From Haloarcula sp. CBA1129 (GTDB lineage Archaea > Halobacteriota > Halobacteria > Halobacteriales > Haloarculaceae): 64,000 bases of DNA. The notes under the pieces are model-generated. The model did no database searches. It had not been told where the DNA came from and worked only from the letters and a program-made list of their open reading frames with translations. Position 1 is the stretch's first letter, and every line of letters starts with the position of its first letter. Positions 1 through 64,000 of the stretch are shown piece by piece. Both the position numbers and the translations under genes were made by a program. Where the stretch lies: contig NZ_RKSM01000001.1 in NCBI RefSeq assembly GCF_008729015.1, forward strand, positions 1,426,001-1,490,000. Reading direction: 5' to 3'.

Positions 1-1
1 C

Positions 2-550
2 GATTCTGACAACACGCTGGGCGGCCTGCTCGGCCGGCCGGACTCGCTGGTCGTCACGAAATCGGTCAACTATGCCGTAGGTGACCCGATGCGAACACAG
101 ACCGGTGTTACGGCGGTCAGCGACGCCCGAGTGGGGAGTCCGACGACGCTGACCTACCAAGGAGACTCCCGACCGGACGCCGAAAACGTGTCCGTCCGGC
201 AGGTCGGCGACGGTCGATATCGCGGTGAGTTCACGCCCCGGGAGGCGGGGTTCCAGACTGTTCTCAACACGGAATACGCGGCGAACTATCCCGTCGAGTA
301 CGGTGCTTTCGGCCCGAGTGAGGGCCTCGATGCGCTCGTCGAAACAACGGAGGGACAGACCTTCAGTCCGGACCAAGGCGAGCAGATAGCCAGTGAGGCA
401 CGCCAGAAATCCACCCGGGTCCGCACCGTTCGAGACACTTGGGACTGGGTCGCCCTGCTCGGCGCGCTCCTGCTTTTCACCGGCGAGGTGGTCGCCCGGC
501 GTGTTCAAGTGTACCGCGGCCGCACCTCTCTGGAGAGTGGTCTCCCGTGA
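2..550 (+). CDS. C-terminal part of a membrane-anchored protein (5' end outside window)
   Basis: The frame is open from the first bases of the window, so only the last 182 or so residues are visible. The visible part is a beta-rich extracytoplasmic-looking region, then a segment resembling the end of a vWA or glutamine-amidotransferase-like module (YGAFGPSEGLDALVETT). One transmembrane helix follows (about WVALLGALLLFTGEVVA) and a short basic cytoplasmic tail. Its stop codon overlaps the GTG start of the next gene, so it is the upstream member of the MoxR/DUF58 operon. Large membrane proteins with vWA domains are usual partners of MoxR ATPases. That role is inferred from context because the diagnostic N-terminus is missing. 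Confidence 0.75.
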   Translation, partial: DSDNTLGGLLGRPDSLVVTKSVNYAVGDPMRTQTGVTAVSDARVGSPTTLTYQGDSRPDAENVSVRQVGDGRYRGEFTPREAGFQTVLNTEYAANYPVEYGAFGPSEGLDALVETTEGQTFSPDQGEQIASEARQKSTRVRTVRDTWDWVALLGALLLFTGEVVARRVQVYRGRTSLESGLP

Positions 551-1194
551 GCGCAATCGGCCGCCGGATCAACCTCGGACTCGTGGTGTTCGTCGTTCTC
601 TCTATGGTCGGCACTGGCGGCACGACAGTACTGTATCAGGACTCCGCGAGCGAACTGCGTTCGCAGAACCAAGAGCTCCGCCAGCAAAACGCCGACCTCC
701 GAGGAAACCTCGACGAGACCCGGAGTAAGCTCGACTCCACCCAGACCCGTGTCGACGATCTCGAAGACCAGTTGGAGACCCGGTCAGAAGACGTCGATCA
801 GGTCGCGACCAATCTGAACCAGACGGAAGAACAGCTGAATGCCACAGAGGGCCAACTTGCGGAGACCCGGCAGTCGCTCCGCGAGAGCGAGGACCGCGTC
901 GAAGAACTGGAGGGGACAGTCGATGACCTGCAAGACGAGCGCGACACGCTCGAAAATGAGGTCGATGACCTCGAGTCGACAATCGACGACCTCGAAGGCG
1001 AGAATGAAGACCTTGAAGAACAGGTGTCGGACCTCAACGATGAGATTGGTGACCTAGAGAACGAGATCGATACCCTCAACGAAAAGATAGAGACTCTCGA
1101 ATCGGAGAATCAGGAGCTCAGGAACCGCCTCAACCGGGCCTGTGGCGCGCTTGACAGCACAAACGAGACCACAAGCGCTTGTGAGGGGGTCTGA
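547..1194 (+). CDS. Membrane-anchored coiled-coil protein
   Basis: A GTG start at 547 overlaps the upstream TGA and is preferred over an upstream in-frame start inside the neighbouring gene. The product is 215 residues. One N-terminal transmembrane helix (about 10-28, LGLVVFVVLSMVGTGG) is followed by an almost unbroken heptad-repeat coiled coil from about 33 to 205, very rich in D, E, L, Q and R. A short tail has two cysteines. It looks like a structural or scaffolding partner, probably with the coiled coil outside the membrane. It is translationally coupled to genes on both sides. No enzymatic motif is visible, and the heptads are too generic to assign a family. Confidence 0.8.
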   Translation: MSAIGRRINLGLVVFVVLSMVGTGGTTVLYQDSASELRSQNQELRQQNADLRGNLDETRSKLDSTQTRVDDLEDQLETRSEDVDQVATNLNQTEEQLNATEGQLAETRQSLRESEDRVEELEGTVDDLQDERDTLENEVDDLESTIDDLEGENEDLEEQVSDLNDEIGDLENEIDTLNEKIETLESENQELRNRLNRACGALDSTNETTSACEGV

Positions 1195-1196
1195 CA

Positions 1197-2168
1197 GTGA
1201 GAGACGAAACCACATCTGACACGTCTGGCTCAGCTAGCAGCGGGAGTGAGACAGCGTCTATGGAGGAAGCCGACAGGTCGGACTCGCGCCGTCAGATGGC
1301 AAGCGCGCTCAACGAAATCAGACGCGAGGGCAAGAAGGCGGCGTTCGTCTACGCCATCGTCGATTCGGTACTGATCTTTCTCCTAGTGAACATCTGTCTG
1401 ACTGTCCTCTCGCCGGCCGAACTGCCGACACAGGTGTCGGTTCCCGCAGCAGTGACGGACCCGGTCGGCACGACCGTCGGCCGCTCGATATCGGGGCTGT
1501 CCTTCCCCACGGGCGCAGTCGTCGGCATCGTCGTCGGAGCGGTCTGGTTCGTCGGCGAGTATCTGTACCGGGTCCGCCAGCCGCTCGTCGAGCAGTTCGA
1601 GGCGGCGAACGCGGGCGTCACCGACGCGCTCCGAACGGCGCGGGACGCGGTCGAGGACGGGGCCGAGACGCGGATGGCGGCCCGGCTCTACGAGGACGTG
1701 CTCGACGGCCTGAAGCAGAGTTCGAGCGTCGCACTCGTCGACAGCCGGCGGCTTATCGGAACGCTCGTCGTCGTCATCCTGCTGAGTCTGGCGACAGTGC
1801 AGGTGGCCGTCGTCGATATCGCTCTCCTCGACCGCGACCCAGTCGAGACAGAATCGCCGAACGACCGGCCCAGCGAGTACGAGGGGCTCGAAGACGGCGA
1901 CGCGATACTCGGCGACAGCGAGGACGTGCAGGCCGGCGACGAGAACCTTACCGCCGAGATCGATTCGACAGGCGGCGACGAGGAGATCGACCGGAGCCAG
2001 TCGTTCCCGTCGTCGGACACCGGTGGACCGGGGAGCACCAGCGGCACAGTCGACAGCCAGCAGGCCGGATTCGCCGGACAGGAAGACGTCGAGGACGCGG
2101 ACCTCATCCGCGAGTACAATCTGCGGATTCGAGACCAAGAGACGGACGACGAGGACACCGACCCATGA
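1197..2168 (+). CDS. Multi-pass membrane protein of the MoxR operon
   Basis: 323 residues from a GTG start two bases after the previous stop. The N-terminus is polar and Ser-rich. Three hydrophobic helices are visible (about 45-68, 103-122 and 183-207), separated by a charged cytoplasmic-type segment of about 60 residues. After the last helix comes a long acidic, disordered tail (about 215-323) rich in D, E and S. The last codons overlap the MoxR start (ATGA). No catalytic motif was found. Position suggests a membrane component served by the downstream MoxR ATPase. I do not recognise a named family with confidence. Confidence 0.75.
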   Translation: MRDETTSDTSGSASSGSETASMEEADRSDSRRQMASALNEIRREGKKAAFVYAIVDSVLIFLLVNICLTVLSPAELPTQVSVPAAVTDPVGTTVGRSISGLSFPTGAVVGIVVGAVWFVGEYLYRVRQPLVEQFEAANAGVTDALRTARDAVEDGAETRMAARLYEDVLDGLKQSSSVALVDSRRLIGTLVVVILLSLATVQVAVVDIALLDRDPVETESPNDRPSEYEGLEDGDAILGDSEDVQAGDENLTAEIDSTGGDEEIDRSQSFPSSDTGGPGSTSGTVDSQQAGFAGQEDVEDADLIREYNLRIRDQETDDEDTDP

Positions 2169-3106
2169 GCTCAGAGCAAGACATCGACGCGCTACAGCAG
2201 AAGATCGCGAACGCACGTGAACAGATCGCCACGCGGATCGTCGGCCAAGAGGAGGTACTGGAGCAGTTGCTCATCTGTATCTTGGCCGACGGGAACGCGC
2301 TGCTCGAATCAAACCCGGGACTGGGGAAGACGACGATGGTCCGTACCGTCGCGGAGGTGACCGACCTCCAGTTCTCCCGGATACAGAACACACCCGACCT
2401 GATGCCCTCCGACATCACTGGGACCGAGATTATCCGCGAGACCGACAGCGGCCGCGAGTTCGTCTTCGAGAAGGGGCCGGTGTTCGCAAACGTCGTGCTG
2501 GCCGACGAGATCAACCGGGCGACACCGAAGACACAGGCCGCCCTGCTGGAAGCGATGCAGGAGAAACAGGTGACCGCCGCGGGCGAGACCTACGAACTGC
2601 CACGCCCCTTCTTCATTCTGGCGACCCAGAACCCCATCGACCAGTCAGGGACCTACGCGCTCCCGGAGGCCCAGACCGACCGCTTCATGCTGAAGCTGCT
2701 GGTCGACTACCCCGACTACGACGAGGAACGGACCATCGTCGATATGTACACCGCCGGGGCAGAGCAGGTGCCTGTCGAGCGCTCGCTGACCCGTTCGGAG
2801 ATTCAGGAGGTCCAGCAGCTCGTCCGCGAGATGCCCATCGCCGACAACCTGCGCGACCGGGCGGTCCAGCTCGTCCGCCGGACCCGCGAGGCCGACGACA
2901 TCGAGTTCGGGGCCAGCCCGCGAGCGAGCATGGCACTGGTCCAGACGGCGAAAGCGCGGGCGTTCCTCCACGGCCGCTCGCACGTCACGGGCGAGGACAT
3001 CGAGGCGCTCGCCGCGCCCGTCCTCCGGCACCGGATCATCGTGGACTTCCGGGCCGAGCGTGAGGGCCGGACAGCGGACGACCTCATCGCATCGCTGCTG
3101 GAATGA
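2165..3106 (+). CDS. MoxR family AAA+ ATPase
   Basis: 313 residues, the usual length for MoxR (AAA_3) proteins. The Walker A is ESNPGLGKTTMV, the Walker B region is VLADEINRATPKTQAALLEAM, and sensor 1 is FILATQNPIDQSGTY. The C-terminal AAA lid contains the arginine-rich ASPRASMALV segment typical of MoxR. These ATPases act as chaperones that help assemble or activate partner complexes, often together with vWA or DUF58 proteins. Here a DUF58 protein follows directly and a membrane protein overlaps the start, a classic MoxR operon. The client is not known from sequence. Confidence 0.95.
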   Translation: MSSEQDIDALQQKIANAREQIATRIVGQEEVLEQLLICILADGNALLESNPGLGKTTMVRTVAEVTDLQFSRIQNTPDLMPSDITGTEIIRETDSGREFVFEKGPVFANVVLADEINRATPKTQAALLEAMQEKQVTAAGETYELPRPFFILATQNPIDQSGTYALPEAQTDRFMLKLLVDYPDYDEERTIVDMYTAGAEQVPVERSLTRSEIQEVQQLVREMPIADNLRDRAVQLVRRTREADDIEFGASPRASMALVQTAKARAFLHGRSHVTGEDIEALAAPVLRHRIIVDFRAEREGRTADDLIASLLE

Positions 3107-3161
3107 GCCACCTAGTGACTGCGGTTTGGCGGGCGGCCCAGCAGGAGGGGGAGAGATAGCC

Positions 3162-4028
3162 GTGACCATCGAACCGGACTTCCTCGACGAACTCGGTCGG
3201 TTCACTGCGGCCTTGAACCGCCAGACGACCTCGATTCGACAGGGCGACCAGCAGTCCCCGCGGGTCGGTGAGGGGCTCACGTTCAGCGACTACCGCCGCT
3301 ACTCGCCGGGTGACGACACGCGGCGGATCGACTGGAAGCTGTTCGCCCGCACAGAGGAGTACTTCATCAAGCAGTACGAGGAAGAGCGGAGTCTGACCGT
3401 CCATCTGCTCGTCGACACGAGCGCATCGATGGACTACGGTGACGAGTTGAGTCACAAGTTCGAGTACGCCGCCAAACTCGGACTCGGCTTCGCGTACCTC
3501 ACGGCCGAGGAGAACAACGACTTCCAGTTCTGTACCTTCCGTGACCGGGTGGAACGTATCGACACGGGCCAGTCGAACCGTGGAGAACTCCTCTCGCTCA
3601 TCGACCAGCTGAACGAAATGACACCCGACGGGACGGCCGATTTCGAATCCGCACTGGAGGCCTACGCCGAACGCATCCGCTCGCGCTCGCTCGTCGTCGT
3701 GTTCAGCGACTGCCTGACCGAACCGGAGGCACTCGAGTCCGGCGTCGCCGCGCTCGCACGCAACGACGCTGACGTGCTACTGGTCCGGGTGGTCGCCCCA
3801 GCAGAACGGGACCCCGGCGTCGTCGGTGACGTGCTGTTTGCCGACCCCGAAAGCGATGAGACACGCCGGTCGTATTTCAGCGGCTCACTGGCCGAGACGT
3901 ACCAATCGCGGCTCGACGCACACGTCGATTCGGTCTCGAATCGCGTCACAGCACTCGGCGCAGACCATGTGCTGGTCGATACCGGCGAAGACTACTTCGA
4001 CTCCTTTGCAAGCATCTGGCTGCAGTAG
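3162..4028 (+). CDS. DUF58 domain protein (vWA-like)
   Basis: 288 residues. The GTG at 3162 is chosen because a purine-rich ribosome-binding stretch (ggagggggag, 3144-3153) lies just upstream. A longer in-frame version would begin inside moxR. The N-terminal half has the DUF58 signature: YSPGDDTRRIDWKLFARTE, then the MIDAS-like DTSASMDYG that marks the vWA-like fold. The remainder is an alternating beta/alpha fold ending in a GADHVLVDTGEDYFDSF segment. DUF58 proteins are encoded with MoxR and are thought to be its direct partners. There is no transmembrane helix, so it is probably cytoplasmic. It ends the operon before the convergent pyrBI genes. Confidence 0.92.
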   Translation: MTIEPDFLDELGRFTAALNRQTTSIRQGDQQSPRVGEGLTFSDYRRYSPGDDTRRIDWKLFARTEEYFIKQYEEERSLTVHLLVDTSASMDYGDELSHKFEYAAKLGLGFAYLTAEENNDFQFCTFRDRVERIDTGQSNRGELLSLIDQLNEMTPDGTADFESALEAYAERIRSRSLVVVFSDCLTEPEALESGVAALARNDADVLLVRVVAPAERDPGVVGDVLFADPESDETRRSYFSGSLAETYQSRLDAHVDSVSNRVTALGADHVLVDTGEDYFDSFASIWLQ

Positions 4029-4049
4029 GCAGATTGCGGCAGGGTCAGC

Positions 4050-4517
4050 TTACTCTGCGAGGATATGTGCTGGCAGGTCGTCGCGGATAATCGTATCGCA
4101 GTACTCACAGCGGACGCCGTCGTCGCCGACGGCAAAGCGCGAGTCGACGGGCTCGTTCTCGGTGGTGATGCAGTTGTGGTTCGGACATTCGAGGACACCT
4201 TCGACGACCGACGGGCGCTCGACACGGCGCTTTTCGATAACATCGTAGTCGCGGATGATGTTGATCGTCGCCGCGGGGGCGATGAGCGAGAGCACGTCGA
4301 CCTCGTCTTGGGAAAGTTCGCGGCCTTCGACTTTGACCACGTCCTTGTGGCCCAGACGGTCGGAGGGCATATTCATCGCAACAGAGACAGAGTCGCCGCT
4401 GGTCCCGTCGATGCCGAGAATCGCCAGAACGTTCAGCGCCTGTCCGCCCGCGATGTGGTCGATGACGGTGCCGTTGCGGATCTTCGAGACGCGGAGTTGT
4501 TGGTCGTTGTCGCTCAT
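4050..4517 (-). CDS. pyrI: Aspartate carbamoyltransferase regulatory chain
   Basis: 155 residues, the standard PyrI length. The N-terminal nucleotide-binding domain begins with [20 protein letters not shown]. The C-terminal zinc domain has the four-cysteine pattern CPNHNC and CEYC. In the ATCase holoenzyme it binds allosteric nucleotides and holds catalytic trimers together, controlling the first committed step of pyrimidine synthesis. Its start overlaps the last bases of pyrB, so the two are translationally coupled and will be made in matched amounts. Confidence 0.97.
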
Positions 4518-5428
4518 TGGTCGCCTCCGAGCATCAGGTCAAGCAGAGCCATTCGCACCGGGACGCCGTTGTGGGCCTGCTGGAAGTACTGTGCGTGGAT
4601 GGTCTCGTCGACATCGTGGGCGATCTCGTCGACGCGCGGGAGCGGGTGCATCACGGTCAGGTCGTCCTTGGCTGCTTCCAGCGTCTCGGCGTCGATCTGG
4701 TACTGGCCCGCGACTTCGCGGTACTCACTTTCGTCGGGGAAGCGCTCGGCCTGAATACGCGTCACGTAGAGCACGTCCAGATCGGGAAGAATCTCGTCGA
4801 GTTCGGTGTGCTCGCGGATACCCGCGCCGGCCTCATGGAGGTCGTAGCGGACCGAGCGCGGAAGCTGGAGCGACTCGGGACTGATGAAGTGCTGTCTGGC
4901 ATCGACAGTCGTGAGCGCGTGAGCCAGTGAGTGGACCGTCCGGCCGTACTTCAGGTCGCCCATGATGCCGATAGTCAGGTCCTCAAAGCCCGCGTTCTCA
5001 CGGATCGTATAGAGGTCGAGCAGCGTCTGTGTCGGGTGCTGACCGGCCCCGTCCCCGGCGTTGACGAGCGGCACGTCGACGAACTCACTCGCCATCTTTG
5101 CCGATCCCTCCATGGGGTGCCGGAGCACGAGCGCGTCGGTGTAGCCCTCGACGACGCGGACGGTATCGGCCAGTGACTCGCCTTTCTTCACGCTTGAGGA
5201 CTCCACCGAGCCCATGTCGACGATGTCGCCGCCGAGGCGCTTCATCGCCGTGGTGAAGCTCATTTTCGTCCGGGTGCTCGGCTCGAAAAAGAGCATGCCA
5301 AGCAGCGTGTCGCTGTGCCGGTCCGCAAACGCCCCCGGGTCAGCCGCGATGTCGGCCGCGTGGTCGAGCACCGTCTCGATGTCGGCCCGCGAGAGTTGTT
5401 TCGCGCTGATGATGTGGTCGTGCCGCAT
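4514..5428 (-). CDS. pyrB: Aspartate carbamoyltransferase catalytic chain
   Basis: 304 residues, full length. The carbamoyl-phosphate loop [17 protein letters not shown], the 80s-loop region with [12 protein letters not shown], the [12 protein letters not shown] motif and the C-terminal HPLPRVDEI signature are all present. The enzyme joins carbamoyl phosphate and aspartate to give N-carbamoyl-aspartate. It lies directly upstream of, and overlaps, pyrI on the minus strand, the usual archaeal pyrBI order. Confidence 0.98.
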
Positions 5429-5586
5429 TTCACTCGGTATCGCGCTCCGGACCGTCTTGAATCCCCCGACACGGGAATTGACCTGTCGCTTACATCATCA
5501 GGCCCGGTTTCGAGAACAGCGGCACTGGGTTCGAAATCGGGGTCAGGAAAGGTGTAGCAGCCGGAATAGCAGTACGAGGCGACCAG

Positions 5587-6723
5587 TCAAGGATTGCTCT
5601 GCCAGACATCGACGCGTGGCTCGGTGTAGGCCTTGCCGACGATGTCGGGGACGCCGTCGCCATCGAGGTCGACGACTTTCGCTTCGTGGGTGGGTACACC
5701 GGCATTCAGTTGTTTCCGCTCGAAGTTCCCCGCCCCATCGTTGTGGAACACGAACTGTCGGGGTTCGTGGCCTGTTTCCAGCCCCATCTCCGCGACGAAA
5801 ATGTCGGGGTTACCGTCGCCGTCGAAGTCCGCTACGTCGAGGCTGTGCGGGTTCGAGAGGTCGTCGTGCAGCAGTGTCAGGTCCCACTCGGGCGGGTCGA
5901 ACACGCCCAGTCTGGCCGGGCGATCGTCGAGATACGGTTCATCGCCCTCGACCAAGATTATCTCCAAATCACCGTCGCCGTCGACATCCTCAATAGCGAC
6001 GCGGGTACACTGCCAGTCCTCGGCAATCGGCTCCCGATCCCACCCGTCGGCCGTTCGATGGAAGACGTTGGGGCCAGCGACGATTTCGGCTTCACCGTCA
6101 CCGTCGACATCCTCGACAGCGACACCCTCGACGTCGAGGTCCTCGGCGACGACGTGGCGGTTCGCCACCGGCCACGGCTCTCGGGTCGGGTCTGTGGGAA
6201 TATCGTAGTAGAACACGGTTTGGGATTCCTGTGACAGTCCGACAACCTCGTTCTGGCCGTCACCGTCAACATCCGCCACCGCGGTGTCATGGTACTTCTC
6301 GAAATCGTCAGTGATGAGCCGGCGTGTCCACTGCTTTCGCGGGTCGTTCGGTATCTCGAACCACCACAGTTTGTGCTGGTGGATGTTCTGGCCGGCCACC
6401 ATGTCCGGGCGGCCGTTCCCCGTGATGTCGCCGATCGAACCACCGACGGAGAGCTCTGGTGCGCTGGCAACGTCGTGGCGCTCCCAGCCCGGGTTCTCGT
6501 ACCAGAACACGTTCGTCTGGAGCCAGCGAGCCAGCGGCCCCATGCCGAACACAGATAGCAGGTCGACCGACTTGTCGACAAGTGGGAGTTGGACCTCGTG
6601 CTCGTCACCGAGCGCCCCAACAATGACATCCGGCCGGCCGTTCCCCGTGAGGTCGGTCGTGAGACAGAAGCTCATCGTACTCGCTGGCGGCGAGGCTTCG
6701 ATGCGCTCGTGGTGGAGATTCAT
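5587..6723 (-). CDS. FG-GAP/VCBS repeat beta-propeller protein
   Basis: 378 residues made of repeated blade-like units, each with a calcium-binding-type loop (DLTGNGRPDVIVG, DITGNGRPDMVAG, DVDGDGQNEVVG, DVDGDGEAEIVAG, DVDGDGDLEIIL, DFDGDGNPDIFVAE, DLDGDGVPDIVGK). This is the pattern of FG-GAP/VCBS (integrin-alpha-like) propellers. Such proteins are usually exported, but I see no Sec or Tat signal and no transmembrane helix at the ATG used. A TATA-like ggttataac lies about 29 nt upstream of that ATG, supporting a leaderless start. It stands alone between pyrBI and the MinD-like gene. The function is unknown. Confidence 0.85.
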   Translation of the reverse strand: MNLHHERIEASPPASTMSFCLTTDLTGNGRPDVIVGALGDEHEVQLPLVDKSVDLLSVFGMGPLARWLQTNVFWYENPGWERHDVASAPELSVGGSIGDITGNGRPDMVAGQNIHQHKLWWFEIPNDPRKQWTRRLITDDFEKYHDTAVADVDGDGQNEVVGLSQESQTVFYYDIPTDPTREPWPVANRHVVAEDLDVEGVAVEDVDGDGEAEIVAGPNVFHRTADGWDREPIAEDWQCTRVAIEDVDGDGDLEIILVEGDEPYLDDRPARLGVFDPPEWDLTLLHDDLSNPHSLDVADFDGDGNPDIFVAEMGLETGHEPRQFVFHNDGAGNFERKQLNAGVPTHEAKVVDLDGDGVPDIVGKAYTEPRVDVWQSNP

Positions 6724-7165
6724 ATCCCAGCCGTTCGGGTACAGCGGTATTGTTATAACCGGGCTAACACCGACCGACAGCTGTCACGAACTCGTAGCGG
6801 GCGTCCGGGTAGGGCTCCGGGTTCGAAGCTCGGACGCTGAGAGATGTGGGATAACGAGCGTGTCACACCCCACTGTTCGACACCGGCCCAGCAGATCTGA
6901 CTCTCCGCCCAGCGCGGCTTCGATTTCCGGGCATTCTTATCGGTACACAAACGCTAGCAGACCTCATTCAAAACGGACTCAATCGGTTTGCCCATCGCCG
7001 CCGAAAGTACAGACCTGTTACGGACAGGAGGGGACAGCATCTGACCGCCGTATAAAAGTAGGCAACGGCCAACCGGCGTAAGTCAGTCCTTTCGTCCAGT
7101 TCGGTGGTCGATGTTCGTGACCGGCTACACAAGGATTCAAAACCGATAGACGGTCCATCCACCGT
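6724..7165. other. Intergenic region between divergent genes
   Basis: This 442-nt gap separates divergently transcribed genes. It holds the promoter of the FG-GAP gene (TATA-like element near 6752 on the minus strand). An AT-rich tataaaa near 7050 faces the MinD-like gene, and a second weak TATA-like stretch lies near 7136. No convincing coding frame or tRNA was seen. A T-loop-like string near 6818-6840 was examined and rejected. Confidence 0.5.
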
Positions 7166-7792
7166 ATGCTCGCAATCGCTGGCGGCAAGGGTGGCTGTGG
7201 GAAAACGACCATCGCTCTCGGAGTCGGTCAAGCACTGGGGACGCCGGCCAGACGGTCGCTGGTCGTGGACACCGATCGCGATATGCCGAACCTCCACCGT
7301 CGCGCCGGCGTAAATCCGACACCCGGAATCGCTGATATCACAGCCGCGGCCGAGCCGGCAACGGTTTCCCAGTCCGCCATAGCCGTCGAAAACGTCGACG
7401 TGGTCCCCTGTCAGGCCGCAACCGAAGCCGCTGTCGACACTGCTATCGGCAGTCTTCCTCGGAGTGGTCGCCCCGTAATACTCGACTGTCCGGCCGGCGC
7501 CGGCCCGGACGCCGCCCGCCCGCTACGGGTGGCTGACAGGACAGTGCTCGTGAGTACACCGACCCGCCAGAGCCTCACCGACACGGCCAAAACCGCGGCG
7601 ATGGCCCGGGCACTCGACGCGCCACCCGCCCTCGCTGTACTGGTCGGCAGCGGCGGGTCGGTAGACCCGTCTGACCTGCTGTCCTGTCCGGCAACAGTCC
7701 ACGTTCCGTCGGTGTCGAAGCCGCTGGAATCGGCCCGCGCTACGGCCAAATACGTCGAGATAGCGAACACTCTCACCAAGCGGAATACTTAA
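7166..7792 (+). CDS. MinD/ParA-like deviant Walker ATPase
   Basis: 208 residues. The deviant Walker A KGGCGKTTIALGVGQAL opens the protein, followed by the Walker A'/switch region LVVDTDRDMPNLHRRAG and the Walker B-like strand PVILDCPAGAG. The family (SIMIBI, MinD/ParA) dimerises on ATP and positions or partitions membrane, DNA or protein cargo. It is shorter than bacterial MinD, and no clear amphipathic C-terminal membrane-targeting helix is visible, so a cell-division role should not be assumed. It is followed 28 nt later by a RAD55-like gene on the same strand, and the two probably form an operon. Confidence 0.88.
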   Translation: MLAIAGGKGGCGKTTIALGVGQALGTPARRSLVVDTDRDMPNLHRRAGVNPTPGIADITAAAEPATVSQSAIAVENVDVVPCQAATEAAVDTAIGSLPRSGRPVILDCPAGAGPDAARPLRVADRTVLVSTPTRQSLTDTAKTAAMARALDAPPALAVLVGSGGSVDPSDLLSCPATVHVPSVSKPLESARATAKYVEIANTLTKRNT

Positions 7793-7820
7793 TCTCGTGG
7801 CTAAATAACTTCTCAGTGGT

Positions 7821-8450
7821 ATGGTCAACCGGTTGCGAACGGGCATCGATGTCCTCGACAGAAAGCTCGACGGTGGCATCCCTGCCGGGAGTATCGTCGC
7901 GCTCTCTGCCCAGCCGGCCAGCCAAGCGGAGCTGTTCCTCTACGAACTCACCGCCACGCGCGGGACTCTGTGGCTGTCACTCGACCGGACCGCCGAGTCG
8001 GTCATCGCAAGCATCGAGCAGACGCCGGCCAACACCGGCGACCCGACGGTGCGCCACATCTCTGGCGAAGCACCGCTCGACAACGCCGGCAAACTCGTCT
8101 CGGCGCTCCCGGAGACGTCGAACCTCATCGTCGACCCCCTCGACGTGCTGGAAGCCCAAGAGCCACACTCGCGTTTTCGCGCGTTCATGAACGATTTGCA
8201 GAACCACATCGTCAACACTGGCAGCCTCGCTATCGTCCACTGTCTCGATGGCCGTGACGTGCCACCGCTACGGGATACGACCGAGCACTTCGCCGATGTG
8301 GTGTTCCAGCTCAACACCACGACGACCGGTGACGAGGTGGAGAACCGCCTCGCGATTCCGAAGTTCCGCGGCGGACGGGCCCCCACCGACATTATCAAGC
8401 TCAACCTCGTCGAAGAGGTCAGCATCGATACTAGCCGCGATATCGCCTGA
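7821..8450 (+). CDS. RAD55/KaiC-like protein with degenerate P-loop
   Basis: 209 residues with the RecA-superfamily start RTGIDVLDRKLDGGIPAGSIVAL. The P-loop position reads SAQPASQAE, so the GxxxxGK[ST] consensus is lost. The Walker B-like strand NLIVDPLDVLE and later RecA-core strands are recognisable. This looks like a RadA/KaiC relative that may no longer hydrolyse ATP. Such proteins are abundant in haloarchaea and are often linked to regulation or sensing. Its pairing with the MinD-like gene suggests joint function, which is inference only. Confidence 0.8.
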   Translation: MVNRLRTGIDVLDRKLDGGIPAGSIVALSAQPASQAELFLYELTATRGTLWLSLDRTAESVIASIEQTPANTGDPTVRHISGEAPLDNAGKLVSALPETSNLIVDPLDVLEAQEPHSRFRAFMNDLQNHIVNTGSLAIVHCLDGRDVPPLRDTTEHFADVVFQLNTTTTGDEVENRLAIPKFRGGRAPTDIIKLNLVEEVSIDTSRDIA

Positions 8451-8452
8451 TT

Positions 8453-8653
8453 CTATTCGCCACCGGGCTGTAGCTCTCGATCCGTCGCGCCGAACTCTGT
8501 TCCGACGAGTATCAACAGGAACAGTCCGAGCCCGACGCCGACGCCCGCGACCAGCCCGGTCCCGGTGCGTCCAGTCAACACGAAGGTCCCGACGCCGAAC
8601 GCGATTCCCGGCGGGAACGCGAGCAGTGACGGGTACACCAGCGATACTCGCAT
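8453..8653 (-). CDS. Small two-helix membrane protein
   Basis: 66 residues from the internal ATG (MRVSLVYPSLLAF), preferred because the longer frame adds an uncharacteristic basic/polar extension. Two hydrophobic helices, about 6-26 and 31-50, are joined by a short GRTGTG turn, with a short acidic C-terminus. It is convergent with the RAD55-like gene, two bases from its stop. I do not recognise the family or function. Composition and hydrophobicity fit a real haloarchaeal small membrane protein. Confidence 0.65.
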   Translation of the reverse strand: MRVSLVYPSLLAFPPGIAFGVGTFVLTGRTGTGLVAGVGVGLGLFLLILVGTEFGATDRELQPGGE

Positions 8654-8788
8654 GGGTAGTGATGACGTGACGTGCGTATAATGGTTCTCCCGCATTGGCC
8701 GTCAAAAAATGGTAGCGCTATCGCTCGGACCCGCAAAGCCGCTTCCGGCACCAATACTGCAAAACAGTTCGACGCGCTCGCGAGGCAG

Positions 8789-9736
8789 TTACTCTTCCGC
8801 GCCTTCGATCTCTTCGACGATCTCTTCGGCGTCAACGTCGGCGTCTTCCAGCGCGTCTTCGATGTCAGCGCCGCCGGCACCGCCCATTCCACCCATCATA
8901 CCGGGCATACCCATGCCGCCGCCACCGATCTCCTCTTGCACGATGATGCGGTCGATGTCGAGTAGCTGAGTGAGCTGCTGGGCGATCTGCTGTTTGCCCA
9001 TCATCCACTGCTGGTTCATCGTCAGCTGCGGCGTCGCCTCGATGTAGAGCGTTTCCTTCTCGACTTCGACGGTTTCGTACTCGGGCTCAGACTCCTCGTC
9101 TTCCGCTTCGTCGTCTTCGCTCTCGACGAGCTGTTCTTCCTCGACGGTGTCGGTCTCGAACCAGACGTCGAGCTCCATGTCGAGCATCATCTGGATGATG
9201 CCCTGCGCCTTCTCCTCGCGGTCAGTGACTTCTTCGAGGATTTCGTAGTCGTACTCGACGTCCTCGCCGGCAAGCGGGTGGTTGAAGTCCACTCGCGCGC
9301 GGCCGCCGATGATAGTCTCGATGTGACCGTGCTCGCCCTCGATGTCGACGTGCGCGCCGGGGTAGCGATCGTCCTCGGGAATCTTGTCCTTCGAAACCGT
9401 CCGGACCTCTTCCTCGTCATACTCGCCGAAGGCGTCGGCGGCCGCAACGGTCACGTTGCCCTCGTCGCCGACCTCCTTCCCGTAGATGTCCTGCTCGACA
9501 TCCGGGAAGATGTGGTTCTCGCCCAGCACGATGGTCCGCGGGCCGAACTCCTGCTGTTCGGTGTCGATACCGTCGTCTTCGGCGACTTCTTCATCAGTCG
9601 TGTCGACAAGCTGGCCGCCGTCGACGGTGCGGGCGGTGTAGGCGAGCTTGACGACATCGCCCTTCTGGAGTCCCTCCGCCTGTTCTTCCTCGTCTGCGGT
9701 TTCCGCATCGACTTCAGTCTCAGACTCGTTGCTCAT
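8789..9736 (-). CDS. FKBP-type peptidyl-prolyl isomerase (SlyD-like, extended)
   Basis: 315 residues. After an acidic N-terminal extension the FKBP fold starts at GDVVKLAYTARTVDGGQLVDTT. An insert-in-flap chaperone domain (about 105-150) interrupts it, and it resumes at GGRARVDFNHPLAGEDVEYDYEI, the SlyD/archaeal long-FKBP arrangement. The C-terminal 130 residues are a further acidic domain ending in a Met/Gly-rich stretch (GGGGMGMPGMMGGMGGAGG). The expected activity is proline cis-trans isomerisation coupled to chaperone activity in the cytosol. A Met/Gly-rich end on a haloarchaeal FKBP is consistent with flexible client contact, an inference. Confidence 0.93.
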   Translation of the reverse strand: MSNESETEVDAETADEEEQAEGLQKGDVVKLAYTARTVDGGQLVDTTDEEVAEDDGIDTEQQEFGPRTIVLGENHIFPDVEQDIYGKEVGDEGNVTVAAADAFGEYDEEEVRTVSKDKIPEDDRYPGAHVDIEGEHGHIETIIGGRARVDFNHPLAGEDVEYDYEILEEVTDREEKAQGIIQMMLDMELDVWFETDTVEEEQLVESEDDEAEDEESEPEYETVEVEKETLYIEATPQLTMNQQWMMGKQQIAQQLTQLLDIDRIIVQEEIGGGGMGMPGMMGGMGGAGGADIEDALEDADVDAEEIVEEIEGAEE

Positions 9737-9815
9737 ACCCTGTTCGTCAGTCGTGGCACTCTTAAGGACAACGTTTCCCGGTCAGTAGCGGCCGAGCAAC
9801 TTCGGAAGTGACCGG

Positions 9816-10844
9816 CTAGTACTCACTCTCAGTCAACAGCCGGTCGAACTTCTCGCGGTCGATGTTCCGCCCCGAAACGGGGAGGACAACCGTCTCACCG
9901 CGTAGTTCGTCGCCGGCCTGTATCGCTGCGGCGACAGCCGTCGCGCAGGCCCCTTCCATGACGATGCGGTCCGTCTCGAACAGGCGCGCCACGACGTCAG
10001 CGATGGCGTCTTCGGAGACGAGCCGGAAATCGGCGAGCCCGTCCTGCAATATTCCCGTCGGGAGCGCGAACGGCACTCGGGTTGCGACGCCCTCGGCGAT
10101 CGTGTCGACGCTGTCGAGGGCGTCCAGTGTCTCCTCGTGCCAAGCGCGGTACACTGCGGGCGCGCCCGCGGCCTGCACGCCAACGACAGCAGCGTCGGTC
10201 ATCGCACCGAGTGTGATGCAGTACCCGGCCGCGGCGGTGCCGCCGCCGACGGGACAGAACACGCGGTCAACGTCAGGGCGCTCGTCGAGGATTTCGAGGC
10301 CAGCTGTGCCGACACCAGCGAGCAACTTCGGTTCGTTGCCCGAGTGGACATAGCGCGCCTCGCGCTGAATCGCCAGCTCCTCGATGTGTTCGCGGGCCTC
10401 GTCGTAGTCCTCGCCGTGTTGGATGACTTCTGCGCCGAGTTGTTCCAGCGCGTCGACCTTTCCGGCGTTGGCCTCTTTCGGGACGCCAATAGTGACGGGC
10501 ACGTCAAACTCACGGCCGGCCCAAGCGATAGACTGGCCGTGGTTCCCCGTGCTCGCAGCGAGCAGTCCGCCCTCGCGGAACTCCTCGTCGAGGGACGCGA
10601 CGAGGTTCACGCCACCGCGGACTTTGAACGCGCCCGTCGGGAGCGTATCCTCTCGCTTGAGCAGGACCTCTGCGTCGAGGGCGTCGGAGAGGGCTTCGCT
10701 TCGGACCAAGGGCGTCTCGGGGAGGTGCTGCCGGATGCGTTGCCGGGCGCGCGCGACCGTTGCAACTGTCGGCGGCGTCAGGTCATGGTACGGAAAGAGG
10801 GTCGTCTCGTCCGGGGAGTCGATCGGTTCGTAGCGGCCGGCCAT
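9816..10844 (-). CDS. PLP-dependent threonine/serine dehydratase-like enzyme
   Basis: 342 residues from the internal ATG (MAGRYEPIDSP), chosen over an ATG eight codons upstream. Fold-type II PLP enzyme: the PLP lysine is in PTGAFKVRGGVNL, the substrate-carboxylate loop is STGNHGQSIAWAG, the phosphate-binding glycines are in GGGTAAAGY, and the C-terminus has PVSGRNID. This matches threonine ammonia-lyase and related dehydratases (COG1171). There is no C-terminal ACT domain, so feedback inhibition by isoleucine is unlikely. Specificity for threonine over serine cannot be read from sequence. Confidence 0.88.
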   Translation of the reverse strand: MAGRYEPIDSPDETTLFPYHDLTPPTVATVARARQRIRQHLPETPLVRSEALSDALDAEVLLKREDTLPTGAFKVRGGVNLVASLDEEFREGGLLAASTGNHGQSIAWAGREFDVPVTIGVPKEANAGKVDALEQLGAEVIQHGEDYDEAREHIEELAIQREARYVHSGNEPKLLAGVGTAGLEILDERPDVDRVFCPVGGGTAAAGYCITLGAMTDAAVVGVQAAGAPAVYRAWHEETLDALDSVDTIAEGVATRVPFALPTGILQDGLADFRLVSEDAIADVVARLFETDRIVMEGACATAVAAAIQAGDELRGETVVLPVSGRNIDREKFDRLLTESEY

Positions 10845-10924
10845 ACTACTATCCGGGAGAGCCGACACAGTAAATGGCGCGGTCGACGGGAGCGTTTTTT
10901 AGCTGCCCGGCCCAGTCCCAGAGT

Positions 10925-11467
10925 ATGTACGAAGTCGAGGTGAAAGTGCCAGCGGACATCGAGGCTGTCGCGGATCGGCTTGACGACCTCGGGGCCGAGC
11001 AGGTCGATACAGTGATACAGACGGACACGTACTACGATGCGCCCCACCGAGATTTCGCCGAGACAGACGAGGCGTTCCGGGTCCGTCGTGAAACCAGAAA
11101 AGGGGAGACGAACGCGAAGATTACCTACAAGGGGCCACTCCTCGAAGCGGAGTCGAAGAGCCGAGAAGAGTTCGAAACAGGCGTCGAGAACGGTGACGAC
11201 CTCGACGCGATCGTCCAGCACCTCGGCTTCGAGCCCGCGGCGACCGTCCGGAAGAACCGCCGGGTGTACGAGGTCCGGGAGTACCATGTCACGCTCGACG
11301 CTGTCGACGATGTCGGCGAGTTCGTCGAAGTCGAACGAGAGACCGACGGTGACATCGAACCCGTGCGAGAGGGTGCCTACGAGGTGCTTCGGGATATCGG
11401 TCTGGATCCGAACGACCAGCAACGAACCTCCTATCTCGGCATGCTACTCAGCGATGCGAACGAGTAA
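10925..11467 (+). CDS. CYTH domain protein (class IV adenylate cyclase-like)
   Basis: 180 residues from the ATG at 10925, preferred over an upstream in-frame start. A T-rich TATA-like element (gttttttag) lies about 28 nt upstream. The protein opens with the CYTH signature ExExK (YEVEVKVP), followed by alternating charged strands (RVRRETRKGETNAKITYKGP, VEVERETDG) that line the triphosphate tunnel. It resembles CyaB/class IV cyclases and thiamine-triphosphatase-like hydrolases. In archaea most are of uncertain substrate, so the function is a tunnel-fold triphosphate-binding enzyme. Confidence 0.88.
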   Translation: MYEVEVKVPADIEAVADRLDDLGAEQVDTVIQTDTYYDAPHRDFAETDEAFRVRRETRKGETNAKITYKGPLLEAESKSREEFETGVENGDDLDAIVQHLGFEPAATVRKNRRVYEVREYHVTLDAVDDVGEFVEVERETDGDIEPVREGAYEVLRDIGLDPNDQQRTSYLGMLLSDANE

Positions 11468-11526
11468 TCATTCCGCTATTATCTGTTCCCGTAAGTTATA
11501 GAACCCGGCCAGACGAAGTCGAAGCA

Positions 11527-12729
11527 ATGACCGAGCGGAACATCCACGTCCAACCTGCAAGCGGGCTTGCCGTAGAAGATCAGGACATCGAAGTCGTAGA
11601 GCGCAAGGGTATCGGCCATCCGGACTCAATCTGTGACGGTATCGCAGAGACGGTGTCACGAGCGCTGGCGCAGACGTACATCGACCGGTTCGGCACAGTC
11701 CTACACTATAACACCGACGAGACACAACTCGTCGCCGGCACTGCCGCCCCCGCGTACGGCGGCGGCGAAGTCCTCGAGCCGATCTACATTCTGGTCGTCG
11801 GTCGAGCGACGAAGAAGTTCGACGGCGAGCGTATCCCGGCCGAAAGCATCGCCCTCCAAGCCGCGCGCGACTACCTCGACGAGCAGTTCCCCCACCTCGA
11901 CCTCGGCTCCGACGTCATCGTCGACGTTCAGTTCGGCGAAGGGTCAGGCGACCTCCAGACAGTGTTCGGTGAGGAAGCAGCGATTCCGATGGCAAACGAC
12001 ACCAGCTACGGCGTCGGTCACGCTCCGCTGACAGAAACCGAACAGATCGTCCGTAACACTGAGCAGAAACTGACCGGCGAGTACGCCGAGTCCAATCCGG
12101 TCGTCGGCCAAGACGTGAAAGTAATGGGCAAGCGCGAGGGTGACCACATCGATGTGACCGTCGCCGTTGCGATGGTGGACGAACACGTTCCGGACCTCGA
12201 TGCGTACAAGACTGCTGTCTCGGACGTGAGAGCCTTCGTCACCGACCTCGCCGAGGAGTACACCGACCGGGACGTGACGGTCCACGTCAACACGGCCGAC
12301 GACTACGACGCCGAGTCGATCTATCTCACAACGACCGGGACCAGCGCCGAGCAGGGCGACGACGGCTCCGTCGGGCGCGGGAACCGCGCGAACGGCCTCA
12401 TCACGCCGAACCGCCCGATGAGCATGGAGGCGACATCCGGGAAGAACCCTGTCAACCACATCGGGAAGATCTACAATCTCCTCTCGACGGAGATCGCACA
12501 GTCTGTCGCGAGCGAGGTCGACGGTATCCGACAGGTCCAGATGCGTCTGCTCTCACAGATCGGGTCACCGATTGACGAGCCCCACGTCGCTGACGCGACA
12601 GTCGTCACCGAAGACGGCGTCGCGGTCGGCGACGTCGAATCAGACATTCAGGCCACAATCGACGCTGAACTAGCCGATGTGACCGACGTCACGCGACAGG
12701 TCATCGAGGGCAACCTCTCGACGTTCTGA
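11527..12729 (+). CDS. mat: Archaeal S-adenosylmethionine synthetase
   Basis: 400 residues, the usual length of the archaeal AdoMet synthetase family, which is divergent from bacterial MetK. Family features visible are [19 protein letters not shown] near the start, [27 protein letters not shown] and the [20 protein letters not shown] segment. It makes S-adenosylmethionine from methionine and ATP in the cytosol. It is followed 47 nt later by thiI on the same strand and may be cotranscribed with it. Confidence 0.97.
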
Positions 12730-12776
12730 GACGGCGAGGCGACACCCCTTTACTCGCCAGTGGTCAATTCGCGGGT

Positions 12777-13964
12777 ATGCATCCACCAGACGCCGATAGC
12801 GTGCTCGTCCGCCACGGCGAGCTCGGCGTCAAGAGCGACCAAGTCCGCCGGAAGATGGAGCAGCAGTTGGCTGACAACCTCCGCGCGATGCTCGACGCGC
12901 GGGACCTATCGGGAAACATCGAACAGCACCGGAACCGACTGTTCATCCACACTGACCACCCAGAGGGCGTGACCGCGGCCGCTGCCGACACGTTCGGCGT
13001 CACCTCCGCCTCGGCAGTCGCGACCGTCGAACCGACGCTGTCTGCAATCGAAACGGCACTGGCCGCGACCGCGCGAGAACAGTACGACGGCGGCGCCTTC
13101 GCTGTCGACGCTCGGCGGGCTGGGCCGGCGGAAGCACACCCCTTTTCGAGCACGGATATCGAATCCGACGGCGGGACCGCTGTCTGGGAGGCAATCGAGG
13201 AGTTGGGCGGCGAGCCCGCCGTCGACCTCGATAACCCTGATTTCGAACTGTTCGTCGAATGTCGAGCTGACGAGGCGTACGTCTTTTGTGAGAAACGCCC
13301 GGGCCCGGGCGGACTCCCGCTCGGAACCCAGCGGCCCGTCGTCGCCCTCGTCAGCGGGGGTATCGACTCGCCCGTCGCCGCTTGGAAGGTGATGAAGCGG
13401 GGTGCGCCCGTACTCCCCGTCTACGTCGACCTCGGTGACTACGGCGGCTCCGACCACCGGGCGCGAGCCGTCTCGACTGTCGAAACGCTCGCCTCGTACG
13501 CGTCTGGGCACGACTTGTCGCTTACTGTGATCGACGCCGGTGACATCGTCGCCGACCTGTCTCAGAACCTCGGGTCGCTCCGAATGCTCGTCCTCCGCCG
13601 ATTCATGCTTGCAACCGCCGAGGCTATCGCGCGGGACCGGGACGCCGTCGGCATCGTCACCGGCGAAGCTATCGGGCAGAAGTCCAGCCAAACGAGCGCC
13701 AACATCGCGGTCACGGATGCCGCGGCCACGCTTCCGGTGTACCGCCCGAACCTCACCGTCGATAAGTCCGAGATAACCAATCACGCGCGAACCATCGGGA
13801 CCTTCGAGGACTCGACAATCGACACCGGTTGCAACCGTGTCGCGCCATCACATCCGGAAACTAATGCCTCGCTGGAAGCAGTTCGGGCGGCCGAACCCGA
13901 TGATCTGTTTGAGCGCGCCGAAGCCTGTGCCCAAGACCGCGTCGTCGTCCCCATCGAAAGCTAA
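12777..13964 (+). CDS. thiI: tRNA 4-thiouridine synthase ThiI
   Basis: 395 residues. The N-terminal ferredoxin-like/THUMP region (about 1-165) binds tRNA. The PP-loop ATP-pyrophosphatase motif SGGIDSPVAAWKVMKRGAP and the downstream GQKSSQTSANI signature belong to ThiI. The C-terminal rhodanese domain of the E. coli enzyme is absent, as in most archaeal ThiI, so sulfur must be delivered by another route. A conserved Cys lies in STIDTGCNRV. The activity is 4-thiolation of U8 in tRNA; a thiamine role is not implied here. Confidence 0.95.
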   Translation: MHPPDADSVLVRHGELGVKSDQVRRKMEQQLADNLRAMLDARDLSGNIEQHRNRLFIHTDHPEGVTAAAADTFGVTSASAVATVEPTLSAIETALAATAREQYDGGAFAVDARRAGPAEAHPFSSTDIESDGGTAVWEAIEELGGEPAVDLDNPDFELFVECRADEAYVFCEKRPGPGGLPLGTQRPVVALVSGGIDSPVAAWKVMKRGAPVLPVYVDLGDYGGSDHRARAVSTVETLASYASGHDLSLTVIDAGDIVADLSQNLGSLRMLVLRRFMLATAEAIARDRDAVGIVTGEAIGQKSSQTSANIAVTDAAATLPVYRPNLTVDKSEITNHARTIGTFEDSTIDTGCNRVAPSHPETNASLEAVRAAEPDDLFERAEACAQDRVVVPIES

Positions 13965-13991
13965 ATTTCCGGGGCGGGTCAGGGTTGAGCC

Positions 13992-14546
13992 ATGACGCAG
14001 GTCTGTCTCGTCGGGAGCGAGGACGTGAATCTCCGGTACGAACTTCTCTCTCGCGAGACCGCACGGAACGCACTCGCAACCTACGACCTGCAGGAGCCAT
14101 TCGAAAACACCATCGCCGTCGACACTGTGAGCCTCGGCGCGGCGGTGGCGCTGCTGAACGACCTGAACTGGTATCTCGTCCGCTTCGCCGACACCGCGTT
14201 CATCCGTGACCCATCGATTAGTGAGACGGAGTGGCTTTCGCGGGACCTCGCCGCGGCGATCCGGGACGACGACGTTGCTCCCGAGGATACCGGTCGGTTT
14301 CTCACGGTGTACGGCATTGTCGAACCAGACGATACCAGCGACGCTACCGACGATGACGTGCCGGAAGCGGCCACAGAACCCACATCTGAACCCGGACCGG
14401 GCGCGACGATGGAAGCTGACAGCCCACCGGAACTTGTCGACCCGATGTTGCTGACCCGGACCGGCGACACTATTCCGGAGTACGACCTTCAGGAAGTAGA
14501 CGACACGCTCATCGTCAGAGTAACTGAATCGGAGTTCGGCGCCTGA
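13992..14546 (+). CDS. Conserved haloarchaeal protein (DUF5804-like)
   Basis: 184 residues. A compact N-terminal domain of about 115 residues (MTQVCLVGSEDVNLRYELLS...) is followed by an acidic, Pro/Asp/Glu-rich linker (about 115-150). A short C-terminal strand segment ends the protein. There is no signal peptide, transmembrane helix or catalytic motif. From memory it matches the haloarchaeal DUF5804 family, which has no assigned function. It lies 27 nt downstream of thiI on the same strand, so it may share that transcript. Confidence 0.7.
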   Translation: MTQVCLVGSEDVNLRYELLSRETARNALATYDLQEPFENTIAVDTVSLGAAVALLNDLNWYLVRFADTAFIRDPSISETEWLSRDLAAAIRDDDVAPEDTGRFLTVYGIVEPDDTSDATDDDVPEAATEPTSEPGPGATMEADSPPELVDPMLLTRTGDTIPEYDLQEVDDTLIVRVTESEFGA

Positions 14547-14577
14547 TTCGGTTACGCCGCGCCCAGAACAGTCTGTA

Positions 14578-15489
14578 TCAGTCGAACATTCCGGTCGACA
14601 TATACCGCTCGCCGCTGTCCCAGTAGACTGTGACAACAAGCGGGTCCTCGACGCCGTCCGCGACGAGGCGCTCAGCTACCTCGCGCGCAGCGAGGTTCGA
14701 CGCGCCAGAGGACTGGCCGACGAGGATGCCCTCCTCGTGAGCGAGTCGACGGCACTCGTCTTCCGCATCCGAGAGCTCGACCGTCAGCACGTCGTCCAGC
14801 AGGTCGGTATCCAGATTGTCGCTGACGAACCCCGGCCCCATCCCTTGGAAGCTGTCCTCGCCAGTGCCCGGTTCCATCCCGGAAAGGACGGCGTTGTCCG
14901 CCGGTTCGACCGCGACAATATCCATCTCAGGGAACGCCTCACGCAGCCGACGGCCGGTCCCGGTGAGTGTGCCACCGGTACCGACGCCCGCGACCAGCGC
15001 GTCGACAGTCCGGTCGCCCACCTGTTCGCGTATCTCCTGCCCCGTCGTCTCGTAGTGTGCCTTCGGGTTCGCTGGGTTCTCGAACTGCCGCAGCTGGACG
15101 TAGTCGTCACGGTCGCACAGCTCGTCCGCGCGCTCTTTCGCGTCAGAAATATCGCCCTCGACCAGTTCGATCTCTGCACCGTATCCCTTCATTATCTGGC
15201 GGCGCTCGGGCGACTTCGAGGATGGCATCACCAGTACCACATCGTACCCTTTCGTCGCCCCGACCATCGCCATTCCGATGCCGGTGTTCCCACTCGTCGG
15301 TTCGACGAGCGTATCTCCCGGTTCGAGCGATCCGTTTCGCTCGGCGTCGTCGATCATGTACTTCGCCGGTCGGTCCTTGGCAGACCCACCAGGGTTGAAC
15401 GACTCGATCTTCGCTGCGACCGTCGCCCCTTCCGGCGCGCGAACCGACACCAGCGGGGACCCGATCGTATCGAGAATAGAGTCTTTCAT
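14578..15489 (-). CDS. cysK: Cysteine synthase (O-acetylserine sulfhydrylase family)
   Basis: 303 residues, full length. The PLP lysine is in NPGGSAKDRPAKYM, the substrate loop is PTSGNTGIGMAMVG, the phosphate cradle is AGVGTGGTLTGTGR, and the C-terminal GQSSGASNLAA is present. It should make cysteine from an activated serine (O-acetyl- or O-phosphoserine) and sulfide in the cytosol. CysK and CysM/phosphoserine-type specificities are hard to tell apart from sequence, so the donor is left open. Confidence 0.93.
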   Translation of the reverse strand: MKDSILDTIGSPLVSVRAPEGATVAAKIESFNPGGSAKDRPAKYMIDDAERNGSLEPGDTLVEPTSGNTGIGMAMVGATKGYDVVLVMPSSKSPERRQIMKGYGAEIELVEGDISDAKERADELCDRDDYVQLRQFENPANPKAHYETTGQEIREQVGDRTVDALVAGVGTGGTLTGTGRRLREAFPEMDIVAVEPADNAVLSGMEPGTGEDSFQGMGPGFVSDNLDTDLLDDVLTVELSDAEDECRRLAHEEGILVGQSSGASNLAAREVAERLVADGVEDPLVVTVYWDSGERYMSTGMFD

Positions 15490-15589
15490 CGCCGTCGGCT
15501 ACGTGGGCCCGACTTAAACGCCTACTGAAGGTCCCAAACGGTTCGTGGACTCCCGACACGCGGCAGGGTTTTCCGCCGTCGACGCCGTT

Positions 15590-16009
15590 TCATGAGAACA
15601 TGTTGATGTCGTCGACCGGCAGCACCGAGTAATCCACCGACAGCGTGTCCTTCGTGGCTCGAACTTTGCCGACGAACGCTGAGATGTCCTCCAGTTGGCC
15701 CTCCAGCACGAACAGTTCCATGCAGTACCGGTCGCCGACGTGGCTGTGGAAGTTCGACGCGACGATAGACTCGTGATCGTGGCGGAGATGCATCATCTTC
15801 TCCTCGACGGTCGTCGTCTCGTAGTCGAACAGCACTGTGACGATGGCCATCAATTCGCGGTCCTCCAGTCGCTTGTCCTCGAACTCCCCCATCAGATTCC
15901 GGACCGCTTCCCGTACAACCTCACTGCGACCCGTGTACCCGTGTTCGTCGGCGAACGTGTCGATTCGCTCTTCCAGTTCATCCGGCATCGAGATACTTAC
16001 AACGCCCAT
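15590..16009 (-). CDS. nikR: NikR-type nickel-responsive repressor
   Basis: 139 residues with an N-terminal ribbon-helix-helix domain ([19 protein letters not shown]) and a C-terminal ACT-like metal-sensing domain. The expected ligands are present: RHDHE, then the H-x-H-x5-C pattern in HSHVGDRYC. NikR homologues repress nickel uptake genes when nickel is bound. No nickel transporter is encoded nearby in this window, so its targets are elsewhere. The start at 16009 follows an AT-rich promoter-like stretch (tattaatagttcat, near 16030-16045). Confidence 0.93.
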
Positions 16010-16153
16010 GTATTAACTCGGCGCCGTTGGAGTATTAATAGTTCATATCCGCTAGCAGATACCGGAGCGACCGCGGCTAATACTGCCGCTGGCTCGTGTC
16101 TCCTGTGTGACTAGCTCGTTGAGAACTGTCGCTCTGTGTGAATACAGAAAGCC

Positions 16154-16181
16154 CACTCGGGAGAGATGACTCTCCTGAGTG
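16154..16181 (-). terminator. Hairpin after the 5S rRNA gene
   Basis: A 12-bp stem (one G-U pair) with a 4-nt loop is formed by cactcgggagag and ctctcctgagtg. It extends by three more pairs beyond one mismatch (agc/gct). On the minus strand it is followed by a T-rich ctttctg. It lies about 20 nt beyond the 3' end of 5S in the direction of transcription, so it is the likely end or a processing hairpin of the rRNA transcript. Confidence 0.6.
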
Positions 16182-16200
16182 AGCTATGATAGGTATGAAT

Positions 16201-16322
16201 GGTGGCGGCGAACCGCGTTTCCCAGAGGCTCGCGCACTCCAGTACTCCCCGGAACGCTGGTGGGCTTATCTTCCGTGTTCGGGATGGGTACGGGAGGCAA
16301 CCCCACCGCTGTGGCCGCCTAA
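16201..16322 (-). rRNA. rrf: 5S ribosomal RNA
   Basis: The minus-strand sequence begins ttaggcggccac and contains the archaeal 5S core cccgtacccatcccgaac, closing with the complementary gttcgccgccac. The ends pair to form helix I. The length of 122 nt fits haloarchaeal 5S. It is the last gene of the rRNA operon. Confidence 0.95.
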
Positions 16323-16384
16323 CGTCGAGTCGCGGAGTCGAACCGCGAAAGTACCAGTCTCGATCAACTCTCCACCGTGTGATT

Positions 16385-16450
16385 ACGTGCGATCCAGTTT
16401 GCGCCTGGACTCGTTCAGCGACGAGTTAAATCGTCGGTGAATGAGTCACA
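16385..16450 (-). repeat. 3' arm of the 23S processing stem
   Basis: This stretch between 23S and 5S is complementary in blocks to 19389-19436 ahead of 23S. The pairings are gtgcgatccag, cctggactcgttcag-type and gagtcaca blocks, broken by short bulges. In archaea such stems carry the bulge-helix-bulge site cut by the splicing endonuclease to release pre-23S. Confidence 0.75.
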
Positions 16451-16460
16451 GTGCGTATGA

Positions 16461-19382
<2,922 letters not shown>

Positions 19383-19388
19383 CGTCGT

Positions 19389-19436
19389 TGTGACTCGTTC
19401 AACTGAACGAGTCCAGTGGACGCCTGGATCGCACGT
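19389..19436 (-). repeat. 5' arm of the 23S processing stem
   Basis: Pairs with 16385-16450. The 14-nt core ctggactcgttcag is perfectly complementary to ctgaacgagtccag in the partner arm. A second perfect block (gtgcgatccag/ctggatcgcac) lies on the outer side. The arm starts a few bases before the 23S 5' end. Confidence 0.75.
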
Positions 19437-19650
19437 ACACACGGTTTCATTCTCGCCCCCAAGGTGGAGATGGTGGGCGAATCGACCCTTCCCAAGCGCG
19501 GTTTCACCCGGCTTGGTGCATCTGTCGTCGTACCACACTCGAACGCCGTCCCACACTTAAGGGGACGGATTCGGAGGCGGTACGAAGTACGGACCCGTCG
19601 GGAGTTGCACCCGACATCCCCGTGAAGGGATATCCGCCTCGGATAGGTCG

Positions 19651-19679
19651 TGTGAGCCCAGCGGGCCCATGCAGTAGTC
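19651..19679 (-). repeat. 3' arm of the 16S processing stem
   Basis: On the minus strand this reads gactactgcatggg then cccgctgggctcaca. It is complementary to 21304-21332 ahead of 16S: the first 14 nt pair perfectly, and about a dozen more pair after a small bulge. It loops out the whole 16S gene for endonuclease processing. Confidence 0.8.
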
Positions 19680-19757
19680 GGCGCTTGCCGACTCGCGGTG
19701 ACTTGTGGTCACCAGTCAATGTAGGTGGGTCAGGGCAAAGCCCTGATCCCGGTCAGT

Positions 19758-21229
<1,472 letters not shown>

Positions 21230-21280
21230 GTGCTGATATACATCAGCGGCGGAAGTGGTTGCACTCCGTCGGAAGCTAAC

Positions 21281-21302
21281 ACACTGGTTCCTACACCAGT
21301 GT
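21281..21302 (-). repeat. Hairpin in the 16S leader
   Basis: An 8-bp perfect inverted repeat (acactggt / accagtgt) with a 6-nt loop sits between the 16S processing arm and the 16S 5' end. It would be part of the internal loop side of the processing structure. Confidence 0.5.
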
Positions 21303-21303
21303 T

Positions 21304-21332
21304 GACTACTGCATGGGTCCGTGGGCTCACAT
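21304..21332 (-). repeat. 5' arm of the 16S processing stem
   Basis: Complementary to 19651-19679 across the 16S gene. The perfect 14-nt block on the plus strand is gactactgcatggg. The stem continues through gtgggctcaca with one looped-out base. Confidence 0.8.
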
Positions 21333-21487
21333 CAGATTCCATCTTGACGGCGGACCGCAGGGGTGGAATCCTCATGGGATGAAATCTCGCCAACCCCAGA
21401 AGGGAAGACGAGAATTTCTCGTAACTCGGCCGACCTAGGTGGCCACCCGAGCGTGTCGACCCGGGCTCGCTGCCCGGTGCGACCTTC

Positions 21488-21530
21488 GCATTAATTCAGA
21501 AGACGGGGGAACATATAAATGAATCGTCTC
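21488..21530 (-). promoter_or_regulatory. rRNA operon promoter
   Basis: On the minus strand an AT-rich box tttatatg (21512-21519) is followed about 25 nt downstream by tgcgaaggtc (near 21490). That tgcga start context is what I recall for haloarchaeal rRNA promoters. A second, weaker TATA-like sequence (gatatataat, around 21682-21690) lies upstream and could be an extra promoter. Between this promoter and 21857 I see no gene. Confidence 0.7.
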
Positions 21531-21857
21531 ACACTTGCCCTGTGTAGAACACACACGACGCATACGTAACGTGATTGCGTGACATGCATAACCGCCAGAC
21601 AGCATCGGTATGTAGACGATCCAACGGGTACTTGTATTTGCTTTCTGTCATACGGCTATTCGGTGGAAACCCGCTCATCCATTATATATCAATAAGTAGG
21701 AGTACAAACTCATCGGTTCACAGCCATGGCGTACCGAGAACGATGGTGAGAACGCAGTCGCTACGCTGGGTCTGTCAGAACCGATCCGGGGTACGATAGA
21801 TTTCGCCAGAGAGCTATCTCAGGTCGTTGTGAACCAGGACGCGGTACAGTGGTAAAA

Positions 21858-22154
21858 TTAGGCGGTCAGCGAGTCAATGTGGCCTTCCGAACGGAGCTGG
21901 TCGGCATCCTGCCCCTTGTAGCGCCATTCGATGTTGGCCTTCTCGTCTTGCCAGTCCCACGGTTCAGCGAGAACGATATCGTCCTCGTTAATCCAAGTTC
22001 GGAACTTCATCCGGCCCGGGATCCGGCCAAGACGGGTTTCGCCGTCCTCACAGCGGATGCGGACGTGGTTTCCGCCAAGGTGTTCTGTTACCACTGCAAA
22101 CATCTCGTCGTTTGTAGGCATGCGGAGATTCCGCCGCCCTGAATCGTCGCTCAC
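21858..22154 (-). CDS. eif1a: Translation initiation factor aIF-1A
   Basis: 98 residues from a GTG at 22154. This start is chosen because the usual eIF1A N-terminus (GRRNLRMP) follows at once and a TATA-like cttatac is centred 26 nt upstream, making a leaderless message. The OB-fold core is [19 protein letters not shown], then [20 protein letters not shown], and the [16 protein letters not shown] signature is clear. It promotes mRNA scanning or positioning and initiator tRNA binding on the small subunit. It lies directly upstream of the rRNA promoter, on the same strand. Confidence 0.95.
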
Positions 22155-22176
22155 AACATAAATACGGTCGCCTCCC

Positions 22177-22183
22177 GTATAAG
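22177..22183 (-). promoter_or_regulatory. TATA box of the aIF-1A gene
   Basis: The minus-strand cttatac is centred 26 nt before the GTG start, the spacing expected when transcription starts at the first base of the start codon. Confidence 0.5.
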
Positions 22184-22307
22184 TCGTTTGAGAGGCGAGA
22201 TAGCGTGTACCATGCGGCCAACACAGCGGCCGTGCCACAGCAGGAGCGGACCAGTAGCTACCGGGAACAGTGAAACGATGAAAACGGACTGAGGACAGTA
22301 CGTCAGG

Positions 22308-22544
22308 TCAGTCAGCAGTCAGGGCCTGTGGCTCGTCGGCTTCTTCGGCCATCGTCTCCGTCAGTCCGGAAGCAAGCGCAAACACCGCTTCCTTGTGGTC
22401 TGTCTTCGATTTGTGGATCGATGTCGGTTTAACACCGAGATCAGCGTACAAATCGTGCTCGACGCTTGTGTCTGCTTCGTGCTCGTAGTGGTGTTGTACC
22501 TGTGCGAGAAGACTGTGAAGGTGAATGAGTTCTTGCTTCTTCAT
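22308..22544 (-). CDS. UPF0058 family small protein
   Basis: 78 residues beginning MKKQELIHLHSLLAQVQHHYE and carrying the family's LGVKPTSIHKSKTDHKEAVFALA block. This is characteristic of archaeal UPF0058 proteins. They are small, helical, His-rich and of unknown function. The tail is acidic. It stands alone between eIF1A and the insertion sequence, on the same strand as eIF1A. Confidence 0.9.
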   Translation of the reverse strand: MKKQELIHLHSLLAQVQHHYEHEADTSVEHDLYADLGVKPTSIHKSKTDHKEAVFALASGLTETMAEEADEPQALTAD

Positions 22545-22822
22545 TAGTATCCAATCTTATGGAGTGGAGGGTAATAGTACTACCTTGCTAACCACTCACA
22601 CATACCTCCCGCACAGAGACAACCCGACCCAATCTCACATGCAGATATAGAGCCGATTCCGGGCGTATAATCGCTTTTATCCAGAGTTTCGCCGACAGTC
22701 CGTAATATTCGGTTTGTGCGCTATACTATTAAACGAGTTAGAGACGGTAGTCATGACAGTAATAAATCACGAATGCCCAGAAGGAATTTAGCGGGTTACT
22801 GACCTGCGAAACGCTCTCAATC
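22545..22822. other. AT-rich intergenic region beside the insertion sequence
   Basis: The stretch is visibly less GC-rich than its surroundings, with TATA-like strings at several places (gcgtataatc, ctatactatt). It holds the promoter region of the UPF0058 gene and upstream sequence of the interrupted small frame. No other coding frame with haloarchaeal codon use was seen. Confidence 0.5.
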
Positions 22823-22921
22823 ATGAAAGACCACGACAATATATTAGTTTTCGGATACTTCATACCTGCTGAGCACATACCTATGACCGTGATGAACTGG
22901 AAACACCCACGAGACAAAACT

Positions 22922-22929
22922 GCAGCTAT
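22922..22929 (+). repeat. Target-site duplication, left copy (gcagctat)
   Basis: The 8-bp direct repeat gcagctat occurs immediately outside both ends of the element (the other copy is 23998-24005). Confidence 0.9.
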
Positions 22930-23997
22930 GAGGGTGTCATAGAACGAGTAGCACACCAAAGAGCAGGGTGAACGCTGAGGTGGATGAGTCCAGCGACCCT
23001 GCAAGATGATCCTTCGGTAGAGTCGTTCTTCAATGTCGTGGAGACGGAAACGTTAGCGTTGTTTGAGCACCTCTCCTTCGAGTTTCTCGAAGGGTTCGAC
23101 GTGTTCGCCCCGGCAAAGACGGGGCGAACACGAGACCACGAACCACCAGAGCTGATGCGTGGCTTTCTCCACTGCTACTACAAGGACATTTACGGCATTC
23201 GTCCGGTTGAGCGGGAGCTTCGGAACACGGTTGTTTGGCTGAGCTGTGGCTTCGATCGACCGCCGTCGAGAGACGCGGTCGATCGCTTTCTCACCGACCT
23301 CGAACACGTCGTCAACGAGGTCTTTGACCGACTCGTCGAGCAGGCCGCCCGACGCGGCCTGCTCGACTTGACCTACTGTATCGATTCAACCGACGTGAGG
23401 GCGATGCCCACCGATCCAGACGCGTCGAAGTGCTACGATCCAACCGACGACGAGTACTACTACGGCTACGGTTGCACGATCGTCTCGACCGGGCAAAAGA
23501 TCCCGATTGCAGCCGAGTTCACCGAGAGCAAACAAGCACCGGAAGAGACGGCGATGCGCGTCACACGTGACGCGCTCGCCGTTGAGCAACCAATCTGGAT
23601 GGTTGGTGACAGCGCCTACGACACGCTCGACTGGCACGACCACCTGCTGACCGCAGGGGTCGTGCCAGTCGCTCCGTACAACGCGCGAAACACTGATGAC
23701 CCGAAAGACATCGAGTACAGGATCGAAGACCGCATCGAGGAACACAGTGAGGGCGTCCAGCTGAAGCAATCAATCCTAGACGAGACGTACAACCGCCGTA
23801 CTGGCGTCGAACGAACCAACGAATCAGTGAAGGACTGCGGCCTCGGGCGAACGCACGCCCGAGGCCGCGTCCACGCACGATCGCAGGTGTTTCTTGCTCT
23901 GTGCCTTCGCCTCGTCGTCGCTATCACCAACTACGAACGCGGAGACAATCCGGGAAGCACGATCATCACGGTGTGACAAGAGTTCTATGACACCCTC
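22930..23997 (+). mobile_element. Complete insertion sequence, 1068 bp
   Basis: The ends are the perfect 16-bp inverted repeats gagggtgtcatagaac (22930-22945) and gttctatgacaccctc (23982-23997), flanked by 8-bp target duplications. One transposase gene fills it. Its length equals what I recall for the haloarchaeal element ISH11 (1068 bp), and the DDE transposase would fit the IS4/IS5 superfamily. The family name is tentative. Perfect ends and an intact transposase indicate recent insertion. Confidence 0.93.
22984..23976 (+). CDS. DDE transposase (IS4/IS5 type)
   Basis: 330 residues, intact. Candidate catalytic residues are D134 in CIDSTDVRAM, D209 in MVGDSAYDTLDWHD and a glutamate in the YNRRTGVERTNESVKDCGLG block (E276 or E280), the Y-(2)-R-(3)-E-(6)-K-like signature of this superfamily. 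It catalyses excision and insertion of its own element. The terminal repeats lie 54 nt upstream of the start and 6 nt downstream of the stop. Confidence 0.93.
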   Translation: MSPATLQDDPSVESFFNVVETETLALFEHLSFEFLEGFDVFAPAKTGRTRDHEPPELMRGFLHCYYKDIYGIRPVERELRNTVVWLSCGFDRPPSRDAVDRFLTDLEHVVNEVFDRLVEQAARRGLLDLTYCIDSTDVRAMPTDPDASKCYDPTDDEYYYGYGCTIVSTGQKIPIAAEFTESKQAPEETAMRVTRDALAVEQPIWMVGDSAYDTLDWHDHLLTAGVVPVAPYNARNTDDPKDIEYRIEDRIEEHSEGVQLKQSILDETYNRRTGVERTNESVKDCGLGRTHARGRVHARSQVFLALCLRLVVAITNYERGDNPGSTIITV

Positions 23998-24005
23998 GCA
24001 GCTAT
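23998..24005 (+). repeat. Target-site duplication, right copy (gcagctat)
   Basis: Second copy of the 8-bp duplication flanking the insertion sequence. Confidence 0.9.
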
Positions 24006-24139
24006 GGCAAAACAAGAGGAAGCAAACAGCGGGACAGAGTGGTCATTCATCGCGGCGCTGATGACTGCTGCATAACGGCTTTCTCACCGTTCAGGATTGA
24101 ACTCTACAGCGGCAGGTATAGACACTGCAGACAGGGCGG

Positions 24140-24895
24140 TTAAGAGACAGTACGGATGCTGACCGTCGTATTGTGGACGACAGCGCGGCTAATACCAGTA
24201 CACTGGTATGTATGCGGTTCCGAGTGATCCGACCAGTTCGACAGTTCCTGCTCAAACAGACGGTGCCACGCATCCGGGTACGCAGTCTCCGAAACATTGA
24301 CGGAGACGGTTGTCGCGGATGGTGACTTGCCAGCCTGTGGCGAAATAAGCGTCTTGTTCTGGATGGTAGTCTCGATTGTGACACGGCCAGACGACGAGAA
24401 ATCCGTCTGTCCGTCAAGCGAAAGGACAGAGAGATATGCACTGTCACTGCTAGGGGTACACCGAAAGCTGGGCTTCCGTGAGGCGACCAGTCCTTCCTGC
24501 TGGACCCGGTACACAGCACCACTGGTGTAGACGATATCAGTCCCCGAATCAGTCTCCCGAACAAACGCTCCGGTCGAGATATTCGTTGACTGCCCGTCAA
24601 CAGTTACATTCAGTGTTGACGAGCGGATGGAGAGTCCATGGCCCTGAAGTTTCATACTCGTAGTCCGTCGCGGGGCATCGCCCTGAATGTGGTCGTCCGT
24701 GGTCTCCGCAAACCCAATCATCGACGTTTCGGCGACGTCGGTTGTCGCTCCCTCTTGAATGGCGTCAAACGCCCCAAGCCCACCGAGTGTCACCAGCGCA
24801 ATGCCAGTGATGATGATACTGAACGTGAGCGTAAACGCGAGCAAGTCGGACACGCCGCGGTCGCGACTGCGGCGGTCGAATAGGTTGGCTCTCAT
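24140..24895 (-). CDS. Pilin-like secreted protein, last gene of pil operon (DUF7289-like)
   Basis: 251 residues. The N-terminus has a charged leader (RRSRDRGVSDL) and then a hydrophobic helix (LLAFTLTFSIIITGIALVTL), the archaeal class III prepilin arrangement with cleavage expected near RG|VSD. The remainder is beta-rich and Ser/Thr-rich with several N-glycosylation sequons (for example NVTV, NVSE, NTTV), fitting an extracellular domain. Its start overlaps the stop of the preceding gene. It is likely a minor pilin or pilus-associated subunit assembled by the operon's PilB/PilC. The DUF number is from memory. Confidence 0.8.
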   Translation of the reverse strand: MRANLFDRRSRDRGVSDLLAFTLTFSIIITGIALVTLGGLGAFDAIQEGATTDVAETSMIGFAETTDDHIQGDAPRRTTSMKLQGHGLSIRSSTLNVTVDGQSTNISTGAFVRETDSGTDIVYTSGAVYRVQQEGLVASRKPSFRCTPSSDSAYLSVLSLDGQTDFSSSGRVTIETTIQNKTLISPQAGKSPSATTVSVNVSETAYPDAWHRLFEQELSNWSDHSEPHTYQCTGISRAVVHNTTVSIRTVS

Positions 24896-25356
24896 CCACG
24901 TGTCACCTCCATACAGTCGGCTGTCGCGTTGTACGAGACTGCCAGTGGACCGCTGGATACGACCGAGGAACAGACGCTGGTCTCGTTTCTGAACTGGACG
25001 ACTGCGTAGCGATCCAATCCTGACGCATTCACGTATACGCGCGTGTGTGAAGTACTGGCGGCTACCTCGACGTTGTACGACTGATCGGCGATCCGTTCGG
25101 GATACGTCGCGCGGAACGATACTGTCGAGTTGAGAGTCTCAGTGTCGAACGCATCTAAACGAATCAGGTCACGCGCGATACCGTCGCCGACATTCTCCAG
25201 AGCTTCTTCCGTCACACGTTCGCGCTGTGAGTCGACCATCTGGCTCCCGCCGATGAGGAGACCGGTCACCAGTAGCGACGTGATTCCGATAGTGAGTGCC
25301 TGCGTGACTGCCGGCGAGACGCCGCGGCGATCAGACAGGAGATGGTCGAGGCTCAT
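24892..25356 (-). CDS. Type IV pilin-like protein (DUF7266-like)
   Basis: 154 residues. The leader ends in DRRGVSPAVTQAL, a typical archaeal prepilin cleavage context, followed by the hydrophobic stretch TIGITSLLVTGLLIGG that forms the pilin core helix. A short globular domain with two cysteines and glycosylation sequons follows. It overlaps its neighbours by 4 bp on both sides. It probably is an extracellular pilin-like subunit processed by the prepilin peptidase PibD, which is not in this window. Confidence 0.82.
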   Translation of the reverse strand: MSLDHLLSDRRGVSPAVTQALTIGITSLLVTGLLIGGSQMVDSQRERVTEEALENVGDGIARDLIRLDAFDTETLNSTVSFRATYPERIADQSYNVEVAASTSHTRVYVNASGLDRYAVVQFRNETSVCSSVVSSGPLAVSYNATADCMEVTRG

Positions 25357-26234
25357 CCGTCGCCCACCTCCACGAGTACTGTTCGGTTGTAGCTCGCAGA
25401 CGGGGTGTCATAGGTGGTGTCGACGGCAGGGACGACAGGGTATGAGGTTTTTTCGCTGGAATCGATGTCTGAGAAGTCCCCGACGGCAGCAAATAGATAC
25501 GTGACACGTGATTGCGGGCCGTGTTTTATCGTGATATTGTATGGGCCTTCAAGTTCGTCGAGAAAGGTCGGGTAGGTTTGACTGGTGCCCGGAGTCTCAC
25601 ACGTCCCAGCCAGCAAGTCAGCGTCGATATTCGCACTCCCAGAGCATCGCGTGACGCCATTGACCAGTATCTCTTTGTTCGGTCCCGGTGGCGTCCCGGC
25701 GAGTGTCATGGTCCATCGGTCCGTTTCATTCTCGACGACGATCGTCGTTGGGTTCCCACCACCGTCGAGATTAACGTACGTGACGTTGAATACCGCTATA
25801 CGGGTACTTTCGTTTACCAGACTCCACTTGTTTCCGCCACCACCACCCGGCTTCTTGAATTTCTCCGCAGGGGTGTCAGTCTGATTCACTGTAGTCCCGA
25901 GCGACGCCGACTCGTTCAGCGTTGCATTAAGGTAGGTCCCTTCACGTGACCCGACGACGCGGTTGTGTGTCCGCGTGTAGTTCCGCAGCGCATGTCCGTA
26001 TCGCTCCTCGAATCCATCGAGATCGTCACCGCGCGTTTCAGTTGCAAGCCGCCTGAGGTCCCGTTCAACGGAGGCCTCGCGGTCGGCCGAGCGTTCGATA
26101 GTATCGGCGCTCCCGGTGGTCGTGATGCCGTCAGTGACGGCGAGACTATGTGCAAACAGTATTGTGCTGAACACAACGATAGCGACGGCGATGCCGCCGA
26201 TCAACAGCAGTTGTCCGCGGTCGTTGGCTACCAT
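25353..26234 (-). CDS. Membrane-anchored secreted protein of pil operon (DUF7261-like)
   Basis: 293 residues. It starts MVANDRGQLLLIGGIAVAIVVFSTILFAHSLA, a short leader and one N-terminal hydrophobic helix resembling a pilin core. A large extracytoplasmic domain follows with many NxS/T sequons and a Gly-rich patch (KKPGGGGGNKWS). Two cysteines (about 196 and 210) could form a disulfide. It overlaps both neighbours, so it is fully embedded in the pilus operon. Confidence 0.78.
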   Translation of the reverse strand: MVANDRGQLLLIGGIAVAIVVFSTILFAHSLAVTDGITTTGSADTIERSADREASVERDLRRLATETRGDDLDGFEERYGHALRNYTRTHNRVVGSREGTYLNATLNESASLGTTVNQTDTPAEKFKKPGGGGGNKWSLVNESTRIAVFNVTYVNLDGGGNPTTIVVENETDRWTMTLAGTPPGPNKEILVNGVTRCSGSANIDADLLAGTCETPGTSQTYPTFLDELEGPYNITIKHGPQSRVTYLFAAVGDFSDIDSSEKTSYPVVPAVDTTYDTPSASYNRTVLVEVGDG

Positions 26235-26794
26235 ACGACCAGACGCACCTCCACAACGTTGTAGACGAGAGAGTCCGGTTCCGCATCGGGAGCGAAATAC
26301 CCGTCGACGGCCGAGAGGGACGGGCCGGTGCCGCTGCAGTCACCGATTCGAGCGGGCATATCGTCAGTCAGCGTTACCGTTTCAGTCGCGACAGCCGCGT
26401 CGGCCGGTCTCTCAGCGACATTCTCAGGTGAATCTTGCGAGACGAGAGTTGTCTGGCGCGCACCCGAATCCGAGTAACTGAAGTAGAGATTGTACTGGTC
26501 GCCTTGGCGGTCAAAAGTCCGGTTCAACATCAACTCGAACTCAGTGGAGCTGCCCGTCTGATTGCCGTTGAGCGTCGGCGTTCCAACGCTGTAACACGCC
26601 GTCGCGTTGTGCAGCGCTCCGGTTTCTGCTGCCAATGATAGCGTGTCGCTCGCGCGAGTTTCCAGTGTCTCTATCCGCTGTTGAGTGCCGGTCTGGAACG
26701 GGCCGGTGTCGACTGCCGACAGGCCGTAGACGGTCGCCGTCACGACGACAATCGCCGCGAGGACGCCTTCCAAGGTGTAGGCTTGGCCACGCAT
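26228..26794 (-). CDS. Pilin-like secreted protein (DUF7288-like)
   Basis: 188 residues from the internal ATG at 26794 (MRGQAYTLEGVLAAIVVVTA). It is chosen because this short leader plus hydrophobic helix is the expected pilin-type N-terminus and it begins 2 nt after the previous stop. The RGQAYTLEG context resembles the Q-x-x-L-E motif of pilin-like proteins. The rest is a beta-rich extracellular domain with two cysteines and glycosylation sequons. Confidence 0.78.
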   Translation of the reverse strand: MRGQAYTLEGVLAAIVVVTATVYGLSAVDTGPFQTGTQQRIETLETRASDTLSLAAETGALHNATACYSVGTPTLNGNQTGSSTEFELMLNRTFDRQGDQYNLYFSYSDSGARQTTLVSQDSPENVAERPADAAVATETVTLTDDMPARIGDCSGTGPSLSAVDGYFAPDAEPDSLVYNVVEVRLVVW

Positions 26795-26796
26795 CG

Positions 26797-27321
26797 TTAC
26801 CACACCCTCACGACGAGCCAGCAGACCGGATCGCACTGGCCAGTTGCGTTAGTCAGCTTCACCACGCGGGACGTCGTCGCGATGTTCGTCCGACCGTCAG
26901 CCGACGGCCCCCAAGCGAGCCGCTGTCCGTGGCCATCGACTGCCGGGTTCCGTGTCCCTGTTTTGAGCGAGGATGCGTTGACAACCGTGACGTTCACCCG
27001 TGGGTTCACACGGCGCTCTGTCGCAACGATGAGGCCGGCTTTCTCCTTGAGACCACGGAGGTCGTCTGTGTCCGCGTTGAGGGACGCATTGATCCCACCG
27101 CTCGTGTTGTAGCGGATATGATTCCGCGTCCCGTTGACGGAATAGTTCTCGACGAGATGCGTCGCCGCCCTATCCGCAATTGGTTGGTTACGCTGTACGT
27201 CTGGGGATTCGTACACGCCGACCGCACTGCCTTGTACGAACGCTAACACCCCGATTATCGTCACGAGCAGGACGCTCACCCCCACGGCGAAGTCCTGCGG
27301 TGTTTGTGCTCTTGTATCCAT
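26797..27321 (-). CDS. Membrane-anchored secreted protein (DUF7287-like)
   Basis: 174 residues from the ATG at 27321 (MDTRAQTPQDFAVG). The segment QTPQDFAVGVSVLLVTIIGVLAFVQG combines a short leader with a pilin-type hydrophobic helix. An extracellular domain follows with NxS/T sequons and two cysteines close together near the C-terminus. It is the first of the five small secreted genes after pilC, separated from it by 57 nt. Confidence 0.78.
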   Translation of the reverse strand: MDTRAQTPQDFAVGVSVLLVTIIGVLAFVQGSAVGVYESPDVQRNQPIADRAATHLVENYSVNGTRNHIRYNTSGGINASLNADTDDLRGLKEKAGLIVATERRVNPRVNVTVVNASSLKTGTRNPAVDGHGQRLAWGPSADGRTNIATTSRVVKLTNATGQCDPVCWLVVRVW

Positions 27322-27378
27322 GTCCCACACACCCTATTGTCTGTCTGATACGTCCACTGTCGAGCCGCGGGGAGACTG

Positions 27379-29415
27379 TTATCCCACGGCGATCCACACC
27401 ACCAGTGCAATCGTCGACAGGACGACGGCGAACTTCACGCCGGCAACGAGTTTCACTTCCCGAATGTATCCGGCGATGAACGACGACAGCAGCGCCTGCA
27501 GCGTCACCGCGTGGAAGAACAGCATCGACAGCAGCTCCGTGTCGACGCTGCCCCCGAAGCCGCCACCGGGCGCGCTCGAACTGCTCGACCCGGAGGCCTG
27601 CGTCGCCAGCCCCGACATCACATCGAGGAACTGCGTCTTCAGCAACGCCATCACGCCCAGCAACGTCAGGTACGTCATCAAGATGATGACCGTCTGCATC
27701 CGCGTCCGGGATTTACGCTCCCGTTCGATGTCGTCCTGATTCTCCGAGGCCTGAGCGGCCGTCGAGAGCACGTCCTGAATCTGGCTGGAGGCCTCCTGTG
27801 CCTCCGCGATAAGCTTGACCGTCCGCGCCAGTCGCGGGACGTTGTACTTGTTGTTAAATTCCCGGAGCGCGTCTTTCAGGCTCGTCCCGTAGTTGACCTT
27901 TGCGTGGATGGTCTCGAACTCCTCGGAGAGCTTTCCGGAGGACGTTTCCGAGACCACCTTGACGGACTCTAGCAACGTCATGCCGGTGTCGTTGGCGGAT
28001 GCAAGTTTGCGGAGGTTCTCGGAGAGTTTCCCGATGATAGCTTTCCGTGAACGCTGGTTCCACTCGTAGAAGATCATCAGTGGGATGAAGTTGATGTACA
28101 TCGGGACGTACACCCAGAAAAACGTCGAGCGAACCGGGACTGCAATCATCCCATCCAAAGATAACGGGGCCCAACCGATGACGATAGCTGCGACGATGGC
28201 GAGAATCGACAGCGGGACCGTCAGCCACAGCACCAACAGCGGGTGGTCACGGAAGAACAGGTCGGGCCGTGTGAGGATCGCGAGGAGTTCGTGGGTCCCC
28301 TCCCGGCTCTTGATCCGGTCGAAGACGCTGTAGGTCCCCGTGTAGCTCTCGATGAGCCCGAGGTTGAACACGCCGACACCCTCGTCGACGACGAGCTCCT
28401 TCTCACCGGGGCTCGAACGCAGATACCCGTCCCCAATGGAGTCCTGCGTGACAGTCGAGACGAGGACGAGAAAACCGAGGCCGGTCAGGGGAATCAGCCC
28501 GTACACGGTGCCGTAAATAAGTGACTTCTGGGCGTTCCCCATCATCGACATGATGACCAGAATGATGATGAGAAGCAGTGGGAACAGCGAGAGCGTCATG
28601 TACATCTCGCCGAACAACTCCAGCGTCTCCAGCATCTTCTCCTGTTCCTGTCGGGCGGTCCGCATGTGTTTTTCCTTCTGGTCTTCAAGGAAGGAGGTCA
28701 TGTCACCGCCGGAGTTGATGATAGAGAGCATATCAGTCAGGAACTGCGACAGTTCGTCAGACGGCGTCTGGAGCGCTTGGTTACGGACGGCGGTCCGGTA
28801 GTCAGTGTCGAAATACTCCGTCTCCAGCACGATGGACTGGAACTCCTTTGCGACCTCGCCGTACGTGTCTTCGGCCTTCCCCATCGACTGCAGGATTTCG
28901 AGTTGATTGAGCCCGCCCACGGACAGCGCATACATAAAAGAAATCGAGTCGGACAACAGAACATTAATCTCGCGCTCGCGCGCGCTCGCACGGAAGTACG
29001 GAATCGAGACCAGCGACCCGAACCCGATACCAAACCCGATGGCACCGAAGACGAGGCCAGTCACGATGACGAGGAAGGGGAGTTTCAGTACGGCGAGAAT
29101 CTCTGAGACGCTTTCGGACACTGGAATCCCGATAAGCGTCGGCGCTTCTCCACCGGCAAACAGCAACTGGACCAGCAGATACCCGAGGAACGTGCCGACG
29201 AGCCACAGCGCGAGTCCCGCAATGACGCCGACCGCGAGTGCGCGTGCGAGGAACATTTCAACGTTGTCGGCCATCCGGGCCTCCGCGAGCTTGTTCTCGA
29301 CGCTGCTGACGAAGTCCCCCTCGTCGTCGAACACCATCTGGTACGCAGGGTAGAACGTGTCACCGAGCGCACCGCCGCTGCCCACCTGTTGCTGACTCGG
29401 TGTATCGAGGCTCAT
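27379..29415 (-). CDS. pilC: Type IV pilus membrane platform protein PilC/TadC family
   Basis: 678 residues, about twice the length of one T2SSF unit. It contains two tandem GspF/TadC-type domains, each with a soluble helical region followed by paired transmembrane helices. Hydrophobic segments are visible near 60-85, 110-140, 275-325, 395-450, 595-615 and 650-677. Domain markers include MGKAEDTYGEVAKEFQSIV and VKVVSETSSGKLSEEFETI. It anchors the PilB ATPase at the membrane and drives pilin insertion. It overlaps pilB by 4 bp. A short Gly/Ser-rich insert (SGSSSSSAPGGGFGG) sits before the last helices. Confidence 0.92.
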   Translation of the reverse strand: MSLDTPSQQQVGSGGALGDTFYPAYQMVFDDEGDFVSSVENKLAEARMADNVEMFLARALAVGVIAGLALWLVGTFLGYLLVQLLFAGGEAPTLIGIPVSESVSEILAVLKLPFLVIVTGLVFGAIGFGIGFGSLVSIPYFRASAREREINVLLSDSISFMYALSVGGLNQLEILQSMGKAEDTYGEVAKEFQSIVLETEYFDTDYRTAVRNQALQTPSDELSQFLTDMLSIINSGGDMTSFLEDQKEKHMRTARQEQEKMLETLELFGEMYMTLSLFPLLLIIILVIMSMMGNAQKSLIYGTVYGLIPLTGLGFLVLVSTVTQDSIGDGYLRSSPGEKELVVDEGVGVFNLGLIESYTGTYSVFDRIKSREGTHELLAILTRPDLFFRDHPLLVLWLTVPLSILAIVAAIVIGWAPLSLDGMIAVPVRSTFFWVYVPMYINFIPLMIFYEWNQRSRKAIIGKLSENLRKLASANDTGMTLLESVKVVSETSSGKLSEEFETIHAKVNYGTSLKDALREFNNKYNVPRLARTVKLIAEAQEASSQIQDVLSTAAQASENQDDIERERKSRTRMQTVIILMTYLTLLGVMALLKTQFLDVMSGLATQASGSSSSSAPGGGFGGSVDTELLSMLFFHAVTLQALLSSFIAGYIREVKLVAGVKFAVVLSTIALVVWIAVG

Positions 29416-31904
29416 TCGCTATCTGCCTCCGCCCCGGCTTTTGGAACGAACTGGCCGAAGTCGATGCTGTCTTCGTCAGCACTCTCCTCGGAGTCGTCCA
29501 TCAGCGCTGAGACGATATCCGGCGTTTCGCGGCTCTTGTAGGTATTAAACAGCGGCTGGGCGTTATCGAGCACCTGCTTGGTCTCCTCGACCATTTCCGG
29601 TGGCGCGTCCGGCCGGGGCACCATCTCCTCTTTCTCCGGGTCGATGTCGATTTTGACAGATTCCATCTCCCGGAGGTCCTCGAGTGACAGTTCGAGCTGG
29701 TCGTTCGCGATGAGCGTGAGGATGGTGTCGGGATCGTTGATGAAGGCTTGGATGGTTGCCGCGACCTGCGTGTAGGTGTTCAGCCCCTTTTCGATGAGAT
29801 ACGCGAGAACGACCTTTCGCTTGAACAGTTCCTCGTCGAGTTTATCCTGCGTCCACCCGCGGTCGAACTTGATCTCTTCGAGCGTGTTCGAGTTCCCCAT
29901 CTGAATGTACTCGTCCGTCTCGGCGCGCCACTCATACACGTCCCGAACGTTGATCTCGTCGTTCTCGGCGGAGTACTCGTTGATTTCAGTCAGGGACTTG
30001 TTCCGGCGGACCTTGTTGCCGTCGACCCGCGTCTGGGTCTGAATCGACACTAGGTCGAGTGCCGTAAACAGCGTCTTCGAGACGTTGATCGGTTCGGTGG
30101 TGAACCGCTTGATGACCTCGCCGACGGAGTCGGCGTGGAACGTGGTGTAGGTGGTGTGGCCCGTCGACATGACCTGAAACAGCGTCCGGCCCTCCTCACC
30201 ACGGATCTCACCCATAACGATGTAGTCCGGGCGCTGACGGAGTGCGGCCTCAAGCAGATCGAACTCGTCGACATCACCCTTGTCGTCTTCACCAAAGGAT
30301 GGCCGCGTGACACTTGCCACCCAGTTCCGCTGTGGCAATTCGACCTCACGCGTGTCCTCGATGGAGACAATCTTGGAATTCGACGGGATGAACAGTGAAA
30401 CGGCGTTCAGGCTCGTCGTCTTCCCCGAGGCAGTACCGCCAGCGAAGATGAGGCTCTTGTTGTTCTCGATACAGAGCCAGAGGAACGCCATCTCGTCCAG
30501 TGAGAAGGTATTCCAGTTGATGAGGTCAATTGGCGTAAAGGGGACGTCCTTGAACTGCCGGATAGTGTAGTTGGTCCCGTGGTCGGACACTTCTCGGCCC
30601 AGTGTCAACTGAGCACGCGACCCGTCTGGCAGCGTCGCGTCGACCTGTGGCTGGCGCTTCGAGATGCCCTTTCCGGAACGCTGGGCGAGTTTCACGACGA
30701 AGTCGTCGAGTTCACCTTCGCCGTGTTCGACGTTCGAAATTATCTGCTCGTAGTCGGTGTGATAGACGAACACCCGGGAATTGTACCCGTCACAGGAGAT
30801 GTCCTCAACGTTGATATCATGTTTGACGCCGTCGATGCGGGCGTAGCCGACGAAATCCCGCTTGAGCATGTACAGCAGCTTCTCGACCTGATACTCGTTC
30901 AGTTTCGGGTCATCGTCTTCGAGAATAGCCGGCTCAGGACGTGTCGAAATTCCGGAGAGTTGTCCCGCAGTTTCACTTTGTGTTTCCTCGTCCAGTCCGA
31001 ACAGTTCCTTGACTTGTCCGAGAACGCTCTCTTCACCGCTACTGGTGACTGAGCCGTTGTAGAGGTCGTACCGCGAGAGGAGTTGTTCGGCCTCTCGCTG
31101 GATGACCTGTGCCCGGTCGGCGTCGGTCCCCTGAACGATCACGTCATCCTCGGAATACTTGATCGCTGTCTTGAGTTTGCCCGAGAGGAACTCCCGAAGG
31201 TCGATCTCGATATCGGTGAGATACGGCTCGATGACGTAGTACTTCTTCTCGTTCTCTTTCCGAGAGTGGAAGATGATGACGCAGGCGTAGGGCTTGTTGA
31301 CCCAGTACCGTTCCAGTTCGTTGAAATGAGACTTCTTCGACTGCGGAACGGCTTTTTCGAGGTCGTAGCGGTTGACGACCGTCGTGTGGCCGTCTCGCGT
31401 CGAGAAGAATTCGTCTTCGTCCAGTTCCGAGTTCACGTCGACGGTGTTTTGATCGACATACTCGTGGAGTTCACTCGCAATGTCTTCGGCGGCAGACAGG
31501 TTGTTTGCCGTGTGTTCGGGCTCGAAGTTCAGATACTCACTCTCATCAAAGGGAATAACTTCGCCGTCACTGTCACGGGGGAGACTGCCGTCCTCGTAGT
31601 AGTACTCCTGTTTGAAATGCTCCCATGTGTAGATATCTTTCGCAACCGGCGTCGTGGTTGGGTCAAGATACTCTTCGAACGGCGCTTGCAGCGTTTTGCC
31701 GGCACTCGCCGCGTCTTCGAGTCGCTGACTGAGTTCTCTCGGCTCGAAGCCGAGGTATGCGCTCCGGTCGAACCGCCCCCCATCGTGTATCTCCCGGCGG
31801 AGATCATCCCATGTGTATTCGCCGACCCGTACAGGCTCGTCAGTCAGGTGTCCCCCACTGTTGACCTGCTCTGACTCACCTCCCCCAGTCTCATCGATAG
31901 CCAT
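29412..31904 (-). CDS. pilB: Type IV pilus assembly ATPase PilB (archaeal VirB11/GspE type)
   Basis: 830 residues. The C-terminal half is a GspE/PilB secretion ATPase: Walker A FAGGTASGKTTSLNAV, Asp box KIVSIEDTREVELP, Walker B-region RPDYIVMGEIRGEE and His box VMSTGHTTYTTFHADS. The N-terminal 300 residues carry haloarchaeal repeated segments of the form YTWDDLRREIHDGGRFD and FEPEHTANNLSAAED, which read like two related subdomains. Hexameric cytoplasmic motor for pilus extension, working with the overlapping pilC. No twitching-type retraction ATPase is nearby, as is normal for archaea. Confidence 0.94.
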   Translation of the reverse strand: MAIDETGGGESEQVNSGGHLTDEPVRVGEYTWDDLRREIHDGGRFDRSAYLGFEPRELSQRLEDAASAGKTLQAPFEEYLDPTTTPVAKDIYTWEHFKQEYYYEDGSLPRDSDGEVIPFDESEYLNFEPEHTANNLSAAEDIASELHEYVDQNTVDVNSELDEDEFFSTRDGHTTVVNRYDLEKAVPQSKKSHFNELERYWVNKPYACVIIFHSRKENEKKYYVIEPYLTDIEIDLREFLSGKLKTAIKYSEDDVIVQGTDADRAQVIQREAEQLLSRYDLYNGSVTSSGEESVLGQVKELFGLDEETQSETAGQLSGISTRPEPAILEDDDPKLNEYQVEKLLYMLKRDFVGYARIDGVKHDINVEDISCDGYNSRVFVYHTDYEQIISNVEHGEGELDDFVVKLAQRSGKGISKRQPQVDATLPDGSRAQLTLGREVSDHGTNYTIRQFKDVPFTPIDLINWNTFSLDEMAFLWLCIENNKSLIFAGGTASGKTTSLNAVSLFIPSNSKIVSIEDTREVELPQRNWVASVTRPSFGEDDKGDVDEFDLLEAALRQRPDYIVMGEIRGEEGRTLFQVMSTGHTTYTTFHADSVGEVIKRFTTEPINVSKTLFTALDLVSIQTQTRVDGNKVRRNKSLTEINEYSAENDEINVRDVYEWRAETDEYIQMGNSNTLEEIKFDRGWTQDKLDEELFKRKVVLAYLIEKGLNTYTQVAATIQAFINDPDTILTLIANDQLELSLEDLREMESVKIDIDPEKEEMVPRPDAPPEMVEETKQVLDNAQPLFNTYKSRETPDIVSALMDDSEESADEDSIDFGQFVPKAGAEADSE

Positions 31905-32041
31905 TGTTATTCATCTCCCGTTAGGCAGGAAAAAACTTTACCCCCACCAATTATCACTGAAAAAGAGTTTTCGGCTGTTTGTACCACGGTCTCGTTACGG
32001 TAGTAAGTGGACCATACTGAATGTTTCGCCGAGGGTAATTA

Positions 32042-33187
32042 TCAATTAAGGAACGATTCTATCCGGGCCATCGCTTCTTTGAGATCATCGAGACCAGTCG
32101 CGTACGACACTCGAAGGTGGCCCGACCCGCCCTCACCGAAAGCGGTTCCGGGCACGACTGCGACCCGCTTTTCCTGAAGCAGACTCTCGGCAAACTCACC
32201 GGCATCATCCCATGGACATTCCGGGAATGCGTAGAACGCCCCAGCCGCCGGGAAGCAGTCCAGCCCCATCTCGTCGAACCGTGTGAGGACGTACTTCCGG
32301 CGGCGGTCATACTGGGCGGCCATCTCGGTTACCTCGTCGCGGCAGTTGTCGAGTGCCTCGATGGCGGCGTGTTGGGCCGTCGTCGGGGCCGAAAGCATCG
32401 AGTACTGATGGATGCGATTCATCGCTTCAATGGCTTTCGGCGGGGCCATCGCGTACCCCAGCCTGAACCCAGTCATCGCAAAGGCCTTCGAGAAGCCGTT
32501 GAAGACGACGGTCCGCTCACGCATCCCGGGAAGGGTAGCGATAGACGTGTGGTCGTGTTCGTACGTGAGGTCGGCGTAGATTTCGTCGGCGAAGACGAGA
32601 AGGTCGTTTTCGCGACAGAAAGCCGCAACAGACGCCATCTCTTCGGCCGTCATCGTCGCTCCGGTGGGGTTGTTCGGATAGCAGTACACGAGGGCGTCGG
32701 CGTCGGCCGCACCGGACGATTCTAGTACCTCCCGGGTGAGTTTGAACTCGTCTTCTGCGCGCGTCGGCACGTCGATGACGTCGATGCCGGCGAACGTCGC
32801 ACCGGGGACATAGGAGACGTAACAGGGTTGGGCTATCGCGATGGAGTCACCGGGGTTCAGCAGCGCTCGAAAGGCGAGATCGAGGCCCTCGCTCGCGCCC
32901 GCAGTGACGAGAATCTCCTCGTCGGGGTCGTACTGTAGACTGTGCGTGGCGGCCTCGTAGTCCGCGATGCGTTCCCTGAGCTCCCGCTTGCCGCGGTTGG
33001 CGGTGTAGGAGGTCTGGCCGCGTTCGAGCGACGCGATAGCCGCTTCACGGGCCGCCCATGGAGCTGAGAAATCCGGTTCGCCGACCCCGAGCGAGATGAT
33101 GTCGTCCATCTCTTCGGCCAGTTCGAAGAACCGTCGGATGCCCGAGGGCGGCACGCTGTCGACCCTGTCTGCTGGTTCGAACGTCAT
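32042..33187 (-). CDS. Class I/II aminotransferase
   Basis: 381 residues. The PLP lysine lies in FNGFSKAFAMTGFRLGYAM. Other fold-type I markers are ILVTAGASEGLDLAFRAL, the NNPTGATMTAEEM loop and the C-terminal HLRVSYATG arginine motif. The sequence fits the aspartate/alanine aminotransferase-like class I group. The natural substrate cannot be read directly. Its start overlaps the stop of the upstream Lrp-family gene by 4 bp, suggesting the regulator responds to an amino acid handled by this enzyme. Confidence 0.92.
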   Translation of the reverse strand: MTFEPADRVDSVPPSGIRRFFELAEEMDDIISLGVGEPDFSAPWAAREAAIASLERGQTSYTANRGKRELRERIADYEAATHSLQYDPDEEILVTAGASEGLDLAFRALLNPGDSIAIAQPCYVSYVPGATFAGIDVIDVPTRAEDEFKLTREVLESSGAADADALVYCYPNNPTGATMTAEEMASVAAFCRENDLLVFADEIYADLTYEHDHTSIATLPGMRERTVVFNGFSKAFAMTGFRLGYAMAPPKAIEAMNRIHQYSMLSAPTTAQHAAIEALDNCRDEVTEMAAQYDRRRKYVLTRFDEMGLDCFPAAGAFYAFPECPWDDAGEFAESLLQEKRVAVVPGTAFGEGGSGHLRVSYATGLDDLKEAMARIESFLN

Positions 33188-33678
33188 GGTGAGACGGACA
33201 GCCGGTCGTCGTCGTCGTGGTCGTCGAACTCCATCCCCTGCTCCTTGTACGACTCCATGATGTAGTGGGTGACCGTCTGTGTGATCTCGGGAATCGGCGC
33301 GATTTTGTCGCTGATGAAGTGTGACACTTCACGCATCGAATCGCCCTCGACCTCCAGATCGAAGTCGTAGTCACCACTGACGAGTCGAAGTGACGTCACT
33401 TCGGGGAACTTCGCGATTCGGTCGGAGATGTCGTCGTAGCTGGTCTCACGGTCCAGCGTAACGTTGAGTTCAACGGTGGCGCGGACGCGCTCTTCGTCGC
33501 TTTCGACCGCATTCCAGTCGACGACTGCTTGGTAGCCGCGGATGATGCCTGCCTCCTCGAACTCATCGATGATCTCAGCTACCTCGGTTTCAGAGTAATC
33601 GGTCAACCGAGCGATGTCCTCGGTCGTGTAGCGGGCGTTCTCCCGTAGCAGGTCGAGTATCTCGCGGCGACTGCTCAT
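33184..33678 (-). CDS. Lrp/AsnC family transcriptional regulator
   Basis: 164 residues from the ATG at 33678 (MSSRREILDLLRENARYT), chosen because the wHTH begins at once. The N-terminal winged helix (about 1-60) is followed by a RAM/ACT-like ligand domain (GSYDFDLEV-type strand, here SGDYDFDLEVEGDSMREV). A His/Asp-rich tail (DDHDDDDRLS) ends the protein. It is translationally coupled to the aminotransferase gene and is the likely local amino-acid-sensing regulator. Confidence 0.9.
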   Translation of the reverse strand: MSSRREILDLLRENARYTTEDIARLTDYSETEVAEIIDEFEEAGIIRGYQAVVDWNAVESDEERVRATVELNVTLDRETSYDDISDRIAKFPEVTSLRLVSGDYDFDLEVEGDSMREVSHFISDKIAPIPEITQTVTHYIMESYKEQGMEFDDHDDDDRLSVSP

Positions 33679-33795
33679 ACAGTGCCAGCAGAGTGACGCG
33701 GACAAAAGCCTTGCTCAATAGTGAGAGAGCGTCACATCATTGGGACCGAGATACACCAGACAGTTTTAGTATCTCTGCCGGTTAGGTGTCGACTA

Positions 33796-34128
33796 ATGTT
33801 CGAAGAGGGTGGCCAGCGGGCTGATTCTGACACAGGATGGGCACACGTCGCGAACCACGACAAGGCGGCGACAGTTATTAACACGCTACTCCGTCTGGAT
33901 GCGGACGAGAGGTATACGAAAACAGCCCTGAGTGAAGCGGCCGGCGTGCCGCTGAAGACGTTGTATCTCGACGGGACGCTCGAAGAGCTGGTGACGGTCG
34001 GGCTACTGGAAAAACACGAAGCGGAGGGGGAAGAGACGTTGTTCTCGGTCGATGATGGGAGCGCAGCGTTCGAGGCAGCGAAAGCCTTCGATACGGCGGC
34101 AGCGACGTCGAGCGAAGTCGACAGGTGA
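33796..34128 (+). CDS. Small winged-helix-like regulator
   Basis: 110 residues from the ATG at 33796. A TATA-like ttttagta lies about 27 nt upstream, supporting a leaderless start. The segment DKAATVINTLLRLDADERYTKTALSEAAGVPLKTLYLDGTLEELVTVGLLEK has helix-turn-helix spacing (TKTALSEAAGVPLKTLY) with a wing (ETLFSVDDGS). It is divergent from the Lrp gene. No effector domain is visible. It is probably a haloarchaeal DNA-binding protein of unknown targets. Confidence 0.75.
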   Translation: MFEEGGQRADSDTGWAHVANHDKAATVINTLLRLDADERYTKTALSEAAGVPLKTLYLDGTLEELVTVGLLEKHEAEGEETLFSVDDGSAAFEAAKAFDTAAATSSEVDR

Positions 34129-34202
34129 GCAGAAAGTAGCGATTGTAAAGGGAGCCTAGCGCGTCCGTGGACTTTTAGCGCCGACAGTCGTAGTGAAGGT
34201 CG

Positions 34203-34793
34203 ATGGTTTCACTCGATTCGGAATCCGACGTGCTCGGGCGTGGGGACGAAGCACCGACGTTCGAACTCCCGGGAGCGGACGGGGCGACGTACTCACTGTC
34301 GGATTTTGCGGACAAGGACGCACTGCTGCTCGTATTTACGTGTAACCACTGTCCGTACGCGAAGGCGAAGGTTGATGAATTGAATCGCCTCGCAACGGAG
34401 TACAACGATCTCGCCGTCGTCGGTGTCAATGCCAACGACCCCGAGGAGTACCCCGACGACTCTTTCGATCGAATGCAGGAGCTCGTCGAGCGCGGAGAGG
34501 TACAGTACGACGCGTACCTGTTCGACGAGTCACAAGATGTCGCAGCCGCGTACGGCGCCCGCTGTACCCCCGATCCGTTCCTGTTCCGAAACGACGATGA
34601 GACGTTCAAGCTGGCATACCACGGCCGCCTCGATGACGCCCCGAACCCCGATGACGAACCAAGCGAGCGGGAGATGGCCGGACACGTCGAGACGTTACTG
34701 ACTGGCGACCAGATAACGGCCGTCGAGAAACCGTCCAGAGGCTGCTCGATAAAGTGGAAATCCGGTAACGAACCGGCGTACTGGGACGTCTGA
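34203..34793 (+). CDS. Redoxin/AhpC-TSA family thioredoxin-fold protein
   Basis: 196 residues. The thioredoxin fold starts at APTFELPGADGATYSLSDF. The active site is FTCNHCPYAKA, with CxxC just after strand beta-3, as in resolving-type redoxins of the TlpA/AhpC-TSA group. A later CTPDPFLF provides the cis-Pro region. No signal peptide is present, so it acts in the cytosol as a thiol-disulfide reductase or peroxidase-like enzyme. A TATA-like acttttagcg lies about 30 nt upstream of the ATG. Confidence 0.88.
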   Translation: MVSLDSESDVLGRGDEAPTFELPGADGATYSLSDFADKDALLLVFTCNHCPYAKAKVDELNRLATEYNDLAVVGVNANDPEEYPDDSFDRMQELVERGEVQYDAYLFDESQDVAAAYGARCTPDPFLFRNDDETFKLAYHGRLDDAPNPDDEPSEREMAGHVETLLTGDQITAVEKPSRGCSIKWKSGNEPAYWDV

Positions 34794-34921
34794 GTGGGGC
34801 GTCCAGAGTGAACAGCGTTTTTAGCTGAAAACGAGCTCGTGGTTGTGTGAACGTGATGTGGATAGCAGCTATCTGGGAGTGACAGGACCCGCACCCGAAA
34901 CCCGGACAGTGAGAAGCAGTG

Positions 34922-35071
34922 TCAGATATCGTCTAGCGACTCGAACCCACTCCAGCACTCACAGTCGAGGTCGTCGATGGATGTGACCTCGTCCGGAAGC
35001 GAACTTATCGGCATCCCGTCGTCAAATTCATCACACTCTTCGATGTGGATAGAAAAGTCGCCACTCGCCAT
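34922..35071 (-). CDS. Small acidic cysteine-containing protein
   Basis: 49 residues from MASGDFSIHIEECDEF; an ATG three codons upstream is equally possible. It is very acidic, with cysteines in EEC and in DCEC near the C-terminus, which could bind a metal but do not make the usual CPxCG pair. It is divergent from the regulator at 35275. I do not recognise the family. It is kept because composition is typical of haloarchaeal proteins and the frame is isolated. Confidence 0.5.
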   Translation of the reverse strand: MASGDFSIHIEECDEFDDGMPISSLPDEVTSIDDLDCECWSGFESLDDI

Positions 35072-35243
35072 AATGGGCATGGACAGTAATACGGCGTAGT
35101 ACTGCAAAAATCCTCGGACTCGAGGCTGTCTGTCACACACTGGGAACGGGCCACACCGTGGAAGGCGATACAGGCACGGTCTCAGATCAAGCGTTTGCCA
35201 GTGGATGTTATCATGTGTCAAGGGAACGCTTATTTGTTGATGG

Positions 35244-35251
35244 CTTTATGG
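35244..35251 (+). promoter_or_regulatory. TATA box of the DUF7504-like regulator
   Basis: The ctttatgg motif is centred about 28 nt before the ATG at 35275, the distance expected for a leaderless transcript. This decides the start among several in-frame candidates. Confidence 0.5.
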
Positions 35252-35274
35252 TTCCTGATACGATACAGTACGCA

Positions 35275-36312
35275 ATGAACTCCGGGAGTGGGACAGTAGA
35301 CCAGCCTCTGAAAGAAGCTGCGTCGGTATTGGTGCTTGCACGCGGTTCAAGCGACGCCGAACGAGAGGGATGTGCCGGCTTCTTGGCTGAGCAGGGGGTC
35401 AGTGAGTCGAAGGCGATCTGTGTCACGATGTCTGAGTCCCCCGATTCACGCCTCTCCCTGTGGCAACAGCACCTCGACGACGAGATGCCCGAAGAGGCGA
35501 TCATCATCGATGCCGGCAGCGAGTTACCGGCTAACTCACAGGCAGCGGCGTCTGGCGCATTTCCCTCATTAACGCTTGATACCCTTCCCGCGACAGTGGA
35601 ACCGATAGACATCGGCGCGACTGTCTCTCGCCATCTCGGTCGACTGGAACAGGCAGATGCGCCGCTACTTCTATGCCTGCATTCGCTAACTGGACTACTT
35701 GAGTCATGGGAACGTAACCGCGTCATCGCGCTGGTGACTGCGTTGAACCGACAATGTGCCGAAATGGATGTCTCGAGCCATCACCACATGGACCCAGAGG
35801 CCCACACGGAAGAGACAGTCGAGATGTTCCGACCGCTGTATGATGTCGTGTACGAGTACCTCCCGGACCACGGCTGGACCGTCACGGGGTCGAAGGACAC
35901 GGACGAGACACCGACGTTCCGGAACACCGTCACCCCACCCGGCGGCGTCAAGAAGGGCGACCCGGAGGAGCCCGAAACGATTCCGATTCCCTACTCGTTT
36001 GACCAAGTTCTGGAACTGATCTCCGCCCCACGGCGCCGCAGTCTCCTGTATCACTTGAAAGACCGCTCGGAAGCCGAAGTCCCGCTGGACGACCTCGTCG
36101 ACCGGGTCTACGAACGCGAGAAGGCCATCCCGGCTAGGGCGACGCCCAAGTCACGCGACGAAGTTGGCGTGTCGCTGGCACACAATCACCTGCCGCGGCT
36201 GGACGATCTCGGAATTCTCTCATACGAGACAGCGGGAAACACCGTCGAGTACTACCCCAATCCCGCGCTGGAATCAGTGATTCAGTACGTCGAACGCCTC
36301 GAACTCGGGTAG
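35275..36312 (+). CDS. RAD55/KaiC-like sensor domain fused to winged helix (DUF7504/DUF7344-like)
   Basis: 345 residues. Residues 1-200 have the alternating beta/alpha pattern of a RecA/KaiC-like domain (ASVLVLARGSSDAER, then EAIIIDAGSELPANS, then APLLLCLHSLTGLLE) without a P-loop. After a charged linker, residues 240-340 form a winged helix (FDQVLELISAPRRRSLLYHL, LAHNHLPRLDDLGILSYE). From memory this fusion is a haloarchaeal transcription-regulator type in which a dead ATPase domain acts as a sensor. Ligand and targets are unknown. It is the second degenerate KaiC-like protein in the window. Confidence 0.75.
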   Translation: MNSGSGTVDQPLKEAASVLVLARGSSDAEREGCAGFLAEQGVSESKAICVTMSESPDSRLSLWQQHLDDEMPEEAIIIDAGSELPANSQAAASGAFPSLTLDTLPATVEPIDIGATVSRHLGRLEQADAPLLLCLHSLTGLLESWERNRVIALVTALNRQCAEMDVSSHHHMDPEAHTEETVEMFRPLYDVVYEYLPDHGWTVTGSKDTDETPTFRNTVTPPGGVKKGDPEEPETIPIPYSFDQVLELISAPRRRSLLYHLKDRSEAEVPLDDLVDRVYEREKAIPARATPKSRDEVGVSLAHNHLPRLDDLGILSYETAGNTVEYYPNPALESVIQYVERLELG

Positions 36313-36362
36313 CTCCGGCCCGGACCCACTCATTTATGTCACCGCTACCGGCATAGCCCGAT

Positions 36363-37031
36363 ATGGACGAAACCCCGCTCCCGGGAGTGACAGAACAGTT
36401 CGCCCGGACACTGGCGCCGGCCAGCGATGCAATCATCGAGGAGATGGACGCCAAAGCCGACCGAGAAGGGTTCCCGACGGTCGGCCCCGCAGTCGGCGGG
36501 TGGCTCCGCCTCGTCACCCGGATGGTCGACGCCGACCGTGTCTTCGAGTTCGGCTCGGGGTTTGGCTACTCGGCGTACTGGATGGCACCCGCTGTGCCCG
36601 ACAACGGTCAGATCGTCCTGACGGAGATCGATGCCGACGAACTGGCGGAAGCCCGCGAGTTCCTTGACCGCGGCGGGTTCGCCGACCGGGCCGCCTTCGA
36701 GCATGGGGACGCAATCGAGACCATCGAACGCTACGACGGCCCGTTCGACGTGGTGCTCATCGACAACGAGAAGCACCGGTACGCGGAGGCGTTCGAGGCC
36801 GTCCGTGAGAAGGTGCCAGTCGGTGGAGCCGTAGTCGCCGATAACATGATCGAGGCCGGGCCGCTGGAGTTCGAGGCGGTACAGGCGTTGCTGGAGGGCG
36901 ACGACATCGACGCCAACAAGACGAGTCGCGGGATCGCCACCTATCTCGAACGCGTCGGCGACGACCCGGCGTTCGAGACCGGACTGCTGCCGCTCGGTGA
37001 GGGTGTCGCTGTGAGCGTCCGTGTGGAGTAA
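36363..37031 (+). CDS. SAM-dependent O-methyltransferase (COG4122 type)
   Basis: 222 residues. The class I methyltransferase motif I is RVFEFGSGFGYSAYWMA, motif II is IVLTEIDADELAEA, and the post-motif strand FDVVLIDNEKHRYAEA carries the metal-ligand-type aspartate of catechol/caffeoyl-CoA O-methyltransferases. It is cytosolic. The small-molecule acceptor is unknown. It is 51 nt downstream of the regulator on the same strand, and a distinct transcript cannot be excluded. Confidence 0.88.
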   Translation: MDETPLPGVTEQFARTLAPASDAIIEEMDAKADREGFPTVGPAVGGWLRLVTRMVDADRVFEFGSGFGYSAYWMAPAVPDNGQIVLTEIDADELAEAREFLDRGGFADRAAFEHGDAIETIERYDGPFDVVLIDNEKHRYAEAFEAVREKVPVGGAVVADNMIEAGPLEFEAVQALLEGDDIDANKTSRGIATYLERVGDDPAFETGLLPLGEGVAVSVRVE

Positions 37032-37132
37032 GCAAAGCAGTACCGACACGCTCTGATTCTCGCCGACGAAAATGCGGGTGCATAGCTTATGTATGAGGAC
37101 GCACAACTCAGCGGCAACGCTGGTCCTAACGA

Positions 37133-37735
37133 ATGAGTCTGATGATAGATATTCGGAAGCTCGGGTTGTTCAATCAGATGGCTAAAGAGGGCGGAAACAC
37201 CGTTGCGAACCACCTCAGCCAGATGACGGGGATGGAGACGGAGATGGAGATCACGAAGATCAACTTCATCGATATCCCGGATATCAAGACACACGTCGGC
37301 GACGAGAAACAGATCGGTATCAGTATCGAAATGGTCGAAAAGCCTCACGGTCACATCCTGTTCCTGTTCAACGCCGCCAGTGCGAAGGACCTCGCCACCG
37401 GGATGATCGGGGATATGGGTGAAACGGACCCGAACGCGAGCGGCTTCACCGACATGGAGCGCTCGGCGATTCAGGAGATCGGGAACATCATGACCAGTGG
37501 CTTCATCGACGGCTGGGCGAACGTCCTCGATACGACAATCGACATCTCCACGCCGAACTTCACGTTCGGCCCCGGAAGTGGGATGGTGGACCAGCTCGTC
37601 GGCGACCGCGACAACGAGATGGCACTGATGTTCGACTCCCGCGTCCACGCACTGGAATCCGACATCAACGTGAAAGTGTACACGTTCCCGGAACTCGAAG
37701 AACTGGTCGACCTGATGCAGGAAATCGAAGTGTAA
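37133..37735 (+). CDS. CheC family chemotaxis phosphatase-like protein
   Basis: 200 residues. The two CheC/FliY-type signature helices are visible in part: FTDMERSAIQEIGNIMTSGFIDGW has the consensus ExxNi.s. of one active site (E..N). The N-terminal half carries GGNTVANHLSQMTG. Family members dephosphorylate CheY-P or bind the archaellum motor interface. No other che or arl gene lies near, so this is a stand-alone CheC. An AT-rich element (agcttatgtatg) is about 45 nt upstream. Confidence 0.88.
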   Translation: MSLMIDIRKLGLFNQMAKEGGNTVANHLSQMTGMETEMEITKINFIDIPDIKTHVGDEKQIGISIEMVEKPHGHILFLFNAASAKDLATGMIGDMGETDPNASGFTDMERSAIQEIGNIMTSGFIDGWANVLDTTIDISTPNFTFGPGSGMVDQLVGDRDNEMALMFDSRVHALESDINVKVYTFPELEELVDLMQEIEV

Positions 37736-37837
37736 GCAGTATTACGAGAGAAGGGCGGCGAGCACTGCTGATGAACTCCTTTTCCCTCATGAAAGATTTA
37801 GCAGTGTTTCTTGTACCGTGAGCCCCTGCGTCATGAT

Positions 37838-39490
37838 ATGCCAGGAGGAAGCCCGCAAACTCTACGACCGTTCCTGTGGCGTGCAGAGACACTGTATCCG
37901 GACACAGAAGTCGTCTCTCGTACCCACGAGGGTATCGTCCGTCACGACTACGCGGAATATGCCGAGCGGACGGCGCAGTTAGCGAACGCAGTCGAGGAGG
38001 CCGGCTACGGCGACGGCGAGCGGCTCGGGACGTTCTGCTGGAACCATAGCCGTCACTTCGAGACCTACTTCGGGATACCGGGAACCGGGGCGCAGTTACA
38101 CACTATCAACCCGCTCCTGCCCGACGAACACATCCAGTACATCGTCAGCGACGCACAGGACGAGCTCATTTTCGTCGACGAATCGCTCCTGCCGAAGCTC
38201 GAGGGCGCGGCGACAGAAGATCCGGAGTCCTTCGAGACGGTCGAGCAGTTCATCGTGATGAGCGAGTCCGTCCCGGAGACGGACCTTGACGCCGTCGCCT
38301 ACGAGTCGTTCATCGCCGACCAGCCGACGGAGTACGACTGGCCCGAACTGGAGGGGGACCGCCCTGCAGGCCTCTGTTACACATCGGGCACGACTGGGCG
38401 ACCGAAAGGCGTCGAGTACACCCAGCAGATGCTGTGGAGCCACACGATGGGCATTCAGTCGCCACAGGGCATCCCAGTCGACGACGACGACGTTGTAATG
38501 CCCGTCGTCCCGATGTTCCACGTCAACGCGTGGGGCCTCCCGTTTTCGACAACTGCAGGCGGGGCCAAACACGTCTACCCCGGCCCACAGCCCGAGCCCG
38601 CAGACCTCGCGAAGCTCATCGAGGAGGAGAACGTCACCGTTACCGCTGGCGTCCCGACCGTCTGGTTGGGGCTAATGGAGTACATCAAAGAGAACGACGT
38701 CGACCTCTCTTCGCTTGAGCGGCTGATTGTCGGCGGAAGTGCCGCCCCAGAGGCGATGATCCGGTTCTTCGATGACCACGACGTGGAGCTCGTCCATGCG
38801 TGGGGGATGACCGAGACGGCACCGGTGGGTGCGGTAGCGTCCCTGCGAAGTGATTTAGAGGACGCCGACTACCAGACGCAACTGGACAAGCGCTCGAAAC
38901 AGGGGCTTATCACGCCCGGGCTGGAGTTCCGTGTCATTGACGACGACGGCAACGAGGTCCCACACAACGGCGAGGACTTCGGTGAGCTACACATCCGCGG
39001 GCCGTGGGTGACGACGGAGTACTTCAAGCGGCCGGAAGCGAACGAACAGGAGTTCGAGGACGGGTATCTGAAAACTGGTGATGTGGTCTCCGTCGACGAG
39101 GACGGTTACATCAAGATCGTCGACCGGGCAAAAGACGTTATCAAGAGCGGCGGAGAGTGGATCTCCTCGCTCGAACTGGAAAACGAGCTGATAGCACATG
39201 ACGGCGTGAACGAAGCGGCAGTCATCGGTGTCCCACACGAGCGCTGGCAGGAGCGCCCCCTCGCGATGATCGTTCCGGCAGCCGACGCCGACGAAGACAC
39301 GCTCGGTGATGAGCTCCGGGAGCACATCCTCGATTCCTACCCCAAGTGGTGGGTCCCGGACAACTTCATTACCATCGACGAGGTCCCGAAGACGGCGACC
39401 GGCAAGTTCGACAAGAAGTCGCTCCGTGACGAGTACGCCGACGAATCACTCGTTGAGGGTCGCGTCCCCGACGATGCTGCCCCTGAGTAA
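37838..39490 (+). CDS. Acyl-CoA synthetase (fatty-acyl/medium-chain CoA ligase type)
   Basis: 550 residues from the ATG at 37838; a TTG nine codons upstream is less likely. AMP-binding enzyme motifs are [16 protein letters not shown] (P-loop), [10 protein letters not shown] (A5), [24 protein letters not shown] and the C-terminal [13 protein letters not shown] with the catalytic lysine. It activates a carboxylic acid as acyl-AMP and then acyl-CoA. An acyl-CoA dehydrogenase lies a kilobase further on, so fatty-acid beta-oxidation is the likely pathway. Chain length specificity is not readable. Confidence 0.92.
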
Positions 39491-39505
39491 GAGCGTACGG
39501 AACGG

Positions 39506-40279
39506 TTACTGGACGCCAGCGACGAGACTCCGAACTTCGGTCTGGTAGGTGTCTGGCTGGAGGCCGAGGTCGACATCGACGGTGACTGTAATCCCGTCGC
39601 TCAGGTCGGTTTCGACGGTCTGTGCGAAGTTCTGTGCCGGGTACGCACCGCCGGAGATGATGACGAAGTCGCCGTGGTGCCAGACGGCAAACATCGCCGA
39701 GATATCGATGTCACTTGCCGGAATCTCGACGACCTCGTTCTCCGTCACGTCGAAGGAAATCCCCTCGAATGGGTACACGGCAGACAGTGCCACCGTCTCG
39801 GCTGTCTCACCGGTATCGATATCGATTGTGCCCTCGCCGGATTTCTCGATGTCGGTCAGCCCCTGTGCCTCCATCTGCTGTTCGAAGCTGTCGCGGGCAT
39901 TTGTTCTGACTTCGGCCAGCAGTTCTTTGCGGCCCACGCCGGCTGGAAGGTTGTCCAGATTGGGGCTGAAATCCACCCGCGTGGCGAAAAACACCGAAAG
40001 CGCAGTCTGCACCTGATCGAGGGTTCGGTCGGCGACACGCGCCTGTAACTGTTCGTCGACGTACTGGACCGTACTGGAGACGGCTTCGACTGATACCGGG
40101 CCATAGTTTCTGTCGAACACCGTTTCTGCGGACTGGTCCGTTCGCGTCCAGCCGCCGTCGTTCAGTTGCTGTTTCGGAACGTCGGGTGGCGGTGCCTCAG
40201 CTGCGGCCAGAAACGAACACCCCGCAAGCCCGGCGGTCCCGAGGCCGGCTCCGGCAAGCAGGTAGTCTCGACGATTCAT
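39506..40279 (-). CDS. Tat-type lipoprotein (DUF6517-like)
   Basis: 257 residues. The signal peptide MNRRDYLLAGAGLGTAGLAGC has a twin arginine and ends in a lipobox (LAGC), so the mature protein should be exported folded through Tat and lipid-anchored at the Cys. The mature part is a single globular domain with alternating strands (ALSAVYPFEGISFDVTENEVVEI). From memory this fits haloarchaeal DUF6517. Function unknown. It is convergent with the acyl-CoA synthetase and divergent from the acyl-CoA dehydrogenase. Confidence 0.82.
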   Translation of the reverse strand: MNRRDYLLAGAGLGTAGLAGCSFLAAAEAPPPDVPKQQLNDGGWTRTDQSAETVFDRNYGPVSVEAVSSTVQYVDEQLQARVADRTLDQVQTALSVFFATRVDFSPNLDNLPAGVGRKELLAEVRTNARDSFEQQMEAQGLTDIEKSGEGTIDIDTGETAETVALSAVYPFEGISFDVTENEVVEIPASDIDISAMFAVWHHGDFVIISGGAYPAQNFAQTVETDLSDGITVTVDVDLGLQPDTYQTEVRSLVAGVQ

Positions 40280-40378
40280 GTCCGAGGGAGGTCACAGCCA
40301 TGCAAAAGCGTGCTGGCCGATTATCAGGAGTTTTGGAGAAACAACTACGACGGTGTTTGGCAGAGTTCCACGGAGTAT

Positions 40379-41560
40379 ATGAGTACACAAACCATGATAA
40401 TTCCTATGGATCTGCTATCCGAGAAACTCGTTCCAGAACACGCACACGAGGTCAAGGAAGAGGCTCGGGAGTTCGCCGCGGAGCATATCGAACCAGTCGC
40501 GGGTGACTACTATGCGTCCGGGGAGTACCCCTGGGAAGTGCTCGAAGCGGCCACGGAGGCCGGACTCGTCGCACAGGATATCGGTGAGGAGTGGGGCGGG
40601 AGCGGTTACGACCTCCAGCAGATGCTCGCGATGGCGGAAGAGCTGTACAAAGCCGACGCAGGAATCGCGCTGACGATCCAACTCGCCAGCTTCGGCGCTG
40701 AGATCGTCGAGGACCACGGCGCAGACTGGCAGAAGGAAGAGTTCCTTGAGCCCGTCGCCGCCGGCGACCAGCTTACCGGTCTCGCCGTCTCAGAGCCGGA
40801 AACAGGGAGCGACCTCGCCGGGATGACGACGGCCGCCGAGAAGGACGGCGACGAGTGGGTGCTCAACGGCGAGAAGTACTGGATCGGAAACGGTGTCGAG
40901 GCCGACTGGGTAACGCTGTACGCCAAGACCGGTGACGACCCGAACGACCGCTACGGGAACTACTCGATGTTTATCGTCCCGACGGACGCCGACGGCTACC
41001 ACGCCGAGCACATCCCCGAGAAGATGGGCTTCCGGGCGTCCAAGCAGGCCCACATCGTACTCGACGACTGCCGCATTCCGGAGGAGAACCTCATCGGCGT
41101 CGAAGGGGCCGGCTTCTACATGCTCGCCGAGTTCTTCAACCACGGGCGCGTCGTCGTCGGCGGCCACGGCATCGGCCTCGCCGCCGCGGCCATCGAGGAA
41201 GCCTGGGAGTTCGTCCACGACCGCGAGGCCTTCGGCAAGACCGTCGATGAGTTCCAAGCGGTCCAGCACAAACTGGCCGATATGCAACTTGGCCTCCAGT
41301 CCGCCCGAGCGCTCACCTGGCACGCGGCCGAGCGCGTCGCGAATCAGGAGAACGCCGGCTACTGGGCCGCACTGGCAAAAACCCAAGCGACTGAAGCCGC
41401 GATGGACTGTGCGGAGAAGGGGATGCAACTCCACGGGGGCCGGTCCGTCCTGACCGAGAACCGTATTTCCCGCGTGTACCGAGACGTGCGAATTCCAGTC
41501 ATCTACGAGGGAGCCAACGACATTCAGCGGAATCTCATCTACAATCAGGCCCCGCTGTAA
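40379..41560 (+). CDS. Acyl-CoA dehydrogenase
   Basis: 393 residues from the ATG at 40379 (a second ATG at 40406 gives MDLLSEKLVP, a more usual N-terminus). FAD-binding/catalytic landmarks are LAVSEPETGSDLAGM, WIGNGVEADW, FGKTVDEFQAVQHKLADM and the C-terminal VIYEGANDIQRNLI, which contains the family's catalytic-base glutamate (YEG). It oxidises acyl-CoA to enoyl-CoA, passing electrons to ETF. It lies directly before the replication-origin repeats. Confidence 0.93.
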   Translation: MSTQTMIIPMDLLSEKLVPEHAHEVKEEAREFAAEHIEPVAGDYYASGEYPWEVLEAATEAGLVAQDIGEEWGGSGYDLQQMLAMAEELYKADAGIALTIQLASFGAEIVEDHGADWQKEEFLEPVAAGDQLTGLAVSEPETGSDLAGMTTAAEKDGDEWVLNGEKYWIGNGVEADWVTLYAKTGDDPNDRYGNYSMFIVPTDADGYHAEHIPEKMGFRASKQAHIVLDDCRIPEENLIGVEGAGFYMLAEFFNHGRVVVGGHGIGLAAAAIEEAWEFVHDREAFGKTVDEFQAVQHKLADMQLGLQSARALTWHAAERVANQENAGYWAALAKTQATEAAMDCAEKGMQLHGGRSVLTENRISRVYRDVRIPVIYEGANDIQRNLIYNQAPL

Positions 41561-41625
41561 CGGATAGAGGTCAGTCGAGCAGTCTCGATTGCTCGATTGC
41601 GTCGAAACGGCGTATTTTCGCAGGC

Positions 41626-42308
41626 ACACCACCCTTCGAGTGTTCTTCGGCGAAGTCTGGTTCCCCTGTACGGCAGTTCGTTATTGGGCGGTCCGAACCG
41701 CCCAGTACACCAAGCGGGTCAGTCACTGTACAAAGGGTCCAAGACCGCTCATATTGGGTCAGTACACCACCCTACAAGTGTTCTTTCACTGCCTTCAGGT
41801 GTTCCCAAATCGGCTACAACTGCCCGCGGACAGTGTACACCTGTTCACACACCACCCTGCAAGTGTTCATACAAGATTGTTCGATCAAACGAAGTTCCCC
41901 TGAGACACCACGCTTCAAGTGTTTTGCGCTGTGGCTCGACGTTCCGATACGCCCTGTCACACCACCCTGCAAGTGTTTCACGCACTGAGTGAGAGACGAG
42001 AGTCCACGGGGACACCACCCTGCAAGTGTTCCGAAAAGCCCGTTTTGGACGGTTTTCTCGTCGAATCGGAGTTCACACCACCCTGCAAGTGTTTTCGAAA
42101 CGGAATACTGTACCGCTGTTGCGAAAGTCAACAGACACACCGGTCTGCAAGTGTTCTACACACTGTCCGGGGAGCAAATAGCACATGATGGCCCTGTTGG
42201 CACTTCGATTTCACGATCTATTGTGGGCACACACACCACCCTGCAACTGTTCTGGACTGCACAGTAGAGAGACTACTGCTGAACACACACACCACCGTGC
42301 AAGTGTTC
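41626..42308 (+). repeat. Array of ten 20-bp origin-recognition-box-like repeats
   Basis: The consensus acaccaccctgcaagtgttc occurs ten times in the same direction, starting at 41626, 41764, 41849, 41905, 41959, 42012, 42075, 42137, 42233 and 42289. Most copies differ by 0-3 bases. Spacing is about 53-63 bp through the centre and up to 138 bp at the left. It lies on the 3' side of the orc1/cdc6 gene. No gene with credible codon use occupies 41561-42344. I recall that a repeat-rich region after one cdc6 gene in Haloarcula hispanica acts as a negative control element for its origin; this may be its counterpart. Confidence 0.9.
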
Positions 42309-42344
42309 TGCCGTGTGAGCGGGTGGGGTGTGTAAGTACGCTGG

Positions 42345-43673
42345 CTACGTGAACTGCCAGAGGTTCTGTTGCTCGTCGTCGGTTGTGTCCGGTGCCTCGA
42401 ACTCGGTGGCCTCGTCTTCCAAGTAATGTTCGAGAATTCCGTTGACGTTACTCGGCACGGCGTCACTGTAGGATGACTGGAGCGCAGCGTTGATAATGTC
42501 GGTCGGGTCGTCGGTGACCTCGTAGATGTACTTACGTCCGCCCTTCCGGCCGAGGTTGCGTTCCGCAGAGCGGACCAGCCCCTGCATCGAGAGCTGGTCG
42601 AGAAACTCGTAAATCTTGCGCTCGGATTTCACGCGGCGACCGCTCGACTCCGCAATCGAGGAGTAGAGGTTATAGATTCGCTTCGTCGACGCCTCGTGTT
42701 TCGGTTCGATGAGTGCAAGCGTCGTCGCAAGGTACGTCAGCGCCTGCTGTGAACTCAGGTCATGTTCGAAGTAATCGAGGAGTTCGTCGGTCTCGATAGT
42801 GTCCGTCGCCCGGCGGGTGTGTGCTTCCGTCACGCCATCTGCACCCTCCATTCGTGCGTACTCCCCGGCCTTTTCGAGGATGCGGAGCCCCTGCCGAACG
42901 TCACCGCGCTCTTGTGCCGAGAAGGCCGCCGCCAGTGGGACGACATCTTCGCCGAGCACGTCCTCCCGGAACGCGATGTCGGCGTAGTAGCCCAGAATAT
43001 CCCGAAGTTCAGTTGCGTCGTACGGGCCGAACTTGATTTCTCGCTCTCCTAACGTCGATTTCACCTTGGGTTCCAGCACGTCAACGAACTTGAGGTCGTT
43101 TGAGATTCCAATGAGCCCGACCTTCGCATCGGTGATCGGCGTGTTCTCGTTCGCTTCAGCTCGGGGCAGTTCATAGAGGAAGTCGTTCCGTGCGTCCGCG
43201 GGAATGTTGTCGATCTCGTCCAGAATAATAAGAACGTTCCCACCGACAGCCTCGATCTCTTCGTAGAGGAACTCAAAGACGCTATCAGTGCTGTAGCCGC
43301 TTTCAGGAAGCTGGTTTTCGGGCTCTCGGAACTCGTTGACAAGGGTGTTGACCAACGCATACGCCGACCGGTAGTTCCGACAGTTTATCGGGCCGACAAC
43401 GGTGAGCGGGATATCCTCGGCCTCGGCTTTCTCTTCGAGTTTATCGCGAACCCACTTCGTGACAGCAGTCTTGCCGACGCCCGTGGGACCGTAGACGAAG
43501 ACGTTGTTGGGGTCGTGACCGACGATAACATCCTGAAGCGCGTTGATGTAGAACTCGATCTCCTCGTCACGGTGAAAGATCGTATCCGGCGTGAACGTGT
43601 CTTTTTTTAGCGGTTGCTTTCGTTCGAAAATCGCGTCAGTCCCATCGAACGGGTTCTCGTTCACGTCGACCAT
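42345..43673 (-). CDS. cdc6: Orc1/Cdc6 replication initiator
   Basis: 442 residues. AAA+ features: the N-terminal PLKKDTFTPDTIFHRDEE, Walker A VYGPTGVGKTAVTKWV, Walker B VLIILDEIDNIPADARN and sensor regions through LKFVDVLEPKVKSTLGE, which contains the initiator-specific helix region. The C-terminal winged helix (about 330-430) contacts origin DNA. It binds origin recognition boxes and loads MCM. Repeat copies lie on both sides of the gene, and half-copies abut its TATA box, so this Orc1 is the natural candidate to bind these repeats and regulate itself. Confidence 0.96.
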   Translation of the reverse strand: MVDVNENPFDGTDAIFERKQPLKKDTFTPDTIFHRDEEIEFYINALQDVIVGHDPNNVFVYGPTGVGKTAVTKWVRDKLEEKAEAEDIPLTVVGPINCRNYRSAYALVNTLVNEFREPENQLPESGYSTDSVFEFLYEEIEAVGGNVLIILDEIDNIPADARNDFLYELPRAEANENTPITDAKVGLIGISNDLKFVDVLEPKVKSTLGEREIKFGPYDATELRDILGYYADIAFREDVLGEDVVPLAAAFSAQERGDVRQGLRILEKAGEYARMEGADGVTEAHTRRATDTIETDELLDYFEHDLSSQQALTYLATTLALIEPKHEASTKRIYNLYSSIAESSGRRVKSERKIYEFLDQLSMQGLVRSAERNLGRKGGRKYIYEVTDDPTDIINAALQSSYSDAVPSNVNGILEHYLEDEATEFEAPDTTDDEQQNLWQFT

Positions 43674-43697
43674 CGTAACCCACTTTTTGAGTGACTA

Positions 43698-43705
43698 TAT
43701 ATAAA
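43698..43705 (-). promoter_or_regulatory. cdc6 promoter with origin half-repeats
   Basis: The minus-strand TATA element ttatatat is centred about 29 nt before the ATG at 43673, giving a leaderless message. Directly upstream of it (43720-43740) two tandem copies of tcaagtgttt, the inner half of the origin repeat, are positioned where bound initiator could block the promoter. Confidence 0.6.
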
Positions 43706-43756
43706 ACCAGTGACCATCGTTCAAGTGTTTCAAGTGTTTCTACGTCGAGTAGTCAC

Positions 43757-43776
43757 ACACCACCCTGCAAGTGTTT
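43757..43776 (+). repeat. Origin recognition box, left of the unwinding zone
   Basis: acaccaccctgcaagtgttt, 19 of 20 bases identical to the consensus of the downstream array and in the same direction. With the inverted copy at 44109 it brackets the AT-rich zone. Confidence 0.85.
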
Positions 43777-44108
43777 CTTCGGCCACCCTCGAAAACAGTG
43801 ACAAGCAGTATGCTCTGTCGACTCTTGATCTAACACACTTGAGTCCTGCGATTCTATATCCTCTGCGTTCTAGACTAGAACTAGGTCTAGTACTATTTTT
43901 TATATCTTATGGTTTAGGAAATAATATCTGGTTAGCTAAAAATAGCCCTGATGACTTTATTGATGCTATAACACCCCTAAAGCCAATTCTATACGCTTCT
44001 GAGAACCGGCCCGAACACAGAACTCCGATACAACTAACCGACTCTTCACTCGTTTAAATACGTATGAGGGGACCCACCCCTCCCCACCCCCACTCCTACC
44101 AACACCGA
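43777..44108. other. Putative replication origin: AT-rich unwinding zone
   Basis: The interval between two opposed origin boxes is AT-rich, most strongly about 43890-43950 (for example tactattttttatatctta). This is unlike anything else in the window apart from promoters. It contains four CTAG tetramers within 43870-43890 and a C-rich tract at 44070-44095 next to the inverted box. No coding frame is convincing. The layout initiator gene, opposed boxes, AT-rich core is the standard archaeal oriC design. Confidence 0.82.
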
Positions 44109-44128
44109 GAACACTTGCAGGGTGGTGT
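44109..44128 (-). repeat. Origin recognition box, inverted, right of the unwinding zone
   Basis: gaacacttgcagggtggtgt is the exact reverse complement of the 20-bp array consensus, so it faces the copy at 43757. It is the only inverted full copy found. Confidence 0.88.
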
Positions 44129-44153
44129 GTGTGGGTCCGCTCATACCGAGCGC

Positions 44154-44456
44154 GATTTAATATAAAAAGAAGTGGCATCACCGGGCAGACGAAGCCAACT
44201 GCACGCTTGCGAGCGGGTGTTGCAGCGAGCAAGGCCAGCCACAGTGCCGACCGGGGCCGCGTACAGGTGGCCGAAACTTCGTCGTCGACGGCCACAGGGT
44301 CGCGACGGCCGCGAACCGCGGAACAACGGCGCGTGGAAAGAGAAACGATGCCGCGAACGGCAACGAGCCGCTGGGGCCGAGGCACTGCTCAGCCATGACC
44401 TCTCGGTATTCGAGGGGGTGTCCGGGACAGGGGACTGAGACGCAGTCCATGACAGA
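44154..44456 (+). other. Structured GC-rich region, possible non-coding RNA
   Basis: A strong TATA-like ttaatataaaa (44154-44164) precedes about 270 nt of GC-rich sequence. It has short hairpins, such as gtggccg/cggccac (44267-44295), ccgcg-aac-cgcgg (44309-44321) and gccg-cgaa-cggc (44350-44361). The longest frames on either strand encode very basic or Cys/Pro-rich peptides without the acidic bias or GC3 of haloarchaeal genes, so I do not call a protein. It does not match what I remember of SRP RNA or RNase P RNA. Confidence 0.3.
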
Positions 44457-44639
44457 TTAGTCCGACACAGCGACAAGCGTTCGGCGCTTACTGTCGTCGG
44501 TTGCCACGACCAACCGGTCTTCGTGGCGCTCAACGACAGCCCACACGCCGAAAAACAGGTGTAAATCCAGTTCGAGACCATTGAGGCGTTCGCCGGTCTC
44601 TTCGATACGGAACTCGTTGGACTCAGCAACGTTCGTCAT
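44457..44639 (-). CDS. Small protein downstream of the DICT gene
   Basis: 60 residues from the ATG at 44639, preceded by a purine-rich ggttgag; a TTG start at 44684 would add 15 residues. The sequence (RIEETGERLNGLELDLHLFFGVWAVVERHEDRLVVATDDSKRRTLV) has one compact alpha/beta unit and no cysteines. It follows the DICT-domain gene on the same strand by less than 60 nt and likely shares its transcript. The family is not recognised with confidence. Confidence 0.6.
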   Translation of the reverse strand: MTNVAESNEFRIEETGERLNGLELDLHLFFGVWAVVERHEDRLVVATDDSKRRTLVAVSD

Positions 44640-44696
44640 CTCAACCGCGGATACCAGCTGACGGCGAGCCGTGGTGATGGCCAATTCGAACGCGGC

Positions 44697-45416
44697 TCAC
44701 TGTTCGAGATAGCCGTATGTCTCCTCCAGATAATCGATGATCCAGTCGACCGTGGACTCGTCGTAGGTCCAGAAGCCGTAGAACTCGCGCGGTTCGCGCT
44801 CCTCGGCTAATAGAGCACATTTCTGGGTCGGGTCACCGCCGCCATCGAACACGACGAACCACGAGTCAGCAATCTCGTCCGACCGCTCCAGATGCAACGA
44901 GAACGTGCTGTACTCGGGAGGCTCGACATCAGGGACGGCATAGGCGTGGACATCCACGTCAGTCTCGCCCAGCCGTTCGTAAAGATCGAGTTCGCCCTGC
45001 AAAGTCGAGAGTGTCTGGAAGCCGGCGTGTAGTGTTCCCTGTCCCACTCGCCACGCGCGGTCCTCGATTTCTCGGGACGCGGCGGTCATCCGCTGGATCG
45101 ACCACGAGGTGAACATCGTCTCGTCGAGGTGATCGAGAATGGACGCGTACGGGCTGTTGTCCCGCGTGATGTACCGTCGACCTTCGTTGAGCGATTCGGT
45201 GAACGAATTGAGACTCGCGGCCGCGATAACCGCTTCATCCTCGCTCAGCGTGATGAATTCGCCCGGTCGCCCGCTCTCGGTCTGCTCGCTCTGTACGTGG
45301 ACGTTGCGGTCCGCGAAGCGCTCGCGCAGGTCTTCGGCCGCTGCTGGCCCAGCGTTGAAGACAGTCAGTGTCTTCTGATGATCCTCAACGCCAGCGATGA
45401 GTTCCGTTAGCGACAT
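44697..45416 (-). CDS. DICT sensory domain protein
   Basis: 239 residues. The pattern FITLSEDEAVIAAASLNSFTESLNEGR, followed later by FGFWTYDESTVDWIIDYLEE-type sequence (here FYGFWTYDESTVDWIIDYL), is what I know as the DICT domain, found with diguanylate cyclases and two-component proteins. No output domain is fused. It is probably a cytoplasmic sensor or adaptor. It is cotranscribed with the 60-residue protein downstream and lies between the origin and the oxidoreductase genes. Confidence 0.78.
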   Translation of the reverse strand: MSLTELIAGVEDHQKTLTVFNAGPAAAEDLRERFADRNVHVQSEQTESGRPGEFITLSEDEAVIAAASLNSFTESLNEGRRYITRDNSPYASILDHLDETMFTSWSIQRMTAASREIEDRAWRVGQGTLHAGFQTLSTLQGELDLYERLGETDVDVHAYAVPDVEPPEYSTFSLHLERSDEIADSWFVVFDGGGDPTQKCALLAEEREPREFYGFWTYDESTVDWIIDYLEETYGYLEQ

Positions 45417-45683
45417 CCTCGACTATACATCGGTACTCACTGTGTTAGGCGTTGCGGGAGGACATTGCATGGCTTACTATTGGTGGATGACAAGTATACC
45501 GAGGACGGATAGATCGGCCCTGTGATAATGTACCAATAGTGACGAACCCCCATTTCGAAAACAGCAATGTGAGGTCCTGAGCCGAAAGATAACGATTAAT
45601 GAGTGGTGATGTAGTGGAAAATCTTTAGTCATGGCCCCCTAACGGATTGATACGGCACCAGAGCTGGGGCCGAGGATTTCACC

Positions 45684-47582
45684 ATGACAGACAACGAACT
45701 AATCTGGCGAATCGCCGGTGGTTCCGGTGACGGAATCGACTCGACAAGCCAGAACTTTGCGAAGGCCTTGATGTGGTCGGGGCTGAACGTGTTCACACAC
45801 CGTCATTACCCGTCGCGTATCCGCGGCGGCCACACGTACGTAGAAGTACGTGCCAAAGACGAGCCAGTACAGTCCCGCGGGGACGGCTACAACTTCCTGC
45901 TGGCACTGGGTGACTCCTTCGCCCGAAACCCACAGGAAGAGGCCTACTACGGCAAAGAGGAGCTCAAACCGCTGTACGAGAACTTCGACGACCTCCGTGA
46001 GGGCGGCGTCTTGCTGTACGACGAGGGGCTACTCGACGACGAGGACGTCGACGAGATCGGTCTCGAAGAAGCCGCCGAGGAGAACAACTGGCACGTCGTC
46101 CCGATGGACCTCCGCGGTATCGCCAAGGAACACGGCCGCGAGATCATGCGGAACACGGCCGGTATCGGCGCGACTGCGGCCATTCTCGACATCAGCACCG
46201 ACGAGTTCGAGAAGCTCATCAAACAGAACATGAGCGGCGACATGCAGGAGGCGAACCTCAACGTCCTGCACGACGCCTACGAAGCCGCCAGCGAACTCGA
46301 CATCGATCACGACATCGAGGTCCCCGAGGACTCTCACGACGAGGAGCAGGTCATTCTCTCGGGCTCGAACGCGATCTCATACGGCGCAATCGACGAGGGC
46401 TGTCGCTTCATCTCGGGCTACCCCATGACTCCGTGGACCGACGTGTTCACCATCATGTCACAGCACCTGCCCGAGTTCGGTGGCATCTCCGAACAGGTCG
46501 AGGACGAGATCGCCGCCGCCGCGCTGGCGCTCGGTGCGTCCCACGCCGGCGTGAAGGCCATGTCCGGGTCCTCCGGCGGTGGCTTCGCGCTGATGTCCGA
46601 ACCGCTCGGACTGGCAGAGATGACCGAAACGCCGCTCGTACTTGTCGAAGCGATGCGGGCCGGTCCCTCGACGGGGATGCCGACCAAGCCCGAACAGGCG
46701 GACCTCGAACACGTCCTGTACACGTCACAGGGTGACTCCGCCCGCGTCGTGTTCGCACCGGCGAACATCCGCGAGTGTTACACGCAGACTCGCTCTGCGT
46801 TCCGCATCGCCTACGAGTACCAGATCCCGGCTATCGTCATCTACGACCAGAAGATTCAGGGCGAACTCCGGAATCTCCCGGCCAGCCACTTCGACGAGGA
46901 ACCGAACGCCGACCCCGGCGCGGTCCTCACCGAAGAGGAGATTCAGGACGCGGCACACCACTCCTCCGGGAAGTTCCAGCGGTTCCTCCACGAACCCGAG
47001 GACGGCTCGAACGTCAGCCCGCGCTCCGTGCCGGGCCAGAAGGACGGCCGCTTCCTCGCGACCGGGAACGAGCACAACCCGTCCGGGCACATCAGCGAGG
47101 ACCCCGAGAACCGAATCGCGCAGATGAACCGTCGGCTCAACAAGCTCGACGACATCCGTGCTGATCTGGACGAAAACACGTCTCACCAGACCTACCACGG
47201 ACCCGACGAGGCCGACTACGGCATCCTCGTGTGGGGTAGCCAGCAAGGGACCGTCTTCGAGGCCGTCGACCGACTCAACGAGAACGGTCACTCCGTGAAG
47301 GCACTGGGCGTCTCCGACATGGCTCCGTATCCGAAGGAGGAAGTCTCCGAATGGCTCGAATCAGTCGACGAGGCGCTCGTCGTCGAGATGAACGCCACGG
47401 CCCAGTTCCGCGGCCTGACCCAGAAGGAACTCGGCAAGTACGGTGACAAGATGTCGAGCCTCCTGAAGTACAACGGCAACCCCTTCGAGCCCGCCGAGAT
47501 CGTCGACGGGTTCGAGTCCAGCATCGACGGCGAGGAACTCGCCGCGAGCAACATGAAGTACGTCCCCGCGGCAGGTGACTAA
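45684..47582 (+). CDS. porA: 2-oxoacid:ferredoxin oxidoreductase alpha subunit (fused gamma-alpha)
   Basis: 632 residues. The N-terminal gamma-type domain (about 1-190) begins LIWRIAGGSGDGIDSTSQNFA. The alpha domain (about 215-430) has the pyrimidine-binding region GCRFISGYPMTPWTDVFTIM and EDEIAAAALALGASHAGVKA. A C-terminal transketolase-like domain completes it. With the downstream beta subunit it decarboxylates a 2-oxoacid to acyl-CoA, reducing ferredoxin. The 632/312 pair matches my memory of halobacterial pyruvate oxidoreductase, but 2-oxoglutarate (Kor) specificity cannot be excluded. Confidence 0.9.
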   Translation: MTDNELIWRIAGGSGDGIDSTSQNFAKALMWSGLNVFTHRHYPSRIRGGHTYVEVRAKDEPVQSRGDGYNFLLALGDSFARNPQEEAYYGKEELKPLYENFDDLREGGVLLYDEGLLDDEDVDEIGLEEAAEENNWHVVPMDLRGIAKEHGREIMRNTAGIGATAAILDISTDEFEKLIKQNMSGDMQEANLNVLHDAYEAASELDIDHDIEVPEDSHDEEQVILSGSNAISYGAIDEGCRFISGYPMTPWTDVFTIMSQHLPEFGGISEQVEDEIAAAALALGASHAGVKAMSGSSGGGFALMSEPLGLAEMTETPLVLVEAMRAGPSTGMPTKPEQADLEHVLYTSQGDSARVVFAPANIRECYTQTRSAFRIAYEYQIPAIVIYDQKIQGELRNLPASHFDEEPNADPGAVLTEEEIQDAAHHSSGKFQRFLHEPEDGSNVSPRSVPGQKDGRFLATGNEHNPSGHISEDPENRIAQMNRRLNKLDDIRADLDENTSHQTYHGPDEADYGILVWGSQQGTVFEAVDRLNENGHSVKALGVSDMAPYPKEEVSEWLESVDEALVVEMNATAQFRGLTQKELGKYGDKMSSLLKYNGNPFEPAEIVDGFESSIDGEELAASNMKYVPAAGD

Positions 47583-47585
47583 CCA

Positions 47586-48524
47586 ATGAGTGCATTCTCA
47601 GCAATCAACGAAGAACGCGAGATCGAGCGCGACGAGTTCACACCCGGTATCGAACCGCAGGCGACTTGGTGTCCGGGCTGTGGCGACTTCGGCGTCCTCA
47701 AAGCGCTCAAGCAGGCCATGCCGGAGGTCGGCAAGAACCCCGACGAAGTCGCGCTGTTTACCGGTATCGGCTGTTCCGGGAAGCTCAACAGCTACTTCAA
47801 CAGCTATGGCTTCCACACCATCCACGGCCGCTCGCTGCCCGTCGCCCGGGCCGCGAAGCTCGCCAACCCCAACCTCGAAGTCATTGCGGCCGGCGGGGAC
47901 GGCGACGGCTACGGTATCGGTGGGAACCACACCATCCACACGGCCCGTGAAAACCACGATATGACCTATATCGTGTTCAACAACGAGATTTTCGGGCTGA
48001 CCAAGGGCCAGACCTCGCCGACGTCGCCGAAGGGCCACAAGTCCAAGACACAGCCCCACGGCTCGGCGAAGTCGCCGATCCGCCCCCTGTCCCAGCAGCT
48101 CAACGCCGGCGCGACCTATATCGCCCGCACCGCTGCTGTCAACCCGAACCAGGCCAAGGAAATCATCGCCGAAGCCATCGAACATGACGGCTTCGCGCAT
48201 ATCGATTTCCTCACCCAGTGTCCGACGTGGAACAAGGACGCGAAACACTACGTCCCGTACACGGACGTCCAGCAGTCAGACGAGTTCGACTTCGACGTCT
48301 CGGACCGCGCGGAAGCCGCCGAGATGATGCGAAAGACCGAGGAACGCCTGTACGAGGGCGAAGTGCTGACCGGTCGGATGTACATCGAAGACGAGCGCCC
48401 CTCCTACGGCGAGGAGAAGCGCCAGATCGGTGAGATGCCCGAGGAGCCGCTTGCAGAGCGGTACTTCGACGAGGACGCAGAGTGGGAGCGAACCTACGAC
48501 AACCTCCTCGAACACCACAAATAA
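47586..48524 (+). CDS. porB: 2-oxoacid:ferredoxin oxidoreductase beta subunit
   Basis: 312 residues, starting 3 nt after porA ends. Thiamine diphosphate-binding motif: AAGGDGDGYGIGGNHTIHTA, then YIVFNNEIFGLTKGQTSPTS. Cluster-type cysteines lie in TWCPGCGDFGVL and GIGCSGKLN. It carries TPP and a [4Fe-4S] cluster and pairs with the alpha subunit. No separate delta ferredoxin-like subunit is adjacent, consistent with the two-subunit halobacterial enzyme that uses a soluble 2Fe-2S ferredoxin. Confidence 0.93.
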   Translation: MSAFSAINEEREIERDEFTPGIEPQATWCPGCGDFGVLKALKQAMPEVGKNPDEVALFTGIGCSGKLNSYFNSYGFHTIHGRSLPVARAAKLANPNLEVIAAGGDGDGYGIGGNHTIHTARENHDMTYIVFNNEIFGLTKGQTSPTSPKGHKSKTQPHGSAKSPIRPLSQQLNAGATYIARTAAVNPNQAKEIIAEAIEHDGFAHIDFLTQCPTWNKDAKHYVPYTDVQQSDEFDFDVSDRAEAAEMMRKTEERLYEGEVLTGRMYIEDERPSYGEEKRQIGEMPEEPLAERYFDEDAEWERTYDNLLEHHK

Positions 48525-48609
48525 GGGTCGCTACCGGTCTTCGGACACCACCTCGAACGTGGGTTTCCGGTTCGGAAGATATTTTTTCATGCACCGAAAA
48601 GATTAGTCC

Positions 48610-49038
48610 ATGAGTGCCGAGTCTACGGAGCGTCGAATCCTGTCGGTCCTTGAAGAGGACGCACAGGCCTCGTACGCAGAAATCGCGGAGCGAGCCGACG
48701 TATCGAAGCCAACAGTCCGGAAATACATCCAGAAACTCGAAGAGGAGGGCGTCATCGTCGGCTACTCAGCCGATGTCGACCCGAAGAAGCTGGCGGGCCA
48801 GTCGATTGCCCTAGTCGGCATCGACATCGCGAGCGATTGCTACGTCGAGGCCACGCGGAACCTCAAGGAGATTCCGGAGATGGAAGAACTGTACACGTCC
48901 AGTGGTGACCACATGCTGATGGCGGAAGTCCGAGCGATGGACGGGGACTCGTTGGCGGACGTCATCGAAGACAAGATTCTCGCGCTCGACGGTGTTACCG
49001 CCGCGCATCCGTCGTTTCTCCAAGAACGGCTGAAGTAA
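48610..49038 (+). CDS. Lrp/AsnC family transcriptional regulator
   Basis: 142 residues. The N-terminal winged helix is ILSVLEEDAQASYAEIAERADVSKPTVRKYIQKLEEEGVI (HTH about 20-45). The C-terminal RAM domain has ALVGIDIASDCYVEATRNLKEI and a YTSSGDHMLMAEVRA strand. It sits 85 nt after the oxidoreductase beta gene on the same strand and may sense an amino acid or oxoacid linked to that enzyme. Confidence 0.9.
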   Translation: MSAESTERRILSVLEEDAQASYAEIAERADVSKPTVRKYIQKLEEEGVIVGYSADVDPKKLAGQSIALVGIDIASDCYVEATRNLKEIPEMEELYTSSGDHMLMAEVRAMDGDSLADVIEDKILALDGVTAAHPSFLQERLK

Positions 49039-49073
49039 CGGGTTTTTAGACGCTCCAGCGCTGACTGCACGGT

Positions 49074-50795
49074 ATGCTTTCTCGGCTGGTGCTCGGACTC
49101 GGGCCGATGGCCGCGGACCTTCTCGACGCGATTAGCGACGACCGTGGCGAGCTGGCAGTCGTGACCCAAGACGAGCACCGTGCTGAAACGCTTCGAGCGG
49201 ACGGCATCAACGTCCTCGAAGCCGACCAGACTGACCCAGCTGTTCTCACGGACCTCGATATCAGACCCGAGAGCGTCATCGTCGCCAGCGAGGACCCCGG
49301 ACGGAACGTTGACGCGGCGACGGCCGCGCGTGACTGTTTTCACGACGCGTTCCTCCTCGCCTACGCCGGCCACGACGCGACGGCGGACCAGCGCGACCGA
49401 CTCGACAGCACGGCGGACCGGCTGGTCACGCCGGAGGCAGTCGTCACCGACTACGTCACCCAATCGGGCGGTGACGAAGGAACGCGGACCCGCCAACTCC
49501 ATCAGGTACTGCGAGACATCGATGGCCACCTCGCCATCGTCACACACGACAACCCCGACCCTGACGCGATTGCCAGCGCTGTCGCGCTTGAGGTGCTGGC
49601 GGAACGGGCCGATTGCGAGGTGACGATCTGCTATTACGGGGAGATTTCCCATCAGGAGAACCGGGCGTTCGTCAACCTTCTCGAATTCGACCTCCGGAGT
49701 CTCGATGCCGATTCGCCGGCTGAACTAGAAGCGTTCGACGCGTTCGCGCTGGTCGACCACTCCAGAGCCGGTGTCAACGACCAGCTCCCGCCGGAGACCC
49801 CTATCGACATCGTTATTGACCACCATCCACCGCGTGTCCCAATCGAAGCCCGTTTCGTCGATCTCCGGAGCGGCGTCGGGGCGACGAGCACATTGCTCGT
49901 CGACTATCTCAAGCGGTTCAACATCGACATTCCGACGCCCATCGCGACGGGCCTGCTCTTTGGCATTCAGGTCGATACGAAGGACTTCCGCCGGGAGGTC
50001 GCCGCTGCTGACTTCGAGGCCGCAGCACATCTCGTGACGAACGCCGACATGGCGACGCTCCAGCGTATCGAAGACCCGAGTGTGAGCCCGGAGACGCTGT
50101 CGGTCATCGGCCGTGCAATTGCAAACCGCGAACAGGAGGGGTCGGTGCTCCTGACCGGTGTCGGCGAAATAAGTGACCGCGACGCGCTCGCACAGGCGGC
50201 CGACAGGCTGCTCGACCTCGAAGGCGTACAGGCGACGATGGTGTATGGCGTCGTCGACGAGACGATCTACGCCTCCGCACGGGCGCGCGGAGCGGACATC
50301 GACCTCGGCGAGGCCCTGCGCGACGCCTTCGGGCAGATCGGGTCCGCGGGCGGTCACGCCGATATGGCGGGCGCACAGATCGACGTGGGGATGATCACCG
50401 TCGATGATCGTGAGGAGTCGCTGGAGGAGATCGTTCGTTCTATCGTTTCAGACCGGTTTCTCGACGCCATCCAGTCACGGTCCCATCGATTGCTCGGGCG
50501 CGTCTACGCCCGCACCGACTACGACGTAGCTGCGTTCACGGAATCGACAGCGCTCGGCCGGGACGGCGAGGATACTATCGCGACGGCTGGCGACGCGCCT
50601 GAAGACTCGGTTGACGGCCCGGCCGGGGACTGGAACAGCGACGTGATGCGTCTGGAAAACGGCGATGAGGCCGAGGGTGACACCGACGAGCCAGCACAGG
50701 CGGACGACACGGCTGACCCAACGGACGACAAGTCAGAACACGGGGACGACAGCCCGGAGACGCTCGTCGAACCCGACGACAACGAGCCGTCGTAA
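49074..50795 (+). CDS. TrkA-N/DHH-DHHA1 phosphoesterase fusion
   Basis: 573 residues. A Rossmann-type TrkA-N domain (about 1-115; LVLGLGPMAADLLDAI) is followed by a DHH phosphoesterase. Motif I is VTHDNPDPDAIASAVALE, the VDHSRAG strand is motif II, IVIDHHPPRVP supplies the DHH, and GSAGGHADMAGAQI is DHHA1. An acidic tail (about 500-573) is probably disordered. The family cleaves phosphodiesters, including nanoRNA and cyclic dinucleotides; in this fusion the RCK-like domain could sense a nucleotide. It is followed 38 nt later by a CBS-domain gene. Confidence 0.92.
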   Translation: MLSRLVLGLGPMAADLLDAISDDRGELAVVTQDEHRAETLRADGINVLEADQTDPAVLTDLDIRPESVIVASEDPGRNVDAATAARDCFHDAFLLAYAGHDATADQRDRLDSTADRLVTPEAVVTDYVTQSGGDEGTRTRQLHQVLRDIDGHLAIVTHDNPDPDAIASAVALEVLAERADCEVTICYYGEISHQENRAFVNLLEFDLRSLDADSPAELEAFDAFALVDHSRAGVNDQLPPETPIDIVIDHHPPRVPIEARFVDLRSGVGATSTLLVDYLKRFNIDIPTPIATGLLFGIQVDTKDFRREVAAADFEAAAHLVTNADMATLQRIEDPSVSPETLSVIGRAIANREQEGSVLLTGVGEISDRDALAQAADRLLDLEGVQATMVYGVVDETIYASARARGADIDLGEALRDAFGQIGSAGGHADMAGAQIDVGMITVDDREESLEEIVRSIVSDRFLDAIQSRSHRLLGRVYARTDYDVAAFTESTALGRDGEDTIATAGDAPEDSVDGPAGDWNSDVMRLENGDEAEGDTDEPAQADDTADPTDDKSEHGDDSPETLVEPDDNEPS

Positions 50796-50833
50796 GCGAG
50801 CCTTTTTTGCCGTCGGTCGAGAACATCGCGCCG

Positions 50834-51625
50834 ATGGAGGAATCGAGTCGACCGACGGTCGGAGACTACATGACACGCGAGGTTGCCACCGTCGAACTCG
50901 ACGACACTGTCGGGGAGGTCGCCCGACGTATCGCTGCTGACGACAAATTCAGCGGGTTTCCGGTGACAGACGGCCGCCGCGTCGAAGGGTTCGTCAGCGC
51001 GCGGGACCTGTTGCTCGCTGAGGACCACGAGCCGATGTTCCGGGTGATGTCCGACGACATCCTCGTGGCCCACCCGGATATGGCCGTTCAGGACACCGCC
51101 CGCGTCATCCTGCGGTCGGGCATCCAGAAGCTCCCGGTCGTCGACGACGCCGGCCACCTCGTCGGGATCATCTCAAACGCTGACGTGATCCGCTCCCAGA
51201 TCGAGCGGGCGACCCCGGGGAAGGTAGACAAGCTCGGCCGGACGCTGGAGAACATCCACGGCATCTCGACACACGAGGACCGCCGAGAGATAAATATCGA
51301 CGACTTGACCCCGACACAGACGACGGTGTACGCCGACGAACTCGAAGGGCGGGTGTACGAACTCGAACGTGGGCTGGCAGAACCACTCGTCGTCATCGAC
51401 AACGGCGGGGACCTCCTGCTGGCGGACGGCCACCACCGCGTGAAAGCCGCTGCGCGGCTCGATATCGACGAGATGGACGCCTACGTCATCGTCCTCGACG
51501 AGACGGTCGAACTCGGGATGGCCGAGACGGCCGCAGACTCCGATCTGGAGTCGATCGGTGATATCGAAGTCGTCGACTACGCACACCACCCGCTCGTTCA
51601 AACGACGGAACGACTCCAAGACTAG
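50834..51625 (+). CDS. Tandem CBS-domain protein with ParB-like C-terminus
   Basis: 263 residues from the ATG at 50834; a TTG nine codons upstream in a T-run is unlikely. The two CBS motifs are about 10-65 (YMTREVATVELDDTVGEVA) and 70-130 (VQDTARVILRSGIQKLPVVDD). The C-terminal half carries a ParB-like motif (EPLVVIDNGGDLLLADGHHRVKAA), resembling the GxHR nucleotide-binding patch of ParB/Srx folds. CBS pairs bind adenine nucleotides. With the upstream DHH enzyme it could form a nucleotide-sensing unit, an inference. Confidence 0.85.
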   Translation: MEESSRPTVGDYMTREVATVELDDTVGEVARRIAADDKFSGFPVTDGRRVEGFVSARDLLLAEDHEPMFRVMSDDILVAHPDMAVQDTARVILRSGIQKLPVVDDAGHLVGIISNADVIRSQIERATPGKVDKLGRTLENIHGISTHEDRREINIDDLTPTQTTVYADELEGRVYELERGLAEPLVVIDNGGDLLLADGHHRVKAAARLDIDEMDAYVIVLDETVELGMAETAADSDLESIGDIEVVDYAHHPLVQTTERLQD

Positions 51626-51699
51626 CCTCGGGTGCGTGGTTGACGGTAGCACCCCACTTTCCCCGAACCTTCTTACTAAATCATGACATACACGGAAGC

Positions 51700-53403
51700 A
51701 TGTTCGACGAGTCGGACCTCCAGCGCATCCGCGAGCAGAAAGACGAGTGGGAAGCCGAGACACTGGACCCCGTACTGGACGCCTACGGCGAACGCAAAGA
51801 GCAGTTCGCGACGGTCTCAAACCTCGATGTAGACCGACTGTACACGCCGCTCGACGTCGATGACCTCGATTACGAGGAAGACATCGGCTTCCCCGGAGAG
51901 GAGCCATTCACACGCGGCGTCTATCCGACGATGTACCGCGGCCGGCAGTGGACCATGCGGCAGTTCGCGGGCTTCGGCACCGCCGACGAGACCAACGAGC
52001 GGTTCCACTATCTCATCGACGAGGGCCAGACGGGGCTGTCGACGGCTTTCGATATGCCGACGCTGATGGGGATCGACTCAGACGATGTGATGGCCGACGG
52101 CGAGGTGGGCAAAGAGGGTGTCGCCGTCGACACGCTGGCAGACATGGAGCGGCTGTTCGACGGCATCGATCTCGATGAGGTGTCGACCTCGTTTACGATC
52201 AATCCCAGCGCTCCCGTCATCTACGCGATGTACATCGCGCTGGCCGACCAGCAGGGGGTCTCGCGTGAGGAGATTCGAGGGACCCTCCAGAACGACATGT
52301 TCAAGGAGTTTATCGCACAGAAAGAGTGGGTCATCCCGCCGGAGCCATCGCTGAAGCTCGTCACCGACACCATCGAATTCGCCAGTCAGGAGACCCCGAA
52401 GTTCAAGCCCATATCCGTGTCGGGGTATCACATTCGGGAGGCCGGCTCGACAGCCGTACAGGAACTCGCCTTCACGCTCGCGGACGGTTTCGCATACGTC
52501 GAGGACTGCCTGAACCGCGGGATGGCCGTCGACGAGTTCGCCCCACAGTTGTCCTTTTTCTTCAATTCGCACAACTCAATGTTCGAGGAGATCGCGAAGT
52601 TCCGCGCAGCCCGGCGCATCTACGCCCGCGTGATGGACGACTGGTACGACGCGGAGGCCGACGCGAGCAAGCAGTTGAAGTTCCACACACAGACTGCAGG
52701 CCAGTCACTGACCGCCCAGCAGCCGCTGAACAACATCGTCCGCGTGACGATTCAGGCCCTCGCTGGCGTGCTGGGCGGGACCCAGAGTCTGCACACCAAC
52801 AGCTTCGACGAGGCGCTGGCGCTCCCATCCGAACAGGCGGTTCGGGTCGCTCTCCGGACACAGCAAATCATCGCGGAGGAGTCGGGAGCCGCCGACATCG
52901 TCGACCCGATGGGCGGCAGTTTCGCCATCGAGTCACTGACCGACGAGGTCGAAGAGAAGGCGATGGCCTACATCAACCACATCAGAGACGAACTCGGCGA
53001 CGGCTCGGTCCGCGACGGCGTCATTCAGGGGATTCAGGACGGCTACTTCCAGCGTGAGATTCAGGACGCCGCCTACGAGTACCAGCAGCGCGTCGAGAGC
53101 GAGTCAGAGGTCATGGTCGGCGTCAACAAGTACACTGTCGAGGAAGATACCGAACCCGAGATTCTAACCGTTGACGAGGATGTACAGGAGCGCCAGCGGG
53201 ACAAGCTTGCGACAGTCAAGGCAGAGCGCGACGACGCGGCCGTGGAAGCGGCACTCGACGAACTGCAGCAGGTGATCACCGACGGCGGGAACGTCATGCC
53301 CGTCATCATCGATGCGGTGAAAGCTTACGCGACCATGGGCGAGATCATGGCCGTCTTCGAGGCAGAATACGGGAGCTATCAGGAAACGGCCAGCGTCGCA
53401 TAA
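51700..53403 (+). CDS. mcmA1: Methylmalonyl-CoA mutase large (catalytic) subunit
   Basis: 567 residues from the ATG at 51700. The TIM-barrel substrate domain is complete: PTMYRGRQWTMRQFAGFG, DEGQTGLSTAFDMPTLMG, the SVSGYHIREAGSTAVQELAF block and PLNNIVRVTIQALAGVLGGTQSL. The cobalamin-binding (DxHxxG) domain is not part of this protein, as in archaea where it is a separate small subunit, not present in this window. It interconverts methylmalonyl-CoA and succinyl-CoA with adenosylcobalamin, fitting propionyl-CoA metabolism. Confidence 0.94.
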   Translation: MFDESDLQRIREQKDEWEAETLDPVLDAYGERKEQFATVSNLDVDRLYTPLDVDDLDYEEDIGFPGEEPFTRGVYPTMYRGRQWTMRQFAGFGTADETNERFHYLIDEGQTGLSTAFDMPTLMGIDSDDVMADGEVGKEGVAVDTLADMERLFDGIDLDEVSTSFTINPSAPVIYAMYIALADQQGVSREEIRGTLQNDMFKEFIAQKEWVIPPEPSLKLVTDTIEFASQETPKFKPISVSGYHIREAGSTAVQELAFTLADGFAYVEDCLNRGMAVDEFAPQLSFFFNSHNSMFEEIAKFRAARRIYARVMDDWYDAEADASKQLKFHTQTAGQSLTAQQPLNNIVRVTIQALAGVLGGTQSLHTNSFDEALALPSEQAVRVALRTQQIIAEESGAADIVDPMGGSFAIESLTDEVEEKAMAYINHIRDELGDGSVRDGVIQGIQDGYFQREIQDAAYEYQQRVESESEVMVGVNKYTVEEDTEPEILTVDEDVQERQRDKLATVKAERDDAAVEAALDELQQVITDGGNVMPVIIDAVKAYATMGEIMAVFEAEYGSYQETASVA

Positions 53404-53544
53404 CGGAGCACAAGCGCCGAACTATTGGCAGCCAGTCCAGACAGCCGCTCTACTGTAGTGGCCTTGTATTTTTCAGCGCTTCTGATTGTGTGGTCTGAGC
53501 AAATCGCTACCGATGTCGAGCAATGCGTGTCACTGGGACGCTAA

Positions 53545-53814
53545 TTACGAACTGGCTGTGTCGTCGATTCGCTCGGAGACGTACACGACGAGGCCGAGCA
53601 ACACGCCGAGGACGACACCGATAGTGACGAATCCGTAGACAGCGACGCCAAACGGTGTCGGCGGCAACGCGATGACGCCGAACAGTTCCGGTTGGAGGTC
53701 TTCGGGTCGGATACTGCCAAGTACGAACCCCATCACACCGGCGAGAACAACAATAGCAACGTACAGACGAAGGACAATTCCCTGTCCGGACCTGCCCTTG
53801 GCTTGCTCGGTCAT
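53545..53814 (-). CDS. Small two-helix membrane protein (DUF7520-like)
   Basis: 89 residues. After a polar start (MTEQAKGRSGQG) there are two helices, LYVAIVVLAGVMGFVLGS (about 17-34) and AVYGFVTIGVVLGVLLGLVVYV (about 58-79), with a short polar tail. It is divergent from the 30-residue protein and near the cytochrome oxidase gene on the same strand. A haloarchaeal membrane protein commonly near cox genes by my recollection. Function unknown. Confidence 0.75.
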   Translation of the reverse strand: MTEQAKGRSGQGIVLRLYVAIVVLAGVMGFVLGSIRPEDLQPELFGVIALPPTPFGVAVYGFVTIGVVLGVLLGLVVYVSERIDDTASS

Positions 53815-53872
53815 GTGGGAACAACGGCTCGGAGACGATTAGCCTTTTTCACTTCCACGCCGTAGCTACCCT

Positions 53873-53965
53873 ATGTCACAGAAGGAGCTGTTGTTTCTCG
53901 TCCTGACTGGAATCGCGCTTATGATGTTCGTGACGGCTATGGTACTTGTCTCCGGCGCAAGCTAA
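53873..53965 (+). CDS. 30-residue single-transmembrane protein
   Basis: A short frame ATG at 53873, TAA at 53963-53965, encoding MSQKELLFLVLTGIALMMFV followed by TAMVLVSGAS. It is essentially one transmembrane helix with a charged N-terminus (MSQKE). A T-rich agcctttttc lies about 30 nt upstream. Codons are normal for the genome. It is between the DUF7520-like gene and coxA, where tiny oxidase subunits often hide, but no family is recognised. Confidence 0.6.
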   Translation: MSQKELLFLVLTGIALMMFVTAMVLVSGAS

Positions 53966-54028
53966 CAGGCACTGTAATCTCGTCTGGCTACGAACGACAA
54001 AAGCAGGCTGAAACAGAATCCGGGGTGC

Positions 54029-55813
54029 TTACGAGTCGTCTTGTTCTTCTTGGCCGCCGTCAGCGAGCAGCGACGGGTCTTTCTCCGGCTCCTCGGCCGC
54101 GAGCTGCTCGTCGAACCACTGGAACTCACGGTCCAGCATACCGTCGCGTTCGAGGTTCCATGGGTCGCCGTCCTCGACTTTCGGCCCTTCGAGCCAAGAC
54201 TGGACGATGTTCCAGACGAAGAACAGCTGGCCGATGAACAGGATGACCGCACCCACCGTTGCCGCTTGGTGGAAGGTGCTGACCTGCGTCAGCGGTGCGA
54301 TAGCGCCGTCGAACTGGTAGGTGGCGTACCGCCGTGGCATTCCGAGGTAGCCGAGCGCGAGCATCGCGAAGAACGTGATGTTGGTCCCGACCATCGAGAG
54401 CCAGAAGTGAGCCTTCCCGAGGGTACGCTGGTACATCCGGCCGGTGAACACCGGGAACCAGTAGTAGATACCGGCGAAGGCCGCAAAGCCGATAGCGCCC
54501 ATCACGATGTAGTGGAAGTGCCCGACGACGTAGTAGGTGTCGTGCAGGATCAGGTCAATCGGGATGGAGGCGAGGAAGACGCCGGTGACGCCGCCGATGA
54601 TGAAGTTCGAGACGAAGCCGATACAGAACAGCATCGGCGTCGTCAGACGGAGGCGGCCGTTCCACATCGTCGTGATCCAGTTGAACGTCTTGACGGCGCT
54701 CGGTATCGCGATAGCCAGCGAGACAGCCATGAACGACGCCCGGAGCCGCGGATCCATGCCCGTCGAGAACATGTGGTGGGCCCAGACGCCAAAGGAGAGG
54801 ACGCCGATGGCGAGCGTCGAGTAAACGACGAACTTGAAGCCGAACAGCTTCCGACCCGAGAACTTCGGCAGGATCAGACTCACGAGGCCCATCGGCGGCA
54901 GGACGAGGATGTACACCTCGGGGTGGCCGAAGAACCAAAACAGGTGCTGCCACAGCAGCGGGCCACCGCCCTCGACGGCGAAGAACGTCGTCTGAAGGTT
55001 CCGGTCCAGCAGCAGCATCACGATGGCGCTGCCAAGCAGCGGGAACGCGAACAGGATCAGCGCGGACTGGGTGAGAATCGTCCACGAGAAGATATCGAGG
55101 TTCGCCCAGTTGACCTCCTCGTGGCGTTCCGTGAAGATGGTCGCGATGAAGTTGATCGCCCCCATCGTCGCCCCGATACCGGAGAGGTGCAGCCCAAGCA
55201 GCATCAGGTCGACGCCGGGGTTGGCCTGCTCGACCGACAGCGGCGTGTACATCGTCCATGCCGTGCGGGCCGGCTCGATCATGTTCTCGGTCACCGGCGC
55301 GAGGAAGAACCCGGCCCAGATAAGCAGCGCGGCGGGCGGGAGTATCCAGAACGCGATGGCGTTGATACGCGGGAACGCCATGTCATCAGCCCCGATAAGC
55401 AGGGGGATGAAGTAGTTCGCGAACGCCGCGATGATGGGCGTCCCGAACAGGAACAACATCGTGATGCCGTGGCTCGTCAGGATGGAGTTGTAGGCGTTGT
55501 TTCCAAGGATGGCCCCGGCGGGCGTGACGAGCTGGAGGCGGATGAGCATCGCCATGATACCGCCCACGGCGAATGCGATGACGGCGTACACCCCGTACAA
55601 CAGACCGATGTCCTTGTGATCGACCGTTGTTAGCCAGCGAATGATACCTGCGGGTTTCTCACGGTTGATGACCGCTGTCTCGTCACCCGTGACGGCCCCG
55701 CCACCCGCGAGCGGCGTATAGGAACGCCAGTTCTCGACACGGGTAAGAAGCGCGGCGACGCCGACGAGGAGGACGGCCATCAGCCCCGTCAGCACAATAT
55801 CTCCTGCTACCAT
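54029..55813 (-). CDS. coxA: Haem-copper (aa3-type) oxidase subunit I
   Basis: 594 residues with about 12-14 transmembrane helices. The low-spin haem ligand region is SHGITMLFLFGTP, the CuB/cross-linked His-Tyr motif is WFFGHPEVYILVLPP, the haem pocket is HDTYYVVGHFHYIVMG, and the N-terminal KPAGIIRWLTTVDHKDIGLLY is intact. The GHPEVY context with the long N-terminus fits the A-type family. It reduces oxygen to water and pumps protons. Subunit II is not in the window. An extra N-terminal helix and an acidic C-tail are present. Confidence 0.96.
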   Translation of the reverse strand: MVAGDIVLTGLMAVLLVGVAALLTRVENWRSYTPLAGGGAVTGDETAVINREKPAGIIRWLTTVDHKDIGLLYGVYAVIAFAVGGIMAMLIRLQLVTPAGAILGNNAYNSILTSHGITMLFLFGTPIIAAFANYFIPLLIGADDMAFPRINAIAFWILPPAALLIWAGFFLAPVTENMIEPARTAWTMYTPLSVEQANPGVDLMLLGLHLSGIGATMGAINFIATIFTERHEEVNWANLDIFSWTILTQSALILFAFPLLGSAIVMLLLDRNLQTTFFAVEGGGPLLWQHLFWFFGHPEVYILVLPPMGLVSLILPKFSGRKLFGFKFVVYSTLAIGVLSFGVWAHHMFSTGMDPRLRASFMAVSLAIAIPSAVKTFNWITTMWNGRLRLTTPMLFCIGFVSNFIIGGVTGVFLASIPIDLILHDTYYVVGHFHYIVMGAIGFAAFAGIYYWFPVFTGRMYQRTLGKAHFWLSMVGTNITFFAMLALGYLGMPRRYATYQFDGAIAPLTQVSTFHQAATVGAVILFIGQLFFVWNIVQSWLEGPKVEDGDPWNLERDGMLDREFQWFDEQLAAEEPEKDPSLLADGGQEEQDDS

Positions 55814-55971
55814 AGTCGTCCTTCAGGACTGGGACATTATCAAAGGGTCGATTCCTGCAGCAACGACGATGCTCATCCGGCATTGAAACCGCAGAAAGAA
55901 GGGACGCCTCACACTGTTTCCCGGCGGCGGGTGCGGTCGGTTTCAGAAACGGTCTGTCTGGAACTGCCCGC

Positions 55972-56223
55972 TCAATCCTCGTGGCCCAGTTCGCCGTTCT
56001 CTTTCTCAGCGTTCTCGACGGCCTTCCCCGCATAGTAGGTCAGGACCGCGAGCAACAGGAACATCGAGATAATCAGTGCGAACTGCATCCCGGTGAAAAC
56101 GGGATCCGTTCCGAACGCCGGGAACGCGGCGAACGCGACGATGAAGAAGAAGAGAATCCCGAGCGGGATGACGTTCACGGTGAGGTCGAGCAGGGTGTCT
56201 TTTTCGAACCCGAACAGTGCCAT
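55972..56223 (-). CDS. Small membrane protein of the oxidase cluster (DUF6684-like)
   Basis: 83 residues: MALFGFEKDTLLDLTVNVIP, then two helices (about 18-36, ILFFFIVAFAAFPAFG, and about 46-67, FALIISMFLLLAVLTYYAG), with a charged tail ENAEKENGELGHED. Haloarchaeal cox neighbourhoods often contain this family (DUF6684, from memory). It is 158 nt upstream of coxA on the same strand, and its transcript may include coxA. Its probable role is accessory to the oxidase. Confidence 0.82.
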   Translation of the reverse strand: MALFGFEKDTLLDLTVNVIPLGILFFFIVAFAAFPAFGTDPVFTGMQFALIISMFLLLAVLTYYAGKAVENAEKENGELGHED

Positions 56224-56288
56224 GCCTCCCCGTTAGAACAGGCCAGTAAATAGAGTGTTGGTTTCGGTCAAACGTCCGGGTCCCCGTC

Positions 56289-56684
56289 TCAGGCCGCGGT
56301 CTGTTCCATTATCGAGGCGACGCCGCCCATCGCGATCATCACAGCACCCGCTGCGGCGACGGCCACCAGCCGAGTGAGGAGTGGCCCGGTCCCGACATTC
56401 GACAGCGCGATGTCGGCGACTGGGACCTGCCAGAGCGCAAACGCAGCGGCGATGACGATAAGAACTACCCCTACGCCCAGCAGGGTCGGCCACGGCCGTT
56501 CCACGTACCCGGACTCCGTGAGGATACCGGCGATACTCCCGCCAAACAGTATCAACCCGAAGACAGCCACTGGAAAGAGCCCGACGAACACGCCGATCTC
56601 TGACAGTGCTAATCCGAGTGCGACAAACAGCGGCCACGGACTCGCAGTCGGATACTGGTCGCTTAGTCCCGGCTCCTCTGCCAT
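56289..56684 (-). CDS. Four-helix membrane protein of the oxidase cluster (DUF7541-like)
   Basis: 131 residues from the ATG at 56684 (MAEEPGLSDQYPTASPWP); a longer in-frame version adds a polar N-terminus. Four hydrophobic helices are visible (about 20-38, 40-57, 65-85 and 103-122). It is upstream of the DUF6684-like gene by about 65 nt. No cofactor motif is present. It is probably an accessory membrane protein of the cox region, function unknown. Confidence 0.75.
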   Translation of the reverse strand: MAEEPGLSDQYPTASPWPLFVALGLALSEIGVFVGLFPVAVFGLILFGGSIAGILTESGYVERPWPTLLGVGVVLIVIAAAFALWQVPVADIALSNVGTGPLLTRLVAVAAAGAVMIAMGGVASIMEQTAA

Positions 56685-56773
56685 ACCACTACTTACATTC
56701 GAATCGTCATATGTCCATCGGACCGCGCCCGTGGGCACAAACTATTTGTCCACCATCCGGCTTGGTGAGAGTA

Positions 56774-59308
56774 ATGAGTACACACACGGTCGAACGGATC
56801 GACGGCTGGGAGTCGGTTCCGTTCGACGGCGGGTTCGCGGGCCTGCGGGACCTCGCTGGACAGGAGTTCTCCGGTGCGGTCATCACGGGTCCGACGCGCC
56901 TGTTCATGTTGAACGGGACCGTCGTCGGTGTCCTCGACGGCACCATCGAGGATTTCGAGGACGCGTCGGGAACAGCCAAGCGGTCTCCCCACGAGGCGTT
57001 GCCACTGCTTGCAGTGATGCAGGAGCGCGCCGACGAGGTGAAAGCACAGTACTACACTGAAGACACAGCGCTTGCGCAAGTCGACCAGACGCTGTCGAGC
57101 GGCAACTTTACCGGCTTTATCGAACTCTCAGAGAACGTCCTCTCGGGCGACTACTACACCGTCTATCATCAGGGCCGCTCGATGAGCGTCGCGTGGGTCG
57201 GCAACTCCGACAACCTCCTCACCGATGACGAGGCGTTCGAAACGGCCAACGACGAGGTCGGCATCTACGAGGTCATGCCGGTCGACATCGAGCCGGTCGA
57301 GATTCCAGAATCGCCGGAAGACGACGCGGACGAGCAGTCGGCAGACCCATCGGCTACCGGTGTCGATCCGCTCGAGGCAGGTGACGAGACGGTTGTCGCC
57401 GATGACCCGGCCAACGCTGGGACGGTAGATAACACGCCGCCCGAGGTGTCAGAGCCGGACGAACCGATACGGGACGACGCCAGCAACGAACCGGCGGAGA
57501 CGCGACCGGAGACACTCGAGAACAGCGGAGCCGACGAAACCGACGATACCGGGAAGACTCAGGCCGCGGCAGAGTCGACAGCGGACCGTGGTCCCGCAAG
57601 CAGCGGCCCACCGGGATCGAAAGTCACTGGTGCGACTCCGGGCCGGTCCCGCCGTGGTTCCGAGTCGGATGCACAACCGAACGGGGACGAGAAGCCGGAT
57701 GCGGACAGCCGACCCGAGACCGAAACGACCGGTCGGGCGACGACAGGCACCGACACCGCGACACAGACAGAACCCGAGGATAATGCCACCGAGCGAGGGA
57801 CCGAGGTGCGTGAGGCTGCCGCGGAGGCCGAACCGAAGCGGCCGTCGACCGAGTCGTCACAGACGCAAGAAGCCCAGCAGGCGAGCGACCGCAGTTCGCC
57901 GACACAGAGCGACCAGACGGCCCCGACAGGCCATCGCGCCGACCCTCCCGAATCGAAACCGAGACAGAGCGCGGAGGCACAGCCGTCACAGGCACAGCCC
58001 GGGACTGGAGCGGCAACTCCGACACCGGACGCCGGTTCTGGCGGATCAAGCGCGGACCTCGAAACGCGTTCGGTCCCGTCGCTGGACCCGAACAAGTCCG
58101 GCGGTGCACAGGAAAGCACGACGACCAGCGTGTCACCCGCCCAGACGCCGCCGACAGGCGGACAGCAGGTATCGACGCCACGACGCGACCAGCCAGCACA
58201 GGACGACTCGACACCGTCGACCGAATCCAGTGTGCAAGGACCAACACCGGCTCAGGAGACCCATAGCACAACTACACAGGACACACAGTCGGCCGAGACA
58301 CCCCAGCCCCAGCCTTCGACAGGGGACCAGCGACAGTCGCCTGCCGACGAAGAGCCGTCACCGCGCGAGCGGGAGCGCGTTGCAGAACTCGAATCCGAAC
58401 TCGAACAGCGAGCCGAGACGGTGTCGGACCTCGAATCTGAGCTTACAGATCTTGAAGCCACGAATCAGGAGCTTCGGGACGAGCGCGACCGGTTGGAGTC
58501 AGAGCTAGCCGATGCGCGGGCCGAAATCGACCGGCTGGAAGAACAACTCGACGAGCAAAACAACACCGCCGTAGAGGGCACACGGCTCAGTGCCGGCGAG
58601 GCGATAAACGGGACGAACCTCTTCGTCAGGTACAACTCGAAGGGCAAGGCAACACTGGAGGAGGCCAGAGACGGCGATGCGAGCCGCGAGGATGTCGAGG
58701 CGAACCTCAGACTGGAGTACCACACGCAGTTCGAAGCCGAGGGTGCAACGGTCAACGGAACGCCATTCGAGGAGTTCCTCGAAGACAGCATCCAGTACCG
58801 CTTTGTCAACTGGCTCATCCGGAACCTCCTCTACGAGATCCGGGACACCGGACACGCGGGAGCGATGAAGGACCTCTACGAGGGACTGCCAGCTATCGAC
58901 CGCGCCGAACTGAACGGCAACGTCACGGTGACCTACACGGAGGACGGACAGGAGAACCGCTCACAGGAGCAGTTCGACGTCGTCGTCCGCGACCGGATGG
59001 GGAATCCGCTGGTCGTCGCAAACATCAACGACTCGCGCGAACCGGCCTCCGAGGGCCAGATGTCGGACCTCATCCGGAACGCCGAGCGGGTCGGCAACGC
59101 CTCTGGGTCGCTTGCATCGGCGTTTCTCGTCACGAGCAGTTTCTTTGAGCCGGGCGCGCTCGAAACCGCCGAAGACGCCACTTCCAGCGGGCTGTTCAGC
59201 CGTGATAAGCGGAAGAGCTTCGTGAACCTCTCGCGTAAGGAGGGGTTTCACCTCTGTCTGTTAGAAGCGAGAAACCAGGAGTTCCACCTGGCGGTCCCGG
59301 AACTCTGA
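56774..59308 (+). CDS. 844-residue coiled-coil protein with nuclease-fold-like C-terminus
   Basis: Start at the ATG 56774 (MSTHTVERIDGWESVPFDGG), in frame with earlier starts that overlap the divergent gene. Domains: an N-terminal domain of about 180 residues (FSGAVITGPTRLFMLNGTVV); a 370-residue Asp/Glu/Pro/Ser/Thr-rich low-complexity linker; a coiled coil about 575-640 (ERVAELESELEQRAETVSDL); and a C-terminal alpha/beta domain of about 200 residues. That domain has FDVVVRDRMGNPLVVANIND and AFLVTSSFFEPGALETAED, a spacing reminiscent of Mrr-type PD-(D/E)XK domains but without the usual catalytic Lys. From memory, DUF7527-like. Function unknown. Confidence 0.8.
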   Translation: MSTHTVERIDGWESVPFDGGFAGLRDLAGQEFSGAVITGPTRLFMLNGTVVGVLDGTIEDFEDASGTAKRSPHEALPLLAVMQERADEVKAQYYTEDTALAQVDQTLSSGNFTGFIELSENVLSGDYYTVYHQGRSMSVAWVGNSDNLLTDDEAFETANDEVGIYEVMPVDIEPVEIPESPEDDADEQSADPSATGVDPLEAGDETVVADDPANAGTVDNTPPEVSEPDEPIRDDASNEPAETRPETLENSGADETDDTGKTQAAAESTADRGPASSGPPGSKVTGATPGRSRRGSESDAQPNGDEKPDADSRPETETTGRATTGTDTATQTEPEDNATERGTEVREAAAEAEPKRPSTESSQTQEAQQASDRSSPTQSDQTAPTGHRADPPESKPRQSAEAQPSQAQPGTGAATPTPDAGSGGSSADLETRSVPSLDPNKSGGAQESTTTSVSPAQTPPTGGQQVSTPRRDQPAQDDSTPSTESSVQGPTPAQETHSTTTQDTQSAETPQPQPSTGDQRQSPADEEPSPRERERVAELESELEQRAETVSDLESELTDLEATNQELRDERDRLESELADARAEIDRLEEQLDEQNNTAVEGTRLSAGEAINGTNLFVRYNSKGKATLEEARDGDASREDVEANLRLEYHTQFEAEGATVNGTPFEEFLEDSIQYRFVNWLIRNLLYEIRDTGHAGAMKDLYEGLPAIDRAELNGNVTVTYTEDGQENRSQEQFDVVVRDRMGNPLVVANINDSREPASEGQMSDLIRNAERVGNASGSLASAFLVTSSFFEPGALETAEDATSSGLFSRDKRKSFVNLSRKEGFHLCLLEARNQEFHLAVPEL

Positions 59309-59317
59309 GAGAGAAGC

Positions 59318-59623
59318 TTAGCCTTCGATTTCGGCCGCGTCTTCGATCTTCATACCTTCGAGCTTGTCGATGATTTCGTCGACCTTCTCGTCGAGGTCGT
59401 CGACGAACTCACCGGTCTGTTCGGTCGTGATCGCACCCTGGCTGGAGGGCTCGATGAGGTTCTCCTCTTCGAGGACGCGCAGGGAGTAGCGTACCTTGTG
59501 GTGTGGGTAGCCGGTTTCGTTGGACATCTTCACGATACCGATAGGCTCGTTCTCGATAACCATGCGAAGCACCTGCAAGTGGCGCTCCAGCATGTCAACT
59601 TCCTTTTCAAGCCTGTCTATCAT
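59318..59623 (-). CDS. Haloarchaeal winged-helix regulator
   Basis: 101 residues from MIDRLEKEVDMLERHLQVLRM; the longer frame would include the promoter region (ctttaaata near 59655). A short coiled-coil helix precedes a wHTH (IVKMSNETGYPHHKVRYSLRVLEEENLI) and an acidic helical tail. No ligand domain is visible. It is widespread in haloarchaea by my recollection, function unknown. It is convergent with the 844-residue gene and divergent from purA. Confidence 0.85.
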   Translation of the reverse strand: MIDRLEKEVDMLERHLQVLRMVIENEPIGIVKMSNETGYPHHKVRYSLRVLEEENLIEPSSQGAITTEQTGEFVDDLDEKVDEIIDKLEGMKIEDAAEIEG

Positions 59624-59771
59624 GGCAATTGTTAACTTGTGTTTGCGGTATTTAAAGGTTCTCCCTCGGCGAATCGCTACAACGTTGATACGTTCGAACA
59701 GGGGTGTCTTAAAACCGTCGTAACGGTTCACATGGGTACTGCTCACGAGCGTGAGTTCCGGACCGTAATCT

Positions 59772-59779
59772 GTTTATCA
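59772..59779 (+). promoter_or_regulatory. TATA box of purA
   Basis: gtttatca is centred 26 nt before the ATG at 59802. This spacing supports that ATG rather than the GTG nine bases earlier. Confidence 0.5.
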
Positions 59780-59801
59780 CGGTGGCTGGAAGGTGCGTGC
59801 G

Positions 59802-61178
59802 ATGACCGTAACCATCGTCGGCTCACAGCTCGGCGACGAAGGGAAGGGCGGCATCGTCGACCTGTACGGCGACGACGTGGATGTCGTCGCGCGCTATCAG
59901 GGCGGCGACAACGCCGGCCACACCGTCGTCCACGAGGGCGAGGAGTACAAGCTCTCGCTGGTTCCGAGCGGAGCCATCCGCGGCAAGGTCGGCGTACTCG
60001 GCAACGGGTGCGTCGTCAATCCGCGAACGCTGTTCGACGAGATCGACACGCTTCAGGAACGCGGCCTCGAACCGGACGTCCGCATCGCCGAACGAGCACA
60101 CGTCATTCTCCCGTTCCACCGCGTGCTCGACGGTATCGAGGAGGAACTAAAGAGCGAAACGGATGACGAAGTCGGGACGACAGGCCGGGGTATCGGCCCG
60201 ACCTACGAGGACAAGGCCGGTCGCCGCGGCGTCCGCGTCGGCGACCTGCTTGACCCGGACGTGCTCCGGGAGCGCCTCGAATACGTCGTTCCGCAGAAGC
60301 GAGCCGTCGTCGAAGACGTGTACGACCTCGACGTCGATGACCTCGACGACCCGGACGCCTTCGATGTGGACGCCCTCTTCGAGGAGTTCCGCGAGTTCGG
60401 CCGCCGCTTCGAGGCCGAGGACATGACCGTCAACGCTGGAGCCTTCCTCAGCGCGACCATTGACGAAGGCCAGAACGTCATGCTGGAGGGCGCACAGGGG
60501 ACCATCATCGACATCGACCACGGGAACTACCCCTACGTCACGTCATCGAACCCGACGGCCGGCGGCGCGGCGACCGGGACCGGACTCAGCCCCGGCGTCG
60601 TCGGCGACGGCGAAGTTATCGGTATCGTGAAGGCGTACCTCACCCGCGTCGGGAGCGGCCCGCTGCCGACCGAACTCGGCGGCGTCGTTGGCGACACGCC
60701 CGGCTACGACGAGCAGGGCGAAGGCGAGAACGAGGAGCTGGCGAACTACATCCGCGAGGAAGGCGGCGAGTACGGTACTGTCACCGGTCGACCGCGACGT
60801 GTCGGCTGGCTCGACCTGCCGATGTTGCGCCATTCGACGCGCGTGTCCGGCTTTACCGGAATCGCCATCAATCACCTCGACGTGCTCGCCGGCCTCGACG
60901 AAGTGAAGGTCGGCCACACGTACACGCTCGACGGCGAGGAGCTGGCGTCGATGCCCGCGACCACCGAGCAGTGGAAGCGGTGTGAAGCCAACTTCAGGTC
61001 ATTCGACGGCTGGCCCGAGGTCGACTGGGCGGACGCCGCCGACGAGGGGTACGACGCACTGCCGGAGAACGCGAAAGCCTACGTCGAATACATCGAGTCC
61101 GAACTCGACACGCCGGCCTACGCCATCGGCGTCGGCCCCGGCCGCGGCGAAACTATCGTCCGCGAGCATCCGTTCTAA
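59802..61178 (+). CDS. purA: Adenylosuccinate synthetase
   Basis: 458 residues. The N-terminal GTP loop is GSQLGDEGKGGIVDLYGDD, the IMP-contact region is QGGDNAGHTVV, and TTGRGIGPTYEDKAGRRGVRVGD and LEGAQGTIIDIDHGNYPYVT are present. It joins IMP and aspartate with GTP to give adenylosuccinate, on the route to AMP. Length and motifs are standard; a modest acidic surface bias is as expected for a halophile. The upstream regulator is divergent, so regulation may be shared, which is unproven. Confidence 0.97.
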   Translation: MTVTIVGSQLGDEGKGGIVDLYGDDVDVVARYQGGDNAGHTVVHEGEEYKLSLVPSGAIRGKVGVLGNGCVVNPRTLFDEIDTLQERGLEPDVRIAERAHVILPFHRVLDGIEEELKSETDDEVGTTGRGIGPTYEDKAGRRGVRVGDLLDPDVLRERLEYVVPQKRAVVEDVYDLDVDDLDDPDAFDVDALFEEFREFGRRFEAEDMTVNAGAFLSATIDEGQNVMLEGAQGTIIDIDHGNYPYVTSSNPTAGGAATGTGLSPGVVGDGEVIGIVKAYLTRVGSGPLPTELGGVVGDTPGYDEQGEGENEELANYIREEGGEYGTVTGRPRRVGWLDLPMLRHSTRVSGFTGIAINHLDVLAGLDEVKVGHTYTLDGEELASMPATTEQWKRCEANFRSFDGWPEVDWADAADEGYDALPENAKAYVEYIESELDTPAYAIGVGPGRGETIVREHPF

Positions 61179-61292
61179 CGGGCTTTCCCGCCTAATTCGA
61201 CGTTTGAGTGCTCACCTACCGTTGCCCAGCGACGGGGCGACACCCACTGGGAGAGCGGCAGACTTTTGCGACCGCCGGTCTTGACTGAATGT

Positions 61293-61487
61293 ATGAAAGA
61301 GGACCTGATGGAAATTATTTGCTGCCCTCTGGACAAGCACGACCTCGACCTCGAAGTGACGGAGCGCGACGACGGCGAGATCATGTCGGGCGAACTCGTC
61401 TGTACCGAGTGTAGCGAGACGTTCCCCATCGAGGACGGGATTCCGAACCTCCTCCCGCCGGACATGCGCGACGAGGCACCGGCCTGA
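61293..61487 (+). CDS. trm112: Trm112-like zinc protein
   Basis: 64 residues from the ATG at 61293 (MKEDLMEIICCPLDKHDLDL). It has paired cysteines in ICCPLDK and LVCTECSETFPIEDGIPNLLPPD, the Trm112 signature. Trm112 homologues are small zinc proteins that activate several rRNA, tRNA and protein methyltransferases. No methyltransferase is adjacent. It lies between purA and a DUF7524-like gene on the same strand. Confidence 0.88.
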   Translation: MKEDLMEIICCPLDKHDLDLEVTERDDGEIMSGELVCTECSETFPIEDGIPNLLPPDMRDEAPA

Positions 61488-61520
61488 ACCTTTTTTTCCT
61501 CGCACCGCGGAGTCACGTCC

Positions 61521-62084
61521 GTGCCTGACTCCCTGCCCGTGCACCTCAATCGGACGGACATCCACAGTCTGGAAGTGCCAAACGAGTTCGACGCGACAGG
61601 GAGTTTCGACGTACAGTTAGTCAACCACGGCGAGGCACTGCACGCCCATCTTCACCTCGACGACTCGCTCTCTTCTGTCGCATCTCTCGACGCCACGAAT
61701 CACCACGTGCGGGCCGAGACCGACCGACTGGTCAGGGTGACCGTCGACGGTGATGGACCGGTCCGTGGCAAGCTGAAAGTCGTGACAGGCTACGGTGCCG
61801 AGACCCGGTACATCGACATCTTCATTCCGGAGGGCGGGACCGAGAACGAACCGGTCATCGTCGACGACGAGCTGTCGAAACCACAGCCGAAACCAGCTAC
61901 GGAGTCAGAACCCAGCCTCGAAGACCTGTCCGCGGGGCCGCTACTGGCGGCTGGCGGCTTCACGGTCCTGATTGCGGGACTCATCACGATGGTACTCACC
62001 GGGAACGTGCTGTTGACCGTCGGCGCAGCCCTCGCGGTCACAATCGCGCTGGGACTCCTGTCCGTCGCAGTCCGCTCGTCCTGA
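61521..62084 (+). CDS. Membrane-anchored beta-rich protein (DUF7524-like)
   Basis: 187 residues from a GTG at 61521. Residues 1-105 are a beta-sandwich-like domain (DIHSLEVPNEFDATGSFDVQLVNHG). An acidic linker then leads to two C-terminal transmembrane helices (about 140-158 and 160-182). There is no N-terminal signal, so the soluble domain may be cytoplasmic with a C-terminal anchor. Recollection only: DUF7524. It follows Trm112 by 33 nt and may share its transcript. Confidence 0.72.
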   Translation: MPDSLPVHLNRTDIHSLEVPNEFDATGSFDVQLVNHGEALHAHLHLDDSLSSVASLDATNHHVRAETDRLVRVTVDGDGPVRGKLKVVTGYGAETRYIDIFIPEGGTENEPVIVDDELSKPQPKPATESEPSLEDLSAGPLLAAGGFTVLIAGLITMVLTGNVLLTVGAALAVTIALGLLSVAVRSS

Positions 62085-62091
62085 AACCCGG

Positions 62092-63171
62092 TTACTGTTC
62101 CGTCTCGACGCCGCCGAGGTTCCCATCCTCATCGAACAGCTTCGCCCGCAGGAACCGCGTCCGGTACCGGTTGGCTCCCTCGTAGATGTCGGCCTCACGG
62201 ATGTCCTCGGCCTCGCCGTCGGCCACGGCGTCGATGATATCCTCGATCTGTTCTTTCTCGCTGGGGGTGAGTTCGAACTCGTAGGTCTGGGTACCCTCGC
62301 CTTCGAGTTTCGTCCACTGGCGTGCGCCAGCGATGACCAGCGAACAGGGTTCACGACAGGGGAACGTCCCCGATCCGCCGTCCACGTCGAGGTCTGTCTC
62401 GTCGTCGTACTGCCACTCTCGACGCTTGAGACACTGGGAATCGTCACAGCAGGCCTCGGCGACCCAGTTGACGTGTTCGTAGCCGTCGCCGCGGTCCCAA
62501 GTCTTGACGACCCCGTAGATTCCCGTCTGACGGTCGACAGTGTCTCGCCAGTGGGTCACGTCGAGTTCGCCTTCCCGCTCGCGGTGCCAGTTCGCAATCG
62601 TGGCCGGATAGAACGTGTCGACCGTCGTGACAAGCTCGGCCGCCGATAGCTCGGGGAACGCCCAGCCGGTCTGGAGTGACGGTGCGGTCTTGAGCGGGCG
62701 GTAACCGCCGTCGTCGTCGTGTTTCGCGATTTCGCGAGCCTCCAGCGGGTCCTCGTATGTGTCGAGGTCTGCAACAGGCGTTCCGTCGTCGTCGGCGTGG
62801 CGAAGCTCGTACACCCGGCTTCCTTCGTCGGTCAGTGTCACGGAGACCAACAGCTCTCCCCATGTTGTGGTGATTCCGTCCTGAAGGCGGTCGTACCGGT
62901 CGGGGACTGACGCCTGCTCTGCCGCTTCGAGCCACCGGAGGAAGGCCCACCGTGACTCGGTCTGTGGGGCGGTCGCGTGCCAGAAGTACCAGTTCGAGAT
63001 GTACTCGGGGTACGACGATGACAGGGCGTCGAGGTCCGCGATAGTCGTCGGCTCGGAGTCCTCGGCTGTCTCGACGGCGTATCGCTCACCCTCGACCGCT
63101 GCCTCGATGCCGTCGAACGCGATGCCGTCCGACGCTGCCTCGGCGAACGCCTCGATACGGGTGTCGTCCAT
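62092..63171 (-). CDS. DR2241-like protein with iron-sulfur-type cysteines
   Basis: 359 residues. Four cysteines in ACCDDSQCLKRREW and FPCREPCSLVI (about 230-280) look like a [4Fe-4S] ligand set. The preceding region (YPEYISNWYFWHATAPQTE) and the helical C-terminus (YEFELTPSEKEQIEDIIDAV) match what I know as the DR2241 protein family, associated in haloarchaea with cobalamin-related genes. No cobalamin gene is present in the window, so the link is by family only. It is convergent with the DUF7524-like gene. Confidence 0.7.
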   Translation of the reverse strand: MDDTRIEAFAEAASDGIAFDGIEAAVEGERYAVETAEDSEPTTIADLDALSSSYPEYISNWYFWHATAPQTESRWAFLRWLEAAEQASVPDRYDRLQDGITTTWGELLVSVTLTDEGSRVYELRHADDDGTPVADLDTYEDPLEAREIAKHDDDGGYRPLKTAPSLQTGWAFPELSAAELVTTVDTFYPATIANWHREREGELDVTHWRDTVDRQTGIYGVVKTWDRGDGYEHVNWVAEACCDDSQCLKRREWQYDDETDLDVDGGSGTFPCREPCSLVIAGARQWTKLEGEGTQTYEFELTPSEKEQIEDIIDAVADGEAEDIREADIYEGANRYRTRFLRAKLFDEDGNLGGVETEQ

Positions 63172-63313
63172 ACCCTCGCCGTAGGTGTTGGACCGGGAAA
63201 AGTCGCCTGTTCCGGCAATCAGAGCGGCGATAGTTCCATGACCGCTAGTATTATATTTTAGGGAAGTGGGGCGTAATTCATGGAATATTCGTGGAGACAG
63301 TCCACGCCCGGGG

Positions 63314-64000
63314 GTGGACGGCGTGGACTGGCCGACTGATCGGGGGTTGCAGGTCCGGATGGGCGTAGCTGTTGTCTTGGTAGGGCTTCTCCCGGTTGGC
63401 TTCGTCTATGCGGGCCTCGCTGCGATGAATACGGCCGGGATATGGCTGGCGAAACTGGCAACCGACTGGGTACTCGCCGGCCGGTTCTACCTTGAGCCGT
63501 GGCTGGTCGTCGGTGTCGTGCTCGTGGGCTTTGCCACACAATTCACTGTTGGGGACACCATCGCCCTGCAGGCGCTTGACGCCCGTCCTGTCAGTGCGGA
63601 TGACAGACCTGCTCTTGTCGACAGTGTGGCGAGACTGTCGCAGTCGGTCGATCTTCCGACACCGTCAATCGCCGTCGCAGACAGCGATGCGCCGAACGCC
63701 TTCACCGTCGGCGGGAGAACCGAGAACGCGACGCTGGTAGTGACAACTGGCCTGCTTGACGTACTTGACGCCACGGAGCGAGATGCGGTCATCGCTCACG
63801 AGCTCGCACACATCAAGAATCGCGATGCGACTGTGATGTCGCTTTCCTATCTTCTCCCCTCGTTTACTTACAGTCTTGCCGGAGGGACTCTGGGACTGCT
63901 TCAGGCTATCCCCGGTGCATTTACCGGCTTCCATCACACGGACAGCGACAGCGCCCGGAGCCTCCTTCTCGGTGTGGTCATCCTGACTGTCAGTGCGCTG
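63314..64000 (+). CDS. M48 family zinc metalloprotease, 5' part (runs off the window)
   Basis: The GTG at 63314 (or 63323) is the earliest plausible start; a TATA-like ttatatttta at 63251-63260 lies upstream. An ATG at 63280 runs into a stop. The visible 229 residues have two N-terminal transmembrane helices, then DLPTPSIAVADSDAPNAFTVGG and the HExxH site (HELAH, about residue 162). This is HtpX-like topology. The second zinc ligand region and the C-terminus lie beyond the window. Membrane quality-control protease. Confidence 0.85.
   Translation, partial: MDGVDWPTDRGLQVRMGVAVVLVGLLPVGFVYAGLAAMNTAGIWLAKLATDWVLAGRFYLEPWLVVGVVLVGFATQFTVGDTIALQALDARPVSADDRPALVDSVARLSQSVDLPTPSIAVADSDAPNAFTVGGRTENATLVVTTGLLDVLDATERDAVIAHELAHIKNRDATVMSLSYLLPSFTYSLAGGTLGLLQAIPGAFTGFHHTDSDSARSLLLGVVILTVSAL

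Follow-up and report, generated by a model that had tools for sequence, protein, structure and literature searches.

The window analysed here is a stretch of 64,000 nucleotides from Haloarcula sp. CBA1129, and it contains the orc1/cdc6 initiator gene cdc6E, the replication origin oriC2 and the genes that surround them (Table 1). The closest solved relatives of Cdc6E are the archaeal Cdc6 homolog chains 2qby and 2v1u. Upstream of cdc6E, the ORBs at 43756 (+) and 44110 (-) are inverted relative to each other on either side of an AT-rich stretch, which is the layout of a standard archaeal origin. The oriC2-cdc6E region is syntenic in Haloarcula, with an rRNA operon about 20 kb away (PMC4441112). 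The window has both the inverted ORBs round the AT-rich region upstream of cdc6E and an rRNA operon at the published distance, as expected of the oriC2 locus. A further, weaker box is located at the cdc6E promoter. The promoter region (43710-43740) has a doubled half-site that reads GAAACACTTGAAACACTTGAACGATGGT on the cdc6 strand. In the loci checked, the promoter box sits roughly at -55 to -58, or at -70 in the most distant relatives, and in some other genera it is stronger, reaching up to 30 bits. Its presence suggests that Cdc6E controls its own promoter.

Table 1. Features of the oriC2-cdc6E locus, in window coordinates
Feature	Position	Strand	Basis or remark
rRNA operon	16200..21229	-	some 21 kb downstream of cdc6E; transcription runs away from the origin
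Convergent acyl-CoA dehydrogenase gene, bounding the array	40409..41560	+	also the neighbour at almost every Haloarcula locus compared
One-way array of ten 20-bp ORB-like boxes (assigned as oriC2D ortholog)	41625..42307	+	pattern and weight-matrix scan; aligned with the 722-bp interval of H. hispanica and with 12 further Haloarcula relatives
Remnant of a further box, CCTTCAGGTGTT	41792..41803	+	alignment and direct sequence reading
orc1/cdc6 initiator gene cdc6E, 442 aa	42345..43673	-	TIGR02928, 365.7 bits against a cut-off of 181; 97-100% identical in Haloarcula relatives with the locus
Weaker promoter box of cdc6E, immediately upstream of a TATA-like element	43710..43729	+	about -56 from the ATG; position kept in the relatives checked
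Origin-core ORB proximal to cdc6E	43756..43775	+	consensus match; oriented like the array
AT-rich unwinding region of oriC2	43830..44000	.	lowest 80-mer 26% GC, from 43891
Origin-core ORB, distal	44110..44129	-	consensus match; inverted

Downstream of cdc6E are ten copies of a box with the consensus CACACCACCCTGCAAGTGTT, all on the + strand, which start at 41625, 41763, 41848, 41904, 41958, 42011, 42074, 42136, 42232 and 42288. A box was called when it had no more than three mismatches to CACACCACCCTGCAAGTGTT in the 18-base core. The initial annotation had described ten one-way boxes behind cdc6 and was correct in this, as the boxes lie directly 3' of the gene, although its coordinates (41626-42308) were off by one base. 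It had also placed many of the boxes about 55-62 bp apart. The start-to-start spacings are 138, 85, 56, 54, 53, 63, 62, 96 and 56 bp; the description thus suits six of the nine (53-63 bp) but not the three of 85, 96 and 138 bp. A weight matrix derived from the boxes gives each of the ten 27-37 bits, and no site outside 41500-44200 reaches 12 bits (61 kb of the window, both strands, 122,562 tests). Beyond the array, the same scan gives strong sites only at the two origin boxes, plus the weak promoter box at 43710. Sites with no more than three mismatches number 16 in the whole genome (4.05 Mb), and 12 of these are in the oriC2 locus, while the reversed box pattern, used as a control, matches once. 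A lone oriC2-type box with one mismatch is present outside the locus (L054, G000:C1:1796237-1796254).

The element is already known in the sister species H. hispanica, and the array in the window adds the copy of another species. Contig C3 of genome G007 is presumably the H. hispanica chromosome, with the interval in agreement with the publication: the 722 bp between cdc6E and the acyl-CoA dehydrogenase gene contain 11 boxes, both numbers as given for oriC2D. Wu and coworkers (PMC3936714) described oriC2D, the intergenic region of 722 bp with 11 ORBs that follows cdc6E, as a negative element that lowers the efficiency of oriC2, and proposed titration of Cdc6E in the manner of datA. The window interval of 784 bp aligns box by box to that of G007 and of twelve other Haloarcula loci, and the Cdc6E proteins of the window and G007 are 99.5% identical. 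By Cdc6E identity, neighbouring genes, rRNA operon position and this alignment, the array is the oriC2D ortholog in another Haloarcula species; the comparable negative element behind a cdc6 gene of H. hispanica, to which the initial annotation had pointed, is oriC2D. The two share their place behind cdc6E, boxes, direction and neighbours as orthologous DNA. They differ in box number and length (ten boxes in 784 bp in the window), in the far box (41625), which is kept in the window and absent in H. hispanica, and in the boxes near 41790, which are kept in H. hispanica but lost from the window.

Box number in Haloarcula ranges from 8 to 12, with 12 (11-12) in most relatives and ten in the window, where a deletion has taken one whole box that is present in most relatives and truncated another to the remnant at 41792-41803. 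This cdc6 was found in 16 of the 32 genomes of the genus at the threshold used. Copy number that shifts so easily, together with a young 47-bp tandem array in Halobellus whose spacers are copies, is what would be expected if the boxes were functionless leftovers of tandem duplication. However, the boxes are far more conserved than the spacers. Between the window and its 13 relatives, boxes are 86-98% identical and spacers 39-73%, and in the alignment 77% of box columns are invariant versus 13% of spacer columns. The observed contrast was reached in 2 of 783 circular shifts used as a control. In H. salina, the boxes are conserved though its spacers are only 39% identical to those of the window. 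Furthermore, oriC2D of H. hispanica could be deleted together with oriC2 but not while oriC2 was intact (PMC3936714). A neutral relic was rejected on the conservation of boxes versus spacers, and there is next to no chance that the boxes are such leftovers. Judged by the alignment, the downstream boxes are under selection, and the comparison confirms this for the published negative element of H. hispanica. Some departures from the consensus are also kept across the genus, namely GCAACTGTT at 42232 (14 of 14) and CCGTGC at 42288 (13 of 14). These box-specific departures are suggestive of sites that may have graded affinities.

The array is not confined to Haloarcula. Boxes are found downstream of cdc6E in all 40 cdc6E loci compared (67-100% identical, several of them one genome from two collections; box threshold at least 11 bits). 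Since these include loci with other neighbours and loci on plasmids, the array is part of the cdc6E module, and the downstream cluster travels with cdc6E across several genera. Outside Haloarcula, the arrays vary in box number (1-10), spacing and spacer sequence. An involvement of the neighbour gene is disfavoured, as boxes are kept at cdc6E loci outside Haloarcula that are without the acyl-CoA dehydrogenase gene. Direction does not vary: all 322 downstream boxes in the 40 loci (redundancy included) have the direction of the gene-proximal origin box, although these represent about a dozen array types that are unlike by eye and are not 322 independent cases, since direction may be inherited via tandem duplication, as the 47-bp repeat of Halobellus suggests. 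No inverted box was found in the downstream array of any relative among these loci. In Haloparvum sedimenti (L038, 5001-6417), the match of the cdc6E relative is split in two and runs over a length that is not a multiple of three. Either the gene may be disrupted or the assembly may be in error, yet it is still followed by ten one-way boxes. In Halorubrum sp. Hd13 (L035), two boxes are located between cdc6E and an ORF that starts with a ParA-like P-loop (KGGTGKTTT), which is a plasmid partition context.

The boxes of the array are the same as those in the origin core, as they would be in a second or reserve origin. The absence of inverted boxes in every relative is at odds with such a role, as is base composition, with the lowest 80-mer in the array at 46% GC versus 26% in the core. 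In addition, oriC2D alone gave no autonomous replication in H. hispanica (PMC3936714). A second origin was rejected because all array boxes point one way and the array has no AT-rich stretch, and this reading is extremely improbable.

The array is very likely the oriC2D element of this species, a cluster of Cdc6E binding sites that lowers free Cdc6E at oriC2 and so damps firing. Given the identity of the boxes with the origin ORBs, the ten array boxes would bind further Cdc6E, and they would be unable to start replication because they have neither an inverted partner nor an AT-rich stretch. Cdc6E bound to the array would leave less free Cdc6E at oriC2. The array is less than 2.5 kb from the origin, so it would double right after firing and would damp re-initiation. 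In H. hispanica, a chromosomal copy of oriC2D lowers an oriC2 plasmid in trans, and two oriC2D boxes have an intermediate effect (PMC3936714). Titration of Cdc6E, the mode of action favoured by Wu and coworkers, is the best reading here as well and is probably how the element works.

There is some tension with a purely passive sponge, as the origin boxes are closer to the consensus than most array boxes and direction is strictly kept although titration does not need polarity. Both origin boxes match the consensus exactly, against three of the ten in the array, so that a passive sponge would depend on how many sites it has and not on their affinity. Direction may conceivably be part of the mechanism, making the array a polar structure and not a passive sponge, though the balance is against this. 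If it is, the polar array could pair with the origin, could seat Cdc6E in a non-firing order, or could be one-way so that no inverted pair fires. The conserved single direction thus offers a handle to tell titration from pairing or active inactivation.

Pairing would restrain oriC2 if Cdc6E on the array and on the origin boxes held both, by iteron-type handcuffing or in a local loop. Arrays of directly repeated initiator sites next to the gene for the initiator are reminiscent of plasmid iterons, and the direction shared with the gene-proximal origin box in 40 loci is something that a sponge would not need. However, this polarity could follow simply from tandem duplication, given the copied spacers of Halobellus, and no helical phase is kept between boxes. 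In the window, the best R of the Rayleigh statistic is 0.70 (p 0.095, jittered controls), and the statistic gave no signal in H. hispanica, H. salina or other genera. Box spacings range from 22 to 150 bp and drift by single bases between species, and across eight relatives with 12 boxes a given inter-box distance varies by as much as 13 bp. The proposal of the initial annotation that near-regular spacing sets initiator filaments or loops is not supported, given such drift and the lack of a kept phase, and a requirement for fixed spacing or helical phasing was rejected on the same results. Pairing is an unlikely way for the array to act.

Another alternative is that the array actively inactivates the initiator, for instance if Cdc6E bound there is stimulated to hydrolyse ATP. 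In recent work, E. coli datA is said to provoke ATP hydrolysis by its bound initiator. With sites ordered in a single direction, Cdc6E molecules could all be seated in the same way, and the box-specific consensus departures kept across species suggest graded sites and not a bulk sponge. However, spacings of 22-150 bp would make for uneven contact between neighbouring monomers. Active inactivation appears less likely again than pairing, and titration of Cdc6E remains the preferred reading.

Other cdc6 genes of the same genome have boxes of their own. Downstream of the cdc6 gene at G000:C1:1017392-1018507 (L012) are boxes of that gene's own type, six in one direction and one reversed, and the cluster lies partly in a 100-bp duplication. 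The cdc6 gene at G000:C1:1747153-1748325 (L015) has four one-way boxes directly downstream, about 27-31 bp apart, and the one at C3:378736 has two downstream boxes that are opposite in direction to its gene-proximal origin boxes. Wu and coworkers likewise found downstream boxes to be common at cdc6 genes (PMC3936714). Downstream boxes are common at the cdc6 genes of this genome too, with strict polarity clearest for cdc6E. Beside a further cdc6 gene is a CRISPR-like array (L013:32-910, near G000:C1:868000) with the repeat GTTTCAGACGAACCCTCGTGGGGTTGAAGC, a 66-bp period and at least 13 copies. The cdc6 on the 12-kb contig C2 (G000:C2:9716) has the same score and identity as the main-contig cdc6 at G000:C1:805186, and the two may be the free and integrated copies of one small element.

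Several known systems resemble the array to different degrees. Contig C8 of genome G014, which we take to be chromosome I of H. marismortui, has 12 one-way downstream boxes. ORBs are found on both sides of the cdc6h locus of H. marismortui and of other haloarchaeal cdc6 genes (PMC3528665). The cdc6h locus is like that of cdc6E in having ORBs in both flanking intervals but differs in box number and spacing. The datA locus of E. coli is comparable only in how it works: its clustered initiator boxes reduce initiation at the origin. Unlike the array, it is far from oriC, has fewer boxes and does not accompany the initiator gene. It binds DnaA with IHF. Plasmid iterons, like the boxes of the array, are initiator sites repeated in one direction next to the gene for the initiator, and incompatibility is a further parallel. 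Iterons are usually located within or at the origin, with a spacing of about 20-22 bp that keeps helical phase. By the Rayleigh statistic, a regular helical phase between repeats was not found in the arrays of the window, H. hispanica, H. salina or other genera. The array thus differs from iterons in that its spacings drift and it is separate from the origin.

Follow-up and report, generated by a model that had tools for sequence, protein, structure and literature searches.

The window, by which we mean the whole 64-kb stretch of DNA analysed here, is part of a 3.48-Mb contig from a Haloarcula-type genome and contains the layout oriC2-cdc6E-oriC2D: an AT-rich core between two opposed ORBs, then an initiator gene, then an array of ten ORBs beyond the gene. 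ORBs are counted as copies of the 19-mer ACACCACCCTGCAAGTGTT, and the features are the following.

41626-42307, plus strand: oriC2D-type array of ten ORBs, all in one orientation (19-mer scan; box columns conserved over spacers)
42345-43673, minus strand: cdc6E, Orc1/Cdc6 initiator gene, 442 aa (TIGR02928, E 2e-109)
43696-43708, minus strand: TATA-like element of the putative cdc6E promoter, ~27 nt from the start codon, with a leaderless transcript predicted from the sequence
43711-43738, minus strand: composite of a degenerate third ORB (43711-43729) and an adjoining 9-nt half-site (43730-43738)
43757-43775, plus strand: left (proximal) core ORB, 0 mismatches, found in 24/24 loci
43837-43853, minus strand: 17-mer AATCGCAGGACTCAAGT, specific to Haloarcula
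43885-43944, no strand assigned: AT-rich block
43899-43913, minus strand: conserved ACCATAAGATATAAA within the AT-rich block, from the alignment
44077-44091, minus strand: G-tract GGGGGTGGGGAGGGG, directly inside the distal ORB and on that side only
44110-44128, minus strand: right (distal) core ORB, 0 mismatches, found in 24/24 loci

Comparisons were made over 24 loci, 15 from Haloarcula (the window included; Cdc6E 97-100% identical) and nine from relatives with Cdc6E at ~74-84%, namely an H. pelagica plasmid, Halobellus, two Halorubrum, two Natrinema, Natribaculum, Saliphagus and Haloparvum. Allowing up to 3 mismatches, 12 copies of the 19-mer are found in the window, against a mean of 0.01 in 100 dinucleotide shuffles; these are the two core boxes and the ten same-oriented boxes of the array, which a sequence-only reading of this DNA had rightly described as separate from the core. 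The same reading had the opposed boxes at 43757-44128 facing an AT-rich core, and this stands: both ends are exact 19-mers, their inverted match is perfect out to 22 nt with the arms 334 nt apart, and the core between them (43776-44109) is 44.6% GC against 60.4% for the window, a value equally low in 0.49% of 334-nt stretches. The observation itself is therefore confirmed. Within the core, the lowest-GC 60-mer of the entire window starts at 43885, and this AT-rich block is a likely candidate for the unwinding element. A four-run G-tract inside the distal box is found in 13/15 Haloarcula cores and 1/9 relatives. The haloarchaeal ORB has a halophile-specific G-rich end; the box end here reads GGGTGGTGTGTG, rich in G but with its G-string broken. 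The 17-mer, with pattern variants allowed, is present in 15/15 Haloarcula cores and in 0/9 relatives. A search of the genus at up to 2 mismatches found it at oriC2 of the 15 carriers and in five isolated places elsewhere (two in G009 and one each in G010, G026 and the non-carrier G028); since a reversed control pattern also gives five, these isolated matches are at chance level.

Two other possible core features were considered and dropped. Over the 24 loci the core boxes are 261-441 nt apart, start to start, with no fixed helical phase by eye. Uninterrupted (CAA)n runs, loosely reminiscent of the bacterial DnaA-trio, lie beside the AT-rich stretch at about -250 to -310 from the cdc6 start in five of the nine relatives (L016, L017, L019, L020 and L021), and an interrupted run is seen in L018; as none of the 15 Haloarcula cores has one, (CAA)n is not a general origin element and falls outside the make-up of this origin.

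The array boxes start at 41626, 41764, 41849, 41905, 41959, 42012, 42075, 42137, 42233 and 42289. Across the 24 loci, 204/204 array boxes share the orientation of the proximal core box (194/194 in the main count and 10/10 in L023, where the reading frame ran on); the Haloarcula arrays are homologous, so that these counts are not independent, and the nine relatives alone give 45/45. In 14 Haloarcula arrays conservation is 0.901 in box columns and 0.628 in spacers, a difference reached by 0/1102 shifts of the mask. Box number is 8-12 in 14 complete chromosomal Haloarcula arrays versus 2, 4 and 5 on three complete plasmids, but larger chromosomal arrays are only suggestive, because Haloarcula is one clade and because two relatives, L015 with 8 boxes and L023 with 10, are on contigs of unassigned replicon type. 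The array boxes and the proximal core box together form direct repeats flanking cdc6E (41626-43775). In the Halobellus relative, L015, the eight boxes downstream of cdc6 recur almost perfectly every 46-47 nt, whereas the Haloarcula arrays are irregular.

The cdc6E product has the Cdc6 lid and winged-helix domains (Pfam) and is 97-100% identical in the 14 other Haloarcula. In 13 of these 14, only 0-3 of 442 residues differ from the window protein while 34-44% of fourfold sites do; in the remaining one (L014) the figures are 14 residues and 47%. From these substitution patterns, Cdc6E is under strong constraint. No phage relative of Cdc6E was found in the phage collection at E 1e-20. Deletion of cdc6E is described in the accessible parts of PMC10989794 and PMC4441112 as having no evident effect on laboratory growth.

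The identity of the locus follows from a comparison with H. hispanica, where oriC2D was published as 11 boxes in 722 bp (Wu et al., PMC3936714; here and below we draw on the accessible part of that paper). Genome G013 of our set (L035) is recognised as H. hispanica by an Orc1/Cdc6 match that begins at base 28 of its contig C2, just as in NC_015944 of H. hispanica ATCC 33960. In it, cdc6E and the acyl-CoA dehydrogenase gene compute to 722 bp apart, stop codons allowed for, and the scan finds 11 boxes there; these are the published figures, and therefore the window carries the orthologous oriC2. The corresponding region of the window has its ten boxes in 784 bp (acyl-CoA dehydrogenase ORF end at 41560; cdc6E end at 42345). 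The rRNA genes at 16200-21229, ~23 kb from the core, fit the distance of ~20 kb between an rRNA operon and Haloarcula oriC2 given in the portion of PMC4441112 available. The origin type is already described, and its layout has been described and experimentally examined in a close relative, H. hispanica.

At up to 3 mismatches there is, as the sequence-only reading had it, exactly one core box in each orientation, but that reading overlooked a weaker third box and half-site. The third box reads as a plus-strand copy of the 19-mer with 5 mismatches, sits just outside the left core box, and with its half-site lies directly upstream of the TATA-like element of cdc6E. At one position, -64 to -67 from the cdc6E start, 24/24 loci have a half-site merging directly into a complete box, AACA[CG][AT]TG[AT]AACAC[AT]TG, so the composite is not noise. 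Mismatches in the complete box number 1-3 in the nine relatives and 3-4 in the 14 other Haloarcula; with 5, the window has the most degenerate copy. The composite suggests a third role for the repeat, in which Cdc6E may adjust its own synthesis; position alone would be compatible with activation or repression of the gene. Among the records listed in text searches of the literature, no title or abstract opening mentions a Cdc6 box at the cdc6E promoter, which is weak evidence of absence.

Of 32 genomes of the genus, 16 have boxes with 2 mismatches or fewer, and precisely these 16 carry Cdc6E. Thirteen of the 17 genus genomes that have no module at this site were compared (G011, G032, G033 and G034 were left out), and in 13/13 no part of the array, cdc6E or the core was matched between the acyl-CoA dehydrogenase and hydrolase genes. 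The gap between those two genes is 77-137 nt in nine of these genomes and 638-1269 nt in four, and ~2.7 kb in the window. Since the whole module is absent at the site in every case, array, initiator and core behave as one module. The acquisition of the origin in the Haloarcula branch is reported in the accessible part of PMC4441112; the exact insertion site, the acyl-CoA dehydrogenase/hydrolase gap, is read in the present comparison.

The hydrolase gene beyond the core, which we take from its sequence to belong to the MBL-fold (lactonase-like) family, has an intact copy in relatives such as L137, while the window keeps a remnant of it at 44248-44413 with ~570 bp missing at 44320. Because this block is split at 44320 in relatives, a structured RNA had been entertained; the block is the hydrolase remnant instead, and Rfam gave no match for it in three relatives.

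Some copies of the box lie far from the module. Three distant places in the genome with up to 3 mismatches (G000:C1:1796237, 1114534 and 881976) were considered as extra control sites and are not part of the finding. The copies with 2 and 3 mismatches are inside a coding ORF and are best read as coincidence. The copy with 1 mismatch lies at the end of a coiled-coil ORF, and as no match of that region in other genus genomes covers the box, it is not conserved. Separately, four Cdc6E-bearing genomes carry, away from cdc6E and at different sites, a small module made up of an oriC2-type box and, 13-19 nt further on, a box of a different type that faces it, GTTTACTCCGGAAACAGTGGTGTG or a near variant (L060, L061, L063 and L077). 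In G007 (L061, 1463-1481) an ORB-like pair comes directly after the last repeat of a CRISPR-like array, and in G020 (L073, around 1501) a second-type box follows a CRISPR-like repeat; we presume these to be CRISPR from the spacing and sequence of the repeats.

Function has been addressed genetically in H. hispanica (PMC3936714). The sequence-only reading had made its case hang on autonomous replication of the core, and the orthologous core replicates: a 684-bp oriC2 region does so in a delta-oriC2 host. The oriC2 origin is active in vivo and is dispensable. For the array, oriC2D alone has no replication activity, lowers the level of an oriC2 plasmid, and could not be removed from a strain still carrying oriC2; it represses oriC2 according to box number, also in trans, and the authors regard titration of Cdc6E as “likely.” Single-box deletion is reported in the accessible text for oriC1, not for oriC2. 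The part of a review available to us (PMC4010727) calls the model “partly tested,” and PMC3528665, likewise in part, predicted this origin and reports that it has replication activity. Hence the notion that the same repeat activates at one place and acts as a sink at another was already published. The two roles match the H. hispanica model; the proposal that asymmetry of layout is what separates them lies outside its published support, and the sequence-only interpretation is in sum partly supported.

The best account of the locus is as follows. Cdc6E, encoded next door, would bind the two opposed core ORBs; the AT-rich stretch between them would open, and replication would start; the activity of the origin itself is shown in H. 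hispanica. The ten ORBs beyond cdc6E would bind Cdc6E, lower the free protein and so hold initiation down, a negative effect shown in H. hispanica with titration as its presumed cause. Array, initiator gene and core would have entered the chromosome as one module between the acyl-CoA dehydrogenase and MBL-fold hydrolase genes, and the weak box and half-site at the promoter probably let Cdc6E adjust its own synthesis. That the segment is the oriC2 origin of a Haloarcula main chromosome and works in this way, with initiation, array brake, module entry and promoter self-adjustment taken together, we regard as highly probable. Against it stand the degenerate promoter box of the window and the uniform orientation of the arrays.

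The alternative that survives best concerns how the array restrains the core. Instead of soaking up protein, it might be paired with the core by Cdc6E, by handcuffing as in iteron plasmids. The single box orientation in every array is compatible with pairing; it is not predicted by simple titration, and tandem duplication would yield it. Module relatives sit on complete plasmids, oriC2 plasmids are incompatible with an oriC2 chromosome, which the authors of PMC3936714 themselves call plasmid-like, and the array works in trans as well. However, the dose effect of box number and the action in trans are equally predicted by titration, and the accessible text of PMC3936714 describes no observed pairing. 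The published data in that text do not separate the two mechanisms, and we consider handcuffing unlikely.

Considerably less probable is that the opposed boxes mainly regulate transcription of cdc6E, with firing secondary in this strain and the origin perhaps dormant. The weak composite at the promoter would fit this, as would the decay of the hydrolase gene next to the core in the window, and oriC2 can be lost from H. hispanica (PMC3936714), which fits too; but cdc6E is intact, the core boxes are perfect, the AT block is conserved, Cdc6E and the boxes are strongly constrained, and the orthologous origin fires in vivo (PMC3936714). That the boxes are an ordinary dispersed repeat with no part in replication is hardly credible, for beyond a few solitary copies elsewhere in these genomes there is the exact co-occurrence with Cdc6E, selection on boxes but not on spacers, and a refutation already in hand for the H. 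hispanica ortholog from deletion and plasmid tests (PMC3936714).

Returning to the account of an origin held down by its own array, the quality of the boxes is graded by place: 0 mismatches in the core (window), 0-3 in the array, and at the promoter 3-5 in Haloarcula versus 1-3 in the relatives. An intriguing though doubtful possibility is that the locus is a Cdc6E controller with three stations, in which the core starts replication, the same-oriented array absorbs or pairs the protein, and the promoter box senses what remains and sets the output. Through tuning of box quality and array size, a copy-control unit of a plasmid could then have become a tame origin on a chromosome, and the 17-mer is perhaps a host-factor site added in Haloarcula. 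Three features may be new here: the conserved composite at the promoter, the 17-mer and the uniform orientation of the array. The use of one box type as both start site and brake is confirmed across many Haloarcula species, and these three features are concrete targets for studying the taming of an acquired, plasmid-like origin once it is part of a chromosome.

Among known systems, the closest is the H. hispanica oriC2-cdc6E-oriC2D locus (PMC3936714; conservation in Haloarcula, PMC4441112, both as far as accessible), which has the same box, inverted core pair, AT-rich core, downstream array and neighbours, and a Cdc6E differing from that of the window at 2 of 442 residues. The window departs from it in having ten boxes over 784 bp rather than 11 over 722 bp, a weaker promoter box, and a remnant for the hydrolase gene. 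The haloarchaeal oriC1-cdc6A origin is similar in its AT-rich region between two inverted ORBs and its G-rich tract directly inside the ORB; at oriC1, however, the G-tracts lie on both sides and act as an enhancer, whereas oriC2 has one on one side only in those 13 Haloarcula cores, and the part of PMC3936714 available mentions no titration array downstream at oriC1. The E. coli datA locus, a DnaA-titrating site cited by Wu et al., likewise groups initiator boxes away from the origin and reduces initiation, titration at oriC2 being the H. hispanica proposal. Unlike datA, whose initiator belongs to an unrelated family, the oriC2 cluster is next to the gene for its initiator and moves together with the origin as a single module; the oriC2 array may be said to work like datA by analogy, as opposed to being a member of its class. 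Lastly, the Sulfolobus ucm element, with its binder UBP (PMC12141716, in part), is a conserved non-ORB element inside an archaeal origin at a position comparable to that of the 17-mer. The likeness is one of position only, and ucm, rather than a homolog, could serve as a precedent for a non-ORB element such as the 17-mer.
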